Assembly: GCA_903929135.1 (NCBI GenBank)
Contig: CAIYTH010000046.1
Span: forward strand, 1 to 64,000
Length of the DNA: 64,000 nucleotides
Direction of reading: 5' to 3'
DNA from: an uncultured Chlorobiales bacterium
Lineage (GTDB): Bacteria > Bacteroidota > Chlorobiia > Chlorobiales > Chlorobiaceae
Shown: positions 1 through 64,000 of the stretch, piece after piece
How positions within the stretch are numbered: the stretch's first letter is position 1
How the letters are laid out: each line of letters begins with the position of its first letter
Position numbers and translations under genes: made by a program
The notes under the pieces: model-generated
What the model was told of the DNA's origin: nothing
The model's input: the letters and a program-made list of their open reading frames with translations, nothing else
The model's database searches: none

Positions 1-44
1 GTCCCCTTCGGCTTGACCCCTGCGGGATTCACTTGTTCAGCCAT
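1..44 (-). CDS. pscA: P840 reaction centre core protein PscA, N-terminal fragment
   Basis: Leftward gene cut by the window edge; only the first 14 codons are visible. They read MAEQVNPAGVKPKG, which matches my memory of the N-terminus of PscA, the homodimeric core polypeptide of the type I (Fe-S) reaction centre of green sulfur bacteria. A strong ribosome binding site (AAAGGAGAG on the minus strand) lies just before the ATG. PscA would bind P840 and the antenna bacteriochlorophylls in the cytoplasmic membrane. The call rests on recall of a short peptide and on the organism being a green sulfur bacterium, so it is good but not certain. No membrane segments can be seen in this fragment. Confidence 0.72.
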   Translation of the reverse strand, partial: MAEQVNPAGVKPKG

Positions 45-414
45 TGTATTCTCTCCTTTGTTTGGACGTATTTTCAGGTTGCAGAAACCGAAAAACCGGA
101 GCCGAGCCTCTTCCGGAAAGCGCCGCAGGACTGGGAACAAGAGAGTCCGCCCATGGCCGCCGCCGAACCATTCACACCCCGCCGATCAACGACGATGATG
201 GAGACACTACCGGAAAAAACAGGTGTGCAGGTGATCTACCAACGAAATTACCATGCAACGATAGCAAATAAAATAAGAAAATTTATTTAATAGTAAAGTT
301 TTTTACCCTTGCCCACAAAGGCCTTACGGTCCTCCGGCCTATATTTATAGCCATTCGGGGAATGGATGGAACGTTTATGGAGTTATCGTTACAACACCGC
401 TACAGGAACAAAGC
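45..414. promoter_or_regulatory. Divergent intergenic region, pscA / dapF
   Basis: About 370 bases with no convincing gene; the small ORFs here do not look like proteins. It must hold the leftward pscA promoter and probably the rightward dapF promoter. The middle (about 260-310) is AT-rich (aaataagaaaatttattt), as expected of a promoter. A small perfect hairpin, CCATTC-GGG-GAATGG, lies at 352-366, close to dapF. No operator could be assigned. Confidence 0.5.
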
Positions 415-1218
415 ATGCAGATCAATTTCACCAAAATGTCGGGAGCAGGAAACGACTTCGTCGTGATCGACAACCGTTTCGGCCAGGTCAGCCTGACAAA
501 CGACCGGATCAGGGAGATATGCACCCGCAGGACCGGCGTCGGAGCAGACGGCCTGATACTGATCGAAGCCTCGCAAACCGCCGACTTCAGGATGAACTAC
601 CATAATTCCGACGGCTTTCAGGGATCGATGTGCGGCAACGGCGGGCGATGTGCGGCATATTTCGTCTGGTCGATCGGCATCAGGCCGGCAGGAGAGCGTT
701 ACGTATTCGAGGCCGGTCCCGGCCGCTATGAAGCCGAGGTGACAGGCAATGAATCGGTCAGGCTCCACATGCTGCCGCCTGCAGGTTTCAGGGACGGACT
801 GCTTATCGATGCATGGGACTGCCATTATGTCGATACCGGCTCGCCGCACACCATCGTCTACACCGACGACGTCGACTGCATCGACGTCTACTCCGAAGGC
901 AAAACGATCCGCAACAGGAAGGACTTTTTTCCCGAAGGCACCAACGTGAACTTCCTTGAAGTCACCGACGGGAACAGCATCAGCCTCAGGACATTCGAGC
1001 GCGGTGTCGAGGATGAAACGCTTGCCTGCGGAACAGGCGCAGTGGCGTCCGCACTGATGAGCCACCGGCTCGGCAAGGTCGATTCCTCACCGGTGAAGGT
1101 GAAGGTCAGAAGCGGCGACATCCTCGAGGTCGGCTTCAGCGCCGACATGCAGGATGTGTACCTTGAAGGACCGGCCAGGATAGTCTATCAGGGAACCCTG
1201 ACCATGCAGGAAGGGTAA
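415..1218 (+). CDS. dapF: Diaminopimelate epimerase
   Basis: Interconverts LL- and meso-diaminopimelate, the step that supplies meso-DAP for peptidoglycan and the precursor of lysine; cytoplasmic and cofactor-independent. The 267 residues are full length for the family. The start MQINFTKMSGAGNDF is the standard DapF opening. The two catalytic cysteine regions are visible: MCGNGGRC near residue 70 and the ACGTGA motif near residue 205. The start is supported by an AGGAA element before the ATG. amrS follows after 4 bases, so the two are probably co-transcribed. Confidence 0.96.
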   Translation: MQINFTKMSGAGNDFVVIDNRFGQVSLTNDRIREICTRRTGVGADGLILIEASQTADFRMNYHNSDGFQGSMCGNGGRCAAYFVWSIGIRPAGERYVFEAGPGRYEAEVTGNESVRLHMLPPAGFRDGLLIDAWDCHYVDTGSPHTIVYTDDVDCIDVYSEGKTIRNRKDFFPEGTNVNFLEVTDGNSISLRTFERGVEDETLACGTGAVASALMSHRLGKVDSSPVKVKVRSGDILEVGFSADMQDVYLEGPARIVYQGTLTMQEG

Positions 1219-1222
1219 GGGG

Positions 1223-2230
1223 ATGCATGCGGCGGAGTTCTGCCATGAAACCCCCGACGGAAAGATCCAGTGCGACCTTTGCTCGCACTTCTGCCGGATC
1301 ATGCCCGGCAGAAGCGGCATCTGCAAGGTCCGCAGCAACATTGGCGGAACTCTTTTTTCGCTGAACTTCGGGGCGGCGCTCTCACCGGCAGCCGAACCGA
1401 TCGAGAATATGCCGCTGTATCATTTCATGCCCGGAAGCACAACATGGTCATTCGGTGCTCCAGGCTGCAACTTCACCTGCGCCAACTGCCAGGAGTGGCA
1501 GATAAGCCGGCAAGCCCCGGATGAGCCCGGCATACCCTTCACCCCTCCGGAGGTGGTGGTGGAAAACGCCCTCAGGGCCGGATCCCGCTCGATCTCCTGC
1601 ACCTGCACGGAACCGACCGTGTTCGCCGAATATGCGCTCGAGATCATGAAACTCGCAAAAACAGCCGGGCTGAGGTGCGTCTGGGCGAGCAACGGCTACA
1701 TGTCGCCAAACCTCCTCGAAGCCGTCGGCCCGTGGCTCGACGCGGTCAACATCGACCTCAAGTCGATGGATGACGCCGTTTACCGGCGGACCTGCGGGGC
1801 CCGGGTCGAGCCGGTGCTCGGCAACCTCCGGAGAATCGCCGCGAGCGGCATCCATCTCGAAGTGACGACGCTCCTCATCCCTGGCCACTCAGACAGCCCG
1901 GGCATGCTTGAACGTCTTGCCGGATTCATCGCCTGCGATCTCGGGCACGAGGTCCCGTGGCACCTCGTACCTTTCTCTCCCGTCATCTCCCGGCACATGC
2001 GGGATACCCCCGCGACACCGCCCGCATCGCTCGAATCGGCCTGGACAATTGGCAGAAAGGCCGGATTGTGGTATATATATTGTGGGAAGGCACACAGTGA
2101 TACGGTCTGTCCCGGGTGCGGCCATACGGCCATCGAACGCAGGCCATGGTCCTTCGGACAGCCCGTCGTGCAGCTCGATGATAATGGCCGCTGTCCGTCA
2201 TGCCATGCATCGCTATCCATCAAGAAGTGA
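1223..2230 (+). CDS. amrS: AmmeMemoRadiSam system radical SAM enzyme
   Basis: 335-residue radical SAM protein. The cluster motif is CNFTCANC (CX3CX2C) near residues 80-87, preceded by a Cys-rich N-terminal segment (CDLCSHFCRI) and followed by a second Cys group near the C-terminus (CPGCGH and CPSC), consistent with pyruvate formate-lyase-activating-enzyme relatives of the AmmeMemoRadiSam group. The physiological substrate of this system is not settled. It starts 4 bases after dapF and is followed 10 bases later by the Memo-like partner, so the pair likely works together. The third member (AMMECR1-like AmrA) is not in the window. Confidence 0.88.
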   Translation: MHAAEFCHETPDGKIQCDLCSHFCRIMPGRSGICKVRSNIGGTLFSLNFGAALSPAAEPIENMPLYHFMPGSTTWSFGAPGCNFTCANCQEWQISRQAPDEPGIPFTPPEVVVENALRAGSRSISCTCTEPTVFAEYALEIMKLAKTAGLRCVWASNGYMSPNLLEAVGPWLDAVNIDLKSMDDAVYRRTCGARVEPVLGNLRRIAASGIHLEVTTLLIPGHSDSPGMLERLAGFIACDLGHEVPWHLVPFSPVISRHMRDTPATPPASLESAWTIGRKAGLWYIYCGKAHSDTVCPGCGHTAIERRPWSFGQPVVQLDDNGRCPSCHASLSIKK

Positions 2231-2240
2231 CCCGTCGACC

Positions 2241-3095
2241 ATGCAGCCAAATGTCCGCCATCCATCCGTCGCAGAGGAGTTCTACCCTTCCGATCCCCGG
2301 CAGCTCGAAGAACTGCTCAACAACCTCTTCAGCAAAGCGGCCTCGCAATCAGCCGCGGACAGGGTAAAAGCGATCATCGTGCCGCACGCCGCCTACCGTT
2401 ACAGCGGGGAGATTTCGGCAAAAGCTTTCGCTTCGGTGTTCGGCCGCTCCTTCAGGACTGTCATCCTCATGGGAAATGCGCACGCATACCTGTTCGACGG
2501 GATCGCCATCGACGGCCACGATGTCTGGAGTTCTCCGCTTGGCAACGTGCAGATCGACCGGGAGATGAGCCGGCGCCTTGCCGACCTTGCTCCGGACCAT
2601 TTTCACGAACTCGACATCGCCCATCACTGCGACCATGTGCTCGAAGTCCAGCTTCCATTTCTTCAGCACTCCCTGGCGCCTGGCTTTTCGATCCTTCCGT
2701 TACTGTTCGGAGAAAACCGACCGGATGTCTACAGGGCAGCGGCTGACAGCATCATCAGGATCATGACCGGCGACGAGCTCCTCGTGGCGAGCACGGACCT
2801 TTCCCACTACCCATCCTACCGCGACGCCAGGAACATCGACAACACGACGCTGGAACATATGTCGCGCATGGACATCGAAGCCCTCGAACACCATGAGCAG
2901 GAGATCCGGCAACGGAAGATTCCCGGAGCGACTTCGGCATTCTGCAGCCCCGACGCTGTCAAAACCCTGCTTGAAATCGGGCACCGGCTCGGCTGGAAAA
3001 GCGGTGAACCGTTATACATGAACAGCGGTGATGCCGTTCATGACGACAGGATGGCCGTCGTCGGGTACGGCGCCATTTCATTCTCCGAATCCTGA
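2241..3095 (+). CDS. amrB: AmmeMemoRadiSam system protein B (Memo-like)
   Basis: 284-residue Memo-family protein, related to extradiol-dioxygenase-type folds. I placed the start at [19 protein letters not shown], the typical Memo opening (R-x-P-x-V/A-x-x-x-FYP), not at the earlier in-frame starts that overlap amrS. Family features visible: [15 protein letters not shown], the central [28 protein letters not shown], and [10 protein letters not shown]. These supply the histidines and the cysteine conserved in the family. It follows amrS closely and is probably translated from the same message. Its biochemical role is not firmly known. Confidence 0.88.
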
Positions 3096-3126
3096 CAGTT
3101 TTCCAACCTTCTCCCCAACACGAGCC

Positions 3127-4458
3127 ATGCCGGAGAGCACGAACCCGGAACGTCGACCGGCTGCAAGAGCAACCGAACCGTTCCCCCTTGGCGCCTGCGC
3201 CCTGGAATCCGAAGAGGGTATCAATACGTTCACGACCGCGAGGCGGCAGCTTGATGAAGCTGCCGCTGTCATCGACCTCGCACCCGACGTGCTCGAACTT
3301 CTTCGCTGGCCGATGCGCGAACTCCACGTCACCATGCCGGTTCGCATGGACGACGGCAGCACCCGCGCCTTCCACGGGTTCAGGGTACAGTACAACGATG
3401 CCAGGGGACCGAACAAAGGAGGCATCAGATTCCACCCGGAGGAGACGATCGACACGGTCAGGGCCCTGGCAGCCTGGATGACCTGGAAAACCGCAGTGAT
3501 GGATATCCCCCTCGGCGGCGCCAAGGGCGGCGTCGTCTGCAACCCGAAAAACATGTCGCCCGGTGAACTCGAACGCCTCTCCCGAGGCTATATACGCCAG
3601 GTCGGCCGTGTGCTGGGGCTCGAAAAGGACGTCCCTGCCCCGGATGTCTACACCACGCCCCAGATCATGGCCTGGATGGCGGACGAATACTCTTTCATGC
3701 AGGGATACAACGACTTCGGGGTCACGACCGGCAAACCTCTCGCCATCGGCGGTTCCCTCGGCCGCGGGGACGCTACGGCGAGGGGTGGCGTCATCTGCAT
3801 CCGCGAAGCCGCCCGTGAACTCGGAATATCCCTGGAGGGTGCGACCGCGGCCATCATCGGCTATGGCAATGCAGGATCTTACGCCCACAAACTGTTGGTC
3901 GAGCTGCTCGGCATGAAGGTCGTGGCCGTCTCCGACTCGAAAGGGGCCATATTCAACCGGGATGGGCTCGACCATGCAGCCGTCATCGACCACAAGCGCC
4001 GGACAGGAACGGTAGCCGGCTTCCCTGGCGCCGAACCGATCGCGGGCGACAAGCTTCCTGGCCTCGAGGTGACGACGCTCGTGCCGGCAGCCCTCGAGGG
4101 GGAGATCTCATGCAGGAACGCCATGACAGTCAAGGCGCGCATCGTCGCCGAGCTTGCCAACGGACCGACAACACCGGACGCCGACCTCGTCCTGCGCGAA
4201 CGCGGCGTCTACGTCATCCCCGACCTGCTCTGCAATGCCGGCGGTGTGACCGTCTCCTATTTCGAAATGGTGCAGAACACCAGCGGATGGTACTGGGAAG
4301 AGGCAGAGGTGCACCTGCAGCTTGAGAAGAAAATGACCGCCGCCTTCAGGACGGTACATGAAACAGCCGGAAGTTACGGGGTGGGCAACCGGGTTGCGGC
4401 AATGATCGTGGCCATCCGCCGGATCGAGGAGGCCATGAGGCTCCGTGGGTGGGTGTAA
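3127..4458 (+). CDS. gdhA: Glu/Leu/Phe/Val dehydrogenase (glutamate dehydrogenase)
   Basis: Reversible oxidative deamination of glutamate to 2-oxoglutarate and ammonia, or ammonium assimilation in reverse; cytoplasmic. The start [11 protein letters not shown] gives 443 residues; the ORF-track start at 3028 is a GTG inside the previous gene. The substrate domain shows [11 protein letters not shown] and the catalytic-lysine segment PLGGAKGGV (around residue 125). The Rossmann domain shows [11 protein letters not shown] (around residue 245). The C-terminal [11 protein letters not shown] is also typical. The sequence resembles the short ~420-residue hexameric class with an extra ~25-residue N-terminal tail. 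Confidence 0.93.
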
Positions 4459-4474
4459 GAGGAAGCGCGTGAAA

Positions 4475-4867
4475 TCAGCAGCGGCCACGGATCCTTGCAG
4501 CCAGCAGCGGGGCCAGCAGCATGAACAGAAGGCCGAGACCCATCAGCCCGCCCTGTGAGAGGTCGTAATCGGCAATCATCCGTTCACGGGAGTAACCGAC
4601 AAGCATACCGAGCCCGAATTCGAAAAGTGTCGTAAGCACCACCCAGAGCGCACCCGTCAGGAGAAGGCCGGAACGTGAAAAAAAACCGGAACGGCCGGCT
4701 AAAAGCCATGCGCCGGTAAAAATGATCACGCAACCTGCAGCCACGCCTGCCTGGTGGGCCCTCAGCGCACCGACCGCAGGCAGGAGGAACAGCCTGCGCA
4801 GCGTACCTGTGACAGATTCGGCGGTAATGATCATCAGCCAGTATGCGAGCGCTCTATTCAGGTTCAT
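4475..4867 (-). CDS. Small integral membrane protein of unknown function
   Basis: 130 residues with about four hydrophobic segments: residues 5-20, 40-60, 66-90 and 105-124. The chain ends in a positively charged tail (AARIRGRC). It looks like an inner-membrane protein, but I do not recognise the family. It is convergent with gdhA, 16 bases from that stop, and divergent from the rubredoxin gene. Composition matches neighbouring genes and the hydrophobic pattern is coherent, which is why I accept it as real. Confidence 0.7.
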   Translation of the reverse strand: MNLNRALAYWLMIITAESVTGTLRRLFLLPAVGALRAHQAGVAAGCVIIFTGAWLLAGRSGFFSRSGLLLTGALWVVLTTLFEFGLGMLVGYSRERMIADYDLSQGGLMGLGLLFMLLAPLLAARIRGRC

Positions 4868-5018
4868 AAAGACAATTGATTGGTCCGGAGCAGCATGTTA
4901 TCTTCTCTTTCAGGAAAGCAACCGGTGAACTTTTTGCCCCGGCAAGGCTTTTAGAAAAGGTGTGTTCTTCTCTTATCCAAAGCAACATCAACAACTTTAC
5001 CATCAGGGAGTTACAATT

Positions 5019-5177
5019 ATGCAGAAATGGGTCTGTGTGCCTTGCGGCTACGTTTATGATCCGGAAGTCGGCGATCTGGACAGCGGTATCGAACCAGGAA
5101 CAGCCTTCGAAGACCTTCCGGAAGACTGGGTCTGCCCTGTTTGCGGAGTCGACAAATCGTTGTTCGAACCCGCCTGA
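5019..5177 (+). CDS. rub: Rubredoxin
   Basis: 52-residue rubredoxin, a one-iron electron carrier in the cytoplasm. Both Cys knuckles that bind Fe(Cys)4 are complete: CVPCGY near residues 6-11 and CPVCGV near residues 39-44, with the conserved DPEVGD and ...LPEDWVCP. The start is set by CAGGGAG about 8 bases before the ATG; the longer ORF-track versions are upstream read-through. In green sulfur bacteria rubredoxin has been linked to pyruvate:ferredoxin oxidoreductase; that role here is inferred. Confidence 0.96.
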
Positions 5178-5192
5178 TCTCATCATCCTCAT

Positions 5193-5230
5193 CCCGCCGG
5201 CAGCCATCCTTCCGGAGCTGCCGGATCGGG
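5193..5230 (+). terminator. Hairpin after rubredoxin
   Basis: Perfect 8-bp stem CCGGCAGC / GCTGCCGG with a 12-base loop, extended by CCCG/CGGG after a small bulge. It lies about 20 bases after the rubredoxin stop and before the convergent mtgA stop. There is no U-tract, so it may only be a transcript-end stabiliser shared by both genes. Confidence 0.45.
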
Positions 5231-5266
5231 TCTGCGGCCATGGGCCAGCAAGCTCTTCCGCTTACC

Positions 5267-6148
5267 TCACTTCACGGCAGACGCATCCTCGTCGGACAGA
5301 GTCTTTGCGTCATTTTTGCCTCCGCTCCCTGAGGCAGAGTCTGCACTCTCTGTTTCCACGGCCTTGTCGATCAGATACTGCGGGATTCCGACCGTAATCG
5401 AGTCAGGCGACGTGCCCGATGACGAGGTTGAAGTCGTCATCACCTCCTGGAAGTCAGGCACCACGATCCCCCGCTTCAGCATGATGGCATAAATGCGCTT
5501 CGACCGATTCCTGACGAACGACGAGGAGCCGTTCGGCTGAAACCTGATGGGGTTCGGGAGTGCCGCAGCGAGCTTCGACGCCTGCGAAGCAGTGAGGCTG
5601 GCCGCGCCGGAACCATAGTAGTGCCTGGCGGCCTCCTCGATGCCGAAAATGCCGTCGCCCCATTCGGCGATGTTCACATAGAGCTCGAGGATCCTGCGCT
5701 TGGAAAGCGCGCGCTCGATGCGCCAGGTGAGGATCGCCTCCTGGATCTTCCTGATCGGGTTCTTCGAAGGGGAGAGGTAGAGATTCTTGACCAGCTGCTG
5801 GGTGATCGTGCTCGCTCCGAACTTGAACTGCCGCTCTTTCATGTTCCGCTCAACTGCCTTCTCGATGGCCACGTAGTCGAAGCCGTCATGTTTCCAGAAC
5901 TTGTCGTCCTCGGAGATCAGTACCGCCTTGATGAGCGCCGGCGAAACCTTTTTCAGCGGAACCCATCGCTGCCGGATCGTCTTGTCCACCCCGTCCCGCT
6001 TCCACTCCGCCTCCCGGTACTCCATGAAAGCCGTTTTCCCGGGGTTGCTGTCGACAAGCTTCGAGACGTCAGGATAAACGGCATACCGTGCGATGTCGAC
6101 GAAAAGCAGGAGCGCTATGAGCAGAATGGCGTTTCTGAGGAATTTCAT
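5267..6148 (-). CDS. mtgA: Monofunctional biosynthetic peptidoglycan transglycosylase
   Basis: GT51 glycosyltransferase that polymerises lipid II into glycan strands at the outer face of the inner membrane. The ORF track opens at a TTG (6187); I chose the ATG giving MKFLRNAILLIALLL, which begins directly with the single membrane anchor (293 residues). Family motifs are present: ISEDDKFWKHDGFD with the catalytic Glu, GASTITQQLVKNLYLSPS, RKIQEAILTWRIER and ELYVNIAEWGDGIFG. No transpeptidase domain follows. The last ~45 residues (TSTSSSGTSPDS... to the end) are low-complexity and longer than usual. Confidence 0.93.
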   Translation of the reverse strand: MKFLRNAILLIALLLFVDIARYAVYPDVSKLVDSNPGKTAFMEYREAEWKRDGVDKTIRQRWVPLKKVSPALIKAVLISEDDKFWKHDGFDYVAIEKAVERNMKERQFKFGASTITQQLVKNLYLSPSKNPIRKIQEAILTWRIERALSKRRILELYVNIAEWGDGIFGIEEAARHYYGSGAASLTASQASKLAAALPNPIRFQPNGSSSFVRNRSKRIYAIMLKRGIVVPDFQEVMTTSTSSSGTSPDSITVGIPQYLIDKAVETESADSASGSGGKNDAKTLSDEDASAVK

Positions 6149-6369
6149 AAAGGGGGCTGTCCGGTTCTGAAAGCGTTTTGTTTTCAAATTATAGTGTTTT
6201 AGCGATCTCGATGAAAGTGAATTGTGCCTGAACCCTGCCTGTCAGGACGAGAGTGCCTGAAAATAATATTTTACATATGCCCATAAAGAGCCGTTTTTTT
6301 TATAGCTTTCCTGATGGAGCGTACGGGCCGGGCCAACCGGCGATCGATGAACCAAACCAGCAAACAACC

Positions 6370-6816
6370 ATGAAACATCTGCGCAGCAAGAATGCCATCG
6401 GAACGGCCATTGGAATCTCGGCCCTCGTAACCGTGCTTTCAGCATCCCCGGTGGCGGCAGCACCGGACGGTAAGGAGGTTTTCGACAGAAATTGCAGTGT
6501 CTGCCACTCGATCATGCCTCCGCCCAAATCGGCACCGCCGATCGTACCCATCGCATCGCGATACCGCCAGCAGTTCGCCTCGAAAGAGAAAGGCATCGCC
6601 CGCATGGTTTCGTTCCTGAAGTCGCCATCGAAGGAGAAGGTGCTCGCAGATCCCCAGGCGGTGACCCGTTTCGGCCTCATGCCGCCCTTGCAGCTGAGTA
6701 ATGCGGAACTGACCGCCGTCGCAGGATGGGTCTGGGATCAGGGAACTGCAGGAGGAATGGGAAGGGGAGCCGGCGCAGGCCGGGGTCAGGGAAACGGCGG
6801 ATGCATTCAGAAGTAG
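6370..6816 (+). CDS. c-type cytochrome, periplasmic
   Basis: 148-residue class I cytochrome c. A signal peptide (MKHLRSKN then a hydrophobic stretch to ASPVAAA, about residue 31) directs it to the periplasm. One haem site, CSVCH at residues 42-46, and a probable axial Met in GLMPPLQLS near residue 106 are visible. I chose the ATG at the signal peptide; the earlier 39 residues in the ORF track have no coding character. The C-terminal tail is odd: Gly/Arg-rich (GMGRGAGAGRGQGNGG) and ends in CIQK. It could carry electrons among the quinol, sulfide or thiosulfate oxidising systems and P840, but the partner cannot be told from sequence. Confidence 0.88.
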   Translation: MKHLRSKNAIGTAIGISALVTVLSASPVAAAPDGKEVFDRNCSVCHSIMPPPKSAPPIVPIASRYRQQFASKEKGIARMVSFLKSPSKEKVLADPQAVTRFGLMPPLQLSNAELTAVAGWVWDQGTAGGMGRGAGAGRGQGNGGCIQK

Positions 6817-6852
6817 AGAAGTAGATGCGGACGGGATTCGGCCGGGCAGAAA

Positions 6853-6886
6853 ACAGCAACAGCAGGGAGAGCCCTGCTGTTGCTGT
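6853..6886 (+). terminator. Strong hairpin after the cytochrome gene
   Basis: Perfect 15-bp stem ACAGCAACAGCAGGG with loop AGAG. It sits about 37 bases after the cytochrome stop and about 35 bases past the 3' end of the leftward tRNA gene, so it may end transcription from both sides. No run of Us follows on either strand. Confidence 0.6.
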
Positions 6887-6921
6887 ATACCATAACTACT
6901 GCCTGCCTGTTCGGCGGGGCG

Positions 6922-6994
6922 TACCCTTGGGCAGACTCGAACTGCCGACCAACAGTTTAGGAAACTGCTGCTCTATCCTCTGAGCTACAAGGGT
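6922..6994 (-). tRNA. tRNA-Arg (anticodon CCU)
   Basis: The minus strand folds into a full cloverleaf of 73 bases. The acceptor stem is ACCCTTG/CAAGGGT and the D arm is GCTC...GAGC. The anticodon stem is GCAGT/ACTGT with loop TTCCTAA, giving anticodon CCU. The T arm is GGCAG-TTCGAGT-CTGCC and the discriminator is A. The 3' CCA is not encoded. It decodes AGG, a rare Arg codon in GC-rich genomes. Confidence 0.95.
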
Positions 6995-7046
6995 ATGTCG
7001 TTCCGGCGGTAAATGTACGAACAAGACCGCAAAGAAACAAATTCCT

Positions 7047-7177
7047 GATGAAGAGGAGAAAATGGACGGCATGGACGAAGAGTCGTGCAGCAAGCTCTCC
7101 CGCTGTTGTCCATCCCGTCCATTAAGTCCATTCTTTCTTTGTCCATCCCGTCCATTTTCCCCTCCTCTTCTTCATCA
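7047..7177. repeat. Inverted GTCCATNNN repeat locus A
   Basis: Left arm (7047-7079, with ATGGACGGCATGGAC) is an imperfect inverse of the right arm (7141-7177, with GTCCATCCCGTCCATT). Extra GTCCAT units lie at 7108-7131. The arms also pair through their GAAGAGGAG / CTCCTCTTC ends. The right arm ends exactly at the mutL stop codon, so in mutL RNA this would be a long 3' hairpin. Three similar loci occur elsewhere in the window. Confidence 0.75.
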
Positions 7178-9061
7178 CTTCCGTCCGAACATCCGGTCGA
7201 GCTCATCGAGCGAAAGCCGGATGATGACCGGACGGCCATGGGGGCACACGTACGGCATGCGCGTCGCGAAGAGTCGGTCGATCAGCATCCTCATCTCTTC
7301 GAGGCTCAGCTTCTGGCCGGTCATGATGGCGTTACGGCATGAATAGGATTTGGCAAGGTTGTCCCTCTTTTCGAGCTTCAGCTTCGAAGCGTTCTCCTGA
7401 TACTCGGCAATCATCTCCTGCAGGATGGTGGCCTCGGTGCCGTCGCGCACATCCGGAGGCACGCCTTCGATCATCACGCTCATGCCTCCAAATGCCCTGA
7501 TGCCGAAACCGAGCCGGTAGATCTCGTCCCTGATCTCTTCGTACACTTCATACTGCCAGGGCTTGAGATCGATCTTCTGGGGAAAAAGCAGCTGCTGGGA
7601 GTTCGGCACCGCATCGTTCATCACGTCGATTGCACGCTCGTAAAGTACCCGCTCATGCGCGACATGCTGGTCGATGATCATGAGCCCGGTCTTGATCTGG
7701 CAGACGATGTACTTGTTGTGCAGCTGCCATATCTTCGGATCCTTGTCGCCAAGTACCAGAGGGGCATCCTCGCTGATCGGCAGAATCCCGTCCGGCTTTT
7801 CCGTGTCGGCCGTCTCGTGGACCATGTGGCGCTCCCCACGATCCGACGGTTCGAAGGGTGCCGACCCCTGCTGTCGTCCAGGAAAATCAGGGCTTCCGAA
7901 AGAGGGGAACTGGAATGCCGATTCGCGGTAGTTCCGGTAAAGGTCGCTGGTCGTCGCCGCAGACCCGGAGGGAGGAGCATAGCCGAGCTTCCGGTCGACC
8001 CCGTGACCTCCGGACTCCCCGGCCGGTGTAAAAAGTGTCCCGGAGGAGTGCGTAGAGGAGGCTTCCGGTGAGAAGTCGTTGAGCTGGATGGCCCGTTTGA
8101 TGACCGGATAGACCATGTTCCGGACACTCCTTTCGTCCTCGAAACGCACTTCGAGCTTCGCAGGATGCACGTTCACGTCGACCTTCGAGGGGTCGATGCC
8201 GAGGAACAGCAGGGCGAACGCAGATTGCCGTTCGACGAGAAGCTCCCCGTATGCCTGCTGGACAGCCTGTGAAAGCATGCGGTTCTGCACGATCCGCCGG
8301 TTGATATAGAAATACTGGTCGTACTTCTGACGCACCATCATGCCTGGTCGTCCGAGATAGCCGCCGAGGGAGAGATAGTCGTTGTCTTCGGTCACCTCGA
8401 TGAGGCTGTCGCCGAAACCTTCGCCGTAAAACAGGTTCAGGCGCTCGCGTACATCAGGTGTCCTGAAGTGGAACAGCTCCTCGTCGTCGCTGAGCATGCG
8501 CCACTCGATCTCGGGGTATGCCAGCACGAGGGACTTGACCGTTTCGTGGATGTGCCGGAACTCGGTGGCGTTCGTCTTGAGGAACTTGCGCCGGGCGGGA
8601 ACGTTGAAAAAAAGGTTCCGGACAGAGATCATGGTACCCGCCTCGCACTGCACCGGCTGGACCCCTTCGATCACACCGCCGTCGCTCTTCAGCAGCGAAC
8701 CAAGCCGATCGGCCTCACGGCGCGTCTTCAACTCGAAATGGGAAACCGACGATATGCTGGCAAGGGCCTCGCCCCTGAAGCCGAGCGTGCTGAGGGCCTC
8801 AAGGTCTTCAACCCCCGAGATCTTGCTGGTGGCGAAGCGCTCGACGCTGAGCAGCGCGTCGTCGACGCCCATGCCGGAGCCGTTGTCGATGATCTGGATC
8901 AACTGGCGGCCGGCGTCCCTGATCGATACGGTGATGCGGGTGGCTCCCGAATCGATCGAGTTTTCGAGCAGCTCCTTGACCACCGAAGCGGGTCGCTGGA
9001 CCACCTCGCCGGCCGATATTTTATTGGCTACGACATCGGGAAGTTTTACAATGGGGGCCAT
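7175..9061 (-). CDS. mutL: DNA mismatch repair protein MutL
   Basis: GHKL ATPase that links MutS mismatch recognition to strand incision. The start MAPIVKLPDVVANKISAGEVVQRP is canonical and gives 628 residues; the GTG start in the ORF track adds only three residues. N-terminal ATPase motifs: ELLENSIDSGAT, DNGSGM and TLGFRGEALASI. The C-terminal dimerisation domain carries DQHVAHERVLYE, the ACRNA-like SCRNAIMTGQ and a CPHGRP motif. The DQHAAHERILYE-like and CPHGRP elements are typical of MutL proteins with endonuclease ability, as expected where MutH is absent; that inference was not tested. Confidence 0.96.
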   Translation of the reverse strand: MAPIVKLPDVVANKISAGEVVQRPASVVKELLENSIDSGATRITVSIRDAGRQLIQIIDNGSGMGVDDALLSVERFATSKISGVEDLEALSTLGFRGEALASISSVSHFELKTRREADRLGSLLKSDGGVIEGVQPVQCEAGTMISVRNLFFNVPARRKFLKTNATEFRHIHETVKSLVLAYPEIEWRMLSDDEELFHFRTPDVRERLNLFYGEGFGDSLIEVTEDNDYLSLGGYLGRPGMMVRQKYDQYFYINRRIVQNRMLSQAVQQAYGELLVERQSAFALLFLGIDPSKVDVNVHPAKLEVRFEDERSVRNMVYPVIKRAIQLNDFSPEASSTHSSGTLFTPAGESGGHGVDRKLGYAPPSGSAATTSDLYRNYRESAFQFPSFGSPDFPGRQQGSAPFEPSDRGERHMVHETADTEKPDGILPISEDAPLVLGDKDPKIWQLHNKYIVCQIKTGLMIIDQHVAHERVLYERAIDVMNDAVPNSQQLLFPQKIDLKPWQYEVYEEIRDEIYRLGFGIRAFGGMSVMIEGVPPDVRDGTEATILQEMIAEYQENASKLKLEKRDNLAKSYSCRNAIMTGQKLSLEEMRMLIDRLFATRMPYVCPHGRPVIIRLSLDELDRMFGRK

Positions 9062-9195
9062 AAAGCACACCTACGGATTTCATTTCATACGACAGCGCAA
9101 TACCTAATATCGAAAAAAAACCGGTCCTGATGGCGCCTCATTTCGGGCACCTTTGTCCATCGTCGCAAGCGGCCCGGCATGAGGTGGATGCCACC

Positions 9196-10455
9196 TTAAC
9201 GGAGAAGTTCGAGCAGGGCCCGAAGCGCCGCTTCGCTGAAACGGATCTTGTTCTGCCTTCGGTCGCCATGCATGGAGAGGGTCGATGCCTCGACCTTGAT
9301 CGAGCCGTCTGCAGACCTTGAGGCAACGGCCAGGCAAAGCATGCCGACCGGTTTTTCGGCACTGCCCCCTCCCGGCCCGGCAATGCCGGTGGTGGCAACG
9401 GCCAGGTCGGCTCCGCTCCGCTCCAGGCAGCCCCGGGCCATCTCCAGGGCAACAGGCTCGCTGACCGCGCCGAAACTCTCAAGGGTTTCAGGCGAAACGC
9501 CGAGAAGCGACTCCTTGGCACGGTTGCTGTAAGTGACCATGCCCTGCAGGAAGCACCCCGACGAACCCGGCACGTCAGTCAGGCGGCTGGAGAGGAGCCC
9601 GCCTGTGCAGGACTCGGCCACGGCCACGGTGAGCCTCCGTTCGAGCAGGCGCCTGACCACGACCTCTTCGAGAGATGCGTCGGAAACGGCATAGATGAAC
9701 CTGCCCGCTTTCGAGACGATGGCATCGACCACACGGCGGTTTTCCTCGTCGACCGCCTCCTTCTCGCTTCCCATGGTGCTCACCATGAGGCTGACCCCTG
9801 CCGCATGAGGCAGATAGGAGAGTGTCGTGGCAGACGGCAGGCCGTCCTCGACGTCGACGATCATCCCGGCGAGCTGGCTCTCCCCGATGCCCATGGTCAT
9901 GATCGGGGTATGCAGGATGAACCTTCCCGATTTCGGAGCGAAGAAGGGGATGACCGACAGGTTCATCATGGCTTCCATCTCCACCGGAACGCCGGGCATG
10001 AGCACGAGGTGGCTGTTGCCGTATCGGACCCCGCAGTCGATGATCATGCCGGGAGCCGTTCCTTTGGTATTCGGAACCGGTAGCGACCCTTCGATCACCA
10101 TGGCCTGGTCACGCATCTCCCCGCTCACTTCACGACCGCGACGCCTGAAGATCTCGACGATGCGTTCGTATGCGTCAGGAAAAAAGAGGAGCTCCCTTCC
10201 GAGCAGCTCCTGGACGACCTTTCGGGTGCGGTCGTCCCGCGTCGGACCGAGCCCGCCGGTCACCAGGACGAGATCGGCCGATGCGAGGGAGGAGACGATG
10301 CTCCTGCTGATCGCTTCCGGATCGTCCGAACAGGTGACGATCCGTTCTACCGGTATGCCGATGGCGCCGAGCGCCCTTGCGATGAACGGTGCGTTGGTAT
10401 TGATCCGGTGCCCCTTGAGCAGTTCGTCTCCGATGGAGATAATGTCGGCTTTCAT
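9196..10455 (-). CDS. cinA: CinA-family protein (competence/damage-inducible; NMN amidohydrolase domain)
   Basis: 419 residues from the ATG at [15 protein letters not shown]; the longer ORF-track version runs back through thrA. The N-terminal molybdopterin-binding-like domain (about residues 1-170; [14 protein letters not shown]) in this family has ADP-ribose pyrophosphatase activity. The C-terminal domain (about 260-419; [45 protein letters not shown]) has nicotinamide-mononucleotide deamidase activity in characterised members. It begins 11 bases after the thrA stop on the same strand and is likely co-transcribed with it. Confidence 0.93.
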
Positions 10456-10466
10456 CTTCGCATGGT

Positions 10467-12926
10467 TTACACGAGATACCCGGCAATCCTGAGGATATCC
10501 GCAAACACCCCTCCGGCCGTGACTTCGCCTCCAGCGCCGGGCCCCTTGACCACGAGCGGCGTCTTCAGGTAGCGGTCCGTCGTGAACACCACAAGGTTCT
10601 CCGTACCGTTCAGTCCGGCCACCGGGCTTTCGACGGGCACCCGTTTGAGCCCGACCTTCGCCCTGCCCTCCTTGAGCTCGCCGGTGTAGGCAATGGTCAT
10701 CCCCTGCGTTGCGGCCTGCGCCAACTCCGAGGTGTACCAGTGGTCCACCTCGGCCAGCCGGTCGAGGAACTCCGCGGCACTCATCTCGCCTCGACAGGAC
10801 TCGGGAACGAGGCTTTCGCACTCGACGTCGGCGTACTCGAGGTGGTAGCCCAGCTCGCGGCCGAGGATAAGCAGCTTTCTCGCAAAATCGGCCCCCGAGA
10901 GATCGTCCCTCGGATCGGGTTCGGTGTAGCCGGCCTCCTTCGCCCGCCTGACCACCTCGCTGAAACGGCCTCCCTTGCGAAGCTCGTTGAAGATGAAACT
11001 CAGCGTACCCGACAGTACCCCTTCGATGCAGATGATCTTGTCACCGCTGTTCTTGAGGTCGTTCAGCGTATTGATGATCGGCAGCCCCGCCCCGACGTTG
11101 GTTTCGTAGAGGAACTTCGCATTGCTTTTGCGCTGGGCATCGATGATCCTGCGATACAGATCCCAGGAACCGGCCATACCGAGCTTGTTGGCCGTCGCAA
11201 CGGAGATGTTCGACTGCAGGAGGCCGGGATAGGCTTCGGCGACCTTCGTGCTTGCCGTGCAGTCCACCACGATGGTGTTGTGCAGGTTCAGCTGATGGAT
11301 CAGGCGGACATACTCTCCGATGCCGTCATGCCCTTCACGGGGCTTCATGGCCTCCTGCCAGCGCTCGAGGTCGAGCCCCTCGATGTCGAGGGCCACGGCG
11401 CGGGTGTTGGCCAGGCCGCAGACAACCACATCAAGGTCCTTCTCCTCCTGGAGGGTCACCCGGTGTGCGCTGATCTGGCTGATCAGGCTCTTGGCGATGG
11501 TACCCGTTCCGGTAATGAACACATGCACCTTCCGCCTCGAGAGGAAGAACGATTCGTGGATGCAGTTGAGCGCCTTGTCCTCGTCGCTGCTGTCGATGAC
11601 CAGGGAGATGTTCATCTCGTTGGCTCCCTGCGCCACGGCGATCACGTTGATGCCGTTCTTGCCGAGCGTTTCGAACAACTGCGCCGAGACGCCGGGATGG
11701 CCGGACATCTTGTTGCCCACCACAGCCACCATGGCAAGGTTGCGACGAACGTGGATCGGCTCGATCCGGCGCGACTCGATCTCGCGGAAAAACTCCTCTT
11801 CGAGCACCTTCTTTGCCATTGACGCCTGACCGGGACTGATCGCCAGGCTGATCGACTGCTCGGACGAGGCCTGAGAAATGAAGATGATATTGATGCTGTG
11901 GCGGGCAAGGCAGCTGAAGAGGCGCGACGCGGTGCCCGGTACGCCAGCCATGCCGCTGCCTGAAAGGTTGAGCAGCACAACGTGGTTGATCGAGGTGAGG
12001 CCGGTGACCGGGCGCGGCAGGACGGATTCGGCAAGAGGCTTGTTCTCTATTCTCGTGCCCGGGGCTTCAGGATTGAAGGAGTTCCTGATCAGCACCGGGA
12101 TCCCCGCCTTCATTGCCGGTTGCACCGCCAGGGGATGCAGCACCTTGGCCCCGGCATGTGAGAGCTCCATGGCTTCCGCATAGCTGATGTCGGGAATGAC
12201 CCTCGCATCGCGCACCCGTTTCGGATCTGCGCTGAAAAAGCCGTCGACGTCGGTCCAGATCCAGACCTCGTCGGCATGCAGAGCCGCACCAAGGAGGGTA
12301 GCCGTATAGTCGGACCCTCCACGCCCGAGGTTCGTTACCGAACCGTCCGTAGCCGACGCGATGAAGCCGGTAACCACAGGAACCGCATCCTGGGGCCGAA
12401 CCTGCTCCCGGATCCGCCTTTCGGTCGCATGGAGGTCGACTTTCGCGTAGCAGTGGTTGTTGTCGGTGACGATCACCTCGCGGGCATCGACGATGGAGGC
12501 CGGGATGCCGGAGTGCCGCAGGTGCGCGGCAACGATCCACGACGAAAGCCGCTCTCCGTAGCTCAGCACCAGCGCGAGGCTCTTGTCGGACAGGTCGCGA
12601 AGCAGGAAGACACCATGCGCGACGTCATGGAGTTCGGACATCATCTCCCTGAGCCACAGCTCCGCTTCGCCCAGGTTGGACTGGACGAACAGATCGCGGA
12701 CGACCGCCTCGTGCAGGGAGGCGATCTCCCCGAGTTTCTCCCGATAGGCGACATCGCCCTTTCCGGCGAGGGTTGCAGCTTCGGTAAGCATGTCGGTCAC
12801 CCGCTGGATCGCCGAGACCACGACCACCAGGCGTGTTTCTGACAGGCCGTTCCTGATGATGCCGGCGACATGCCTGATCCTGGCGGCAGAGCCGATCGAC
12901 GAACCCCCGAACTTGTATACTCTCAT
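10467..12926 (-). CDS. thrA: Bifunctional aspartokinase / homoserine dehydrogenase
   Basis: 819 residues, full length for the fused ThrA type, catalysing the first and third steps from aspartate to threonine and methionine. N-terminal aspartokinase: KFGGSSIGS at the start and [16 protein letters not shown] near residue 200. Central ACT domains (about residues 310-460) suggest threonine feedback control. C-terminal homoserine dehydrogenase: NAD(P)-binding [13 protein letters not shown] near 470, [13 protein letters not shown] near 580, and the [19 protein letters not shown] substrate motif near 690. It is transcribed away from thrB and thrC, which lie 3 kb to the right on the other strand. Confidence 0.97.
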
Positions 12927-13051
12927 GCTGGAGATGGCTGCGTTACGGTAAATGAAATTCCCCCTAATTTCTCACGGCCGGGCAAATTATACAAGCCGGA
13001 GCCCCATTCTTTTTCGACTGTTTGACTCTCCGCGCCCTCTTCGTCCTTGCA

Positions 13052-13076
13052 GTCCATCAAGTCCATAACGTCCATG
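13052..13076. repeat. GTCCATNNN repeat locus B
   Basis: Three tandem units, GTCCATCAA GTCCATAAC GTCCATGG, between the thrA start and the atpG terminator. Period is 9 bases with a constant GTCCAT and a variable triplet. Unlike loci A and C there is no opposing arm. Confidence 0.65.
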
Positions 13077-13089
13077 GATGTTTCCCGGA

Positions 13090-13120
13090 AAAAAGAAAGC
13101 GCCCGTGTTGCGGGCGCTTT
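13090..13120 (-). terminator. Rho-independent terminator after atpG
   Basis: 10-bp perfect stem AAAGCGCCCG / CGGGCGCTTT with a 5-base loop. On the minus strand it is followed by CTTTCTTTTTTCC. It lies 25 bases after the atpG stop, so it ends the atpA-atpG transcript before thrA. Confidence 0.9.
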
Positions 13121-13144
13121 GCATGAAGTCTGTCCTGAACTCCA

Positions 13145-14020
13145 TCACTGCTTGAGTGCATCGGCGCCGGCGACGATTTCGCTCAGCTCCTTGGTGATGG
13201 CGGCCTGACGGGCCCTGTTGTAACTGATGTTCAGCGCCCTGATGAGTTCCTTGGCGTTCTCGGTAGCCGAGTCCATGGCGCCCATACGTGCGGCATGCTC
13301 GGCGGCGTTCGACTCGAGCAGGACCCTCCACACCTGCGTGTTCAGGTGCTTGGGCACCAGAACGTCGATGAGGGCAGCAGGCGAAGGCTCGTACAGATAC
13401 TCGCTGCCGCCTTCCTCAGAGCCCTGCTCCGGAGAAATGGGCAGAAGCTGTTCGGCCTTCAGGTTCGGGGAAAGCACCGACTTGAACTCGTTGTAGACCA
13501 GGATGACGCGGTCCACTTCACCGGCGAGATACATCTTCGACGCAGTCTCTGCGATCTCTTTTGCCGTTTTGAAATCGAGGTTCTGGAAGACGCCGGGATA
13601 GGCTGTGGTGATGTTGTAGTTCCGCTTGCGGAAAAAGTCGCTTCCCCTGGTGCCGGCGCAGATCATGGTGACGGCGCCTTTGGCATGCAGGTCTGCGTAA
13701 TCCTCATGAATGACCTTCTGGGCCAGCTTGATGATGTTGGTGTTGAATCCACCGCACAGACCCCTGTCGGAAGTGATCAGGATCACGAGGACCTTCTTCA
13801 CCTCGTCGCGGGGTGAAAGCAGCGGATTGAGCGTCGTGTCGACCTTGGTCGATAGCGATGCGAGCATCTCCTTGAGCTTCCTTGCGTAGGGGCGGGCCTG
13901 GATGGCACGGTCCTGCGCCCTTCTCAGCTTCGCGGCAGCGACCATCTTCATCGCCTTGGTCACCTGCTGCGTGGATTTGATACCCTTGAGGCGAATGCGT
14001 ATGTCCTTTAAAGTAGGCAT
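13145..14020 (-). CDS. atpG: ATP synthase F1 subunit gamma
   Basis: Central rotor shaft of F1Fo ATP synthase, 291 residues. The N-terminus [27 protein letters not shown] is the usual gamma helix. The mid-section [13 protein letters not shown] is diagnostic. The C-terminal helix [36 protein letters not shown] is also canonical. It follows atpA by about 93 bases on the same strand and is closed by a strong terminator, forming a two-gene atpA-atpG unit separate from the other ATP synthase genes, none of which are in the window. Confidence 0.97.
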
Positions 14021-14113
14021 GAATTCCGGTACATGTTTTGAATTGCTGAAAGCACATCTTCTATCGGCTGCCTCCGGTCACCGGTTGAACGATGTCCGGA
14101 GGGGCCTCGCCGC

Positions 14114-15694
<1,581 letters not shown>

Positions 15695-15903
15695 ATGGAA
15701 TTCGATAGGTTATTGTTAAGAAAAGAAAAACTTTCTCCGTACCTTCTTTTGGAATCGGCTACGGCCTGCACCCTCCGAAAAATAAAAGCAGAATTTAATG
15801 AAAAGCTTTTAGTTATTCAAATGCCGACATCAATTTGGCCAAACTGCAGTTCGCACATATCCCGTCATCTTACCGATTCAGGAATCTTGCTCAGTACCAT
15901 GCT

Positions 15904-16878
15904 ATGAAAACCGTCACAGGATTTGCGTCGGCGACCGTCGGAAATGTCGCCTGCGGTTTCGACGTTCTCGGCTTCGCTATCACCGAACCCGGTGATGAGG
16001 TGATCCTGGACCTCCATGAAGAACCACGGGGCGACTGCCCGGTCTCCATCACGGCGATCGTCGGGGATGGCGGGGCGCTGCCGCTCGACCCGAGGAAGAA
16101 TACATCGAGCTTCGTCGTGCTGAAATTTCTCGAATACATCCGCACCGCCAAGGCGATGCCCTTCAACGGGCACATCAGCCTCACGCTGAAAAAGAACCTC
16201 CCGCTGAGCAGCGGCATGGGCAGCAGCGCGGCAAGCGCCGCCGCAGCCCTCGTCGCCGCAAACGAGCTGTTCGGCTCCCCCTGCACGAAGATGGAACTCG
16301 TCCACTTCGCCATCGAGGGCGAACGCGTTGCTTGCGGCTCGGCCCATGCAGACAACGCCGCACCTGCCATGCTGGGCAACTTCATCCTGATCCGCAGCTA
16401 CCATCCCCTGGACCTGATCACCATCAGGCCGCCGGAACACCTTTTCTGTTCGCTGGTACACCCGCACACGGAGCTCAAAACCTCTTACGCCCGTTCGGTG
16501 CTTCCCAAAAGCATTCCGCTTTCGACCGCCACCCAGCAGTGGGGCAACGTCGGCGCGCTCTTCGCCGGCCTCCTGACCAGCGACTACGACGTGATCGGCA
16601 GGGCGCTCGTCGATGTCGTCGCCGAACCGAAACGGGCGCCGCTCATCCCCGGTTTCAACGAAGTCAAGCACGCCGCTCTCGACTCGGGAGCCCTCGGCTG
16701 CAGCATCGCCGGCTCAGGACCCTCCATCTTCGCATTCTCCTCCTCCCGCGAAACCGCCGTAGCCGTGGGCTCGGCCATGCAGGAGGCATTCCTGCAGTCG
16801 CAAGCAGGACTCGAGTCCGACATGTGGGTCTCGCCGATCTGCAGCCAGGGTGCGCGGGTCCTCAGTACAACTTCATGA
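15904..16878 (+). CDS. thrB: Homoserine kinase
   Basis: GHMP-family kinase phosphorylating homoserine for threonine synthesis. The start MKTVTGFASATVGNVACGFDVLG gives 324 residues; the ORF-track start is 23 codons too early. The GHMP ATP-binding motif LPLSSGMGSSAASAAAALVA lies near residue 100. The C-terminal GALGCSIAGSGPSIFAF glycine-rich loop lies near 260. thrC starts directly after the stop, so the two are one operon. Confidence 0.96.
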   Translation: MKTVTGFASATVGNVACGFDVLGFAITEPGDEVILDLHEEPRGDCPVSITAIVGDGGALPLDPRKNTSSFVVLKFLEYIRTAKAMPFNGHISLTLKKNLPLSSGMGSSAASAAAALVAANELFGSPCTKMELVHFAIEGERVACGSAHADNAAPAMLGNFILIRSYHPLDLITIRPPEHLFCSLVHPHTELKTSYARSVLPKSIPLSTATQQWGNVGALFAGLLTSDYDVIGRALVDVVAEPKRAPLIPGFNEVKHAALDSGALGCSIAGSGPSIFAFSSSRETAVAVGSAMQEAFLQSQAGLESDMWVSPICSQGARVLSTTS

Positions 16879-16891
16879 AATGCTTCACGAC

Positions 16892-18208
16892 ATGATTTTT
16901 TTCAGCACCACCAGATCATCCGCACCGGTTTCGATAAAAAAGGCGACCCTAGAAGGGCTTGCGCCGGACGGCGGGCTGTACGTCCCGTCTGAAGTTCCCC
17001 GATTCTCCGCCGAAGAGTTGGCGCTGCTCGAAAGCGGCACCTTCAACAACGTGGCCTTCGCCATCGCCAAGAAATTCGTCGGCGACGAGGTACCCCTCGA
17101 CACCCTGTCGAAGCTGATCGACGACTGCTACACCTTCGACACCCCCCTGAAGGAGCTCTCCGAAGGCACTTTCGTCGAAGAGCTGTTCCACGGCCCGACA
17201 CTCGCCTTCAAGGATTACGGCGCCAGGTTCCTGGCACGCATGACCGGCTTCTTCGCCGCCGAGGAGCGGCAGATGATCACGGTGCTGGTCGCGACCTCCG
17301 GCGATACCGGCAGCGCCGTCGCCTACGGGTTCAACGGCATCCCCAACACCAGGGTCGTGCTGCTCTACCCTTCCGGCAAGGTCAGCAGGCTCCAGGAACA
17401 GCAGCTCACCACCGCCGGCGACAACGTGTTCGCACTCGAAGTCCGCGGGGACTTCGACGACTGCCAGAGGCTGGTCAAGCAGGCATTCGTCGACCCCGAC
17501 CTGAAACAGAGGCTCACCCTGACCTCGGCGAACTCGATCAACATTTCCCGGCTTATCCCGCAGTCGTTCTACTATGGCTGGGCATCGCTTCAGCTCAGGA
17601 AGCGCTTCCCCGGCAGCCCGCCCCTCTTTTCCGTGCCGAGCGGCAACTACGGAAACCTTACCGCCGGCGTGCTTGCGAAAATGATGGGCTTTCCGATCGG
17701 CCATTTCGTCGCCGCATCGAACGCCAACGACAGCGTCACCCGCTATCTCGAAAGCGGACGCTTCGAACCGAAGCCGACCGTCAGGACGATGACTACGGCC
17801 ATGGATGTGGGCAACCCGAGCAACTTCTCAAGGCTCCTCCACTTCTATGACAACGACTTCCGGAAGATGGGCGAGCAGATCAGCGGCATTTCCGTCACCG
17901 ACGAAGAGACCGTCGATACGATACGCTCCGTCTTCGCATCGGGCGGCTACATCATGGATCCGCACACCGCAGTCGGGTTCCGCGCGCTCGAGCACTACAG
18001 GAGGAAGCACGCCGGAGCCGGTTATCCCGGAGTCGTCCTGTCGACGGCCCATCCGGTCAAGTTCGACGAGGCCATCATGACGGCGATCCAGCGCGAGGTA
18101 CCCATGCCTGAAGAGATGCTGGAGATCATGGAAAAACCCAAAAAAGCCACCCTCGTCGGCAATGGCTACGCCGAGCTTGCGCGCCTCCTCCAGAACCTGG
18201 ACCGGTAA
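16892..18208 (+). CDS. thrC: Threonine synthase
   Basis: PLP enzyme converting O-phosphohomoserine to threonine; 438 residues from MIFFSTTRSS. An ATG 12 bases upstream (16880, MLHD) is also possible and would nearly abut thrB; neither has a clear ribosome site. Motifs: GLAPDGGLYVPSEVP near the start, and LAFKDYGARFLARM, where the Lys should bind PLP, near residue 107. The PLP phosphate-binding region SGDTGSAVAYGF and VPSGNYGNLTAGVLAKMMG follow. It is the long, E. coli-like class of threonine synthase. Confidence 0.95.
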   Translation: MIFFSTTRSSAPVSIKKATLEGLAPDGGLYVPSEVPRFSAEELALLESGTFNNVAFAIAKKFVGDEVPLDTLSKLIDDCYTFDTPLKELSEGTFVEELFHGPTLAFKDYGARFLARMTGFFAAEERQMITVLVATSGDTGSAVAYGFNGIPNTRVVLLYPSGKVSRLQEQQLTTAGDNVFALEVRGDFDDCQRLVKQAFVDPDLKQRLTLTSANSINISRLIPQSFYYGWASLQLRKRFPGSPPLFSVPSGNYGNLTAGVLAKMMGFPIGHFVAASNANDSVTRYLESGRFEPKPTVRTMTTAMDVGNPSNFSRLLHFYDNDFRKMGEQISGISVTDEETVDTIRSVFASGGYIMDPHTAVGFRALEHYRRKHAGAGYPGVVLSTAHPVKFDEAIMTAIQREVPMPEEMLEIMEKPKKATLVGNGYAELARLLQNLDR

Positions 18209-18224
18209 CCCTCTCCGCCAACCA

Positions 18225-18950
18225 ATGAACCTCCAGACGCTTCTCTTTTTCCTGGTGATCCTCCCGGTGATGTTCGCCGGGCTCTCGATCGCGCTCATCC
18301 TGAACCTCATCGATCCCGTCGGCGACCTCTTCTACCAGATGGCCTCCTGGTGGGGACGGTTTGCGGCGAGGGTCGTCGGAGTCAGGGTCGAGGTGATCGG
18401 CAGGGAACATTACCAGGCCGACAAAACGTACCTCATCACCAGCAACCATGCCAGCATGGCCGACATACCGCTCATCCTGGGATCGATGCGACTGAACCTC
18501 CGTTTCGTCGCGAAGGAGGAGCTTGGCCGGGTCCCGCTGCTCGGGTGGGTCATGAAAGGAAGCGGTTATGTGCTGATCAAGCGGGGGCAGAACCGGGAAG
18601 CCCTGCAGAGCCTGCTTGACGCGGCGGAAAGGCTCAAGCTTGGCAGGTCGATCCACATCTTCCCGGAAGGGACGAGGTCGGAGGATGGCCGGCTGCTGCC
18701 GTTCAAACGCGGAGCGTTCATCATCGCCCGCAAGGCCGGCGTGCCCGTACTGCCGGTAACCATCGTCGGCAGTGCGTTCATCACGCCCAAAAAGAGCCTC
18801 AAGATCAGGAAGGGGAACGTGAAGCTGATCATCGGCGAACCGATCGAACCTTCACAGTTCGGAAGCGTCGAAGAGTTGCAGCAGGCCGTCTACGACGTCA
18901 TCAGCGCCAACCTCGAAAAATACTCGCCCAGGGAAAAGAGGGCTGCCTGA
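18225..18950 (+). CDS. plsC: 1-acyl-sn-glycerol-3-phosphate acyltransferase
   Basis: Membrane-bound acyltransferase forming phosphatidic acid in phospholipid synthesis; 241 residues. One N-terminal membrane helix (LLFFLVILPVMFAGLSIALIL) is followed by the catalytic NHASMAD (NHX4D box) near residue 77. The acceptor-binding FPEGTRSEDGRLLPFKRGAF lies near residue 146. The start MNLQTLL follows the thrC stop by 16 bases, so it may be read from the thrBC message. Confidence 0.92.
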   Translation: MNLQTLLFFLVILPVMFAGLSIALILNLIDPVGDLFYQMASWWGRFAARVVGVRVEVIGREHYQADKTYLITSNHASMADIPLILGSMRLNLRFVAKEELGRVPLLGWVMKGSGYVLIKRGQNREALQSLLDAAERLKLGRSIHIFPEGTRSEDGRLLPFKRGAFIIARKAGVPVLPVTIVGSAFITPKKSLKIRKGNVKLIIGEPIEPSQFGSVEELQQAVYDVISANLEKYSPREKRAA

Positions 18951-18973
18951 GAAGTGATTTCCCGCCTCTCCTG

Positions 18974-18989
18974 CCGGGTTGAAACCCGG
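18974..18989 (+). terminator. Short hairpin after plsC
   Basis: Perfect 7-bp inverted repeat CCGGGTT-GA-AACCCGG, 24 bases after the plsC stop. It is followed directly by the larger inverted repeat locus C. It may be part of the transcript end of thrB-thrC-plsC; there is no U-tract. Confidence 0.4.
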
Positions 18990-19005
18990 GGCTCCAATAA
19001 AGGAA

Positions 19006-19118
19006 GTGGACGAAATGGACTGAATGGACTCAGTGGACAAGCAAGAAGGGGGAAATGCCCCCGCCTCTTTTTCACTCCTTACTGTCCATTATGTCCATCA
19101 CGTCCACTTCGTCCACTG
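19006..19118. repeat. Inverted GTCCATNNN repeat locus C
   Basis: Left arm (19006-19040) has four TGGAC cores spaced 9-10 bases apart. The right arm (19083-19118) has four GTCCA cores in the inverse order. The cores pair while the spacer triplets differ. Inside the loop is a second hairpin, GGGGG-AAATG-CCCCC. It sits between the convergent plsC and ribH genes. Confidence 0.8.
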
Positions 19119-19139
19119 CATCTTTTTCCTCTTCACTCT

Positions 19140-19607
19140 TCACAGCTGGCGGAACAGATTCACCATCTCAATAGCCGCCATCGCGGCATCGAAACCCTTG
19201 TTGCCGGCTTTCGTGCCTGCCCTTTCGATAGCCTGCTCGAGGTTCTCGGTGGTCAGCACGCCGAACGACACCGGAATCATCGTCTCCATGCCCACCTGGG
19301 CGATCCCTTTGGTCGCCTCGGCCGCGATCACGTCGAAATGGGGGGTCGATCCCCTGATGATGGCTCCGAGGGTGACGATCGCGTCGAACTTGCCTGAAAG
19401 GGCGGCCTTCCTGGAGACCGACGGCAGTTCGAACGCTCCGGGACACCTGATGACCGTGATCTGGTCAGCGGAACCCCCGTGGCGCACGATGCAGTCGACC
19501 GCACCTTCGACGAGCTTCTGGCCGATGAAATCGTTGAAACGCGAGACCACCAGGCCGAACCTGATGCCCTGAGCGCTCAGGGAACCTTCGATGTTCTGTA
19601 TCTGCAT
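19140..19607 (-). CDS. ribH: 6,7-dimethyl-8-ribityllumazine synthase
   Basis: Penultimate step of riboflavin synthesis, forming an icosahedral or pentameric enzyme. 155 residues, full length. Family motifs: [17 protein letters not shown] near residue 20, [11 protein letters not shown] near 52, [15 protein letters not shown] near 80 with the catalytic His region, and [20 protein letters not shown] near 112. It appears monocistronic here, bracketed by repeat loci C and D. Confidence 0.97.
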
Positions 19608-19643
19608 GTGCTTGTCTTGTGTTTGGGTTTATAACTCAGAGAT

Positions 19644-19680
19644 TATGGACATGATGGACTTTATGGACGAAATGGACAAG
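19644..19680. repeat. GTCCATNNN-type repeat locus D
   Basis: Four TGGAC cores, ATGGACATG ATGGACTTT ATGGACGAA ATGGAC, with an exact 9-base period, between ribH and gmhA. A single arm is visible. In the opposite orientation it matches the GTCCATNNN units of the other loci. Confidence 0.7.
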
Positions 19681-19723
19681 AGAATCCGGACGGCTCTACG
19701 CCTCACTTGTTACTTGTCACTGA

Positions 19724-20353
19724 TCAGGCATACCCCAACATTTTTTCGACCAGCTCGATGATCACGTGGCCGAGGGTGATGTGGCACTCCTGGACGCGGT
19801 CGGCGCTCCCGGAATGGGGTACGACGATCGAAAGGTCGGCATATTGCAGGATGGAGCCGCCGTCCCCGCCGAGCAGGGCGATGGTTTTGAGGCCGCGTTT
19901 GCGAGCGAACTCGAGCGCCTTCCTGACATTCGGGCTGTTGCCGCTGGTCGAGAGGCCGAACACGATGTCGCCCTCTCGGCCGTAGGCCTCGACAAGCCTC
20001 GCGAACACCTCGTCGAATCCGAGGTCGTTACCGCCTGCGGTCAGCGCCGAGGTGTCGGTGGAGAGCGCGATGGCGGGCAACGCCGGCCGCTGCACGCTGC
20101 TGCGGTACCGGATGGTCAGCTCCGCGGCCAGGTGCTGCGCGTCAGCCGCGCTGCCGCCGTTGCCGCAGATCAGCAGCTTGCCTCCGTCACTGAACGTTTC
20201 GGCGATCATCCGGGCCATGGCGACGACCACATCGCTGTTCTGGCGAGCGACCTTCTCCTTGAGGCGGGCGCTGTACAGAAGCGTGTCGAGCACGATCTCC
20301 TCATACCTCGTTCCGCCGTCCCCCCCTTCCGAACAACTGCACTGCCTTGCCAT
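19724..20353 (-). CDS. gmhA: D-sedoheptulose 7-phosphate isomerase (SIS domain)
   Basis: First step of heptose synthesis for the lipopolysaccharide inner core; cytoplasmic. The start [11 protein letters not shown] gives 209 residues and has AGGAT 9 bases upstream. SIS-domain motifs: [20 protein letters not shown] near residue 58, [16 protein letters not shown] near 90, [16 protein letters not shown] near 123 and the C-terminal [14 protein letters not shown]. The N-terminus ([11 protein letters not shown]) is slightly longer than usual and Cys-rich. Confidence 0.92.
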
Positions 20354-20485
20354 GAACGATATCCTGTTTGATGTCCTGCCGAAACCAACCTGAAATGAAA
20401 TATAAGGAAAAATGCGGTCGACAAGGAATGGTGCGAACGACACCATTGCGGGGCCTCCGCTCTCTCAACCGGAACCGTTCCCGGA

Positions 20486-20521
20486 CAAAAAAAACTCCGC
20501 TTTGCGCAAGGCAGAGCGGAG
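20486..20521 (-). terminator. Rho-independent terminator after hemE
   Basis: 7-bp stem CTCCGCT / AGCGGAG followed on the minus strand by TTTTTTTT. It lies 27 bases after the hemE stop. Confidence 0.88.
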
Positions 20522-20547
20522 CAGAGTGAAACCGGAGGCGGAGGCGC

Positions 20548-21603
20548 TTAGTGGTACTGGGCGCTCTCTTCCTTGACGAATTCGACGAGGCACTTCAGGT
20601 TTTCCGGGTCCATGTCGGGCAGGATGCCGTGGCCGAGGTTGAAGACGTGGCCTGACTGCGCGGTGTGCTTGCCGAAAGACTTGAGGATCTTTGCCGCTTC
20701 CGACTTGATCTTGTCATGCGTGCCGTAGAGAACCGTCGGGTCGAGGTTGCCCTGGAGACAGACACGGTCCTTGAGCTCGGCACGGGCCTTCCCGATTTCG
20801 ATGCCCCAGCCGAGGCCCATGGCGTCACAGCCGGTATCGGCGATATCGCTGAGGATGGTGTTGCAATCCTTGGAGAAGACGATAACCGGAGTGTCCGGGT
20901 ACTTCGCCTTCACGGCGGCAACGTTCTGCTTGATGTAGGGAAGTGCGAACTCGCGGTAATCGTCCTCGGAGAGAGCGCTTGCCCATGAATCGAAGATCTG
21001 GATGGCGTCAGCGCCGGCCTCGACCTGCTTGATGATGTAGGCACTGATGCAATTGGTGATCTTCTGGAGAAGCTGATGGGCCATCTTCGGCTCGCGATAC
21101 ATCATCTTCTTGGCGTAAGCATAGTTCTTCGAACCGCCGCCTTCGACGGCATAGGTGAAGAGCGTCCAGGCAGCACCCGTGAAGCCGATAAGGGGAACCC
21201 TGTTGTCAAGCTCCCGCTTGGTCATGCGGAGGGCGTCCATCACGTAGCCCAGTTTCTCGTCGATGTCAGGGTCGATCAGCTTGTCGATGTCGGCCTGCGA
21301 ACGGATCGGGGGGGTCAGCTTGATGCCCTTGGTCTCGATGATCTCGACGTTCATGCCCATGGCCTCGTTGACCACGAGGATATCGGAGAAGATGATGGCG
21401 GCGTCCACACCCATAAGCTCCACCGGCTGAATCGTGACTTCAGTAGCCAGTTCCGGGGTTTTGCAGAGCGTCAGGAAGTCGGTTTTTTCCCTGACCGCAC
21501 GGTACTCAGGCAGATAACGGCCGGCCTGGCGCATTACCCAGATAGGAGTACGGGGGGTCGGCTGCCTTTTCAACGCACGAAGAAAGAGATCATTTTTGAG
21601 CAT
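20548..21603 (-). CDS. hemE: Uroporphyrinogen decarboxylase
   Basis: Converts uroporphyrinogen III to coproporphyrinogen III, needed here for haem and for bacteriochlorophylls. The ATG at MLKNDLFLRALKRQPTPRTP gives 351 residues; the ORF track uses a TTG three codons earlier. Active-site and family motifs: PIWVMRQAGRYLPEYR near residue 24, the IFSDILVV region near 78 and GFTGAAWTLFTYAVEGGG near 140. LGHGILPDMDPEN stands near the C-terminus. Monocistronic with its own terminator. Confidence 0.97.
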   Translation of the reverse strand: MLKNDLFLRALKRQPTPRTPIWVMRQAGRYLPEYRAVREKTDFLTLCKTPELATEVTIQPVELMGVDAAIIFSDILVVNEAMGMNVEIIETKGIKLTPPIRSQADIDKLIDPDIDEKLGYVMDALRMTKRELDNRVPLIGFTGAAWTLFTYAVEGGGSKNYAYAKKMMYREPKMAHQLLQKITNCISAYIIKQVEAGADAIQIFDSWASALSEDDYREFALPYIKQNVAAVKAKYPDTPVIVFSKDCNTILSDIADTGCDAMGLGWGIEIGKARAELKDRVCLQGNLDPTVLYGTHDKIKSEAAKILKSFGKHTAQSGHVFNLGHGILPDMDPENLKCLVEFVKEESAQYH

Positions 21604-21866
21604 GGAGTGCAATGATTAATGATGTTGAGAAAAGAGCTGCCCATTGGCCCGGCCTCCGGGCCGTCATCCTCGCGGGCAATGAAATGAAAGTGCAAGTTTA
21701 CACTTTTTTGGCGGTTTTTTAAAACGCTCGCTGCACCCTCAAGCCTGCAATTTTCCAAAAATATGCGTGAGTGCTGAATTTTTTACGCACTTCCCGCCAC
21801 CGCTCGCTGTTCGGAGAAATCTCTGGGCGTTCCGACAATTCAACGCATGGCTCGCCTGCCGCTCGT

Positions 21867-22715
21867 TCAGGTCACGATGTGGCGTTTGATGCCGAGCTGA
21901 CGTTCGGAGTATCCGAGCGCCAGGCCGACCACTTCGGAGAGGTGGAATACGGGGATGGAGCCCTTGCCGCCGTTCTTCTTCAGCGCCTTCGACTGGTAGC
22001 CGTCAAGCACGGTGTGGCAGAGCGGGCATGGGGTGACGATGCAGTCGGCCTTTTCGTCCATGGCCTCCTGGAGAGCCTCGGCGGCCACGTTCAGGGACTC
22101 CTCCTCAGCGACAAGGAGCGTGTGGAATCCGCAGCATCGGTTCTTGTGGTCGTAGTGGATGGTGCTGCCGCCGAGCGCTTCGAGCAGCTGGTCGAGGGAT
22201 GTCGGTTCCATCGGGTTGTCCTTGCCGAGCACGGAGGAGGGCCTGAGGATATGGCAGCCGTAGAAAGGAGCGATGCGGAGCCGGCTCAGCGGAGATTTGA
22301 CCTTGAGGCGGATGGCATTCAGCCCGACATCGTCGATGAGCACCCAGAGCAGGTGGCGGACTTCCGAAGTTCCACGATACTCCAGCCCCTCCTTGCGGAG
22401 CAGTTCGTTCACCTCGTCCCTCAGCTCCGGGGATTCATCCAGCTTCTTCTTGGCGGTGCGGATGGTCATGAGGCAGGTGTTGCACGAAACCACGAGGTCC
22501 ATGCCCATCTTTTCGGCAGCCGCGATGTTCCTTGCGTTGACCAGCGCGAAGTGCTTCGGGCTGACATAGTCGAGGTTGCTGCCGCCGCAACAGGTACTCT
22601 CCTGGAGATGGACCATTTCGATGCCCAGGTCGTGCTGCCAGAGCTGGATCGAGCGATCGACCTCCTTGGTCATCGATTCGTTGATGCAGCTCTGGTAATA
22701 GGCGTAACGCTTCAT
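21867..22715 (-). CDS. Succinate dehydrogenase / fumarate reductase, HdrB-like subunit (CCG domains)
   Basis: 282 residues with two cysteine-rich CCG domains, as in heterodisulfide reductase subunit B and the SdhE-type third subunit of non-classical succinate/fumarate reductases. The clusters are visible as ESTCCGGSN near residue 40 with CNTC near 78, and the later YGCH...RCCGFH with CPLC. It has no membrane helices, so it would replace the usual cytochrome b anchor. An in-frame GGAGA site before MKRYAYYQSC and a 4-base gap to the iron-sulfur subunit show tight coupling. In this group the enzyme would work as fumarate reductase in the reductive TCA cycle; direction is inferred. Confidence 0.9.
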   Translation of the reverse strand: MKRYAYYQSCINESMTKEVDRSIQLWQHDLGIEMVHLQESTCCGGSNLDYVSPKHFALVNARNIAAAEKMGMDLVVSCNTCLMTIRTAKKKLDESPELRDEVNELLRKEGLEYRGTSEVRHLLWVLIDDVGLNAIRLKVKSPLSRLRIAPFYGCHILRPSSVLGKDNPMEPTSLDQLLEALGGSTIHYDHKNRCCGFHTLLVAEEESLNVAAEALQEAMDEKADCIVTPCPLCHTVLDGYQSKALKKNGGKGSIPVFHLSEVVGLALGYSERQLGIKRHIVT

Positions 22716-22719
22716 AAGG

Positions 22720-23757
22720 CTATTCTCCGGATTTTTTTTCATGATCCTTCGCCACATGTCCGCTCATCTCCCGGAACTCCGCGCGGAAGGCGTCGATGCC
22801 TTTCGTCGATTTCACCAGCGGCGGCGGTGGAGGAGTCCTGCGCTTGATGACCATCTTGAAGGCCATGGGAAGCAGGTTCCGCAGGGTCCAGGCAAGACCG
22901 TTGGTCCGGATCGGAAGGGTCGCCTCGACCAGCTTGCCCTTCTTCTCGATATCCTCCATGAATGCTTCGGCATGCCGTGCGCCGCTGGTATCCTTGACGC
23001 CCCTGCTTTCGAGCGCATCTTCCCGGATGCCGTGGATGGCATCCATGATGGGAATGTGCTTGACGCAGCTCTCCTGGCATCGGTAGCAGTGGGTGCAGTC
23101 CCAGACGCCGTGGTCCTTGACCAGGCCGGCGAGCCGCTCCTCATGGCTGGCGTCGCGGTTGTCGACGTTCATGCGGTAGGATTTCAGCAGGATGGCCGGC
23201 GAGACATACTCGCGGTTCGCCCTCAGGATGGTGCACTCCGAAACGCACGACGCGCAGAGAATACAGTCGGTCGCCTTGTCGTACTTCAGGAACTCCTCTT
23301 CCGAGACCAGGAACTCCTTTCGCCCCCACTGCTCCTCGGGCATCTTCGAATCGACCCAGTTCGAATATTGCTGCATCTTCCCGACGAGCGGGTCCATCTC
23401 GACGACCAGATCCTTGATCAGGGGCAGGTTCCTCAGCGGTTCGACCTTGATGACATCCGGCTCCCGGGATTTCTCGAGCTCATCCCACACCTGCGTGGTG
23501 CAGGCGAGCTTCGACATGTTGTTGATCCTCATGGCGCAGGAACCGCAGATACCCGCCTGGCAGAATGCACGGAAGGTCAGCGATGGGTCGACGTGCTCCT
23601 TGATATAGTTCAGGGCCCTGAGTACGGTGATACCCTTTTCGAGCTTGATGGTGTAGTCGTCGAAATAGGGTTTGCTGTCGACCTGGGGATTGAAGCGGTG
23701 CACCCTGAAGGTCACGTCCCGCTTGTCCTCGTTATGCTGTATCGTTGAATCGGTCAT
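22720..23757 (-). CDS. Succinate dehydrogenase / fumarate reductase iron-sulfur subunit
   Basis: 345 residues, about 100 longer than classic FrdB, by extension at the C-terminus. A [2Fe-2S] domain carries CQAGICGSCAMRIN near residues 66-75. Two further clusters follow: CILCASCVSEC near 160 and CTHCYRCQESCVKH near 215. The C-terminal extension (TPPPPPLVKSTKG then a charged tail) is not part of the standard fold. It is the middle gene of a three-gene unit, 12 bases after the flavoprotein. Confidence 0.94.
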   Translation of the reverse strand: MTDSTIQHNEDKRDVTFRVHRFNPQVDSKPYFDDYTIKLEKGITVLRALNYIKEHVDPSLTFRAFCQAGICGSCAMRINNMSKLACTTQVWDELEKSREPDVIKVEPLRNLPLIKDLVVEMDPLVGKMQQYSNWVDSKMPEEQWGRKEFLVSEEEFLKYDKATDCILCASCVSECTILRANREYVSPAILLKSYRMNVDNRDASHEERLAGLVKDHGVWDCTHCYRCQESCVKHIPIMDAIHGIREDALESRGVKDTSGARHAEAFMEDIEKKGKLVEATLPIRTNGLAWTLRNLLPMAFKMVIKRRTPPPPPLVKSTKGIDAFRAEFREMSGHVAKDHEKKSGE

Positions 23758-23769
23758 GAAATATGCTGC

Positions 23770-25473
23770 TTAATAGGTTCGTTCCTGGAGCTCATACCTG
23801 CCCATCGTCACCGGCTTGAAACCAAGGCGGGGTGCCCCTTTTTCGAGGGTGTAGGTGGTATGGCGGTGCCAGTTGTCGTCGTCGCGGGTCGGAAAGTCGG
23901 TCCTGGTGTGGGAACCGCGGCTCTCCTCGCGGACGAGCGCCCCTGCGGCCACGGTTTCGGCAAGATCCAGCATGTTCCTGAGCTCGAGCACCTGGATCAG
24001 GTTCGTATTGTAGACGTCGCTGGTGTCGAACACCCTCACGTGGGAGAAGCGCTCCTTCAGGGCGGCGAGATCCTCGATGCCCTTGCTGATCTTCGATGCC
24101 TCGCGGTAGATGCCGACATTCTGACCCAGGGTATGGCCGAGCTCCTCACGCAGGGTTCCGTAGCGTTCGTAGTGGCCGGAAGGCTGCATGAAGCTCCTCA
24201 GCTCCAGCTCCTTCCCGAGAATCTCCACATCCCGGATGGGCGAAGGATCGAACTTCCCCGCCTCTTCAGCCGCGGCCCTGCCGGCGATCCTGCCGAAAAC
24301 CAGGATATCAAGCAGCGAGTTTCCTCCGAGGCGGTTCGCGCCGTGCACCGAGACGCAACCGCACTCACCGGCCGCATACACGCCCTCCATGACGGTACGT
24401 CCGTAATTGTCGGTATCGATGCCTCCCATGGAGTAGTGCGCCGTCGGCCTGACCGGTATCGGCTCCTCGATCGGATCGACGCCTTCGAAGTACATGCACA
24501 TCTCCCTGATCTGCGGCAGCCTCGACTTGATCAGGTCGGCGCCGAGATGCCTGAGGTCGAGATGGAGATATTTGCCGGCCGGGCTGTCGAAACCGCGGCC
24601 TTCGAGGATTTCCGTTTCGAGCGAACGGGAGACGAGATCCCTCGGACCGAGCTCCATCTTCTCCGGCGCGTAGCGCGACATGAACCGCTCGCCGAGCGCA
24701 TTGACCAGATAACCGCCTTCGCCGCGCGCACCTTCGGTCACCAGCAGGCCGCTTTTGCGAAGCCCGGTCGGATGGAACTGAACGAACTCCATGTCCTTGA
24801 GGGGAATACCCGCGCGGTAGGCGATAGCCTGACCGTCGCCGGTGTTGCCGGCCGCGTTGCTGGAGCGGTTCCAGTACATCTTTGCATAGCCGCCGGTAGC
24901 GAATATGACCGTTTTGGCAGGAAATGCCTCGATCTTGCCGGTCTTGACGTTCAGGGCGATGAGCCCTTTCGAGCGGCTACCGTCCACGGAGAGGTCGAGC
25001 GCGAAATATTCGTTGAAGAACTGGACCCCTTTCCTGAGGCACTGTTCGTAAAGCGTCTGCAGGATGGTGTGCCCGGTCTTGTCGGCGCAGTAGCAGCACC
25101 GGGGGCGGCCCGCTCCGCCGAACGGCCGCTGGGCGATGGTTTTGTCGTCCAGCCTCGACCAGGGGGTACCCATGTTCTCGAGCTCGCGGATGATCTTCGG
25201 AGCTTCGGAGCAAAGCACCTCGACGGCGTCCTGGTCAGCCAGGTAGTCGCTGCCTTTGATGGTATCGAAAATGTGCATTTCGACCGTATCGTCCTTGGCC
25301 TTGTTCGCCAGGGCCGCGTTTGCTCCGCCCTGGGCGGCCGACGTGTGCGACCGGTTCGGGTAGATCTTTGAAATCACGGCGATATTCAGCCCGGCATTGG
25401 TTTTCATGGCTTCCATGGCTGCATAGAGGCCCGCACCGCCGCCACCGACGATGACGATATCAAATGGTTTCAT
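23770..25473 (-). CDS. Succinate dehydrogenase / fumarate reductase flavoprotein subunit
   Basis: 567 residues from [20 protein letters not shown], the FAD-binding Rossmann start; the ORF-track start is a few codons early. Motifs: [15 protein letters not shown] near residue 45, and the region around QFHPTGL near 236 where FAD attachment and substrate residues cluster. [13 protein letters not shown] and [17 protein letters not shown] near 380 are also typical. It is the first gene of the leftward operon with the iron-sulfur and HdrB-like subunits. As the fumarate reductase of a reductive TCA cycle it would sit at the cytoplasmic face of the membrane. Confidence 0.95.
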
Positions 25474-25522
25474 AAAGGCTCGGAAATCCGTGCACACCCA
25501 TTCCAGTGCAGGTGTGCTGGTT

Positions 25523-25553
25523 TAAAAAAGGGCCTGCCATGCGAACAGGACCC
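25523..25553 (-). terminator. Terminator between the CBS gene and frdA
   Basis: Minus-strand hairpin GGG(U)CCUG / CAGGCCC followed by TTTTTTAAA. It lies about 55 bases past the CBS-gene stop, just before the frdA start, so frd transcription probably starts separately. Confidence 0.7.
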
Positions 25554-25608
25554 GTGCTGAATTTTCAGATGCATTCCCCAGGTACGCCGAGGTCGGCGTC
25601 CGGCAGGG

Positions 25609-26055
25609 CTATAAGGCGATATGGTCGTCGTGGACAGGAAGTTCCTCGACGGCGTGGAGCACATCGGACATGTTGAGAATGCCGATGATCTTGTTGTTGT
25701 CCATGATGGAGAGCCTCCTGATGTTGGTCCGCTTCATCAGGCGAAGGGCGTACTTGATCCTCATGCTGGGATTGACGCTGATCACCGGCTTGCTCATGAT
25801 CTGGAAGACCGGGGTGTTCCACGGGTCACGGTGGATGTCTTCGCCCGGATCGATCACCTTCTCGAGAATGTCCTTTTCGGTGATGATGCCGTAGCAGTCG
25901 TCCTCGTTGCGCGGCTCCACGACGATGCCGCTCTCACCGGTTTTCTTCATGATCTGCAACGCCTCGGCGACGGTCGCACTCCCCTTGATGGTCTGGAAAT
26001 CCTTGTTCATCAGGGCCGAAACCGGCAGGGTACGTAATGTTATGAGCTGATCCAT
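25609..26055 (-). CDS. Two-CBS-domain protein
   Basis: 148 residues made of a CBS pair (about residues 12-70 and 85-140), a module that binds adenosyl nucleotides and usually regulates a partner. Signatures are [12 protein letters not shown]...GIVVEP...[10 protein letters not shown] and [12 protein letters not shown]...[22 protein letters not shown]. No effector domain is attached, and no partner can be named from context; it lies before the fumarate reductase operon but is separated by a terminator. Confidence 0.9.
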
Positions 26056-26245
26056 GGCAATTCCCCTCGTGTTAATAAAAAAAGGACAGGCTGTCCCCTT
26101 ACTATTGTTTCAAATAATAGCGCTGAAGCTATGTCGGACTGTAAAGACGAAAGGTAGGGTCGCTGTTCCGCCGCGGAAAGGGCCGAAACGCATAATTATA
26201 CAAGTAAACTAAAGAAGAGTCAAAAAGCAAGAGCCGGCAAAAAAA

Positions 26246-26893
26246 TCAGCTGATACCGTGAGCTTTTTTATACTCGGTCCAGTTGCGTTTCAGATCGATG
26301 AACGCATCGGCGTCGGGCTGCAGGAGAAACGGGTTTGTCCTCTTCTCCTGTCCGACCGTCGACACCGGGGAGGTGCCGTAATCGTGGCCTGGATAGACCT
26401 TCGTGCCCTCCGGCAGGCGCATCAGGCGTTCGTGCAGCGACCGGTACTCCCGTCTCGCGTCGTCATCGCTCCAGGTGCCGCCGACCTTGCCGACGAACAG
26501 CGTATCGCCGGTGAAGAGCGCATCGCCGCAGAGGATGCAGATGGAATCTTCAGTATGGCCCGGGGTATGGATGATGCTGAAACCGGAGGGTCCAAGGGGA
26601 AACACCTCGTCGTCGGCAACCATCGTGCCGGTCTGCCCGCAGCGCTCCCCGAACAGCAGTACCCTGACGCCGGTCAGCCGTTCGAACTCGGCGTTGCCGT
26701 TGCAGTGGTCCTGGTGACCATGCGTGCAGAATGCGTAGCGTACCGTCCAGCCATGGCCGGCGGCGAAGTCGGCGAGCATGGCCGGCGAGTTCGACGGGTC
26801 GACGGCGAACGCCTCACCCGACGACTCCTCAACGCACAGGTAACCGAAATTACGGTCGCCTCCTGTACGGAACTGTTCTACGCGCAGACTCAT
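26246..26893 (-). CDS. MBL-fold metallohydrolase, ETHE1 / glyoxalase II-like
   Basis: 215-residue metallo-beta-lactamase-fold hydrolase. Metal ligands: THGHQDH (residues about 56-62), HTPGHTED near 110, FTGDTLF near 127 and YPGHDYG near 170. The tail VYPGHDYGTSPVSTVGQEKRTNPFL resembles ETHE1 persulfide dioxygenases, although the ETHE1 GRTDFQ segment is replaced by GGTWSDDDARRE. Both thioester hydrolase and sulfur dioxygenase activities remain possible. It starts 13 bases after the PII-like gene and is the last gene of the operon headed by the CsoR/CstR-family regulator, which makes a sulfur-related role attractive. Confidence 0.85.
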   Translation of the reverse strand: MSLRVEQFRTGGDRNFGYLCVEESSGEAFAVDPSNSPAMLADFAAGHGWTVRYAFCTHGHQDHCNGNAEFERLTGVRVLLFGERCGQTGTMVADDEVFPLGPSGFSIIHTPGHTEDSICILCGDALFTGDTLFVGKVGGTWSDDDARREYRSLHERLMRLPEGTKVYPGHDYGTSPVSTVGQEKRTNPFLLQPDADAFIDLKRNWTEYKKAHGIS

Positions 26894-26906
26894 GGCCGCC
26901 TCCCGA

Positions 26907-27212
26907 TCAAAGCATTTTCTCGACGTTCATCACAAAGGCTCTCGACGGAAAGGCCGGATCGGTAGCGATCGGCTCACGCTCCAGTTCGGCCATGATGGCC
27001 TCGGCCTTCGCGTCGTCGAGGATCGCGAAGCAGAGCGACGAATAGGTGCTCAGGTCCTTGTCCGAGGGCCACCACGAAACCGGCTCCCTGAACGCGTCGC
27101 ACGAGCAGCCCCTGATGGCCATGTTGCTGAACAGATAGACCTGATGCGACATGAAGAGTTTGCGCACTTTCGGTCTGGCCTCTTCGTCCCCTATGATGGC
27201 AAAGAGTTTCAT
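26907..27212 (-). CDS. PII-like (DUF3240-type) small protein of an RND operon
   Basis: 101 residues opening MKLFAIIGDEE, with the alternating beta-alpha pattern expected of a PII/CutA-like fold. A notable RGCSC cysteine pair lies near residue 35. Small PII-like proteins are known next to heavy-metal RND pumps (DUF3240 group); I infer membership from context and fold pattern, not from a clear motif. It lies 19 bases after the RND permease and 13 bases before the metallohydrolase. It might sense a metal or thiol ligand and modulate the pump. Confidence 0.6.
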   Translation of the reverse strand: MKLFAIIGDEEARPKVRKLFMSHQVYLFSNMAIRGCSCDAFREPVSWWPSDKDLSTYSSLCFAILDDAKAEAIMAELEREPIATDPAFPSRAFVMNVEKML

Positions 27213-27231
27213 GGGTCTTGTTGCTTCAGGG

Positions 27232-30200
27232 TTATGCGGCCAGCTTCTTCGTTTCGCCCTTCTTCTCGCTCATGTAATATACGAGCGGAACGACAACAAG
27301 CGTCAGGATCGTCGAAAGTACCGACCCCCAGATGAGCGAGATGGCCAGGCCCTGGAAAATCGGGTCGAACAGCATGACCACGGAACCGATGACCACGGCG
27401 CCGGAAGTGAGGATGATCGGACGGGTTCGTACCGCAGCCGACTCGATGACCGACTGTTTCAGGCCGACGCCCTCCTCCCTACGGATCTGGATGAAGTCGA
27501 TGAGCAGCACCGCGTTCCTGACCATGATGCCGGCCAGTGCGATCATGCCGATCATGCTGGTGGCCGTGAAGAACGCCCCATGGATGAAGTGGCCGGGAAT
27601 GATACCCACCAGGCTGAGCGGAATGGAGATCATCATGATCAGCGGGGTCTTGAACGACTGGAACCAGCCGATGATCAGCAGGTAGATGATGACCAGCACC
27701 ACGGCGAAGGCCGTGCCGAGGTCACGGAACACCTCGAAGGTGATCTGCCACTCGCCGTCCCATTTCAGGGCCGGCTTGTCGTCGGACTTCGGCACCGACG
27801 TGTAGAGCGGGTTGACCACGGTACCGCCCGGCACCTTGATCCGGGCGATCTTCTTGTCGAGCTCGAGCATCGCATAGACAGGGCTTTCGGTCACTCCGGC
27901 CACGTCGGCGGTCACATAGACCACGTCGTGCAGGTCCTTGCGGTACATGCTCTTGTCCTGGATCTTCTCCCTTACGGTCACCAGCTCCGAGAGGGGGATC
28001 ATCTGGCCGGGCCTGAGCCTGCTGGTCATGCTCCCCATGCCCTGGGACTGGACGAAGATGCCCGAGAGGTCCTTGAGCGAAGTGCGGTCTGCCTTGGGCA
28101 GCCTCAACTGGATGGTCACCGGCTCGATCTCGTCCGGCAGGTGCACGATGCCCACGTCGACGCCCCCGAGCGACATGCGCAGGGTCTGGGCGATCTGATC
28201 CGGGGTCACGCCGCGGAAAGCCGCACGATCCTTGTTGATGACCAGGTCGTATACCTTCTGGTCCGCTTCGACCATCCAGTCGACGTCAACCACTCCGGGA
28301 GTCGAGGCGAATACCTTCCTGACCTCTTTTGCCAGCGCGATGCGGGACTGCATGTCGGGGCCGTAGATTTCTGCCACGATGGTCGACAGCACCGGAGGTC
28401 CCGGAGGAATCTCGACGATCTTGGCGTTTGCGCCGTAACGGTTGGCGATCTCCTGCACACCGGGCCTGACCCGTTTGGCGATGTCGTGGCTCTGTGCCTT
28501 CCGGAGGCCTTTATGCACCAGGTTCACCTGGATGTCCGCCATGTTTTCGGCCTTGCGGAGGTAGTAATGCCGGACCAGCCCGTTGAAGTTGATCGGCGCG
28601 TTGGTGCCCACGTAATACTGGCTGCTCTGGACCTCGGGCACACCCTTCAGGTAGGCCGAAATCTCCCTGGTCACCTTCTCGGTGCGCTCCAGCGCCGTGC
28701 CCGCAGGCATGTCGATGATGACCTGGAACTCGTTCTTGTTGTCGAACGGGAGCATCTTCATCTGCACCATCTTGAGAGGAATCATGGCGATGGCGCCACC
28801 GAGCATGAGGCCGACCACTCCGAAGGCGAGCCAGGTCTTCAGTCTGCTGTCGATGAACGGAGTGAGCACCTTGTCGAACAGGCGGTAATAGATGGTGTTC
28901 CTGATGTCGTACTCTTCATGGTGCCCCTCGTCGGTTTTCAGCAGACGGTAGGAGAGCCACGGCGTCGCGATGAGCGCCACCATCAGCGAGAAGATCATGG
29001 CAAGCGACGCGCCGATGGGCATCGGGCTCATGTAGGGGCCCATCAGGCCGGAGACGAAGACCATGGGAAGCACGGCCGCGATGACCGTGAAGGTGGCCAG
29101 GATGGTCGGGTTGCCGACTTCGCTGATAGCCGTGATGGCCGCCTGCAGCCTCGGCTGCCGCTTCATGGCGAAGTGGCGATGGATGTTCTCGGCGATGATG
29201 ATCGAGTCGTCGACCACGATGCCGGTTACGAAGATGAGCGCGAACAGCGTCACCCGGTTGAGCGTGTAATGCAGCAGGAAATAGACCAGCAGCGTGAGCG
29301 CGAAGGTCACCGGCACCGATGCGAACACCACGAGGGCGCCCCTCCAGCCGAGGAAGAATCCCACCACGATCGTCACTGCTACGACGGCCATCATGAGGTG
29401 CTCGAGGAGGGTGAACACCTTCTCCGAGGCGGTCTCGCCGTAGTTCCTCGTTTCGGTCACGGTGACCCCGGCAGGAATGACCGTGCCCTTCATCCCGTCG
29501 ATGCGGGAAATGACCTTGTTTGCCAGCGCGGTGGCGTCCGTGCCCTGCCTCTTGGCGACCGTCAGGGTCACCGATGGGTAATCGGCGGTATCCTTGTTGC
29601 CTGAAGACGCGCCCCATCCGAAGCCGGTGTAGTTGTTCACCTCTTCAGGACCGTCGGTGATCTGCGCCACATCCCTGAGGAACACCGGCGAGGCTCCGTA
29701 GATCCCCACGACGATGTTGCCGACATCCCCGGCGCTTTCGAGGAAATGCCCGGTCTTGACGATGATCTGCCGGTCCATCTGCTTGAAATCACCCGAAGTC
29801 ATCTGGGTATTGGAGGCCTGGACCTGCCTGGCGATCTGCAACGGCGTGATGTTGAACCTCTGGAGTTTCTGCTTGTCGAGGAGCACGCGCACCTGGCGCT
29901 TCATGCCGCCCTTGACCTCGACGTCGCCGATGTTCTCGGTCTTCTTGAGGTCTTCGGCCGCTTTCAGGGCAATCCGCCTCAGCTCGTAGGGATCCTTGTT
30001 TTTGCTCCAGAAGGTGAGGTTGAGCACCGGCACGTCGTCGATGGCCACCTTCTTCATCAGCGGCATCTGGACGCCGGGAGGCATCTTGTCCATGTTCTTC
30101 ATGAGGGTCGACCAGAGCTTGACCATGCTCTGCTCGGTATCGTCGCCGACGTTGTACCTGACGGTCACCACGGCGAAATCGGGCATTGAGGTCGAATAGA

Positions 30201-30453
30201 CGTAGTTGACCCCCTTGATTTCGGTCAGCGTGCGCTCGAACGGCTTCGCCACCCGCTCCTCGACCTCGGCGGCTGTCGCCCCCGGATAGGGGACGTAGAT
30301 ATCGACGAGCGGCACCACGATCTGCGGCTCCTCCTCCCTCGGGGTCATGAACGTGGCCATGATGCCGACAAGAAGAGACGCCAGCATCAGCAGCGGCGTT
30401 ATCTTCGAATTTATGAACTGCTTTGCAAGCTTTCCCGCAATACCTTCATTCAT
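27232..30453 (-). CDS. RND-family efflux transporter permease
   Basis: Inner-membrane proton-driven pump subunit of about 1,073 residues, with the RND layout of TM1, large periplasmic loop, TM2-6, second loop, TM7-12. Signatures: VYPGATAAEVEERVAKPFE near residue 57, the TM4 stretch GIVVDDSIIIAENIHRH near 405 and GMIALAGIMVRNAVLLID near 985. The ATG at MNEGIAGKL has an AGGAGG 9 bases upstream; a GTG two codons earlier is less well spaced. Substrate class is unclear; the sequence seems of the HAE/CusA-like range but lacks obvious Met-rich sites. No membrane fusion protein gene is in the operon. Confidence 0.93.
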   Translation of the reverse strand: MNEGIAGKLAKQFINSKITPLLMLASLLVGIMATFMTPREEEPQIVVPLVDIYVPYPGATAAEVEERVAKPFERTLTEIKGVNYVYSTSMPDFAVVTVRYNVGDDTEQSMVKLWSTLMKNMDKMPPGVQMPLMKKVAIDDVPVLNLTFWSKNKDPYELRRIALKAAEDLKKTENIGDVEVKGGMKRQVRVLLDKQKLQRFNITPLQIARQVQASNTQMTSGDFKQMDRQIIVKTGHFLESAGDVGNIVVGIYGASPVFLRDVAQITDGPEEVNNYTGFGWGASSGNKDTADYPSVTLTVAKRQGTDATALANKVISRIDGMKGTVIPAGVTVTETRNYGETASEKVFTLLEHLMMAVVAVTIVVGFFLGWRGALVVFASVPVTFALTLLVYFLLHYTLNRVTLFALIFVTGIVVDDSIIIAENIHRHFAMKRQPRLQAAITAISEVGNPTILATFTVIAAVLPMVFVSGLMGPYMSPMPIGASLAMIFSLMVALIATPWLSYRLLKTDEGHHEEYDIRNTIYYRLFDKVLTPFIDSRLKTWLAFGVVGLMLGGAIAMIPLKMVQMKMLPFDNKNEFQVIIDMPAGTALERTEKVTREISAYLKGVPEVQSSQYYVGTNAPINFNGLVRHYYLRKAENMADIQVNLVHKGLRKAQSHDIAKRVRPGVQEIANRYGANAKIVEIPPGPPVLSTIVAEIYGPDMQSRIALAKEVRKVFASTPGVVDVDWMVEADQKVYDLVINKDRAAFRGVTPDQIAQTLRMSLGGVDVGIVHLPDEIEPVTIQLRLPKADRTSLKDLSGIFVQSQGMGSMTSRLRPGQMIPLSELVTVREKIQDKSMYRKDLHDVVYVTADVAGVTESPVYAMLELDKKIARIKVPGGTVVNPLYTSVPKSDDKPALKWDGEWQITFEVFRDLGTAFAVVLVIIYLLIIGWFQSFKTPLIMMISIPLSLVGIIPGHFIHGAFFTATSMIGMIALAGIMVRNAVLLIDFIQIRREEGVGLKQSVIESAAVRTRPIILTSGAVVIGSVVMLFDPIFQGLAISLIWGSVLSTILTLVVVPLVYYMSEKKGETKKLAA

Positions 30454-30531
30454 GTGCACGAGCCTCCTCTGCTCTGTGTTGCATATCGATGTTGATCTTT
30501 ATGGCGCCCGATCCGGGCGCCGGCCGCAGCA

Positions 30532-31851
30532 TTACCTGTCTCCGTAATATTCCAGGTCGCTTCTGGCGATGCAGTAGTCGTACTTCGCCTGGTTGATCCT
30601 GAGCTTGGCGTAGGTGAACGACCCCTCCCGCATCAGCAGCTCGAAGGTCATGGCCATGCCGGTCCTGAACTGCTCTCCGATGAAGTCGAGGCTGACCCGG
30701 GCCTCTTCGAGGGACTTCCTTGCGACTGCAACGCGCTCCTTCGCGGTGGCCATCGCCCTGCGGGCCTTCTTGACCTCGAATTCGCTCTGCTCCTTTGCCG
30801 CTTCGTAATTGTATCGAGCCTCGAGCAACTGAGCCTTGGCTTCCTGCACCTTGCCCTGGGTAGCCATGCCGTCGAAGAGGTTCCACTGCATGTTCATGCC
30901 GATCGTAAAGCTCGATCCACCGCTCCCCATCAGAGCGGAGTCGTGCCAGTTCTGCTGGGCGAAGGCATTGAGCCTCGGCAGCCACTGGGCACGAGCCATG
31001 TCGTGCTGGAAACCGGTAACCTCCTGATAGGATTCGAGCGCCTTCAGGTCGCTCCTGCCGGCTGGATGACCATTACCGTGTGACGCCGGAGCATCTCCGT
31101 CGATAACAAGGTCTCCGGTCGGAACGACAGTGTCTTCGATATCCAGGTGCAGCATCGACCGCAGGGCATCCTCGGCGTTCTTCGCCTCATCCTGCATCAT
31201 GAGCTTCTGCTCCCTGAGTTCGGCGAGACGCACATCGGTCGAAAGCTTGTCGGACTTCGTGAGGATACCTGCCTTGTAGGCTTTTGACGCCTCGCCGCTG
31301 TATCCATGCATGATGACGATCGACTGTTCGATGGCTGCGATGTTCTTCCTCGCCATGATGAGGCCGTAATAGGCCTTTTTCACGTTCAGGTCGATCGTTT
31401 CGACAGCCCGCTCGGCCATGAATCCCTGCGCTTTCCTTGCACTCCTGGCGACCGAACGGCCGATCATGGCGTCAACGTTCAGCAGCGGCTGAACGACGCC
31501 GATCGTCGTCTGGAAATCGGTGATGCCGTCAGGATGGTTCAGTGCGGAAGGCATGAAATCCTGCTGGGTCACGATTCCCTGCTGCAGCTTGAACACGAGG
31601 TTCGCCCCCGGATCGTTGGTATGCACCCAGGTTTCGGAAACCTGGACCTTCGGCAGGTAAGCCTGCCGGCTCTGCACGATCCTGGCATCTGCCTGGTCTA
31701 TCCTTGCTTTCGCAGCCTTGATCGTGGCATTCCGCTCATGCGCCATCTTCAGCGCATCGTCGAGGGAGAGCTTCATCGCGGCGGCCTCAGCATTCGCAGA
31801 GAGTGCGAGTGCCGTCGCGAGCAGGGCGAAAACCCTTCTGGTTACCTTCAT
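30532..31851 (-). CDS. TolC-family outer membrane efflux protein
   Basis: 439 residues. Signal peptide (MKVTRRVFALLATALALSANAEA) then an outer membrane efflux protein repeat: LSLDDALKMAHERNATIKAAKARIDQADARI at the N-terminus, and the second half beginning near SDLKALESYQEV. Long amphipathic helices (AQLLEARYNYEAAKEQSEFEVKKARRA...) fit the periplasmic tunnel. The ATG at 31851 lies 5 bases after the regulator stop; a GTG at 31860 overlapping it is the alternative. With the downstream RND permease it should form a trans-envelope pump, the adaptor subunit being supplied from elsewhere or absent. Confidence 0.9.
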   Translation of the reverse strand: MKVTRRVFALLATALALSANAEAAAMKLSLDDALKMAHERNATIKAAKARIDQADARIVQSRQAYLPKVQVSETWVHTNDPGANLVFKLQQGIVTQQDFMPSALNHPDGITDFQTTIGVVQPLLNVDAMIGRSVARSARKAQGFMAERAVETIDLNVKKAYYGLIMARKNIAAIEQSIVIMHGYSGEASKAYKAGILTKSDKLSTDVRLAELREQKLMMQDEAKNAEDALRSMLHLDIEDTVVPTGDLVIDGDAPASHGNGHPAGRSDLKALESYQEVTGFQHDMARAQWLPRLNAFAQQNWHDSALMGSGGSSFTIGMNMQWNLFDGMATQGKVQEAKAQLLEARYNYEAAKEQSEFEVKKARRAMATAKERVAVARKSLEEARVSLDFIGEQFRTGMAMTFELLMREGSFTYAKLRINQAKYDYCIARSDLEYYGDR

Positions 31852-31856
31852 CGTCG

Positions 31857-32087
31857 TCACTTTTTTGAAATCAGTTTGAGAATCTTTTCCACTCTTTCAG
31901 CATCCTGATTGCTCAGGCAATGCTTCAGGTTCCGGTTCAGCACGAGGGAAAAGGTGTTGTCGAGCGCCGCCTTGGCTGCCTGGAACTGGGTGATCACCTT
32001 TTCGCACTCCTCTTCGCGCTCGATCATCTTGATAAGCCCCTGCACCTGCCCGCTGATCTTCTTCAGCCTGAGAATCACATCTTCCAT
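31857..32087 (-). CDS. CsoR/CstR-family (DUF156) transcriptional repressor
   Basis: 76-residue all-helical repressor of the CsoR/RcnR/FrmR family. Family core: RLKKISGQVQGLIKMIE, EREEECEKVITQFQAAKAAL and LNRNLKHCL. The sensing cysteines are Cys28 and Cys57. The position of the copper ligand His of CsoR (25 residues after the first Cys) holds Asn53, as in the persulfide sensor CstR. This argues against Cu(I) sensing and for a dithiol/persulfide switch, though it is inference. It heads a five-gene operon with TolC, RND, PII-like and ETHE1-like genes, and a palindrome just upstream suggests autoregulation. Confidence 0.9.
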   Translation of the reverse strand: MEDVILRLKKISGQVQGLIKMIEREEECEKVITQFQAAKAALDNTFSLVLNRNLKHCLSNQDAERVEKILKLISKK

Positions 32088-32140
32088 CTGGCGCTCCTTT
32101 TAAGGATTTGAGTCATTTGAAAAAGGCAACACATGATACC

Positions 32141-32159
32141 CATACCCCCTATGGGTATG
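32141..32159. promoter_or_regulatory. Operator palindrome upstream of the CsoR/CstR-family gene
   Basis: CATACCC-CCTAT-GGGTATG, perfect 7-bp arms around a 5-base centre, about 55 bases before the repressor start. The shape (ATACCCC..GGGTAT) agrees with operators known for CsoR/CstR-family proteins. An extra half-site, ATACCC, lies just to its left (32135-32141). It is the likely autoregulatory site for the efflux operon. Confidence 0.75.
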
Positions 32160-32167
32160 TAATAGTA

Positions 32168-32216
32168 CAAAAAAGAAAGCCTCCATGCAACCGGAAATAT
32201 TCCGGAGCATGGAGGC
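32168..32216 (-). terminator. Terminator after the DUF1997 gene
   Basis: 10-bp stem GCCTCCATGC / GCATGGAGGC enclosing a second hairpin CCGGAA-ATA-TTCCGG. On the minus strand it is followed by TTTCTTTTTTG. It lies about 20 bases after the DUF1997 gene stop and just before the operator of the efflux operon. Confidence 0.88.
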
Positions 32217-32236
32217 CCTGAAACGATAAAAAAAGG

Positions 32237-32857
32237 TCAGCAGGCCCCGCCGTCGGCGGAGAGTTCAGACATGGTGCAGCAGATATCCGACTGCACCTGG
32301 CAGAGCATGCTGTCGGTGGCCTGCTGCATGATCTTGGACATGATCGTTTCGGTCATGAACTTCAGGATGCCTTCGGGCATCATGTTCAGCGGAAAGGAGA
32401 GGGTGAAGTCGAGCGTGATGTCGGTCTCGAAATGTACCTCGGTTTTGCCGTCGTCAAGGTGGTAGAGGCATATCCGCGCTTCTGCCTGGCCGACGAAGGT
32501 GTGCTCACCGTGAGACTTGGCGTCGGATACGGCCGGAGCATTGACCCAGCGGATGCACCTGCCGGTCACGGTGCCTGCCGGAAGCGGTTCCTCTCCGGAG
32601 ATCGGCCCGGGAGGGGTGGACGCAGGACCGAGATGCTCCTCGTTCTGTTTGACGAAGAATACAGCGGTAATGGGGTTGTCCCTCGGATCATTGACCTGGA
32701 ATACCCATTGATACACCCCGTGTTTCTCCAGAAACTCCACATTGGTGCAATAAGGATTGCATTTGAGGATCTTGACATGATCGGAGAAATAGGTCACCGA
32801 CTCGTGAAGGCAAGATTCAACAATCACCTTGGCCCGACTTTTTCCTACTACTTCCAT
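32237..32857 (-). CDS. DUF1997-like protein (SRPBCC-type)
   Basis: 206 residues, no signal peptide or membrane helix. The pattern of strands with FQVNDPRDNPITAVFFVKQN, then KTEVHFETDITLDFTLSFPLNMMPEGILKFMTETIMSKIMQQ, fits the DUF1997 family found in green sulfur bacteria, cyanobacteria and plastids, with a lipid- or pigment-binding-like START fold. The function is not known. The C-terminus is unusual: CQVQSDICCTMSELSADGGAC has four cysteines. Monocistronic with its own terminator. Confidence 0.72.
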   Translation of the reverse strand: MEVVGKSRAKVIVESCLHESVTYFSDHVKILKCNPYCTNVEFLEKHGVYQWVFQVNDPRDNPITAVFFVKQNEEHLGPASTPPGPISGEEPLPAGTVTGRCIRWVNAPAVSDAKSHGEHTFVGQAEARICLYHLDDGKTEVHFETDITLDFTLSFPLNMMPEGILKFMTETIMSKIMQQATDSMLCQVQSDICCTMSELSADGGAC

Positions 32858-33238
32858 AACAACAGAAACTATAGCGTTTTAATAATGAACAACTTATATG
32901 CCGCCAGCCTGCCGGATCGAAACGGGAAAGCGCTCAAGACCCAAATCTGGCTGCCCCGAAATATCGATGCGCTTTAGCGAAATAATAAAAACCGACAGGC
33001 TCAGATCAAAACCCCTCCCGAAATAACCTCCTCCCGACGGAACCTCCTCTGAAGTACTGTGAAGCGGCTGCGGAAACTTCTCCATGAACGCGCAACAAAA
33101 TTCCAGAGTTCCCGAATATGACCATCTTCATGAACACGATCGATGGCCTGCAGAACCTGCAATCCTTTATATCGAAGTTTTTGCTTATACTTGTATGCTT
33201 TTTCACCCATGGTATCTGTCATCACAACCGTCCCGTCA
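32858..33238. other. Intergenic region before the small membrane peptide
   Basis: About 380 bases with no convincing gene. The minus-strand 84-residue ORF (33001-33255) is Arg-rich and lacks family features, so it was left out. Promoters for the leftward DUF1997 gene (AT-rich at 32865-32900) and for the rightward peptide are expected here. No hairpin terminator was recognised. Confidence 0.5.
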
Positions 33239-33361
33239 ATGGCTGACTCATTCAACTACACCACGATTTTCGCCCCGCTGGGTTTTTTCATCGGAGGCAT
33301 CCTTCTGGTGCTCCTGCTCAACAGGTTCATCGGTAAAACCCAGAACAAAAAGGCCGAGTAA
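33239..33361 (+). CDS. 40-residue single-helix membrane protein
   Basis: MADSFNYTT then one clear membrane helix (IFAPLGFFIGGILLVLLLNRF, about residues 10-30) and a charged tail (GKTQNKKAE). An upstream ATG at 33209 would add ten residues. No ribosome site is clear for either. The gene ends 206 bases before csmB. Its size and single helix resemble small accessory subunits of photosynthetic or respiratory complexes. Two small single-helix subunits (PscE, PscF) are known in the green sulfur reaction centre; I cannot tell whether this is one of them. Confidence 0.6.
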   Translation: MADSFNYTTIFAPLGFFIGGILLVLLLNRFIGKTQNKKAE

Positions 33362-33567
33362 CGTCGTAAATACCGGGCTCAGTTGATCAAAACACTGACG
33401 TCGGTCCCCGCTCGGGGATGTCGTTGCGACTATTGTTCAAAACACAGCCGGAACACGTTTTCTCTTGCGCAAACGTTCAAAATATATTAGCTTTTGATAT
33501 AACAGAAAGCCTGCCTCCGGGCCGAGATTTTCTCTTAGTGCTTTCAACAACTCAAACATATACGACT

Positions 33568-33792
33568 ATGTCAAACGGAAACTTCGACATCAATGCTGCA
33601 GTAAGCTCCCTTACCGAAAGCGCCGGCAAGCTGTTCCAGCTTCAGGTCGACCTGGCCAACAACACCCTGAAGACTCTCGTCAGCGTTGCTGAGCCGCTCG
33701 CCAAGACCGCTACCGACCTGATCGGCAACGTTGCAAACGCAGCCAACCAGATCCTGCAGAGCGTTTCCGCAGCTATCGCTCCGAAAAAGTAA
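33568..33792 (+). CDS. csmB: Chlorosome envelope protein, CsmB/CsmF family
   Basis: 74-residue protein of the chlorosome envelope, the lipid monolayer around the bacteriochlorophyll aggregate. The sequence MSNGNFDINAAVSSLTES...KLFQLQVDLANN...ATDLIGNVANAANQILQSVSAAIAPKK matches the CsmB-type pattern, with an amphipathic body and a conserved APKK end. CsmF is the close paralogue and cannot be fully excluded. The ATG has no clear Shine-Dalgarno, although the gene should be highly expressed. A strong terminator follows within 20 bases, so it is probably monocistronic. Confidence 0.87.
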   Translation: MSNGNFDINAAVSSLTESAGKLFQLQVDLANNTLKTLVSVAEPLAKTATDLIGNVANAANQILQSVSAAIAPKK

Positions 33793-33808
33793 GGCATCCG
33801 CCTGAACC

Positions 33809-33847
33809 AAAAGCACCTTACGCCTCCGCGTAAGGTGCTTTTTTTTT
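33809..33847 (+). terminator. Rho-independent terminator after csmB
   Basis: Perfect 15-bp stem AAAAGCACCTTACGC with loop CTCC, followed by a run of T. A textbook terminator for a highly expressed gene. Confidence 0.95.
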
Positions 33848-33889
33848 ACCCTTACCGTTTTTTTCATTGTGCAGGAAGCACCCCGACCC

Positions 33890-34894
33890 ATGGAACCCAG
33901 GGAACTGATCGGACAACTCTACCCGGCCGACGAACGTGATTGCCTGACGATCGTCAAAATCCAGGGCGACGCTTCGAACCGGCAGTATTTCCGTGTATCC
34001 AGTCAACACGACACGCACATCGCCTGCATCGACCCGGCCTTCAGGGGCGGGACGCCCGACTCCTATCCGTTCCTTACCGTAGGCAGACTCCTGGCCGGTC
34101 ATGGCGTTAGGGTGCCAAAGGTGCTGGCTTGCGACAGTACAAACGGAGTGCTTCTGATCGAGGACTGCGGCGACAGGATGCTTCAGGACGAAGCACGAAT
34201 CCTCGATGCCGATGCGCTTGAGGAGCGCTACCGACAGGTGGTCGACCTGCTCGTCGAGATACAGTCGATCAGGTCGCAAGGAGCTCCCATCCCGTTTTCC
34301 CTGAGCTTCGACCATGAAAAACTGATGTTCGAGTTCGATTTTTTCATTGAACACGCCCTGCGAGGCCTCTTCGGCGGCCTGTTCGATGAATCTTCGATCG
34401 ACGCCCTACGGCGTGAGTTTGAGTCCATTGCAGCGCTCCTGGTGAGGCCGGAGCATTTCGTCCTGAACCACCGGGATTTCCATAGCAGAAACATCATGCT
34501 TTTCCGAAGCGAGCCGGTCGTGATCGATTTCCAGGATGCGAGGCTCGGACTGCCGCAGTATGATGCGGTATCGCTCCTCAGGGACTCGTACGTGAGCCTC
34601 GATGCGGACCTGGTCGAATCGCTGAAAGCGCACCATTTCAGCCAGCTCGAGAACCGGGGAATCATTTCGATGAGCTTCTCCGAATACCTCAGGTATTTCG
34701 ACCTGATGGCCTTCCAGCGCAACATCAAGGCAATCGGGACCTTCAGCTTCCAGGTCTCGGTCAAGGGAAACCTCTCCTTCAAGCCGAGCATCGCCCCGAC
34801 CCTGGCCTACCTGCCGGCATACATCGCAGCGCAACCGGAACTGGCCTCTGCCGGCAGGCTCCTGGAACCTCTCATCCGTACCATCGCCTCATGA
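33890..34894 (+). CDS. amgK: AmgK-like sugar kinase (aminoglycoside phosphotransferase fold)
   Basis: 334 residues with the APH kinase fold. The phosphate-binding loop is in GDASNRQYFRV near residue 28. The catalytic loop is LNHRDFHSRNIML (Brenner-type HxDxHxxN) near 198, and the metal-binding VVIDFQDARLGLPQYD follows. This pattern is that of AmgK, which phosphorylates MurNAc/GlcNAc at the anomeric position in peptidoglycan recycling. The downstream gene overlaps by 4 bases (ATGA) and is a MurU-like nucleotidyltransferase, the natural partner. The start is the ATG after CAGGAAG; a GTG 21 bases earlier is possible. Confidence 0.85.
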   Translation: MEPRELIGQLYPADERDCLTIVKIQGDASNRQYFRVSSQHDTHIACIDPAFRGGTPDSYPFLTVGRLLAGHGVRVPKVLACDSTNGVLLIEDCGDRMLQDEARILDADALEERYRQVVDLLVEIQSIRSQGAPIPFSLSFDHEKLMFEFDFFIEHALRGLFGGLFDESSIDALRREFESIAALLVRPEHFVLNHRDFHSRNIMLFRSEPVVIDFQDARLGLPQYDAVSLLRDSYVSLDADLVESLKAHHFSQLENRGIISMSFSEYLRYFDLMAFQRNIKAIGTFSFQVSVKGNLSFKPSIAPTLAYLPAYIAAQPELASAGRLLEPLIRTIAS

Positions 34895-35820
34895 ATGCAT
34901 TCGTCCTGGCCGCCGGCTTCGGCACACGTCTCCAGCCAATGACCGACAAGACCCCCAAGCCCCTTGTGCCGGTGCTGAACGTACCCAGCATCTGCTATAC
35001 CCTCTACCTCCTGAAGAAGGCCGGAATCCGCAAGGCCATCATCAACATCCACCATCATCCCGACTGCATCCGCCGTTTTTTCGAGCAACACGATTTCGGC
35101 AGCCTCGAGATCGTGCTCTCCGAGGAGAAGATCATCCTGGGGACCGGAGGCGGGCTGAAAAAGTGTGAACAGCTCCTCGAAGGCGAGGATTTCCTGCTCA
35201 TCAACAGCGACATCATCAGCGACATCGATCTCACTCTGCTGATCGCCAGCCACCGCCGGAGCGGCATGGGGGGAACGCTGGCGCTCTACGAAACCCCGTT
35301 GGCGGGTGAGATCGGCCAGGTGGGGGTGAGGAACGGGCAGGTGCTCGATTTCAGGAACATGCGCAACACCGGCCTCTTGTCGTCCTTCATCTACACCGGT
35401 ACGGCCGTGCTGAGTCCATCGATCTTCAGGCACCTCAGGGAGGAGTTCTCGAGCATCGTGGATACGGGATTCACCGGGCTGATCGACCATGAAGGACTCG
35501 GCTTTTACGAGCACCGTGGCCTCTGGCTGGATATCGGCACCCTGCAGAACTTTTATCAGGCCAACCTTGACGATAATTTGCGTATTCTTCAACTCGAACC
35601 GCAGATGAAAAGCCGAATCGGCATGTGGCCACACCTGGTTTCCGGCCATGCTTCGGTCAGTCCCGATGCCAGCGTGGATCGGTCAGTGCTGGGCGAAGGT
35701 TGCTCGATCGGCCCGGGAGCCGTCGTAGATCATTCGGTGCTCCTGCCGGGAACAATCGTGCAGCGGAACTCGATCATCAGGGACTCGATCGCCGGCCCGG
35801 GATGGATCATCAAGCCCTGA
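34891..35820 (+). CDS. murU: MurU-like sugar-1-phosphate nucleotidyltransferase
   Basis: 309 residues. Nucleotidyltransferase signature MNAFVLAAGFGTRLQPMTDKTPKPLVPVLN at the N-terminus, the metal site LLINSDII near residue 108, GLWLDIGTLQNFY near 210, and a C-terminal left-handed-helix region (ASVSPDASVDRSVLGEGCSIGPGAVVDHSVLLPG). By itself it could be a mannose- or glucose-1-phosphate nucleotidylyltransferase. Coupling to the AmgK-like kinase makes MurNAc-1-phosphate uridylyltransferase the best inference. Classic MurU (~220 residues) lacks the hexapeptide C-terminal domain, so specificity needs testing. Confidence 0.82.
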   Translation: MNAFVLAAGFGTRLQPMTDKTPKPLVPVLNVPSICYTLYLLKKAGIRKAIINIHHHPDCIRRFFEQHDFGSLEIVLSEEKIILGTGGGLKKCEQLLEGEDFLLINSDIISDIDLTLLIASHRRSGMGGTLALYETPLAGEIGQVGVRNGQVLDFRNMRNTGLLSSFIYTGTAVLSPSIFRHLREEFSSIVDTGFTGLIDHEGLGFYEHRGLWLDIGTLQNFYQANLDDNLRILQLEPQMKSRIGMWPHLVSGHASVSPDASVDRSVLGEGCSIGPGAVVDHSVLLPGTIVQRNSIIRDSIAGPGWIIKP

Positions 35821-35848
35821 CTCGTCATCACGGCAACTCCTCAACCTT

Positions 35849-37015
35849 ATGGTGCTCAACGGACTCGACCTGCTCCTTCATGACCCTTCGGCATGCCTGA
35901 ACCGGCGCGTCGGGCTCATCGCAAACCAGACGTCGGTCTCGGCCGGCCTCGACTACTCCTGGTCCCTGCTTGAACGGTCAGGCGTTCGACTGACACGGAT
36001 TTTTTCCCCGGAACACGGCCTCTATTCGACGGAACAGGACCAGATCTCCGTTGATCGCCAGCCCGACACGGGATGCGAAATCGTCAGCCTGTACGGCAGT
36101 TCGGCACAGTCGCTCCTGCCGGATCGTACGCACCTCGAAGGACTCGACCTGGTGCTGTTCGACATCCAGGATGTCGGGTCACGCTACTACACCTACGTCA
36201 ATACTCTCGCCCTGTTCATGGAAGCGGCCCAGGGGCTCGACATCGAGATCATGGTCCTCGACCGCCCGAACCCGCTTGGCGGAAACCTGATCGAGGGTCC
36301 GCTGCTCGAACCGGCATTCCACTCGTTCGTCGGCGTCATGCCGGTACCGGTCCGTCACGGACTGACCGCAGGCGAGATCGCCCATTTCTACCGGGATTAC
36401 AAAAAACTCGATGTCAACCTCAGCGTCATACCGATGCTTGGCTGGAACCGCTCGATGCTCTTCCCCGAAACCGGCCTGCCATGGGTGCCTCCATCCCCGA
36501 ACATGCCGACGTTCGAAGTGGCCGAGGTCTATCCCGGCATGTGCCTCTTCGAAGGGCTGAACCTGTCTGAAGGCCGGGGAACGACCATGCCCTTCCTGAT
36601 GAGCGGAGCGCCATTCATCGACCCCTTCGAGCTGGCGGCTCGCCTCGGTGCGCTGGGCCTCGAGGGGGTCGTGTTCAGGCCCACCTGGTTCAGGCCGACC
36701 TTCCACAAGTACCGCGACGAAGTGATCGGAGGCATCTACCTCCATGTCACGGACCACGCGCGGTTCCGGCCGTTCTCCACCGGGGTGGCCATGACCCGTA
36801 CCATCATGGAGCTCTACCCTGACCGGCTCTCATTCCTCGACGGCGTCTATGAGTTCAACGACACCGTTCCGGCCTTCGACCTCCTGGCCGGCAGCGGCGT
36901 CATCCGCTCGAAGATCCTGAACGGCGATTCCGTGGAATCGATCCTATCATCTTGGGAGAGTGACGAAGCCGGTTTTGCGGCCGTCAAACCGAACTTTCAC
37001 CTGTACGAGGGCTGA
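35849..37015 (+). CDS. namZ: DUF1343 exo-beta-N-acetylmuramidase (NamZ/YbbC-like)
   Basis: 388 residues of the DUF1343 family, whose characterised members (NamZ/YbbC) release MurNAc from the non-reducing end of peptidoglycan fragments. Signatures: RVGLIANQTSV near residue 24, RIFSPEHGLY near 53, DIQDVGSRYYTYV near 107, VLDRPNPLGG near 138, and NLSEGRGTTMPF near 246. No signal peptide is visible, so this copy appears cytoplasmic, unlike secreted members. It lies 28 bases after the MurU-like gene, and a sodium symporter follows, which fits a MurNAc salvage unit. Confidence 0.9.
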   Translation: MVLNGLDLLLHDPSACLNRRVGLIANQTSVSAGLDYSWSLLERSGVRLTRIFSPEHGLYSTEQDQISVDRQPDTGCEIVSLYGSSAQSLLPDRTHLEGLDLVLFDIQDVGSRYYTYVNTLALFMEAAQGLDIEIMVLDRPNPLGGNLIEGPLLEPAFHSFVGVMPVPVRHGLTAGEIAHFYRDYKKLDVNLSVIPMLGWNRSMLFPETGLPWVPPSPNMPTFEVAEVYPGMCLFEGLNLSEGRGTTMPFLMSGAPFIDPFELAARLGALGLEGVVFRPTWFRPTFHKYRDEVIGGIYLHVTDHARFRPFSTGVAMTRTIMELYPDRLSFLDGVYEFNDTVPAFDLLAGSGVIRSKILNGDSVESILSSWESDEAGFAAVKPNFHLYEG

Positions 37016-37062
37016 GATGCCCACTGCAGCGCAACCATCCACTACCTTCAGCGCAAACCGAT

Positions 37063-38475
37063 ATGCTGCCCCTTGATTTTGCGATCGTCATGCTCTTTCT
37101 TGCCGGAAACACCCTCTTCGGTCTCTGGCATGCGAAAGGCAACAAAAGTACCGGGGACTATTTCCTGGGGGGGCACAAGCTTCCCTGGGTGGTTTCGATG
37201 TTCTCCATCGTGGCTTCAGAAACCTCGGTGCTCACCTTCGTCAGCGTACCCGGCCTCGCATACCGCGGGGACTGGACCTTCCTGCAGCTACCTCTCGGTT
37301 ACCTCATCGGACGGTTCCTGGTCAGCCTGCTGCTGCTGCCGCTCTACTTCAGGCATGGCGTCAGCTCCATTTACGAAATCATCGGCATGCGGTTCGGTCC
37401 GGAGATGCAGAAAGTGGCCTCGACGGTGTTCCTGGTCACCCGGACGCTCGGAGACGCCATCAGGTTTCTGGCCGCAGGGGTCGTCGTCCAGGTGGTTACC
37501 GGCTGGTCACTGCCCATGTCCGTCATCGTCATCGGAATGGTAACCCTCGTTTACACCCTTTCCGGGGGAATCAAGGCCGTGGTCTGGCTCGAAAGCTTCC
37601 AGTTCGGGCTCTACCTCTCGGGTGGCCTCCTCTCCATCTTCTTCATCCTGCAGAACCTGCATATGACGTTGCCTGAGGCGCTGGCGAGCCTCTCGTCGGC
37701 AGGCAAGCTGAAGATCATCAACCCCGACATCCCGCATATTCTCACCAACCCGATGGCCTTCACCGGGGCTTTTTTCGGAGGCATTCTCCTCTCGCTCTGC
37801 TCGCACGGCGTTGATTACATGATGGTGCAGCGGGTGCTCGGCTGCAAAAACCTCGCCGCGGCCAGGAAAGCCATGATCGGCAGCGGGTTTTTCGTCCTTT
37901 TCCAGTTTGCGGTGTTCCTGCTCGCCGGCTCGATGATCTTCCTGTTCATGCACGGCGCTCCGGTCGAAAAAGACCGGGAATTCGCCACGTTCATCGTACA
38001 CGGCCTCCCGTCGGGGCTGAAGGGGCTGCTGGTTGCCGGCGTGCTCTCCGCAGCCATGTCGACGCACAGCTCGGCAATCAACTCGCTGGCTTCGTCGACG
38101 GTCAACGATATCATGGGTGGCAGGGCATCGCTCACCCTTTCGCGCATCATCAGCTTCGTCTGGGCCGTGGTGCTGATCGTGATCGCCCTGATGTTCGACG
38201 AAAGCGACAAGGCGATCGTCATGGTAGGTCTTGAAATCGCTTCATTTACCTACGGCGGCCTGCTCGGGCTGTTCCTGCTCTCAAAAAGCCGGAAATCCTT
38301 CAGGCCGGTCAGCCTTGTCACCGGCCTCCTGGCCAGCATGCTCGTGGTTTTCGCGCTGAAGCACTTCGGTCTGGCCTGGACCTGGTACATCGCCATATCG
38401 GTTACGGTAAACCTGCTGACGACGATCGGCATCGAAACTGTTTTTTTCAGAAGCCGCTCATCGTCGTCACGATAA
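37063..38475 (+). CDS. Sodium:solute symporter family transporter
   Basis: 470 residues with 12-13 membrane helices; SSS (SLC5-like) family. Typical features: NKSTGDYFLGGHKLPWWV-like segment near residue 28, SIVASETSVLTFVSVPGLAYRGDW near 48 and the GGIKAVVWLESFQFGLYL stretch near 165. MSTHSSAINSLASSTVNDI lies near 330. The substrate cannot be read from sequence. Its place after amgK-murU-namZ suggests uptake of a MurNAc-type sugar or another cell-wall fragment; this is contextual inference. Confidence 0.9.
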   Translation: MLPLDFAIVMLFLAGNTLFGLWHAKGNKSTGDYFLGGHKLPWVVSMFSIVASETSVLTFVSVPGLAYRGDWTFLQLPLGYLIGRFLVSLLLLPLYFRHGVSSIYEIIGMRFGPEMQKVASTVFLVTRTLGDAIRFLAAGVVVQVVTGWSLPMSVIVIGMVTLVYTLSGGIKAVVWLESFQFGLYLSGGLLSIFFILQNLHMTLPEALASLSSAGKLKIINPDIPHILTNPMAFTGAFFGGILLSLCSHGVDYMMVQRVLGCKNLAAARKAMIGSGFFVLFQFAVFLLAGSMIFLFMHGAPVEKDREFATFIVHGLPSGLKGLLVAGVLSAAMSTHSSAINSLASSTVNDIMGGRASLTLSRIISFVWAVVLIVIALMFDESDKAIVMVGLEIASFTYGGLLGLFLLSKSRKSFRPVSLVTGLLASMLVVFALKHFGLAWTWYIAISVTVNLLTTIGIETVFFRSRSSSSR

Positions 38476-38570
38476 ACGTTTTTTGCCTGCAAACTGCTAT
38501 CTTACGCATAGGGAACCGGTGATATACAGCTCTGCCGGACCGGCGGCAGGGAAAACCCAGCGTATCGACC

Positions 38571-38948
38571 ATGAAACGTTACGATACCATCCTGGTCATC
38601 GAGGATGATGAAGACATCCGGCAAATGATCTGCGATATCCTCGGGGATGAAGGTTACGAAACCATCCAGGCTGCCAATGGCCTCGAAGGCCTTATCATCC
38701 TGAGGAAATATCCGAAGATCAGCATCATCATCACCGACCTGCTCATGCCCGAAAAGGAGGGCATAGAAACGATCACGGAGATCAGAAAAGATCATCCCGG
38801 CCTCATGATCCTTGCCATTTCAGGGGGCGGAATCTGCATGCCGGAAAACTACCTCAACCTCGCCAAGGCCATGGGGGCCAATGCCACACTCAGCAAGCCG
38901 TTCGGCAGAAGGGAGTTGCTGAACGCACTGGAAAACATGGAACGGTAG
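38571..38948 (+). CDS. Stand-alone CheY-like response regulator (first copy)
   Basis: 125-residue receiver domain with no output domain. Acidic pocket EDDED (residues 11-15), phosphoacceptor Asp in IIITDLLMPEKEG near residue 58, ILAISGGG near 83 (the conserved Thr/Ser), and the KPFGRRELL Lys near 112. It stands 145 bases before the large hybrid kinase and is highly similar to the receiver placed directly after that kinase, including the unusual ISGGG...ENYL...A..GANATL segment. It probably takes phosphate from that kinase. Confidence 0.92.
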   Translation: MKRYDTILVIEDDEDIRQMICDILGDEGYETIQAANGLEGLIILRKYPKISIIITDLLMPEKEGIETITEIRKDHPGLMILAISGGGICMPENYLNLAKAMGANATLSKPFGRRELLNALENMER

Positions 38949-39093
38949 GACAAAAGCTGTCCTGCAAATGTGGCCGACCGTAATAACCTTTATACGGAAG
39001 TCGTATATTGTTGATTGATTTTTCTCCGGCCATCAAGAGCCCGACATCCTTCGAACCATTGTCCGGCATGAGCAGTGGACGTCAGTTTTAACC

Positions 39094-42000
39094 ATGTCCA
39101 GATTTACAACGGAACCTCCCATCGATACCAACCGTCAGGAATTGATGTCAGATAGTGACGCCACACTGAACAGAATAGAAGCGCTCGAGCGTCGGCTCGC
39201 TCTGGCCGAGCAGTCTGCGTCGAACCTCTCGATGGTCCTTGACGCAACCCTGGCCGGTTCATGGGACTGGCGCATAGATACCGGCGAAATCAAAATCAAC
39301 GAACGATGGGCGGCCATCATCGGCTTCACGCTCGAGGAGCTCGGCAGCACCACCATCGAGTTATGGAAAGAGCGATGCCACCCGGACGACCTGGAGGAAT
39401 CGAACCGGCTGCTCCAGGAGCATTTTGCTGGTAAAACCGAACTCTACGAGCTGGAACTCCGGATGCGCCACAGGGATGGGCACTGGATCTGGGTCCTGGA
39501 CCGCGGAAAGGTGTTCGAGTGGGACGCATCGGGCAACCCGCTGCGCATGATCGGCTCTCACCTGGAGATCACCGACAGAAGAAGGACCGAGGAGAATCTT
39601 GCATCGAGCCGTCAATTCGAAAGACTGACGACAGCCGTTTCCAACCAGTTCATCAACATTCCCGGCGACCAGATCGACCGTATGGTGCAGGACACGCTGC
39701 AGCTCATCGGAGAGCAGGTCGGCGCCGACCGCAGCTACGTGTTTTTGTTTTCCGACGATCTCTGCCTGATGGACAACACCCACGAATGGTGTGCCGACGG
39801 TATCGAGCCGCAGATAGACTCGCTTAAAGACCTCCCCACCAGCATTTTCCCCTGGTGGATGGGAAAGATCAACAACAACGAGATCATCCACATCCCGGAG
39901 ATCGGTGCGTTGCCGGAGGAGGCCAATGCCGAAAAAGAGATCCTGGAAGCACAGCAGATCCGGTCCCTTATCGTCATCCCGCTCTCCTGCGGTTCGAGCC
40001 CCTTCGGCTATATCGGATTCGACTCCGTCAGGGAATCCAGGGACTGGCGCCCCGACATCGTTTCGGTACTGAAGCTTGCAGGTGGGGTCATCGCAAACGC
40101 GCTCCAGCGCGGCAGGATCGAAAAAATCATCCAGGCCGAGCTCGACCTGGCACTTGAACTGAACTCCACGACCTCCCTCACCGAAACCCTTGCCAGCATT
40201 CTGAAGAGTGCGCTGGATGTTTCCGGCATGGAGGCCGGAGGCATCTACCTTGTCGACAAGGACAAGAAAACCGTCTCCCTGGCATACCACGAGGGGCTTT
40301 CGCAGGAGTTCATCGATCATACACGGCAATATGCGATCGATTCCGACCAGGCCGGGCTGATTTTCACAGGCAAGCCGGTCTATTCCAACTACACTTGCCT
40401 CTACCTGCCATCGAGCATCTCAATAAAAGAGGAAAAGCTCGAAGCGATAGCCATACTTCCGGTCAGCTATCACGGCGAAGTCATCGGGTGCCTGAACATC
40501 GCCTCCCACCAGCACTCCCAGATTCCTGAGTTCGCACGGAAAGCCCTCGAAACCATAGCCTCCCAGATCGGTCCGGCAATCATCCATGCCCGCCATGAAC
40601 AGCAGGTGGCCGAAGCCAAAAACAACCTCGAAACGCTGTTCGATACGATCGAGGACTTCCTGTTCATCGTCGATCAGGACGGCAAGGTGATCGGCTCGAA
40701 CGCCGCCGTCAACAATATCCTCGGTTATCCGCCCGGCAAAGAGCTGGGACTGCACGTACTCGAGTTCCATCCCGAAGAGCGAAGGGGTGAGGCGGAAACA
40801 GCCCTCACAAAAATGCTCGACGGGTCCGGCACGTCATGCATGGTGCCGCTGAAAACGCTCTCCGGGGAACTCGTGCCCGTTGAAACGAAGGTCACCAGGG
40901 GTATCTGGGATAAAAAACCGGTGCTCTTCGGCATCAGCAGAAACATTTCCGATCTCATCAAGTCGAAAAAGGCCCTCCACGAGAACGAACAGCGTTTCAG
41001 GGACCTTACCGAGCTGCTTCCGCTGCCGCTCTTCGAGGTCGACACATCCCTCAGCCTCACCTATGCGAACCGCATCTGCAACGATGTATTCGGATATCGG
41101 CAGGCGGAATTGCAGGAAAATTTTCCGGCCCTAGACTTCTGCATTCCGGAAGAGCGCGGCAAATTCAGGGCATATTTCCAGACCATCATCGAAGAGCAGG
41201 GAGAGCTGCCCGGCAACAACGAGTACACCTGCCTCAGAAAAGACGGCAGCTCTTTCCCGGCGCTGTTCTACAGCGTGCCGATCGTCAGGAACGGGAAGAC
41301 CGTTGGAGCCAGCGGACTGTTCGTTGACCTGACGGAAACGAAGATGGCCGAGGAAGCACTGAGAAACAGTGCCCTCCAGGAACGGATCGCCCTGGAATTC
41401 AAAACCATCATCGACAATATCCCCGGCGCCGTCTACCGCATCAACAGCAAGGGAGCGGCCATGCTATCGATGCTTCCCGACTCCCTGCCCGATTTTTCCC
41501 GGGAGGAGTATGAGTACGAGCTGTTCGAAACGATGGCCATGGTCCATCCTGACGACCTTCAGGCCCTTACCGAATCGAACATCAACCTGAGGACGGAAAG
41601 AAAGTCCGAGACGATCACCTACCGAATCCTCACGAAACAGGGCACGGTACGATGGATTGACGACTGCAGAACCTCCACATTCTCTCATGACGGCAGTTTT
41701 ACCGGCATCGACGGAATCCTGTTCGACGTAACCGACCGGATCATGGCCCAGGAAGACAACCTGCGTCTTGAATCCCAGCTGCGCAAGTCACAGCGTCTCG
41801 AAACCATCGGCACGCTCGCCGGAGGCATCGCCCATGATTTCAACAACATCCTGACCCCGATCCTCGGCTATGCCGAGATGGGCGTGCTCAGCATGTCCAA
41901 AGAAGACCCTCTTTACGAGTATTTCTCCGAAATCATGCTGGCCGCGGAGCGGGCGCAGAACCTGGTTTCGCAGATCCTGACCTTCAGCAGGGCGCAGGAC

Positions 42001-42933
42001 AGTCGCACTTCCGCCGTCAGCGTCCAGGCTATCGTGAGCGAAGCCCTCAAGTTGCTCCGTCCTTCAATTCCATCGACCATTTCGATCGAACAGCATATCG
42101 ACAAGTCATGCGGAAATGTCCTTGCGGACCCATCCCAGATTCACCAGGTCATCCTCAATCTCTGCACCAATGCATTCCAGGCCATGGAAGAGCATGGCGG
42201 CACGCTCAGCATCGACATCAGGGAGATCATCCCGAATGCCAACCTGATGAAAGCGCTGCCCAAACTCCGCAGAACCGCCTATCTGCAACTGAGCGTTTCG
42301 GATACCGGCATCGGTATGGACGAATTCGTCATGGAGCGCATTTTCGAACCCTTCTTCACCACCAAATCGGTCGACAAGGGGACCGGGCTCGGGCTTTCGG
42401 TCGTGCACGGCATCATTGTGAGCTGCAATGGCGATATCTCCGTCGAAAGCACTCCTGGAAAAGGCACGAAATTCTGCATCTACCTGCCGGTGATCAAGGA
42501 AAAAGCCCTCGATAGAGAGGCTTCCGAAACGCCATTGACAGGAAGCGGCAGCATCCTGTTCATCGACGACGAAAAAGCTTCGGTGACGATGATGACCATC
42601 ATGCTCAACAAACTCGGATTTACCGTTCAGGCCGTCAATTCACCGCTCCAGGCACTCGAACTGTTCAGGGAGAACCCCGGGAACTACGATCTGGTCATCA
42701 CCGACCTGACCATGCCGGAAATGACCGGCCTGCAGCTTGCGACAGAACTGCGCAAAACCAGTCCGGACCTTCCCGTCATCCTGATGACAGGGTATGGCAA
42801 GAATATCGAATATACCATGCCCCTGAACCGATACGGCATCAGCAAACTGTTGAAAAAGCCGGTAAAACTCGCTCAGCTGGCATCGACCGTCAACGAGCTT
42901 CTCTTCAGCAATCACCAACAGGCACCATCATGA
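39094..42933 (+). CDS. Multi-PAS/GAF hybrid sensor histidine kinase
   Basis: 1,279 residues with no membrane helix, so a cytoplasmic sensor. Approximate order: PAS (45-165), GAF (175-340), GAF (345-510), PAS (515-635), PAS (640-760), PAS (765-890), HisKA with phosphoacceptor His914 in GGIAHDFNNILTPILGYAEM, HATPase (about 1010-1130; LNLCTNAFQAM, DTGIGM, GTGLGLSVVHGI), and a C-terminal receiver with Asp1204 in VITDLTMPEMTG. The domains suggest sensing of redox, light or small ligands, but no haem- or flavin-binding residue is clear. The next receiver overlaps by 4 bases (ATGA), so the two are translationally coupled. Confidence 0.93.
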   Translation: MSRFTTEPPIDTNRQELMSDSDATLNRIEALERRLALAEQSASNLSMVLDATLAGSWDWRIDTGEIKINERWAAIIGFTLEELGSTTIELWKERCHPDDLEESNRLLQEHFAGKTELYELELRMRHRDGHWIWVLDRGKVFEWDASGNPLRMIGSHLEITDRRRTEENLASSRQFERLTTAVSNQFINIPGDQIDRMVQDTLQLIGEQVGADRSYVFLFSDDLCLMDNTHEWCADGIEPQIDSLKDLPTSIFPWWMGKINNNEIIHIPEIGALPEEANAEKEILEAQQIRSLIVIPLSCGSSPFGYIGFDSVRESRDWRPDIVSVLKLAGGVIANALQRGRIEKIIQAELDLALELNSTTSLTETLASILKSALDVSGMEAGGIYLVDKDKKTVSLAYHEGLSQEFIDHTRQYAIDSDQAGLIFTGKPVYSNYTCLYLPSSISIKEEKLEAIAILPVSYHGEVIGCLNIASHQHSQIPEFARKALETIASQIGPAIIHARHEQQVAEAKNNLETLFDTIEDFLFIVDQDGKVIGSNAAVNNILGYPPGKELGLHVLEFHPEERRGEAETALTKMLDGSGTSCMVPLKTLSGELVPVETKVTRGIWDKKPVLFGISRNISDLIKSKKALHENEQRFRDLTELLPLPLFEVDTSLSLTYANRICNDVFGYRQAELQENFPALDFCIPEERGKFRAYFQTIIEEQGELPGNNEYTCLRKDGSSFPALFYSVPIVRNGKTVGASGLFVDLTETKMAEEALRNSALQERIALEFKTIIDNIPGAVYRINSKGAAMLSMLPDSLPDFSREEYEYELFETMAMVHPDDLQALTESNINLRTERKSETITYRILTKQGTVRWIDDCRTSTFSHDGSFTGIDGILFDVTDRIMAQEDNLRLESQLRKSQRLETIGTLAGGIAHDFNNILTPILGYAEMGVLSMSKEDPLYEYFSEIMLAAERAQNLVSQILTFSRAQDSRTSAVSVQAIVSEALKLLRPSIPSTISIEQHIDKSCGNVLADPSQIHQVILNLCTNAFQAMEEHGGTLSIDIREIIPNANLMKALPKLRRTAYLQLSVSDTGIGMDEFVMERIFEPFFTTKSVDKGTGLGLSVVHGIIVSCNGDISVESTPGKGTKFCIYLPVIKEKALDREASETPLTGSGSILFIDDEKASVTMMTIMLNKLGFTVQAVNSPLQALELFRENPGNYDLVITDLTMPEMTGLQLATELRKTSPDLPVILMTGYGKNIEYTMPLNRYGISKLLKKPVKLAQLASTVNELLFSNHQQAPS

Positions 42934-43292
42934 AAATACTGGTCATCGACGACGACTCCGCCGTCAGGAAATTCATCATAACGACGCTGAAGCGCGAAAA
43001 CCATACCGTTTTCGAAGCTGACAACGGAACGGCGGGCATACAGATGTTCCAGGATGAACGCGACTTCGACGTGATCATCACCGATCTGATCATGCCCGAC
43101 AAGGAGGGGATAGAGACGATCATGGAGGTGAGAAAACTGAATCCATCCATCAAAATCATGGCCATTTCCGGTGGCGGAAAAGTCGGCCCCGAAAACTACC
43201 TTGTGCTTGCCGATGCTCTCGGAGCCAACGCCACCCTGAGAAAACCCTTCAGCGGTCAGGAACTGCTCATGAGCCTGAAGCTGATGGAGTAA
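42930..43292 (+). CDS. Stand-alone CheY-like response regulator (second copy)
   Basis: 120-residue receiver without output domain. DDD at residues 8-10, phosphoacceptor Asp in VIITDLIMPDKEG near residue 52, MAISGGGK near 78, and KPFSGQELL near 107. It overlaps the hybrid kinase by ATGA. It is a close relative of the receiver upstream of the kinase: both have IGIETI-like spacing, ISGGG, ENYL and GANATL. A duplication giving two outputs for one kinase is likely. Confidence 0.92.
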   Translation: MKILVIDDDSAVRKFIITTLKRENHTVFEADNGTAGIQMFQDERDFDVIITDLIMPDKEGIETIMEVRKLNPSIKIMAISGGGKVGPENYLVLADALGANATLRKPFSGQELLMSLKLME

Positions 43293-43392
43293 TCGTGGCC
43301 CGGCAAACAAAACCATTTTGTGTTCGCGAAGAATTTGTGTAAGATTACTTTATTGATAAGGAAGTCTTACCCATAACCAGCCAAATATCACG

Positions 43393-43650
43393 ATGAGCAA
43401 TCCGTCCGGAGCTTTCGTTCAGGGTGCCGAGGCATACGGCAGGTTCCTGGAGGTTTTTATCGATGGCCACTGGTGGGTTGTCGGTGACTGTCTCGAAAAC
43501 ATCGGCAAGACCACAAAGCGACTCGGGGCAAACGCATACCCCTATCTTTACGGTGGAGCTGGCGCCGGGACCGGATTGAGAGGCACCTCTCCGTCAGTCT
43601 CCGGTTATGCAACACCGACCAAAGAGGTACAAAGTCGTTTCAAGGATTGA
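43393..43650 (+). CDS. csmE: Chlorosome envelope protein, CsmA/CsmE family
   Basis: 85 residues. The pattern G..AYGRFLEVFIDGHWWVVGDCLENIGKTTKRLGANAYPYLYGG then LRGTSPSVSGYATPTKEVQSRF is that of CsmA/CsmE. CsmA is the baseplate protein that binds bacteriochlorophyll a through a His in the GHW motif; the same GHWWVVG is present near residue 26. The C-terminal part after YATPTKEV is removed in mature CsmA. I call CsmE because of the divergent sequence and because it is next to csmD, not csmC. A strong terminator follows. Confidence 0.85.
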   Translation: MSNPSGAFVQGAEAYGRFLEVFIDGHWWVVGDCLENIGKTTKRLGANAYPYLYGGAGAGTGLRGTSPSVSGYATPTKEVQSRFKD

Positions 43651-43672
43651 TCCGACAAATCCAGAAGATTTT

Positions 43673-43705
43673 GAGGGGCCCTTCGGGCCCCTCTCTTTTT
43701 TCTCT
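43673..43705 (+). terminator. Rho-independent terminator after csmE
   Basis: Perfect 9-bp stem GAGGGGCCC-TTC-GGGCCCCTC followed by TCTTTTTTCTC, 23 bases after the csmE stop. Confidence 0.93.
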
Positions 43706-43805
43706 CCCTGCAGTTGCGATGGCCCTCCGAATGAGTAACTTATGCTAAGGGAAAACCTCCAGTTCCTGTTGTTGCTTCTTAATCTGAATCAGAGGATGTC
43801 ACATC

Positions 43806-44180
43806 ATGGCAAATGAGGAAAAAATCGACACCGTGCAATCGATAGCTACTGCTGCGCAAAGCATGGTAGATCTGGGACAAAGCCAGATCAATCTGGTCGT
43901 AAGGACTGTGGAGACGCTGACGCCGGTTGTGGGATCAGTCGCCAAAACAATGACCGACGTGCTTGTCTCTTCGGTCAACGTGCTGGGATCGACCGCCGGT
44001 GCCGCCGTGGGGGTCGTCACTTCGGCAGGAGGCGCGATCCTGAACTCGGTAGGCGCCATCGTCGCTGTACCGCTCAGGCTTCTTGGGAATGTTGCGGGAG
44101 CGCTCGTCTCGACTGCTCAGTCGGGAATCGGTTTTGTGTTCACGACTGTCGGCAGTCTGGTTCCTGCAAAAAAGATCTGA
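43806..44180 (+). CDS. csmD: Chlorosome envelope protein, CsmC/CsmD family
   Basis: 124 residues, with two long weakly hydrophobic segments (about 50-80 and 85-115) rich in Gly, Ala, Val and Ser, as in CsmC/CsmD proteins of the chlorosome monolayer. The N-terminus MANEEKIDTVQSIATAAQSMVDLGQSQINLVVRTVETLTPVVGS and the VPAKKI end fit CsmD. It follows csmE by 155 bases but has its own upstream space, and csmE has a terminator, so it is probably separately transcribed. It ends in a very stable hairpin. Confidence 0.82.
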   Translation: MANEEKIDTVQSIATAAQSMVDLGQSQINLVVRTVETLTPVVGSVAKTMTDVLVSSVNVLGSTAGAAVGVVTSAGGAILNSVGAIVAVPLRLLGNVAGALVSTAQSGIGFVFTTVGSLVPAKKI

Positions 44181-44195
44181 ATCCTGCAGTCGCGG

Positions 44196-44238
44196 GAAAC
44201 AATAAAGGCACGCCCGACGGGCGTGCCTTTATTGTTTC
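44196..44238. terminator. Bidirectional terminator between csmD and the NmrA-like gene
   Basis: Perfect 20-bp inverted repeat starting GAAACAATAAAGGCACGCCC with a 3-base loop. The arms carry A/T-rich outer ends, so T-rich tails exist on both strands. It lies 16 bases past csmD and 4 bases past the convergent gene. Confidence 0.93.
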
Positions 44239-44241
44239 AGT

Positions 44242-44943
44242 TCAATCATGAAGCTTGTCATAGCAGCCTTCGAGTGACTGCTGGGGTTCAGGAGCATCGC
44301 TGACGACTTCGAAGGTACGTCTTCGGGCCTTGGCTACCCAAAGTGAAAGAACCGCAAGTTCCGCAACGTCCGAACGGTTTGTCCAGCCATTCCATATACG
44401 GTCACCCTGATCGACTTGAAGCCGATGCTGCAAAGGCTCACCGTCCTTCAGTCCGCCCGGACGGATAATGGTGTATGAGCGGTCATCCTGGCCGAACACC
44501 TTGCGCAGATGCTCCTCTGCGGCAAGCTTCATGGTCAGCACCCCCCCGAACAGATTGAGCGGATGAAACCACTTCGTCACTGCTATGGAACTGACCATGG
44601 CAAAATGGGTTGCTCCGGCCTTCACCGCCTCGTCCATAAGCCGGATAGCCCCGTCCCGGTCAACTTCTGCAGGCGAAGAATCTCCTGAGAGTGCACTGGA
44701 ACCAAGTGCTGAAATGACGGCCTGACATCCTTCGACGGCTCTTGCGACATCCTCTTTGTCCTGTATTTTGCCGACGGCGACTTCAACTCTGTCACCGAAC
44801 AATTCCCTCGCCTTCTCTTCCGAGCGCGACAACACCCTGACCGGCACTCCGTAATGAAGCAGCCTCCTGACAACCCAGCTTCCCGTACGTCCTGTCGCCC
44901 CGGCAACAAGCACCTTTCCTTTGTAAACTGAACCTGTATCCAT
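44242..44943 (-). CDS. NAD(P)-binding NmrA/SDR-like protein
   Basis: 233 residues. Rossmann start KVLVAGATGRTGSWVVRRLL near residue 9, VISALGSS near 78, MVSSIAVTKW near 120 and YTIIRPGGLKDGEP near 160. It belongs to the atypical short-chain dehydrogenase group that includes NmrA-like and plastid Tic62-like proteins; the catalytic Tyr-Lys pair is not evident, so it may act as a redox sensor or a non-standard reductase. It sits convergent to csmD, which proves nothing. Start at the ATG at 44943; the GTG two codons earlier is less likely. Confidence 0.82.
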   Translation of the reverse strand: MDTGSVYKGKVLVAGATGRTGSWVVRRLLHYGVPVRVLSRSEEKARELFGDRVEVAVGKIQDKEDVARAVEGCQAVISALGSSALSGDSSPAEVDRDGAIRLMDEAVKAGATHFAMVSSIAVTKWFHPLNLFGGVLTMKLAAEEHLRKVFGQDDRSYTIIRPGGLKDGEPLQHRLQVDQGDRIWNGWTNRSDVAELAVLSLWVAKARRRTFEVVSDAPEPQQSLEGCYDKLHD

Positions 44944-45140
44944 GATCACCCCTTTCTAGCTCTTTTGAAATAGTCGTATGAGAAAAGAAACGCATTGTCC
45001 TGCGTAACCGTTTCATTGCGGTTATGCATTGCCTGAAGTCCGAAGGCAAGGTTCTCAGCCCCATTTTGACTAAATTTTATGCACGTACGAGATGACCGAC
45101 GAATCAATGGCACACCCGAACACCTGACCCGAAAACGAAC

Positions 45141-46457
45141 ATGAACAATCCCAGATCTGGTTTTCCGATACTTCTCCTTCTCCTCTCACCAGCTCTCTGC
45201 TCCACCTCCCTGGCCTACGACCGCGGGCAGCTCGAACTCCTCCAGAAGAGCGTCGGGGAATGGAACTCGATGCGAAAGGTTCATCCCGAGATCCGGATTG
45301 ACCTGTCGAAAGCGAAACTTGACAAGGTGAACCTGAGAGGAGCGGACCTCTCGAACGCCGACCTTACAAAGGCGGAACTGAGCGGAGCATCGCTTGACAA
45401 CGCCCGGTTGAAGGGGGCAAACCTATCGATGGCCTACCTGAGAAAGGCAAACATGAAAAACGCCGATGTGTCTACTGCCTGGCTGAAAGGTGCCGACATG
45501 AACGGAGCGTTCATGGAGTCGGCCAGTTTTGCAGGATCCAACCTGGCATCGGCAAACCTCCGGTGGGCCAAACTTTCAGGTGCCGACCTCTCACAGGCAA
45601 ACCTGCGTGAGGCCATCCTTTTCGAAACGGATCTGGAAAGTGCGAATCTCAGGGGAACGCTGTTCACTGAAGCAAAAGGCCTTGACAGCGCCGTGCTGAA
45701 AAACGCAAAGATTTCGAACAATACGATTCTGCCTTCAGGCAAGGAGGCGGACAACTCATGGGCAATCAGGCACGATGCCCGGTTATTCACGGAGGCAGTC
45801 GCCTCAACCAGGATCTTACAGCCACCGGTCGCCACGCCTCCCGCCCCCCCCTCGAAAGATCTGCCTGCAGCAGAACCCAGAGTCCCGACAGTGATCAGCC
45901 CTGAAATTACCGAGGTTCAGGCATGGAACACCATGCGGAAGGAGAACCCCGGGAAGGCGATCGAGATGAAGGAGGAAAAGCTTGGCAATGCCGACCTCGC
46001 CGGCGTCGACCTCCGAAAGGCGACGCTCTCGAAATCCGATTTCGGAGGAGCGAACCTCAACCATGCCAATCTGGAGAATGCGGCTCTGGCAGGTGCGAAT
46101 TTCCAGAAAGCCAACATGGTCCAGGCAAACCTGAAAGGAGCAAACCTGGAAGGTGCGAATCTCGACCGGGCATACATGAGTAATGCAAACCTCAGCAACG
46201 CGAACCTTCTCGACGCCATTCTTTTCGGGGCCACGCTGACCGGCGCAAACCTTGACGGCGCAAACCTCACCAAAGCCTCTCTTTTCGACGCGAACCTCGA
46301 GAAGGCCTCGCTCAAAGGTGCGAACCTGACCGATGCGAACCTTGTCGGCACGAACCTGAACGGCGCGATCATTTCACCGAAGACCATACTGCCTTCGGGA
46401 AAGAGGGCGACCCCGGACTGGGCGGGCCGACATGATGCGAAATTTATTGACCGTTAA
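45141..46457 (+). CDS. Exported pentapeptide-repeat protein with duplicated halves
   Basis: 438 residues. Signal peptide (PILLLLLSPALCSTSLA), then two pentapeptide-repeat blocks (about 50-190 and 280-420) of A(D/N)LxxA type, which fold as a right-handed beta helix. Each half opens with a W-N-(S/T)-MRK segment (EWNSMRK near 37, AWNTMRK near 257) and closes with TILPSGK...W..RHDA (near 198 and 415), so the gene arose by internal duplication. A Pro-rich linker (PPVATPPAPPSKDLPAAEPRVP) joins them. The target is unknown; periplasmic location is inferred. Confidence 0.87.
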   Translation: MNNPRSGFPILLLLLSPALCSTSLAYDRGQLELLQKSVGEWNSMRKVHPEIRIDLSKAKLDKVNLRGADLSNADLTKAELSGASLDNARLKGANLSMAYLRKANMKNADVSTAWLKGADMNGAFMESASFAGSNLASANLRWAKLSGADLSQANLREAILFETDLESANLRGTLFTEAKGLDSAVLKNAKISNNTILPSGKEADNSWAIRHDARLFTEAVASTRILQPPVATPPAPPSKDLPAAEPRVPTVISPEITEVQAWNTMRKENPGKAIEMKEEKLGNADLAGVDLRKATLSKSDFGGANLNHANLENAALAGANFQKANMVQANLKGANLEGANLDRAYMSNANLSNANLLDAILFGATLTGANLDGANLTKASLFDANLEKASLKGANLTDANLVGTNLNGAIISPKTILPSGKRATPDWAGRHDAKFIDR

Positions 46458-46492
46458 CCCGTATGTCGCGAACGAAACCAAACTGAAACGTC

Positions 46493-46726
46493 ATGGCAAA
46501 CATTCTCGTCGCGAGCTACTACAGCCGCTGGGATCTGACCGGACACAAGGGAAGGATCGCCCTGTACGACCCAAGCAACCAGTTGATCGAAAACCATCTG
46601 TTCGTCGATCCAGCTGAATTCCAGGTGGTTGCCAGCATGCTTCGAAACGAAAAACCGCTCTGGTTCGATACCGACGTCAAACACCTGCGAACTGGCTCGG
46701 AGCCTGTGGGAGAGGGAGAAAAATAA
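46493..46726 (+). CDS. Small conserved-type hypothetical protein
   Basis: 77 residues, MANILVASYYSRWDLTGHKGRIALYDPSNQ..., with a regular beta-strand pattern and no membrane segment. It begins 35 bases after the pentapeptide gene. I do not recognise the family. The codon pattern fits the neighbours and the protein-like composition favours a real gene. The last 15 residues (GSEPVGEGEK) look disordered. Confidence 0.62.
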   Translation: MANILVASYYSRWDLTGHKGRIALYDPSNQLIENHLFVDPAEFQVVASMLRNEKPLWFDTDVKHLRTGSEPVGEGEK

Positions 46727-46756
46727 GAGCCCGGCGTGGGGAATACGGGAGCCTGC

Positions 46757-47035
46757 TCAGTTGGGGAAACGTTTCCTGAACCTCAATTGAAGCAGGGGAT
46801 GGGCCTTGCTGAGGTTCGGGTCATTGACCGGAAGGATGTGCTTTTTCCCGGTGCGGGTGACGACTTCGATCGTCCCGTCGGTATTTACGGAGGTTACTTT
46901 CCAGAATTTGTCTACCACGTAATGGTAATGCTCGCCATGCGCGAGAGGATACACATCCTTCGCACGAGGACCCGGCGAAACCGAGCTTTTAGGCTTGTGA
47001 TAGACTATGGGATCCCCCACCCTGAATTGCGCCAT
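46757..47035 (-). CDS. Small hypothetical protein, beta-rich
   Basis: 92 residues opening MAQFRVGDPIVYHKPKSS. The run GDPIVYH...HYHYVVDKFWKVTSVNTDGTIEVVTRTGKKHILP suggests an SH3-like or KOW-like small barrel. It ends in a basic tail (LQLRFRKRFPN), which could bind nucleic acid. Not recognised as a named family. It is convergent with the 77-residue gene. Confidence 0.65.
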   Translation of the reverse strand: MAQFRVGDPIVYHKPKSSVSPGPRAKDVYPLAHGEHYHYVVDKFWKVTSVNTDGTIEVVTRTGKKHILPVNDPNLSKAHPLLQLRFRKRFPN

Positions 47036-47134
47036 CTAGACCTCCTTTCCGTGATGCTGACGGGCTGAACTTTCGTAAATAACGTTGACGTATATAGTAA
47101 TAAAAAATCAAACTATATTTCTTCATTTTTTTTA

Positions 47135-48322
47135 TCACGCACCCGATTCTTCAATAAATCTGATGATCAGACGGTCGCCGTCCTTTTCGGCGCCTCCTGT
47201 TCTGAGCGTAGCCAGAGACTGTGGCAGCACCATGTTCCTCCGATGGTTGCCGATACGGATGTTCAGTTCGTCGCCGCTTTTGCTCAGTTCGATCTTCTCG
47301 TCCGGGAGCCCCGGAAGGTAGATCTCAAGCCGGAAGCCGTCGTCTGCCTGGATAATCTGGTAGATATTCCTGTGGTAGTAGACCTGGGACGGATCTTCAT
47401 CGCCATACAGCGTCTCCTTGAGTTTTTCGAGGGTAGCCATACCGCAGATCTCCCGTGTATATAGAGGAACCTCTTTCACAGGGAGCGGGCTGAAATTGTC
47501 GATGATCTCCTGACGATAAATCTTCTGGTTCTCTTTCCAGTACTGGAAATAGGGATCCACGACCTCATCGGGGATGATCCGGTTGGAGATAACCAGATCG
47601 ATGGCAATATTGTAGAGGCTCAGGTAGGCTTGCGCCCTCAATGACTCCTTGATGACCATCTTCTCCGGGTTCGTCACCAGTCGTACGGAGGATACGGTAT
47701 GGTCGGTCAGAATCCGGCCCAGAGCCTCGATCTGTTCGTAAAACTCGTAAGGCAGGGCCATCATCTCCTTGTCAGGAAGCGAAAATCCGGCAAGCGGCCT
47801 GAAAATAGGTTCAACCAGAGGCCGTAGATACCCCGCCACCTTTTCGAGCGGCTTGTACAACCTCCTCATATACCAGCCACCGACCTCGGGAATGCTCAGA
47901 AGCCTCAGCGCCGTACCGGTCGGAGCCGAATCGATGATCAGGACGTCATACTGCCCCTCCTTGTGATGGCGGAACACCCTCACCAGCCCGAAGATCTCAT
48001 CCATGCCGGGAAGAATGGCGAGCTCCTCGGCCTGCACCCCTTCCATCCCGCGTGCCTGGAGCACTTCGGTGATATAGCGTTTGACGCTTCCCCAGTTATG
48101 CGCGAGCTCTTCGAGGACATCGAGCTCGGCACCCCAAAGGTTGTCACACACCTTTTTCGGCTGATGGCTGAGCCCCATATCGAAACTGTCTGCAAGGGAG
48201 TGAGCAGGATCGGTGCTCAACACCAGTGTCTTGTAACCAAGTTCGGCGCAGCGCAATCCCGTTGCAGCCGCCATCGAGGTTTTCCCAACCCCGCCTTTTC
48301 CCGTCATCAGAATCAGACGCAT
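47135..48322 (-). CDS. ArsA/GET3-family ATPase with C-terminal Hsp20-like domain
   Basis: 395 residues. Deviant Walker [14 protein letters not shown] near residue 8, the [12 protein letters not shown] switch region near 38, [13 protein letters not shown] near 150 and [13 protein letters not shown] near 240. The C-terminal ~85 residues ([29 protein letters not shown]...) form an alpha-crystallin-like domain, as in the ArsA_HSP20 group seen in green sulfur bacteria. The lack of CXC at expected positions makes arsenite pumping doubtful. Start chosen at 48322, because GGAGGG is 6 bases before it; the ATG at 48328 would touch the ribosome site. A structured RNA with a terminator lies about 120 bases upstream. 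Confidence 0.9.
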
Positions 48323-48440
48323 CAACATCCCTCCGTTTTATATGCTGGAAGCACCGAGATTGATAACGAGATGCCGGAAATAATAGTTTTCACGGCAAAG
48401 GATAAAATCCCGTAACCGCATTGGACAAACCGGATGTCAT

Positions 48441-48525
48441 AAAAAAAAGCGGCCAGGCGGCCGCTTTGGTGAGCAGACGTTCCCCCACGAATCTGCTCAT
48501 TCTCACTGGCGTGAGAAGCTTGTAC
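48441..48525 (-). ncRNA. Chlorobi-1-like structured RNA
   Basis: Minus-strand RNA with two successive stem-loops and a rho-independent terminator. Stem 1 is TTCTCAC-GCCA-GTGAGAA, perfect 7 bp (48500-48517). Stem 2 is GAGCAGA...TCTGCTC, perfect 7 bp with inner CGT/ACG pairing (48471-48498). The terminator is AAAGCGGCC-GCCT-GGCCGCTTT followed by eight Ts (48441-48466). This layout fits the published description of the Chlorobi-1 RNA motif, thought to be an independent small RNA; sequence identity to it was not checked. A further hairpin TATCGG-GTAAA-CCGATA (48545-48562) lies just upstream. Since arsA starts downstream it could instead be a leader with an attenuator. Confidence 0.72.
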
Positions 48526-48726
48526 ACTACTACCGGACAGCATGATATCGGTTTACCCGATAGTGCCGGAACAATAAGGTTTCAATTCAAATAATACTAT
48601 TATTTCCTGAAAACCAAACACTATAACACGAAACACAACATCATACACAATATGTATATACCAGTGCCGATATCGCATATAAATATTATGAACGCTGAGG
48701 GATCCGGGTATTATTGCCGGAAACGC

Positions 48727-48754
48727 GAAAGCCGGCACTTGGAGGCCGGCTTCA
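48727..48754 (-). terminator. Hairpin after the HTH-PAS gene
   Basis: Perfect 8-bp stem AAGCCGGC / GCCGGCTT with an 8-base loop, 45 bases after the HTH-PAS stop. The minus-strand tail is TTCGCGTTTCC, so only weakly U-rich. Confidence 0.65.
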
Positions 48755-48796
48755 GGAGGATAGGTCAAAAAAGGCTCACGAGCCCTGCGGAAACGC

Positions 48797-49456
48797 TCAA
48801 CCGACCTTGCAGTCTGTCTTGCGAAGGATCATCGCATATTCACTGAGATCCGACATCGGCTTTCTCTTGACCGAAAGACTCCATTCAACATTGAGGTAGG
48901 TGCCGTCGCCTGAAAGGAATCGGGAATAGAACATGAGAACCGCCTCATCCGGCTTCTGACGCTGGAGGGCGCTTCTGATCTGGGCATAGTCTTCAGGATG
49001 GATGAGCTTGGACAGGCATGAACCCGAAAGACAGTTCGGTTCATATCCCAGAAATTTCTCGAGCGACCCGTTAAGGTCAACGATATTTTCAGCGTCGTCG
49101 AGCACGGCGTAGGCCTCGATCGCGGGCTTGAGCCGTTCGTCGAAACGCCCGATATGAAGGCGGACCTGCCTGAGGAGGTTATCGATATCCATCCGGTAGC
49201 GCGACAATGCGAGGGCGTCGCTGATGGGGGTCATCATCTCTCCGACAGCATGACCGGTGAGAATCCATTCAACGTCGGCACCGTCTTTTTCAAGACGTTC
49301 GAGCATCTTTTTGCCCGGCAGGCATTTACCCTTGAGATATGGAGTCATCTGTGCCGGATACTTGATCCCGGAAGCCCTGCAGAAAGCGTTGATCGATCCG
49401 TGTTTTTTCAGAATATAATCGCGAAGCCGATGATGAAAACCGTTATGTGAAGTCAT
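48797..49456 (-). CDS. HTH-PAS transcriptional regulator
   Basis: 219 residues. N-terminal helix-turn-helix of XRE/CI-repressor type (about 8-66): INAFCRASGIKYPAQMTPYLKGKCLPGKKMLERLEKDGADVEWILTG resembles the phage-repressor pattern ending in the W-(I/L)-LTG box. A linker follows, then a PAS domain (about 112-215): AYAVLDDAENIVDLNGSLEKFLGYEPNCL...LIHPEDY. It probably regulates transcription in response to a PAS ligand. Target genes are unknown; the decayed TerC-like gene and kup lie upstream on the same strand. Confidence 0.8.
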   Translation of the reverse strand: MTSHNGFHHRLRDYILKKHGSINAFCRASGIKYPAQMTPYLKGKCLPGKKMLERLEKDGADVEWILTGHAVGEMMTPISDALALSRYRMDIDNLLRQVRLHIGRFDERLKPAIEAYAVLDDAENIVDLNGSLEKFLGYEPNCLSGSCLSKLIHPEDYAQIRSALQRQKPDEAVLMFYSRFLSGDGTYLNVEWSLSVKRKPMSDLSEYAMILRKTDCKVG

Positions 49457-49589
49457 GATGAGATATCGTTCTTTTACAAATTACGTGAATACAGGGATAA
49501 TAGATTTCCCGAATCATGATACCCGTTTCGCCAACACGCCCCTTGCCTGGAAGTTGAACAGGCGGCGCGTTAATAGAAAAAAAAGCACT

Positions 49590-49838
49590 TCATGCCTTGA
49601 GCCACCAGATCAGCACCAGGCAGACCGTATAAAAAAGGCAAAGCCCCCAGAACAGTTAAGCGCCGAGAATCCCGTATCTCAAGGCTGCCGATCCCTGTCC
49701 GGGAGCAAGGTCCATGACCATGGTAGCAAGCACCGCCGAATTGTCCACCGACAGCAGACTCTCGATCACGATAAGATCAAGAACTACCAGCAGCGTGGGC
49801 ACAGAAAAACAGCTCAGATGTTGTATATGTCCGGACAT
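49590..49838 (-). pseudogene. Decayed TerC/DUF475-family membrane protein gene
   Basis: The minus-strand reading LLVVLDLIVIESLLSVDNSAVLATMVMDL...ALRYGILGA is the start of a TerC/DUF475-type protein (the conserved SVDN acidic site is present). It hits an in-frame TAA where relatives have a Tyr codon. The same frame continues LFWGLCLFYTVCLVLIWWLKA, the next membrane helix, and then stops at TGA. The rest of the family's ~240 residues is missing. So the gene has a nonsense codon and a 3' truncation. ORF-track 49656-49847 is the first half only. Confidence 0.72.
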
Positions 49839-49932
49839 GAAAAACACCCGTCACCGCTGTCAAACCTATGCCCCTCACACACATATATATGTATATAAAT
49901 ATTAATTCACAAAAAAAATTCATTTGCAGGAC

Positions 49933-51846
49933 TCATATCTGTACCTGGACACCGATTTCAATCACCTGACCTGAAGGAAGATCGTAGTATGCCGAGGCGC
50001 TCTGGGCATTCCGCGCCATCAGGCCGAACAGCTTCTTTCTCCAGAGGCTCATTTTCGTCTTCATCACCGCAACGATCTTTTCCCGGTTCAGGAAAAAGCT
50101 GGTCGCGCCGGGCTTGAAATTGAGTCCCTCGACATTTGCGAGAGCCAGCACCTGCTGGATATTCGGATACTCCATGAACCCGTAGCGGGCGATGATCTTG
50201 AAGAGTCCATCTCCGAGAGATGTCACCTCGACCTTCCTGCTGTCGGCAACCCTCGGCACACGCTCTGTCGAAAAATGGAGCAACCCGACTTCCTGGTGCA
50301 GGATCTTGTTGTGCCGTAGATTATGCAACAAGGCAATCGGCACGACATCCGGATTGGCCGTCAGATAGATCGCCTGCCCGCTCACCCGCTGCGGGGGCTG
50401 CAAAGCAAGACTTTCCGTGAACTCTCCCAGCGTGAGCGTCCGGTCCTGGATCTGCTTCAGCAGGAGTATGCGTCCCTGCTTCCAGGTCACCATAATCGTA
50501 AAGCAGAACAGGCCGATGACCAGAGGGAACCAAGCCCCGTGGAACAGCTTGCTCACACTGGCACCAAAAAACGACAGGTCGATGATCATGAAAAATCCGA
50601 CCAGCAGATTGACGGCCACACGATTCCATTGCCAGAGATCCCTGGCGACATAATAGAACAGGATGGCGGAAATCAGCATCGTGGCCGTCACGGCCACGCC
50701 ATACGCCGATGCGAGACGGCTCGAGGATCCGAACCCTGCCACAAGGCCAACCGTTGCGAACATCAGTGACCAGTTTGCCGCCGGCACGTAAATCTGGCCG
50801 ATATGGCTGTCTGAGGTGTGCCTGATGGTTACCCTGGGCAGATAACCGAGCTGGATCGCCTGCTGGGTCAGCGAAAAGACGCCGGTAATAAGCGCCTGAG
50901 AGGCGATAATGGTCGCCAGGGTGGCAAGGACCACCATGGGAATCATGCCCCATGAAGGTACCAGGGAGTAGAACGGGTTGTCGGACGCCTCAGGTGAAGC
51001 AAGCAGGAACGCTCCCTGTCCGAAATAGTTCAGCAGCAAAGCCGGCAGCACGAGCACCACCCATGTCAGGCGGATCGGACGGCGGCCAAAATGGCCCATG
51101 TCGGCATACAATGCCTCCGCACCGGTCACCGAAAGGAACACCGCACCGAGCACGAGAAAACCGTGAATGTGGTTGTTCATCAGGAACTCGATGCCGTACC
51201 AGGGGAAAATCGCCATGAGAATCCGGGGGTATAGGATGATCTCCTGCAATCCGAGAATACCGATGACCGAAAACCAGACAAGAATGATCGGACCGAACAG
51301 CGCCCCCACTTTCGCCGTGCCGTGATGCTGGAACAGAAAAAGCACGATAAGAATGACGATCGTCAACGGTATGGTCAGCGTGCTCAGTTCCGGCGCGATG
51401 ATCTGCACGCCCTCAACAGCGCTCAGCACTGAAATCGCGGGAGTGATCATCCCGTCGCCATACAGAAGTGAAGCTCCGAAAAGCCCTATTCCCACAAGGA
51501 ACCATCGCTCGCTGCCTTTCTTCTTGCTATGGGAGATGATCAGGGAGGTCAGGGCAAGTATGCCGCCCTCCCCCTCGTTGTCGGCCTTCATGATGAAGGT
51601 GAGATATTTGATGCTGACAATGAGAATGATCGCCCATACCAGCAGGGAGAGCACGCCGAGCACATTGTCGGTCGTCACGGGAATGCTGTATTCGCCGTGA
51701 AAACACTCACGGATCGCGTAAAGCGGACTGGTGCCGATATCACCGAACACCACGCCGAGCGCCGCGAGGGAAAGTGTTGCAAGGTGTTTGAAATCGCTTT
51801 CGCCGGGATGTGAAGAAAGATGGGAATCTTCAGAAATCGTTGACAT
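49933..51846 (-). CDS. kup: KUP-family potassium uptake protein
   Basis: 637 residues, about 12 membrane helices plus a soluble C-terminal domain of ~170 residues. Hallmarks: LAALGVVFGDIGTSPLYAIRECF near residue 30, IKADNEGEGGILALTSLI near 86, YGDGMITPAISVLSAVEG near 130 and GAEALYADMGHFGR near 245. It imports K+ with protons at the inner membrane. It appears monocistronic; about 190 bases with no gene separate it from the TPR gene. Confidence 0.96.
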   Translation of the reverse strand: MSTISEDSHLSSHPGESDFKHLATLSLAALGVVFGDIGTSPLYAIRECFHGEYSIPVTTDNVLGVLSLLVWAIILIVSIKYLTFIMKADNEGEGGILALTSLIISHSKKKGSERWFLVGIGLFGASLLYGDGMITPAISVLSAVEGVQIIAPELSTLTIPLTIVILIVLFLFQHHGTAKVGALFGPIILVWFSVIGILGLQEIILYPRILMAIFPWYGIEFLMNNHIHGFLVLGAVFLSVTGAEALYADMGHFGRRPIRLTWVVLVLPALLLNYFGQGAFLLASPEASDNPFYSLVPSWGMIPMVVLATLATIIASQALITGVFSLTQQAIQLGYLPRVTIRHTSDSHIGQIYVPAANWSLMFATVGLVAGFGSSSRLASAYGVAVTATMLISAILFYYVARDLWQWNRVAVNLLVGFFMIIDLSFFGASVSKLFHGAWFPLVIGLFCFTIMVTWKQGRILLLKQIQDRTLTLGEFTESLALQPPQRVSGQAIYLTANPDVVPIALLHNLRHNKILHQEVGLLHFSTERVPRVADSRKVEVTSLGDGLFKIIARYGFMEYPNIQQVLALANVEGLNFKPGATSFFLNREKIVAVMKTKMSLWRKKLFGLMARNAQSASAYYDLPSGQVIEIGVQVQI

Positions 51847-52036
51847 AAAGAAGGAAGGTGTTGTTGCCGGAGTAAGTTGCGTTAAAGTTTACCTTTCTTG
51901 GCGCATAAGAAACCAGACAGATACCCGATGCAGCATGAAATGAGCATGCAGTAATATCCCGCCGCCTCTTTATGATAAGAGGGAATATAAGTAATAGCCT
52001 TCAAACGCAAGCAACTACCGAAATTGCCCTGTCACG

Positions 52037-52984
52037 TCAAGGCGCCAACTCCTTGAGTGCATCAGTGGCAAGCGAATCGCCCATCTCCACAGCCTTTTTC
52101 AAATCGTCGATCGCCCCCGCCCTGTCGCCCGAAAGCTTTTTGACGACTCCGCGATTATACCAGACCGACGCGTTCCCCGGTTCGATTTCGATGATTTTGC
52201 CCAAATCCCTGACAGCACCCTTGTAATCGCCGAGTTTCATGCTGGTGAATGCCCGGTTGTTCCAGGCCGCGAGCATCATCGGATCCAGCACGAGCACCCG
52301 TGAATAGTCCTCGTAAGCCCCCTTCGCATCATCGATGGCAACCCTTGCATTCCCCCGGTTGTACCACGCCACCGTATAACGCTGATCCAGGGCCACCGAG
52401 CGGGAAAAATCGTCGATTGCCCCCTGCAAATCTCCTGAAAACCCCTTTGCAAGCCCTCTGTTGTTGTATACCCCTGCCAGTCCGGGATCAAGCGCGAGCG
52501 CCTTGTCGTAATCAGCGATTGCTGCACGATAATCCTTCATCGAGGTCCGGACCGTACCCCGGTTGTTGTAGAATTCGGGTACTGACGGATTGATCGAAAT
52601 CGCTTTCGATATATCGGCAATAGCCAATGCGTAAGCACCCAGAGCCGCCCTGGTATATCCACGGTTGTTGTACGCGACAATCGACCTGGGATCCATCGCA
52701 ATGGTCTTCGAATAATCGGCGATGGCCCCCTTCAGGTCGCCGGCAAACCCTTTTGCAAGCCCCCTGTTATAGAAAGCCACGGGATTGTGCGGCTTAAGCC
52801 TGATGGAACGGGAAAATTCCTCTATCGCTCCAGGGTAATCCCCGGATTCGGCCTTGCTCACCCCACGTTCCAGATACTCTTCGGAAACACCGGCTTCGGC
52901 GCTCGCAACAAACGCGGTCATCGCCAGCACAGCGAAAACGTACCCGATTATCCACCCTCTTGACCTCGAAACAAAATCGTTCAT
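52037..52984 (-). CDS. Exported TPR-repeat protein
   Basis: 315 residues. An N-terminal signal or anchor (IIGYVFAVLAMTAFVASAEA) is followed by about eight 34-residue tetratricopeptide repeats with the pattern A..NRG.A....G....AI.D...A....P. Repeats are regular and very similar (for example NNRGLAKGFSGDLQGAIDDFSRSV), pointing to recent repeat amplification. It likely acts as a protein-binding scaffold in the periplasm. No partner is suggested by context. Confidence 0.88.
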   Translation of the reverse strand: MNDFVSRSRGWIIGYVFAVLAMTAFVASAEAGVSEEYLERGVSKAESGDYPGAIEEFSRSIRLKPHNPVAFYNRGLAKGFAGDLKGAIADYSKTIAMDPRSIVAYNNRGYTRAALGAYALAIADISKAISINPSVPEFYNNRGTVRTSMKDYRAAIADYDKALALDPGLAGVYNNRGLAKGFSGDLQGAIDDFSRSVALDQRYTVAWYNRGNARVAIDDAKGAYEDYSRVLVLDPMMLAAWNNRAFTSMKLGDYKGAVRDLGKIIEIEPGNASVWYNRGVVKKLSGDRAGAIDDLKKAVEMGDSLATDALKELAP

Positions 52985-53463
52985 CGCTGCGTATCGTCAC
53001 CCCCGATTGGTTGTCCTGCTGATTCAAACACCTGTTTACATGAACAAAACACGGACGTTAATCGCTTCCCGCAAGCCTTTCGAGTTCCACCAAACCGAAT
53101 AATCGCACCGATAAATATCCTCGAGGAAACCGGCATGAATCGTCATAACTGCCCGTTTTATATCGCCATGCAAAAATACGCCCAAAGATTATCATTGATA
53201 AACCCACGGCAAGAGGCAAGCGGACCACCGGCGGGAGATAACTGCTATTGTATTATATTATTGATTCTTATAATGCCTCCTGCCTCTTCAGAAGCTGCGC
53301 CGGAACAGTCAGGACCCCCCCATTTCATCGTTTAAAAACCTTTTTGTATATTGAGGTTTCGTGTTTAGGAAACATGAGACAAACCGGCGTTTTACCGATA
53401 ACAGGATGGGACTGAATTTTTCAGGACCGGATAGGGTAGCGGCGCACAAACCGGGATGCTATT
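52985..53463. other. Intergenic region between TPR and RlpA genes
   Basis: About 480 bases without a credible gene. It should hold the two divergent promoters. A 13-base palindrome TTATCA-T-TGATAA lies at 53189-53201 and resembles part of an iron-regulator (Fur-type) box, but only half matches, so it is not called. The stretch 53245-53275 is very AT-rich. Confidence 0.45.
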
Positions 53464-53922
53464 ATGCACAAAAAACACAGAATTTCGATCAGTAGCCTTC
53501 TTCTGGCTGCATCGTTCATTCTCTCTCCATCACTGACAGGCCTCCAGGCAAGGGAACCCGTAGAGAACAAAGCGGCTAACCTTTCTGACGAACAGACCTC
53601 TGAAGCGGCAACTGCCAGGACAGACCTCTTCTTCATTGCCGAAGGCAAGGCCTCATATTACGCAAACAGGTTCCACGGACGCAGAACCGCCAGCGGAGAG
53701 CATTTCGACAGGCGGGACTATACAGCAGCCCATCGCTCGCTCCCGTTCGGAACGAAGCTCCGCGTCACCAACCTCGCCAACGGGCGGCACGTTGTGGTCA
53801 AGGTCAACGATCGAGGCCCCCATTTGCGAAACAGGATCATCGACATCTCTCAGGCTGCCGCGAAGGAAATCGGCATCTCAGAGTGCGGCATCGGCAACGT
53901 CAGGATCGAAGCCTACAACTGA
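53464..53922 (+). CDS. rlpA: RlpA-family septal/lytic transglycosylase-like lipoprotein or exported protein
   Basis: 152 residues. Signal peptide (ISSLLLAASFILSPSLTGLQA) then a double-psi beta-barrel (about 58-150): GKASYYANRFHGRRTASGEHFDRRDYTAAHRSLPFGTKLRVTNLANGR, VKVNDRGPHLRNRIIDISQAAAKEIG. The Asp of VNDRGP is the catalytic residue in RlpA transglycosylases. No SPOR domain follows, so it is the short form. No lipobox Cys is seen at the cleavage site. The stop codon abuts the stop of the convergent methyltransferase gene. Confidence 0.92.
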   Translation: MHKKHRISISSLLLAASFILSPSLTGLQAREPVENKAANLSDEQTSEAATARTDLFFIAEGKASYYANRFHGRRTASGEHFDRRDYTAAHRSLPFGTKLRVTNLANGRHVVVKVNDRGPHLRNRIIDISQAAAKEIGISECGIGNVRIEAYN

Positions 53923-54642
53923 TCACGATTTCCTGAACACCATCACCAGTCCCGTGCCCGGCTCCTCGCGAAGCGGGGTTCCGACGAAGTCGGCATAGCA
54001 GCCTGCGCATCGGAATCCTGCCGACTCGTGAAGGCTCAGGTAGTTGCCCCTGCTTACGGGATAGAGCGTTGTCCGTTCGTTGAACAACGTCTGCCCGTCC
54101 TGCCCGAGCGTGATTGAAAAGGTTACCGTATCCGGCCCGTCAAAGTCATAGCGACGCTGAAACGTCGAAATGGAGCCTGCCCGTTCGAACGTTTTCACCG
54201 GGAATTCGTACGCACTCACCGAAGAGAATGCATCCCAGTTCATCAACTGCATGATCCAGCTCCCCCCGGGGTCGAGCATCCCGAAGACCTTGCCGATAAA
54301 CCCCGGAAGTTCGGTCTGGCGAAGATGCGCCATCACATTGCCGATCGAGTAGATGCACCGGAATCCGCTCCCCTCGGCGTCGATTTTCCGCATATCCAGC
54401 GACCGGAACATCGCTTCCGGATAACTTCGCCCGGCCGCAGCTATCATCGCGTCGTCAAGATCGATTCCGGTCGTCGGATATCCGTCGGCGACGAACCGTC
54501 CGCAATAATGCCCCGGACCGCAACCAACGTCAAGCACCCTGCCGCCAGCCCCGCCGGCATACATCAGAAGGAAACGGTAAACCTCATCCCTGAAAGGAAA
54601 AATCCGTTCATAATCCTCAGCAAATCCTGAATAAAAACTCAT
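53923..54642 (-). CDS. Class I SAM-dependent methyltransferase
   Basis: 239 residues from the ATG at MSFYSGFAEDYERIFPF, which has GGAGG 9 bases upstream; the earlier ORF-track start is unlikely. SAM motif I is VLDVGCGPGHYCGRF near residue 37, motif II TTGIDLDDAMI near 57, then YSIGNVMAHL near 96. The substrate is unknown; the family includes many small-molecule methyltransferases. It ends exactly at the rlpA stop without any spacer. Confidence 0.86.
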   Translation of the reverse strand: MSFYSGFAEDYERIFPFRDEVYRFLLMYAGGAGGRVLDVGCGPGHYCGRFVADGYPTTGIDLDDAMIAAAGRSYPEAMFRSLDMRKIDAEGSGFRCIYSIGNVMAHLRQTELPGFIGKVFGMLDPGGSWIMQLMNWDAFSSVSAYEFPVKTFERAGSISTFQRRYDFDGPDTVTFSITLGQDGQTLFNERTTLYPVSRGNYLSLHESAGFRCAGCYADFVGTPLREEPGTGLVMVFRKS

Positions 54643-54730
54643 AATCGAGTACCTCCAAAGAAAGATGAGCATGGGCCCCACGCTGATTCACAAGAGCTGC
54701 AAACGGAGCCTGTCCGACGGTATCGGGAAA

Positions 54731-54758
54731 AGAAAAAAGGGAGGCGTTTCACCTCCCT
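54731..54758 (-). terminator. Terminator after yceI
   Basis: Minus-strand stem AGGGAGG / CCTCCCT with a 7-base loop, followed by TTTTTCT. It lies about 95 bases after the YceI stop and before the methyltransferase start, so it separates the two leftward genes. Confidence 0.78.
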
Positions 54759-54851
54759 GTTGAATGATGCCGGGAATTCAGGTGCGCACAACGTCTCTTC
54801 CTGCAGGCAACGTTTTCCGGAGAGTACCACCTGTCCGTTTTCTTGTCCGCC

Positions 54852-55451
54852 TCAATGAGCCTGCACCTTGATCATCTCGATTTCAAGCGAGATAGCAACA
54901 TCATCGCCGATCATCACACCGCCGGCGTCCAGCGACTTGTTCCAGGTCAGTCCGAAATCCTGACGACGGATTTTCGCCGTAGCCGAAGTCGCACGCCTGA
55001 TGTTGCCCCAGGGGTCTTTGCTTTCCTTCGAGAACGGCTGTACGTTCAGGACAACCGGCTTTGTCACACCGTGAAGCGTCAGGGCACCGGTGACCTTGAA
55101 GGCCCCCTTGGCGCTCTTCGTCCAGGTTCCGGAAACGAAGGTCATGGTCGGATATTTCTCCACATCGAAGAAATCAGCGCTCCGGAGGTGCTCGTCCCGC
55201 TTCTGCACATTCGTGCTGATGGAATTGACATCGATGCTTGCGGTCACCTTCGATTTGGCGATATCCCTGTCATCGAGATCAGCCGTTCCTTCGAACTTGA
55301 CGAAGTTGCCCTTGACGTTCGACACCATAAGGTGCCTGACGGAAAATCCGATGTTTGAATGATCCGGGTCGATAGACCAGGTTGAGGCCGAGGCAAGCTG
55401 CGGCAGCAGGAGGGCAAGGCCGAGAACAATTATCCTGACAAGATGTTTCAT
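54852..55451 (-). CDS. yceI: YceI-family periplasmic protein
   Basis: 199 residues. Signal peptide (IIVLGLALLLPQLASA) then a lipocalin-like YceI barrel: STWSIDPDHSNIGFSVRHLMVSNVKGNF, DDRDIAKSKVTASIDVNSISTNVQKRDEHL, TGALTLHGVTKPVVL and WGNIRRATSATAKIRRQDFGLTWN. Members bind isoprenoid-like lipids such as quinones. Start at MKHLVRIIV; three residues upstream (MPIM) is the alternative. It has a terminator downstream and stands alone. Confidence 0.95.
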   Translation of the reverse strand: MKHLVRIIVLGLALLLPQLASASTWSIDPDHSNIGFSVRHLMVSNVKGNFVKFEGTADLDDRDIAKSKVTASIDVNSISTNVQKRDEHLRSADFFDVEKYPTMTFVSGTWTKSAKGAFKVTGALTLHGVTKPVVLNVQPFSKESKDPWGNIRRATSATAKIRRQDFGLTWNKSLDAGGVMIGDDVAISLEIEMIKVQAH

Positions 55452-55747
55452 GATCGGCATGTTTTTGTTGTGAAGCCTGAAGAGGGGTTCGGAAAATCCG
55501 GACATTTTCCATCCGCATTTGATACATGATAATCAAAGACGTCACGACAAAAGTTGCATGTTCAGGATAAAGGCTGGTAATTTTATGCAGATGCACTGCT
55601 CTTCAAATGTTCTGCCGAGCCGTTGCGCTCGAACGGTTCATGTCAACGACAGGCTCTTGCTGATCGGCTTCCTGCGGAACCGGGGCATTCCTGGTGTTGC
55701 CGGACAAACGACTTGCCGGCGTCCATGCCTGCAGGAATCTCCATTCA
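55452..55747. other. Spacer between yceI and sapC-like genes
   Basis: About 300 bases with no reliable ORF; the short ones are low in coding character. Contains the leftward yceI promoter, probably in 55505-55560. No hairpin or repeat stands out. Confidence 0.4.
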
Positions 55748-56464
55748 TTAAGAATTTTCGGCTTTCTCGGTCTTTCGGTCGACAAGGAGGCCGAAGTTCC
55801 GAAGCGAGATGTGGTGGGCCTGGATAAGCGCAAGCATGCCGTTCCGGAACAGGCTGACGAGTTCAAGGTCCGAAAGCTGTGCGAGCTTCTCCTCGTCGAC
55901 CACCTGCAGGCCGTTCAACCCGAACTTCCGGCCGTCCTTGAGGCTGACCTGAGCCGAAATCTCCTTCAGGAGACCCTTTTCACGAATCACGGCACAGAAC
56001 TGGTCGGTAAGCTGCATCTGCTGGTAAAAGTCCGTCAGGAACGACTGTATCTCCTGCATCCTTTCGGTCGGCTCGCCATGTTCAAAAAGCGATGTGCCAT
56101 CCTCGAGGTTGAAGCCGTCGAACCCCTCGTCGAAGCACACGGTAAGCTGCCCCTCGGCCCCATCGCTCGTCACGAAAGGGTAGCGCCTCACGTACGCCGG
56201 GATATACGGTGCATCCCACCGGCCATCCCTGTCCACGAAGAGGTTTTCCTTCTCCTCGATGCCAAGCAGGACCACGGGCACCATATGACCCTCCGGAGAG
56301 ACTGAAAAGATGATGGGATAAAAGCGGGCTGCATCGAAAAATTCCGAAACGGCGAGTATCACCGTGAGCGTATTTGCTGCAAATCCGTACCCTTTCGGGC
56401 TCGGGCTGATCGTCAGGTCAGCATGCGTTTCGATATTGAGTGCGACAGGATTGGTATACATCAT
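55748..56464 (-). CDS. SapC-family protein
   Basis: 238 residues with AAGGAG 9 bases before the MMYTNPVALN start. The family core is visible: a MVPVVLLGIEEKENLFVDRDGRWDAPYIPAYVRRYPF segment near residue 60-95, and FNLEDGTSLFEHGEPTERMQEIQSFLTDFYQ near 117. SapC was named from Campylobacter surface-layer work but is widespread and its role in other phyla is unknown. The family is often near secretion or iron-dependent oxygenase genes; no such neighbour is seen here. Confidence 0.85.
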   Translation of the reverse strand: MMYTNPVALNIETHADLTISPSPKGYGFAANTLTVILAVSEFFDAARFYPIIFSVSPEGHMVPVVLLGIEEKENLFVDRDGRWDAPYIPAYVRRYPFVTSDGAEGQLTVCFDEGFDGFNLEDGTSLFEHGEPTERMQEIQSFLTDFYQQMQLTDQFCAVIREKGLLKEISAQVSLKDGRKFGLNGLQVVDEEKLAQLSDLELVSLFRNGMLALIQAHHISLRNFGLLVDRKTEKAENS

Positions 56465-57007
56465 GCAGGGAAACTCCTTACGTTGAATATGATGGTCGAC
56501 GAAACAGCGACAGCGTACTCCGGCTCGGGCCAGCCCTGACGTAACCGACGGACCGCCACCGCGTGTGAAATGATATGTACGGATAATTTCCAATTATACC
56601 CCAAAAGCAGCTTCCACCAGGGGGCGCTCACGACCCCCGGGCGAGGCCCTGCCGCTCAGGCCGCTTCACCCGAAAATGCAGAACAGGAAAGTAAATAGCT
56701 TGATAATCCACCCTGCAGTGCTGTATTCGATAAAAACCCGACAGAAACCAGCTTCACTTCCCGCCACACGCGACAACCGGCATTGCTGGGCTTCGGATCA
56801 GCGACCCGACACACCCTTGCAGGCTTTGGTTTTCCTTTTTCCTGTTATACTTTACAGATATGTCTGCTTGTCCACAGGTTCATTTCCAGGCTGAATGTAT
56901 TCCGGGTTCGGGAATCCCTGGCTGGTTCAGGAACCACTGCCACCCCCGATCCAGTATTCATCGTCGTCGAAAGGTCACCATCACCATAACGCCCAAGGAG
57001 GCACATC
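56465..57007. other. Intergenic region before the CsgG-like gene
   Basis: About 540 bases without a convincing gene. A plausible promoter for the CsgG-like gene is TTGGTT...TATACT at 56826-56852. GC-rich tracts at 56620-56660 (CCAGGGGG..CCCCCGGG) could fold but are not a clear terminator. Small ORFs here were not accepted. Confidence 0.45.
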
Positions 57008-57727
57008 ATGAAGATCAAAGCTTTGCTCCTCTTTCTGTTTCTTGGTTCCATCGCTGTTTTTTCTGACGGATTTGCCAGGGACAAGCCCAGGATCGGCGTC
57101 TTGAGATTTACCAACCATAGCAGCGCCGCATGGTGGCGCGGAGGCGTGGGAACCGATCTTCAGGATATGCTCATTTCAGAGCTGGCATCGACGGACAGTT
57201 TCCGGGTGCTCGAACGAAAAGAGCTCGATGCGGTCCTGAATGAACAGGATCTCGGGGCGTCAGGAAGGGTCAACCCGAAGACAAGGTCGAAACTGGGAAA
57301 AATAACCGGTGCCAAATATCTTGTCGCCGCGACGGTTTCAGCCTTCGAGCAGAACACCGGCGGTACCGGAGGGGGGGTCTCCTTCGGAGGAATCAGCCTC
57401 GGCGGGAAGCAGGAATCAGCGTACATGGCTGTCGACCTGAAAGTGATCGATGTGGAAACGGGTGAAATCTATGACGCCAGGACGGTCGAGGCATCATCCA
57501 AATCCAGCGGAATCAGCGTCGGCGTGCACACAGAAGGCTTCAGCGGCAACCTCGGCCAGTATAAGAACACTCCTGTAGGAAAAGCCATCAGGGGCTGCAT
57601 CATCGAAATTGTCGAATACCTGAAATGCTCGCTCGTGGAAGGCAAAAACAGCGACTGCATGGATGAATACAAACACAAAGAGCAGAAACGCAGGGAGAAG
57701 ACCAAGAGCTCCATCGATCTTGAATAA
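57008..57727 (+). CDS. CsgG/HfaB-family outer membrane-type protein
   Basis: 239 residues. Signal peptide (LLLFLFLGSIAVFSDGFA) then the CsgG domain (about 26-200): PRIGVLRFTNHSSAAWWRGGVGTDLQDMLISELASTDSFRVLERKELDAVLNEQDLGASG, then AKYLVAATVSAFEQ, and VDLKVIDVETGEI. CsgG secretes curli in Enterobacteria, but no curlin genes are present, so its cargo is unknown. It lacks a clear lipobox Cys. The last ~35 residues are highly charged (HKEQKRREKTKSS). A GGAGG stands 7 bases upstream of the start, and a terminator follows. Confidence 0.85.
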   Translation: MKIKALLLFLFLGSIAVFSDGFARDKPRIGVLRFTNHSSAAWWRGGVGTDLQDMLISELASTDSFRVLERKELDAVLNEQDLGASGRVNPKTRSKLGKITGAKYLVAATVSAFEQNTGGTGGGVSFGGISLGGKQESAYMAVDLKVIDVETGEIYDARTVEASSKSSGISVGVHTEGFSGNLGQYKNTPVGKAIRGCIIEIVEYLKCSLVEGKNSDCMDEYKHKEQKRREKTKSSIDLE

Positions 57728-57790
57728 CCTGGCCGTCTCGGAGCTTTGAAACGAAGAAGATTCGTTGTAACGGCTCCCTGCAACCTTACG

Positions 57791-57838
57791 ATCGCCTGCA
57801 CACCGAGAGACATCAGTCGGTGTGCAGGCGATTTTAAT
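57791..57838 (+). terminator. Terminator after the CsgG-like gene
   Basis: Perfect 16-bp stem ATCGCCTGCACACCGA / TCGGTGTGCAGGCGAT with a 10-base loop, followed by TTTTAATT. Very stable. Confidence 0.9.
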
Positions 57839-58084
57839 TGCATGAGATTCTGCCGGCGCTCGCCCTCGACCTATCCATATCCCCTGCATACCCCAGGCGC
57901 TCCTGATGCTCCCAAACTTTTGCGCCTGCATACTGATGCCTCCGGGGTTCCTGAAAATTGCTCATGCCGTTTACCGGCAATTGCCGTTATTTAAGGAACA
58001 AACACGGTACATTGCCGCCCCGGTTGTTTCCCGATTCCACCACGGCATTGAAGGATTAACGTCAAACGGAAGCTTGTCTCCGAT

Positions 58085-58777
58085 ATGAACACAGACCCTA
58101 TCTACATCTTCCGTAAAACCTGGGGTACCTACCAGAAGGTCATCAGCAACAACCTCATGTTTCACCGGGAAATATCAGCGGCTGTCAGGAACATCTTCGA
58201 GACTCGACCTGGAATGCTGAATGTCATCGACCTGGGTTGCGGAGATGCTGCCCATATCGGCAAGATCCTGAAACCAGGGCAAGTCGCGGAGTACTGCGGA
58301 TGTGACCTCTCCCCCTACGCACTCGATGTAGCCCGAATCAACCTTGAGCCCTTCGGAATACGTGTGAAGCTGCTCTGCAGGGAGATGATCGCCGTGCTCA
58401 GGGAAGCGCCGGAGAACCATTTCGATGTGGTCTACTCAGGTTATGCCCTGCACCACCTGCCCACCGAGGGGAAACAGGCATTTTTCATGGAGTGCCGTCG
58501 AATCCTCCGCGAAAACGGTTCCGTGATCCTGGTGGATGTCATGCGTGAAGAGGGACAGGCGCGGCCGGCATATCTCGAAAGTTACAACGGAGCGGTTGCG
58601 ACACAGTGGGAAGCCCTGACTCCTCATGAACGGGATCAGGTACAGGAACACATCAGGAACTGCGATTTCCCCGAAACCCCTGCCGAGCTGCAACGGCTGG
58701 CTGAAAACGCAGGACTGGCAACATGCCGGAGGCTGGAAAAACGGACGTGGCACGAAGCCTGGTGCTACCAGGCATAA
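58085..58777 (+). CDS. Class I SAM-dependent methyltransferase
   Basis: 230 residues. SAM-binding VIDLGCGDAAHIGKIL near residue 48 (motif I), CGCDLSPYALDVARINLEP near 74 (motif II), YSGYALHHLPTEGKQAFF near 118 and LRENGSVILVDVMREEG near 145. The C-terminal part (HERDQVQEHIRNCDFPETPAELQRLAENAG) is typical of methyltransferases with a small-molecule or quinone-like substrate. Function not determined; not linked to the neighbouring bchF-type gene by operon. Confidence 0.87.
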   Translation: MNTDPIYIFRKTWGTYQKVISNNLMFHREISAAVRNIFETRPGMLNVIDLGCGDAAHIGKILKPGQVAEYCGCDLSPYALDVARINLEPFGIRVKLLCREMIAVLREAPENHFDVVYSGYALHHLPTEGKQAFFMECRRILRENGSVILVDVMREEGQARPAYLESYNGAVATQWEALTPHERDQVQEHIRNCDFPETPAELQRLAENAGLATCRRLEKRTWHEAWCYQA

Positions 58778-59207
58778 GAAAGGACGCATCATGTGCCGCT
58801 ACCGGAAACACCGGTTCGGAGGGCAGGTTCTCAAATTTCCTTTCAGGAAGGGACCCTCGGCTTCCCTACCCGGGACGCACACGTTAGGTCCGCCCGATGC
58901 AGAACAAAGAGACGATCGTTAAAGGATCTCTTCCTTGACGACCTTGCTGGTTTTATTTCGCCTCCCTTGTCGAGTATGCAACGTGCCCACATCTGCTTGC
59001 AACAAGGGAAAATATGATGTAATATTCATCTTCTGAACCAGTTACAGCGTTATTGCAAACTGTAATGCACGGAATCCCCCCTGGCACATAGCGCATCAGA
59101 GGCAAGACAGGTATACTGCCTTAACCTCTTTGACGGTTCACGTACCGGTCGTCGTTACCATCTGAAAAGAGGGCAGTATTCATCCCAATTGTAAGTACAA
59201 AGACATC
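58778..59207. other. Intergenic region before the bchF-type gene
   Basis: About 430 bases without an accepted gene. The 98-residue ORF across it is an overlap frame with no features. A CCGG-AAACA-CCGG hairpin is at about 58802. The last 70 bases hold the promoter region of the hydratase gene, with the palindrome listed separately. Confidence 0.45.
59189..59200. promoter_or_regulatory. Palindrome just before the bchF-type start
   Basis: TTGTA-AG-TACAA, perfect 5-bp arms, ending 7 bases before the ATG. It occupies the place of a ribosome site. It could be an operator or a translational element. Short, so weakly supported. Confidence 0.35.
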
Positions 59208-59690
59208 ATGCCTCGTTACACACCTGAACAACTAGCCAAGCGCAATGCCTCCATCTGGACCGAAATCCAGATCATGCTCGCTCCGGTCCAGTTCCTTATC
59301 TTCCTTACGGGCGTGGCGCTGAACACGCTGTATGCCAACCATGTCATCCACATCGAGTTCTACTGGATCAGCGTCGCCCTGCTCTTCAAAACCCTCTTTT
59401 TCGTCGTGCTCTTCATTACCGGGATGTACTTCGAGAAGGATCTTTTCGGCAAGTGGGTCTACTCGAAAGAGTTTTTCTGGGAAGATATCGGCAGCTCGGT
59501 CGCCACCGTCTTTCATTTCCTCTACTTTGTGCTCGCATGGAAAGGATTTCCCGAAAACATCCTGGTGATAGGCGCATACATGGCCTATCTGAGCTATATC
59601 ATCAACGCCCTGCAGTATCTGGCCAGGATCTGGCTCGAGAAGAGCCATGAACGGAAACTGAAACTGAGGGAAAGCATCGAAGCAAGCTGA
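59208..59690 (+). CDS. bchF: 3-vinyl bacteriochlorophyllide hydratase (BchF/BchV family)
   Basis: 160 residues with four membrane helices. Family signature [33 protein letters not shown], then [51 protein letters not shown] and [19 protein letters not shown]. Hydrates the C-3 vinyl group of (bacterio)chlorophyllides, giving the 3-hydroxyethyl group found in BChl a precursors (BchF) and chlorosome BChl c/d/e (BchV). The two paralogues cannot be told apart here, so the symbol is tentative. A small membrane protein follows after 28 bases. Confidence 0.88.
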
Positions 59691-59718
59691 CCCGGCCAAA
59701 CCAAACCTTTCCAGCATC

Positions 59719-59943
59719 ATGAATCAATCTTTCAAGACACTCTGGAACATCACCTTTGTTGTGACCGGACTCTTATGGGCGACGCTCGTGTGGATGATCT
59801 GGATTTCCGGACAGCTGAAAACCCCGCAGGATCAGATCATCTTCCTCTGTGTGGTCATTCCCGCGTTTGTCCTGATCTACCTCTCGGGATTCTTCATCGC
59901 GAGACGACACACGAAAAAACCGGAATCAGCCGCCACTCACTGA
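59719..59943 (+). CDS. Two-helix small membrane protein next to bchF
   Basis: 74 residues with two hydrophobic helices (about 10-30 and 40-62) and a basic C-terminus (RRHTKKPESAATH). Start ATG 28 bases after the hydratase stop, so likely in the same operon. Not recognised as a known family; a role in chlorophyll enzyme assembly would be speculation. Composition matches the core genome, not the island that begins just after. Confidence 0.65.
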   Translation: MNQSFKTLWNITFVVTGLLWATLVWMIWISGQLKTPQDQIIFLCVVIPAFVLIYLSGFFIARRHTKKPESAATH

Positions 59944-60353
59944 ACCCGCACATTGCCGTGTTAAAGGCAGGGGACGCCGCACCGAAGAGCAGACTGCTCA
60001 GGAAAGACGACCAGTGTTCCCTGCCATCCTGCCCCGACCCGTCCGTCTTTCAAGGCCGAAGCCTGACTAATCTACTTTCCAATGCAGAATGTGAAGTTTC
60101 ATCATACAACAACCACCTATTCCTTTATCTTATTTATACTTATTACCCACTCATCCGCATCCATAGACCTGTCCATTCAGCATATTAGCAACATTCCTAA
60201 GGAAAAGGAGCTCCAACGAATGTCATAATGCACCTGTCGCACCTCATCTTTCTTTTGCAAAAGTAAACCTTCCAACCGATACCCCTTCCTTTTTTTAAGC
60301 TCCTGTTTCCCCTGATTTGATGCAAGATTCTCTGTCGCTCATCATACGGTTGC

Positions 60354-60425
60354 TTGCATAACTTCAATTATGTAAATGTTGTACCCAACTTCCGGAGGCC
60401 ACGTACATAATTTTGAGTTATGCAA
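60354..60425. repeat. Imperfect inverted repeat, island junction
   Basis: Left arm 60354-60374 (TTGCATAACT..TTATGTA) and right arm 60404-60425 pair over 10 plus 7 bases around a small internal mismatch. The 29-base spacer includes a short GTTG-TACC-CAAC hairpin. The whole can fold as one ~72-base cruciform. The function is not known. Confidence 0.6.
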
Positions 60426-60816
60426 CGACCCTTATTTACCGCCAAATACCCTGATAGAGCCAGATAGAGAAGTCACCCAAGCATTGACTGAAGGCGCGGC
60501 TTTTGCATCACAAAATGGAGCGAAGCGGAATGGAAGGTGTGACTGAGGGAATAAGCTGGGTGGTATGATCTCATCGATGCTCATGACCAGGCAACCAAAC
60601 CCACATGGCGGCAAGTAAACCGACGAGAGCTTAAGCAGAGCAATCTGCCATGTCATTAGGTCAAAATAGGCCGTTTAAGGCACTTTAATTGCCAGGGACA
60701 CCTAACTGATCAATGAGGGTTAGTTTTTGCCTATGCGTAGCTGTATGAGCCTTCATTTTGATTGAAAACAATCAGTTATACAGTAAAGGTACTTTCGGTT
60801 TGTTAGAAATATTATT

Positions 60817-60831
60817 ACGTTATTATAACGT
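60817..60831. promoter_or_regulatory. Candidate operator upstream of the island gene
   Basis: Perfect palindrome ACGTTAT-T-ATAACGT, 67 bases before the start of the 804-residue gene, in an AT-rich promoter-like stretch. Could bind a dimeric repressor; none is encoded nearby within the window. Confidence 0.45.
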
Positions 60832-60898
60832 TAACAGAGCAGACGTGTTTTACGAATATAGCGTCCTAATCTTTTTAATGAATTAAGTATTCTCTATT

Positions 60899-63313
60899 AT
60901 GAATCTAGATGAATCATACAGGATATTTCTCATCATTTATGATGATATTATTAGAGAATTAGAAAAAATACAGACGGAAGAAGATGCCAGATTTAAGATC
61001 ATAAAAAGATTATTGGTTGAAGCTCTCGGATGGGAATACAGTGAAATATTTTCCGAACCAAAATCAGATAGCGGCTACACAGATATACTAATCACGTCTG
61101 AAAATAGAAATCGTCTTGTCATAGAAGCAAAGAGGACAAGTGTAAAGTTATTGAGAACAAAAAGTGATAAATTAAATTTTTATAAATTATCAGGAGCCGC
61201 ACTTTCTAGCGCCAAAGATGGAATAATGCAGGCAAGAAGATACTGCATTGATCATGGTGTAGCATTCTCTATAATTACTACCGGGATTGAATGGATTGGA
61301 TGCTATGCTACTGGCGCAGGGAAATCTCCTGATGAAGGAAAAGCGATAGTATTCCCCTCTCTAGAATGCGTTAGAGATAATTATTCTAAATTTTATGAAT
61401 TATTATCAAAAGAAGGGGTATGCCAAAAACTTTACCAAATGATAATTGCGGAGGGCGAAGGTTTAAATATTAATAATTCGGAAAAACTGTACCGTCCTCT
61501 TAGCGAGTATGAAACATCTTTTCTCAAAAAAAGCCCTCTGGCTTCTGATCTTGAAATAATATTTTCTAGATTTTTTAGCCTGATGTCTGGAGAGTCGGAT
61601 AGAGATATGCTCACCCACTGTTTTGTCGAGTCAAAAGAAAGTAGGGAAGCCGATAAAAGCTTGGATAAAATCACTAGAAATCTAATAAATCAAATTGAAG
61701 TATTCGAAGCAGGGGAAGGTGATGAATTGCTCGGAGAAATAAAGTCTGCAATAGAATTAGAAAGAGGCGAGTTTGTGCTAATAATTGGGAATAAAGGAGC
61801 AGGAAAGTCGACTTTTATTGATAGATTTTTTAAGCTGATATTAGAGAATGAATTAAGAGGAAAATGCCTATTAATCAGGATTGATCTTGCGGATTCTGAT
61901 GGTGACTACAATAACATCAACAAGTGGCTAATAAATCGTCTTAAGGATGAAGTAGAGAGAGAAATGTTTAATGGGGATGATCCTGAGTTTAATGAATTGC
62001 AAGGCGTATTCTACAAAGAATATAATAGGTGGAAAAAAGGCGAACTAAGGTATTTATATGAAAAAGATAAAGGTGAATTTAAAATTCAATTTGGTAAGTA
62101 CCTGCGCAACCTAATAGAAGAAAAGCCATATGAATACATAATAAACATGCTGGAGTTTGCCATTAGGTCCAGAAAAGTGATGCCATGTTTGGTATTCGAT
62201 AACACAGATCATTTTGAACAAGCATTTCAGGAAAGAGTATTTCAATTCGCTCAATCAGTGCACAGAAGCATATTCTCATTTATAATATGCCCAATTACTG
62301 ATAAAACCGTCTGGCAATTATCTAAAAACGGCCCCCTACAATCTTATATAACGAAATCATTCTATCTGCCAACACCGAACACAAAGGAAATATTAAGAAA
62401 AAGGGTGTCGTTTATTAAGAATAAATTAGGTGATGATGATGCACAAAAAGGGACATACTTTTTAAAGAAAGGCATCCGCATGAAGGTTACCGATCTTAAT
62501 GCTTTTGCAGCATGCATAGAAGAAATATTTATTAATACGGATTATACATCAAGGACAATTAGCTGGCTATGTAATCACGATATAAGGCGAGGGCTTTTAT
62601 TGTCTCAAAAGATTGCGACGTCTCCATGGATGACAATTGATGATCTGGTTAAGGCTTATTTATCTAAAGATAAATTAAGCATAAGTAAGGATTCGATCAG
62701 GAAGTCAATTATTTTAGGCGATTATAATTTATATAATCTTGAGACAAATGAATTCGTTTTAAATGTATTTGCACTAGATGACGGAAAGATAACCACTCCA
62801 TTATTGAAGTTATCAATCTTAAGACTCCTAATAAATATCGATAACAATGCTATAGATGAGCCCGGATCTTATATCTCTGTAGATAATATCGTTAATTATT
62901 TTGAGCCCATGGGTATTTCGGAGCATTATATTTATATATATACCGAGCAGTTGTTAAAATATAGATTAATATCTCCATATGACCCTTCTAACGATATTGT
63001 AAAAGGCGACTTAATGGTAAGGGTGACTCATTCCGGAAGAATGCATATGGAGTTTGCACTGTCCGAGATGATATACATAACAAGCATGGCGTTAGTAACT
63101 GGATTAAGAAAGCACAATATTGCCGAAGAGATAAAATTAATTAATAGTACGTTTTATGGCGTATCAAAGGAGCGATGGATAGATATTGCAGATAAATATA
63201 TTTCTTATTGCATAGATGAAGATAAAGTATACGTATCTATCCCAAATAACAATATTTATGAAGGGCAGCGACTTTTACGGAGAGAATTGACTGAGCGTTG
63301 GCGCAAGAAATAA
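60899..63313 (+). CDS. PD-(D/E)XK nuclease-like / P-loop NTPase fusion, candidate defence protein
   Basis: 804 residues from an AT-rich gene unlike its neighbours. The N-terminus (about 1-170) has the HsdR-N-like restriction nuclease pattern: D62 in GYTDILI and E76-x-K78 in RLVIEAKRTS, the PD-(D/E)XK triad. A middle NTPase domain (about 280-560) has Walker A IIGNKGAGKST (K303), Walker B LVFDNTD (D434) and FIICPITDKTVW near 455, resembling STAND/KAP-type ATPases. The C-terminal 240 residues look alpha-helical, winged-helix-like, without named motifs. It is monocistronic. Single-gene anti-phage restriction is my inference; a transfer role is possible. Confidence 0.72.
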   Translation: MNLDESYRIFLIIYDDIIRELEKIQTEEDARFKIIKRLLVEALGWEYSEIFSEPKSDSGYTDILITSENRNRLVIEAKRTSVKLLRTKSDKLNFYKLSGAALSSAKDGIMQARRYCIDHGVAFSIITTGIEWIGCYATGAGKSPDEGKAIVFPSLECVRDNYSKFYELLSKEGVCQKLYQMIIAEGEGLNINNSEKLYRPLSEYETSFLKKSPLASDLEIIFSRFFSLMSGESDRDMLTHCFVESKESREADKSLDKITRNLINQIEVFEAGEGDELLGEIKSAIELERGEFVLIIGNKGAGKSTFIDRFFKLILENELRGKCLLIRIDLADSDGDYNNINKWLINRLKDEVEREMFNGDDPEFNELQGVFYKEYNRWKKGELRYLYEKDKGEFKIQFGKYLRNLIEEKPYEYIINMLEFAIRSRKVMPCLVFDNTDHFEQAFQERVFQFAQSVHRSIFSFIICPITDKTVWQLSKNGPLQSYITKSFYLPTPNTKEILRKRVSFIKNKLGDDDAQKGTYFLKKGIRMKVTDLNAFAACIEEIFINTDYTSRTISWLCNHDIRRGLLLSQKIATSPWMTIDDLVKAYLSKDKLSISKDSIRKSIILGDYNLYNLETNEFVLNVFALDDGKITTPLLKLSILRLLINIDNNAIDEPGSYISVDNIVNYFEPMGISEHYIYIYTEQLLKYRLISPYDPSNDIVKGDLMVRVTHSGRMHMEFALSEMIYITSMALVTGLRKHNIAEEIKLINSTFYGVSKERWIDIADKYISYCIDEDKVYVSIPNNNIYEGQRLLRRELTERWRKK

Positions 63314-63360
63314 TGACATCATAATTAATTTATTGGGTCCAGCTTCCCAGACCCTAATTG

Positions 63361-63830
63361 TCAGGCAGCAATTACCGATGACGAATCCCTAAAGCTGTAA
63401 AAGCCTCCTGAGCTGCCAATGATGACATGATCGAATTTGCACGTCAAGTAGCTTTCCTGCCCCTACAAGGGCCTCTGTGACCGTTTTATCAGCATTGCTA
63501 GGCTCAATGTTACCCGAGGGGTGATTGTGAGCCGATGACTGCATGAGCGTTTGCCAGTAGGGCACCTTTGAAGACCTCACGAGGATGGACCAACGAGGCA
63601 TTAAGGGTTCCTCTGCTAACCATCTGGAGACCAATGACCTCATTCTTCGTGTTAAGGTATAAGGCATAAAACTCCTCAGATGCCCTCTCATGCAATCCCA
63701 CTGCCATTAGGAGCTTCGCTACCTCTTGGGCACCTGTTACCTTCTTATGCTCATACATGACAACTGAATCCCTAACCAGCTTGATTGAGTAGCAGGGAAT
63801 CTCGGTGAATAGGGAAAGTGATTTAGACAT
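63361..63830 (-). pseudogene. radC: Frameshifted short RadC (JAB/MPN+ domain) gene
   Basis: The minus-strand start MSKSLSLFTEIPCYSIKLVRD and EEFYALYLNTKNEVIGLQMVSRGTLNASLVHPREVFKGALLANAHAVI are typical of the short RadC proteins of mobile elements. An extra G near 63532 shifts the frame; the next frame gives AHNHPSGNIEPSNADK, the metal-binding motif. A second shift near 63432 (two bases missing) leads to DHVIIGSSGGFYSFRDSSSVIAA and the natural stop at 63361. So the protein would be ~157 residues if repaired. It sits next to the nuclease gene on the island. Confidence 0.88.
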
Positions 63831-63838
63831 TTCGTAAG

Positions 63839-63903
63839 TTATTTAGGGTTAGAATATTTCAGCACCTGGATTGATGGCGGGGGTGCTTGTTAGCCCTAAA
63901 TAA
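63839..63903. repeat. Nested inverted repeat upstream of the radC pseudogene
   Basis: Outer arms TTATTTAGGGTTA and TAGCCCTAAATAA pair at 12 of 13 positions. An inner pair AGCACC / GGTGCT lies inside. The centre of the structure is TGGATTGATGGCGG. It is just upstream of the leftward radC start, so it may be a control site or the end of a mobile element. Confidence 0.55.
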
Positions 63904-64000
63904 GAGGGGTCTGATAGTGATGTGATGCTGTGCGTGTCTGAATTTTTTATAAAAAAATAATTACATCTGTTCAGTTGGTTTATCAACCTAATTAATGGGG

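Follow-up and report, generated by a model that had tools for sequence, protein, structure and literature searches.

Analysis of the window, i.e. the whole stretch of 64,000 nucleotides from a contig of an uncultured Chlorobiales bacterium (CAIYTH010000046.1), revealed a gene encoding a fusion of a PD-(D/E)XK nuclease with an ORC/Cdc6-like AAA+ NTPase. This gene most probably constitutes a solitary, horizontally moved phage defence system, in which the NTPase gates the nuclease. The nuclease activity, the gating, the trigger and the defensive outcome are what we infer here; the domain make-up, the invariant residues, purifying selection and a location on mobile elements or in the P2 hotspot are observed features of the gene family. 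The coordinates of the single ORF given by the initial annotation proved exact; it lies on the + strand and starts with ATG. The features of the gene and of its surroundings are summarized in Table 1.

Table 1. Features of the nuclease-NTPase gene and of the adjacent island border and radC gene (positions refer to the window).
Feature	Position	Strand	Basis
Nuclease-NTPase gene, phrog_14719 family, 804 aa, ATG start	60899..63313	+	ORF list, profile match, tree
PD-(D/E)XK (HsdR-N-like) nuclease domain, about residues 1-186	60899..61456	+	AF2 model, Foldseek
Predicted catalytic D62 codon	61082..61084	+	invariant 48/48
Predicted catalytic E76-A-K78 codons	61124..61132	+	E76, K78 invariant 48/48
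AAA+ (ORC/Cdc6-like) NTPase core and lid, about residues 285-575	61751..62623	+	AAA_16/AAA_22 profiles; Foldseek ORC/Cdc6
Walker A, G297-NKGAGKS-T305	61787..61813	+	G297, G300, G302, K303 48/48
Walker B, D434-N-T-D437	62198..62209	+	D434, N435, D437 48/48
R502 in 'F.LP.P...hL..R' motif	62402..62404	+	48/48
R563 of (D/N)IR motif	62585..62587	+	48/48
Mainly helical C-terminus with winged-helix-like part, lacking an OB domain in the window protein	62624..63310	+	AF2 model
Frameshifted short RadC (JAB) gene, mobile-element type	63389..63830	-	ORFs, Pfam
att-like copy of mnmE/trmE 3' end, TTCTGCATTGGAAAGTAG, encoding FCIGK-stop; island left border	60072..60089	-	sequence match

The AlphaFold2 model of the whole protein (29 aligned homologues) had a pLDDT of 83.7 and a pTM of 0.65, with values of 94.5 and 0.90, respectively, obtained for the first 190 residues. 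The modelled nuclease domain consists of a helix, three strands, a helix and two strands, in this order. When compared with the PDB using Foldseek, it matched BpuSI, Cas4, HsdR (3h1t, EcoR124I) and DrdV, all of which are PD-(D/E)XK nucleases, with none of the matches passing E = 0.001 (best 0.0048). The D62/E76/K78 residues, the order of the fold elements and the Foldseek and HMM matches place this domain among the HsdR-N-like PD-(D/E)XK nucleases. Pfam matches of the window protein (AAA_16/AAA_22 and HSDR_N_2) were all sub-threshold, and stronger matches to AAA_16/AAA_22 and to HSDR_N or HSDR_N_2 were obtained with its relatives.

Foldseek analysis of the whole model placed ORC/Cdc6 AAA+ proteins at the top (1.3e-6), with RdrA, TnsC and CED-4/NLR further down, and a profile search of PDB sequences returned ORC4, HsdR 3h1t and TnsC among its matches. 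These top matches, together with Walker A, Walker B and R563 residues conserved in 48/48 members, identify the central part as an ORC/Cdc6-like AAA+ module; the likeness to ORC is limited to the NTPase part, since the whole-model pTM is 0.65 and the whole-chain TM-scores are low (0.2-0.5). The motif containing R502 resembles the post-sensor-1 motif of ORC/Cdc6 and may have a corresponding role, and R563 is a candidate sensor 2 residue. The C-terminus, originally described as all-alpha, is indeed mostly helical in the model, but short strands (E691-693, E706-709) are also present, within a part that resembles a winged helix; this putative winged helix, following the AAA+ lid, is a less certain assignment, read solely from secondary structure. 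No strong membrane segment was found: the highest 19-residue hydropathy is 1.22 in the window protein, and a value of 1.6 is reached by only 2 of the 48 members. Assignment to the KAP NTPases (PifA-like) was rejected, as no strong membrane segment was seen in the P-loop domain and the KAP profile gave weak matches in 2 of 14 members.

The protein is a full-length match to phrog_14719 of PHROGs v4 (E 1e-204, 683 bits; residues 3-798 of the window protein versus 4-809 of 833), a family whose function is entered there as unknown and which was matched by all 14 members tested. Comparison of 48 members revealed that E27, D62, E76, K78, Y115, G297, G300, G302 and K303, as well as D434, N435, D437, P493, R502 and R563, are invariant in all of them. 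Conservation of the D-ExK positions had been set beforehand as a refutation test of the defence reading, and D62, E76, K78, K303 and D434, whose positions the initial annotation had given correctly, are all within this set. The dN/dS ratios were 0.02 and 0.05 for the two close pairs that could be computed; in the other seven of the nine pairs, synonymous sites were too diverged. The invariance of these residues and the low dN/dS values indicate that both predicted catalytic centers have been kept by selection.

The tree of the 48 members has three main parts: the clade of the window protein (11 rows), a clade of 16, most of whose members have S1-type C-termini, and a third group of 21, in which OB tails were not recognized. 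The S1 domain was confirmed by Pfam in one locus (L070) and in one member of alignment A2, the remaining S1 tails being judged by eye. Within the window clade, cold-shock C-termini occur in proteins of A. baumannii, Phaeobacter, Pseudoalteromonas and Rhodobacteraceae and in prophage members, and are absent from the window protein and its Robbsia sister. Since two different kinds of nucleic-acid-binding OB-fold tail are found in separate clades, such tails were probably gained at least twice. Cold-shock domains generally bind RNA and are able to bind ssDNA (PMC11090510), which suggests that the C-terminus may be the sensing end of the protein. Two long-branch members of the S1 clade were observed (L083 and L011, the latter from a Phaeobacter inhibens plasmid); the L011 protein has no S1 tail and is encoded next to a recombinase gene and a toxin-antitoxin pair of the RelE type.

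The domain searches, the other refutation test set beforehand, did not assign the protein to any characterized defence or conjugation family, and no full-length match was obtained to a PADLOC model for a named system, an NCBIfam family or a PDB family. The defence reading was thus refuted by neither test. The cold-shock- and S1-tailed clades of phrog_14719 are described in this analysis. The known systems that share parts of its design differ in other respects. Ppl is a single-gene nuclease-NTPase system (PMC12904381) and likewise carries a nuclease and a controlling NTPase on one polypeptide, but its nuclease is a PHP exonuclease, whereas the present family combines an HsdR-N domain with an ORC/Cdc6-like AAA+ module and an optional OB tail. 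The CoCoNuT type IV restriction systems, in which an NTPase is combined with a PD-(D/E)XK nuclease and cold-shock-type OB domains vary between subtypes, are of the McrB-GTPase/McrC type, encoded by several genes and containing coiled coils (PMC11090510), in contrast to the one gene with an ORC-like AAA+ module found here.

A nuclease and a controlling NTPase are also joined in one polypeptide in the proteins of the Avs/STAND group, and CED-4/NLR folds appeared in the lower part of the Foldseek results. Avs proteins are STAND nucleases with large C-terminal sensor repeats. This assignment was rejected: there was no PADLOC match to Avs, and the part following the NTPase comprises only about 230 residues with no obvious repeats. 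MADS (mad3/mad8) was likewise discarded, its match being restricted to the P-loop stretch (best 7.2e-06 among members) with no operon present.

The similarity to HsdR covers the nuclease D, E-x-K and (Q/E)xxxY motif and the profile and fold match to 3h1t; the SF2 translocase, the methylase and the specificity subunit are all absent. A remnant of a type I restriction-modification system, persisting as an orphan subunit, would be consistent with the HsdR-N-like nuclease, with the annotation of some relatives as 'type I restriction endonuclease' and with the location of one relative near a type I system. However, the protein has no SF2 helicase motor, neither the window nor most relatives contain HsdM/HsdS, and the nuclease-AAA+ fusion is conserved as one unit across the 48 members, so that this explanation is largely refuted and highly improbable. 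A type I HsdR identity was also rejected at the profile level, as no helicase profile matched the window protein, a single DEAD match (0.0013) was found among 14 members, and HsdM/HsdS are not conserved neighbors.

The distribution of relatives links the family with mobile elements. IMG/VR scans identified 41 prophage loci with relatives, in 11 of which the gene is flanked on opposite sides by the P2 gpA and gpQ genes; at least one of the two is present at 16 of the 41 loci, and the flanks were confirmed by Pfam in four (L060, L063, L070 and L076). The 11 loci are not all independent, since two of them (L049 and L050) match identically. The gpA-gpQ placement was found in all three main clades, including the window's own, to which L049 (37% identical, with a cold-shock tail) belongs. 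This slot harbors old and tin in P2, is a known location of genes for phage exclusion and other anti-phage functions, and has been documented as a defence hotspot (PMC9122126). The family members found there in several P2-like prophages are single-gene cargo. The relatives, and not the window copy, therefore qualify as cargo of the gpA-gpQ hotspot. The reading as a one-gene defence system, proposed at the outset, is thus supported, since homologs sit in this hotspot and at other prophage or integrase cargo sites.

In E. coli, relatives were detected in 8 of 5426 genomes. Three of these loci were read, and each proved to be reversed Rac-type prophage cargo between DUF1367 and DUF977 genes; in thousands of further genomes the flanking parts of the same site enclose other contents. 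No relative was found in INPHARED phage records with three different family members as queries, so the phage link rests on the IMG/VR prophage contigs and the annotated E. coli prophages. Outside prophage hotspots, homologs are generally not placed in multi-system defence islands, and PADLOC scanning of neighbors showed no enrichment for multi-gene defence islands. In favor of a solitary defence gene, no conserved partner gene was found, and there were few DNA methyltransferases among 141 neighbors.

Relatives also occur in thirty plasmid records, many of them conjugative or mobilizable; in the regions examined they are single genes, often near integrases, transposases or replication genes. 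The same enzyme logic could thus be directed against competing mobile elements instead of lytic phages (anti-plasmid or inter-element competition), as the plasmid records and the several relatives adjoining integrases or replication genes might suggest. The use of the gpA-gpQ slot and the presence of prophage members in every clade argue against such a target, and we consider it unlikely.

A further alternative is a module aiding the movement of the element itself, in the manner of TnsA plus TnsC. TnsA is a PD-(D/E)XK nuclease and TnsC is an AAA+ protein of the ORC-like clade, i.e. the same two kinds of enzyme; both were matched weakly at the profile and fold levels, and the members sit on mobile elements. 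Nevertheless, neither a transposase nor any other neighbor is conserved, and many members lie inside P2-like prophages, which makes a role in transposition or integration very improbable. Specific assignment to a Tn7-like module was rejected (TnsA-N 0.11, TnsC 0.01; no conserved transposase neighbor).

The gene is rare and scattered: using the phrog_14719 profile, it was found in 5 of 395 genomes of the phylum and in 1 of 21 in the genus. It is the sole copy in the assembly (2.14 Mb) and was found in none of the other 100 genomes of relatives searched. The window protein as a single query against genome contigs produced one weak match, confined to the P-loop. A set of 280 "positive" genomes, obtained with the cold-shock-containing alignment A1, was discarded, as nearly all were short tail-column matches of the kind given by ordinary cold-shock proteins.

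Analysis of base composition confirmed the AT-rich setting of the gene: the GC content around it is 33-36% (0.357 and 0.329 in 61001-63000), compared to about 50-63% for the chromosome in the window (0.50-0.63 in the first 60 kb). The palindrome reported upstream is present (ACGTTAT-T-ATAACGT at 60817, 7-bp arms), but it is at chance level, since 13% of Markov resamples of that stretch reach this arm length. No inverted repeat of at least 12 bases was found in 60550-60960, an Rfam search gave no match, and promoter or terminator signals showed no clear excess.

The mnmE/trmE 3' end repeats and the composition suggest that the gene is integrated cargo of an island of ~7.7 kb (G000:C46:60072-67742). 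No second match of this kind to the FCIGK-stop copy occurs in the window, and 200 Markov resamples of the window yielded none. Compared with mnmE ends from two further species of the genus, the copy has a single mismatch, as opposed to four with the genome's own mnmE end. The intact native mnmE, oriented with the 3' end towards the island, ends at contig position 67739-67742, beyond the window. An empty site was not recovered, the nearest relative (G007) having a bchF copy in another context. The trmE 3' end is given as the integration site of SGI1-type islands in PMC8409611. In another relative (G013), the 3' part of mnmE is present in additional tandem copies. Such an arrangement would be expected if integration at that site had occurred repeatedly, and the mnmE/trmE 3' end has the appearance of a hotspot for integration in green sulfur bacteria.

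Besides the nuclease-NTPase gene, the island contains (i) the frameshifted radC, (ii) a fragment of an IS3-type transposase (rve integrase core) and (iii) an AT3-SGNH acyltransferase gene; no integrase was seen within it. The radC remnant noted earlier was confirmed, the RadC JAB domain being split between two minus-strand frames (63389-63691 and 63510-63830). The frameshift lies near the HNHPSG motif, and genes of this kind are common on mobile islands. The acyltransferase (L093:7645-9630, i.e. G000:C46:65644-67629) is of a type that modifies surface polysaccharides and is a possible modifier of phage receptors. Beside the island lies a gene for BchF (2-vinyl bacteriochlorophyllide hydratase; window 59208-59690), one of three BchF-like genes in the genome (the others at G000:C57:52474-52944 and G000:C48:92935-93402); its 85%-identical counterpart was found in G007 only, in a different context. 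The presence of BchF agrees with the genome being that of a green sulfur bacterium. The window also encodes a CsgG-like curli assembly/transport protein (57008-57727).

Some observations count against a defence role: the island neighbors of the window gene are not defence genes, and the three Bacteroidota neighborhoods examined contained no recognizable ones. Solitary nuclease-NTPase cargo of this kind could have anti-plasmid or element-maintenance roles.

According to the favored explanation, phage defence by an NTPase-gated nuclease, the N-terminal PD-(D/E)XK domain would act as a metal-dependent DNase, and the ORC/Cdc6-like AAA+ module would bind ATP, probably oligomerize, and hold the nuclease off. 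The helical/winged-helix part at the C-terminus may sense a nucleic acid or nucleoprotein that arises when a phage infects the cell; the most likely candidates are phage RNA and phage DNA that is single-stranded or being replicated. In relatives, the cold-shock or S1 OB domains would assist in this sensing. Sensing would then drive an ATP/ADP switch (rearrangement or assembly) that licenses DNA cleavage, resulting in destruction of the phage genome or death of the infected cell. A bolder proposal, which we put forward only tentatively and hold to be doubtful as a whole, is that the family represents a new class of one-gene defence, in which an AAA+ module of the replication-initiator type (ORC/Cdc6-like) has become the sensor and gate of a nuclease. 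The module would assemble on phage DNA in a replicating or single-stranded state or, by means of interchangeable cold-shock/S1 tails, on phage RNA, and would thereupon activate an HsdR-type DNase. P2-like prophages, plasmids and integrative islands would have carried this class into several phyla.

A literature search of limited reach found no published study naming or testing a member; the chance that the family has already been named elsewhere is minor but appreciable. The mnmE/trmE-bounded island, the gpA-gpQ placement of relatives and the two kinds of OB tail are new in this analysis. The family is widespread, compact and apparently unnamed within the literature searched, and its hotspot location and two-enzyme design with invariant residues make it directly testable, with the C-terminal OB variants (none, cold-shock pair, S1) serving as natural variants for probing sensor recognition. 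If true, an ORC/Cdc6-like switch acting on a nuclease would tie replication initiators to immunity.
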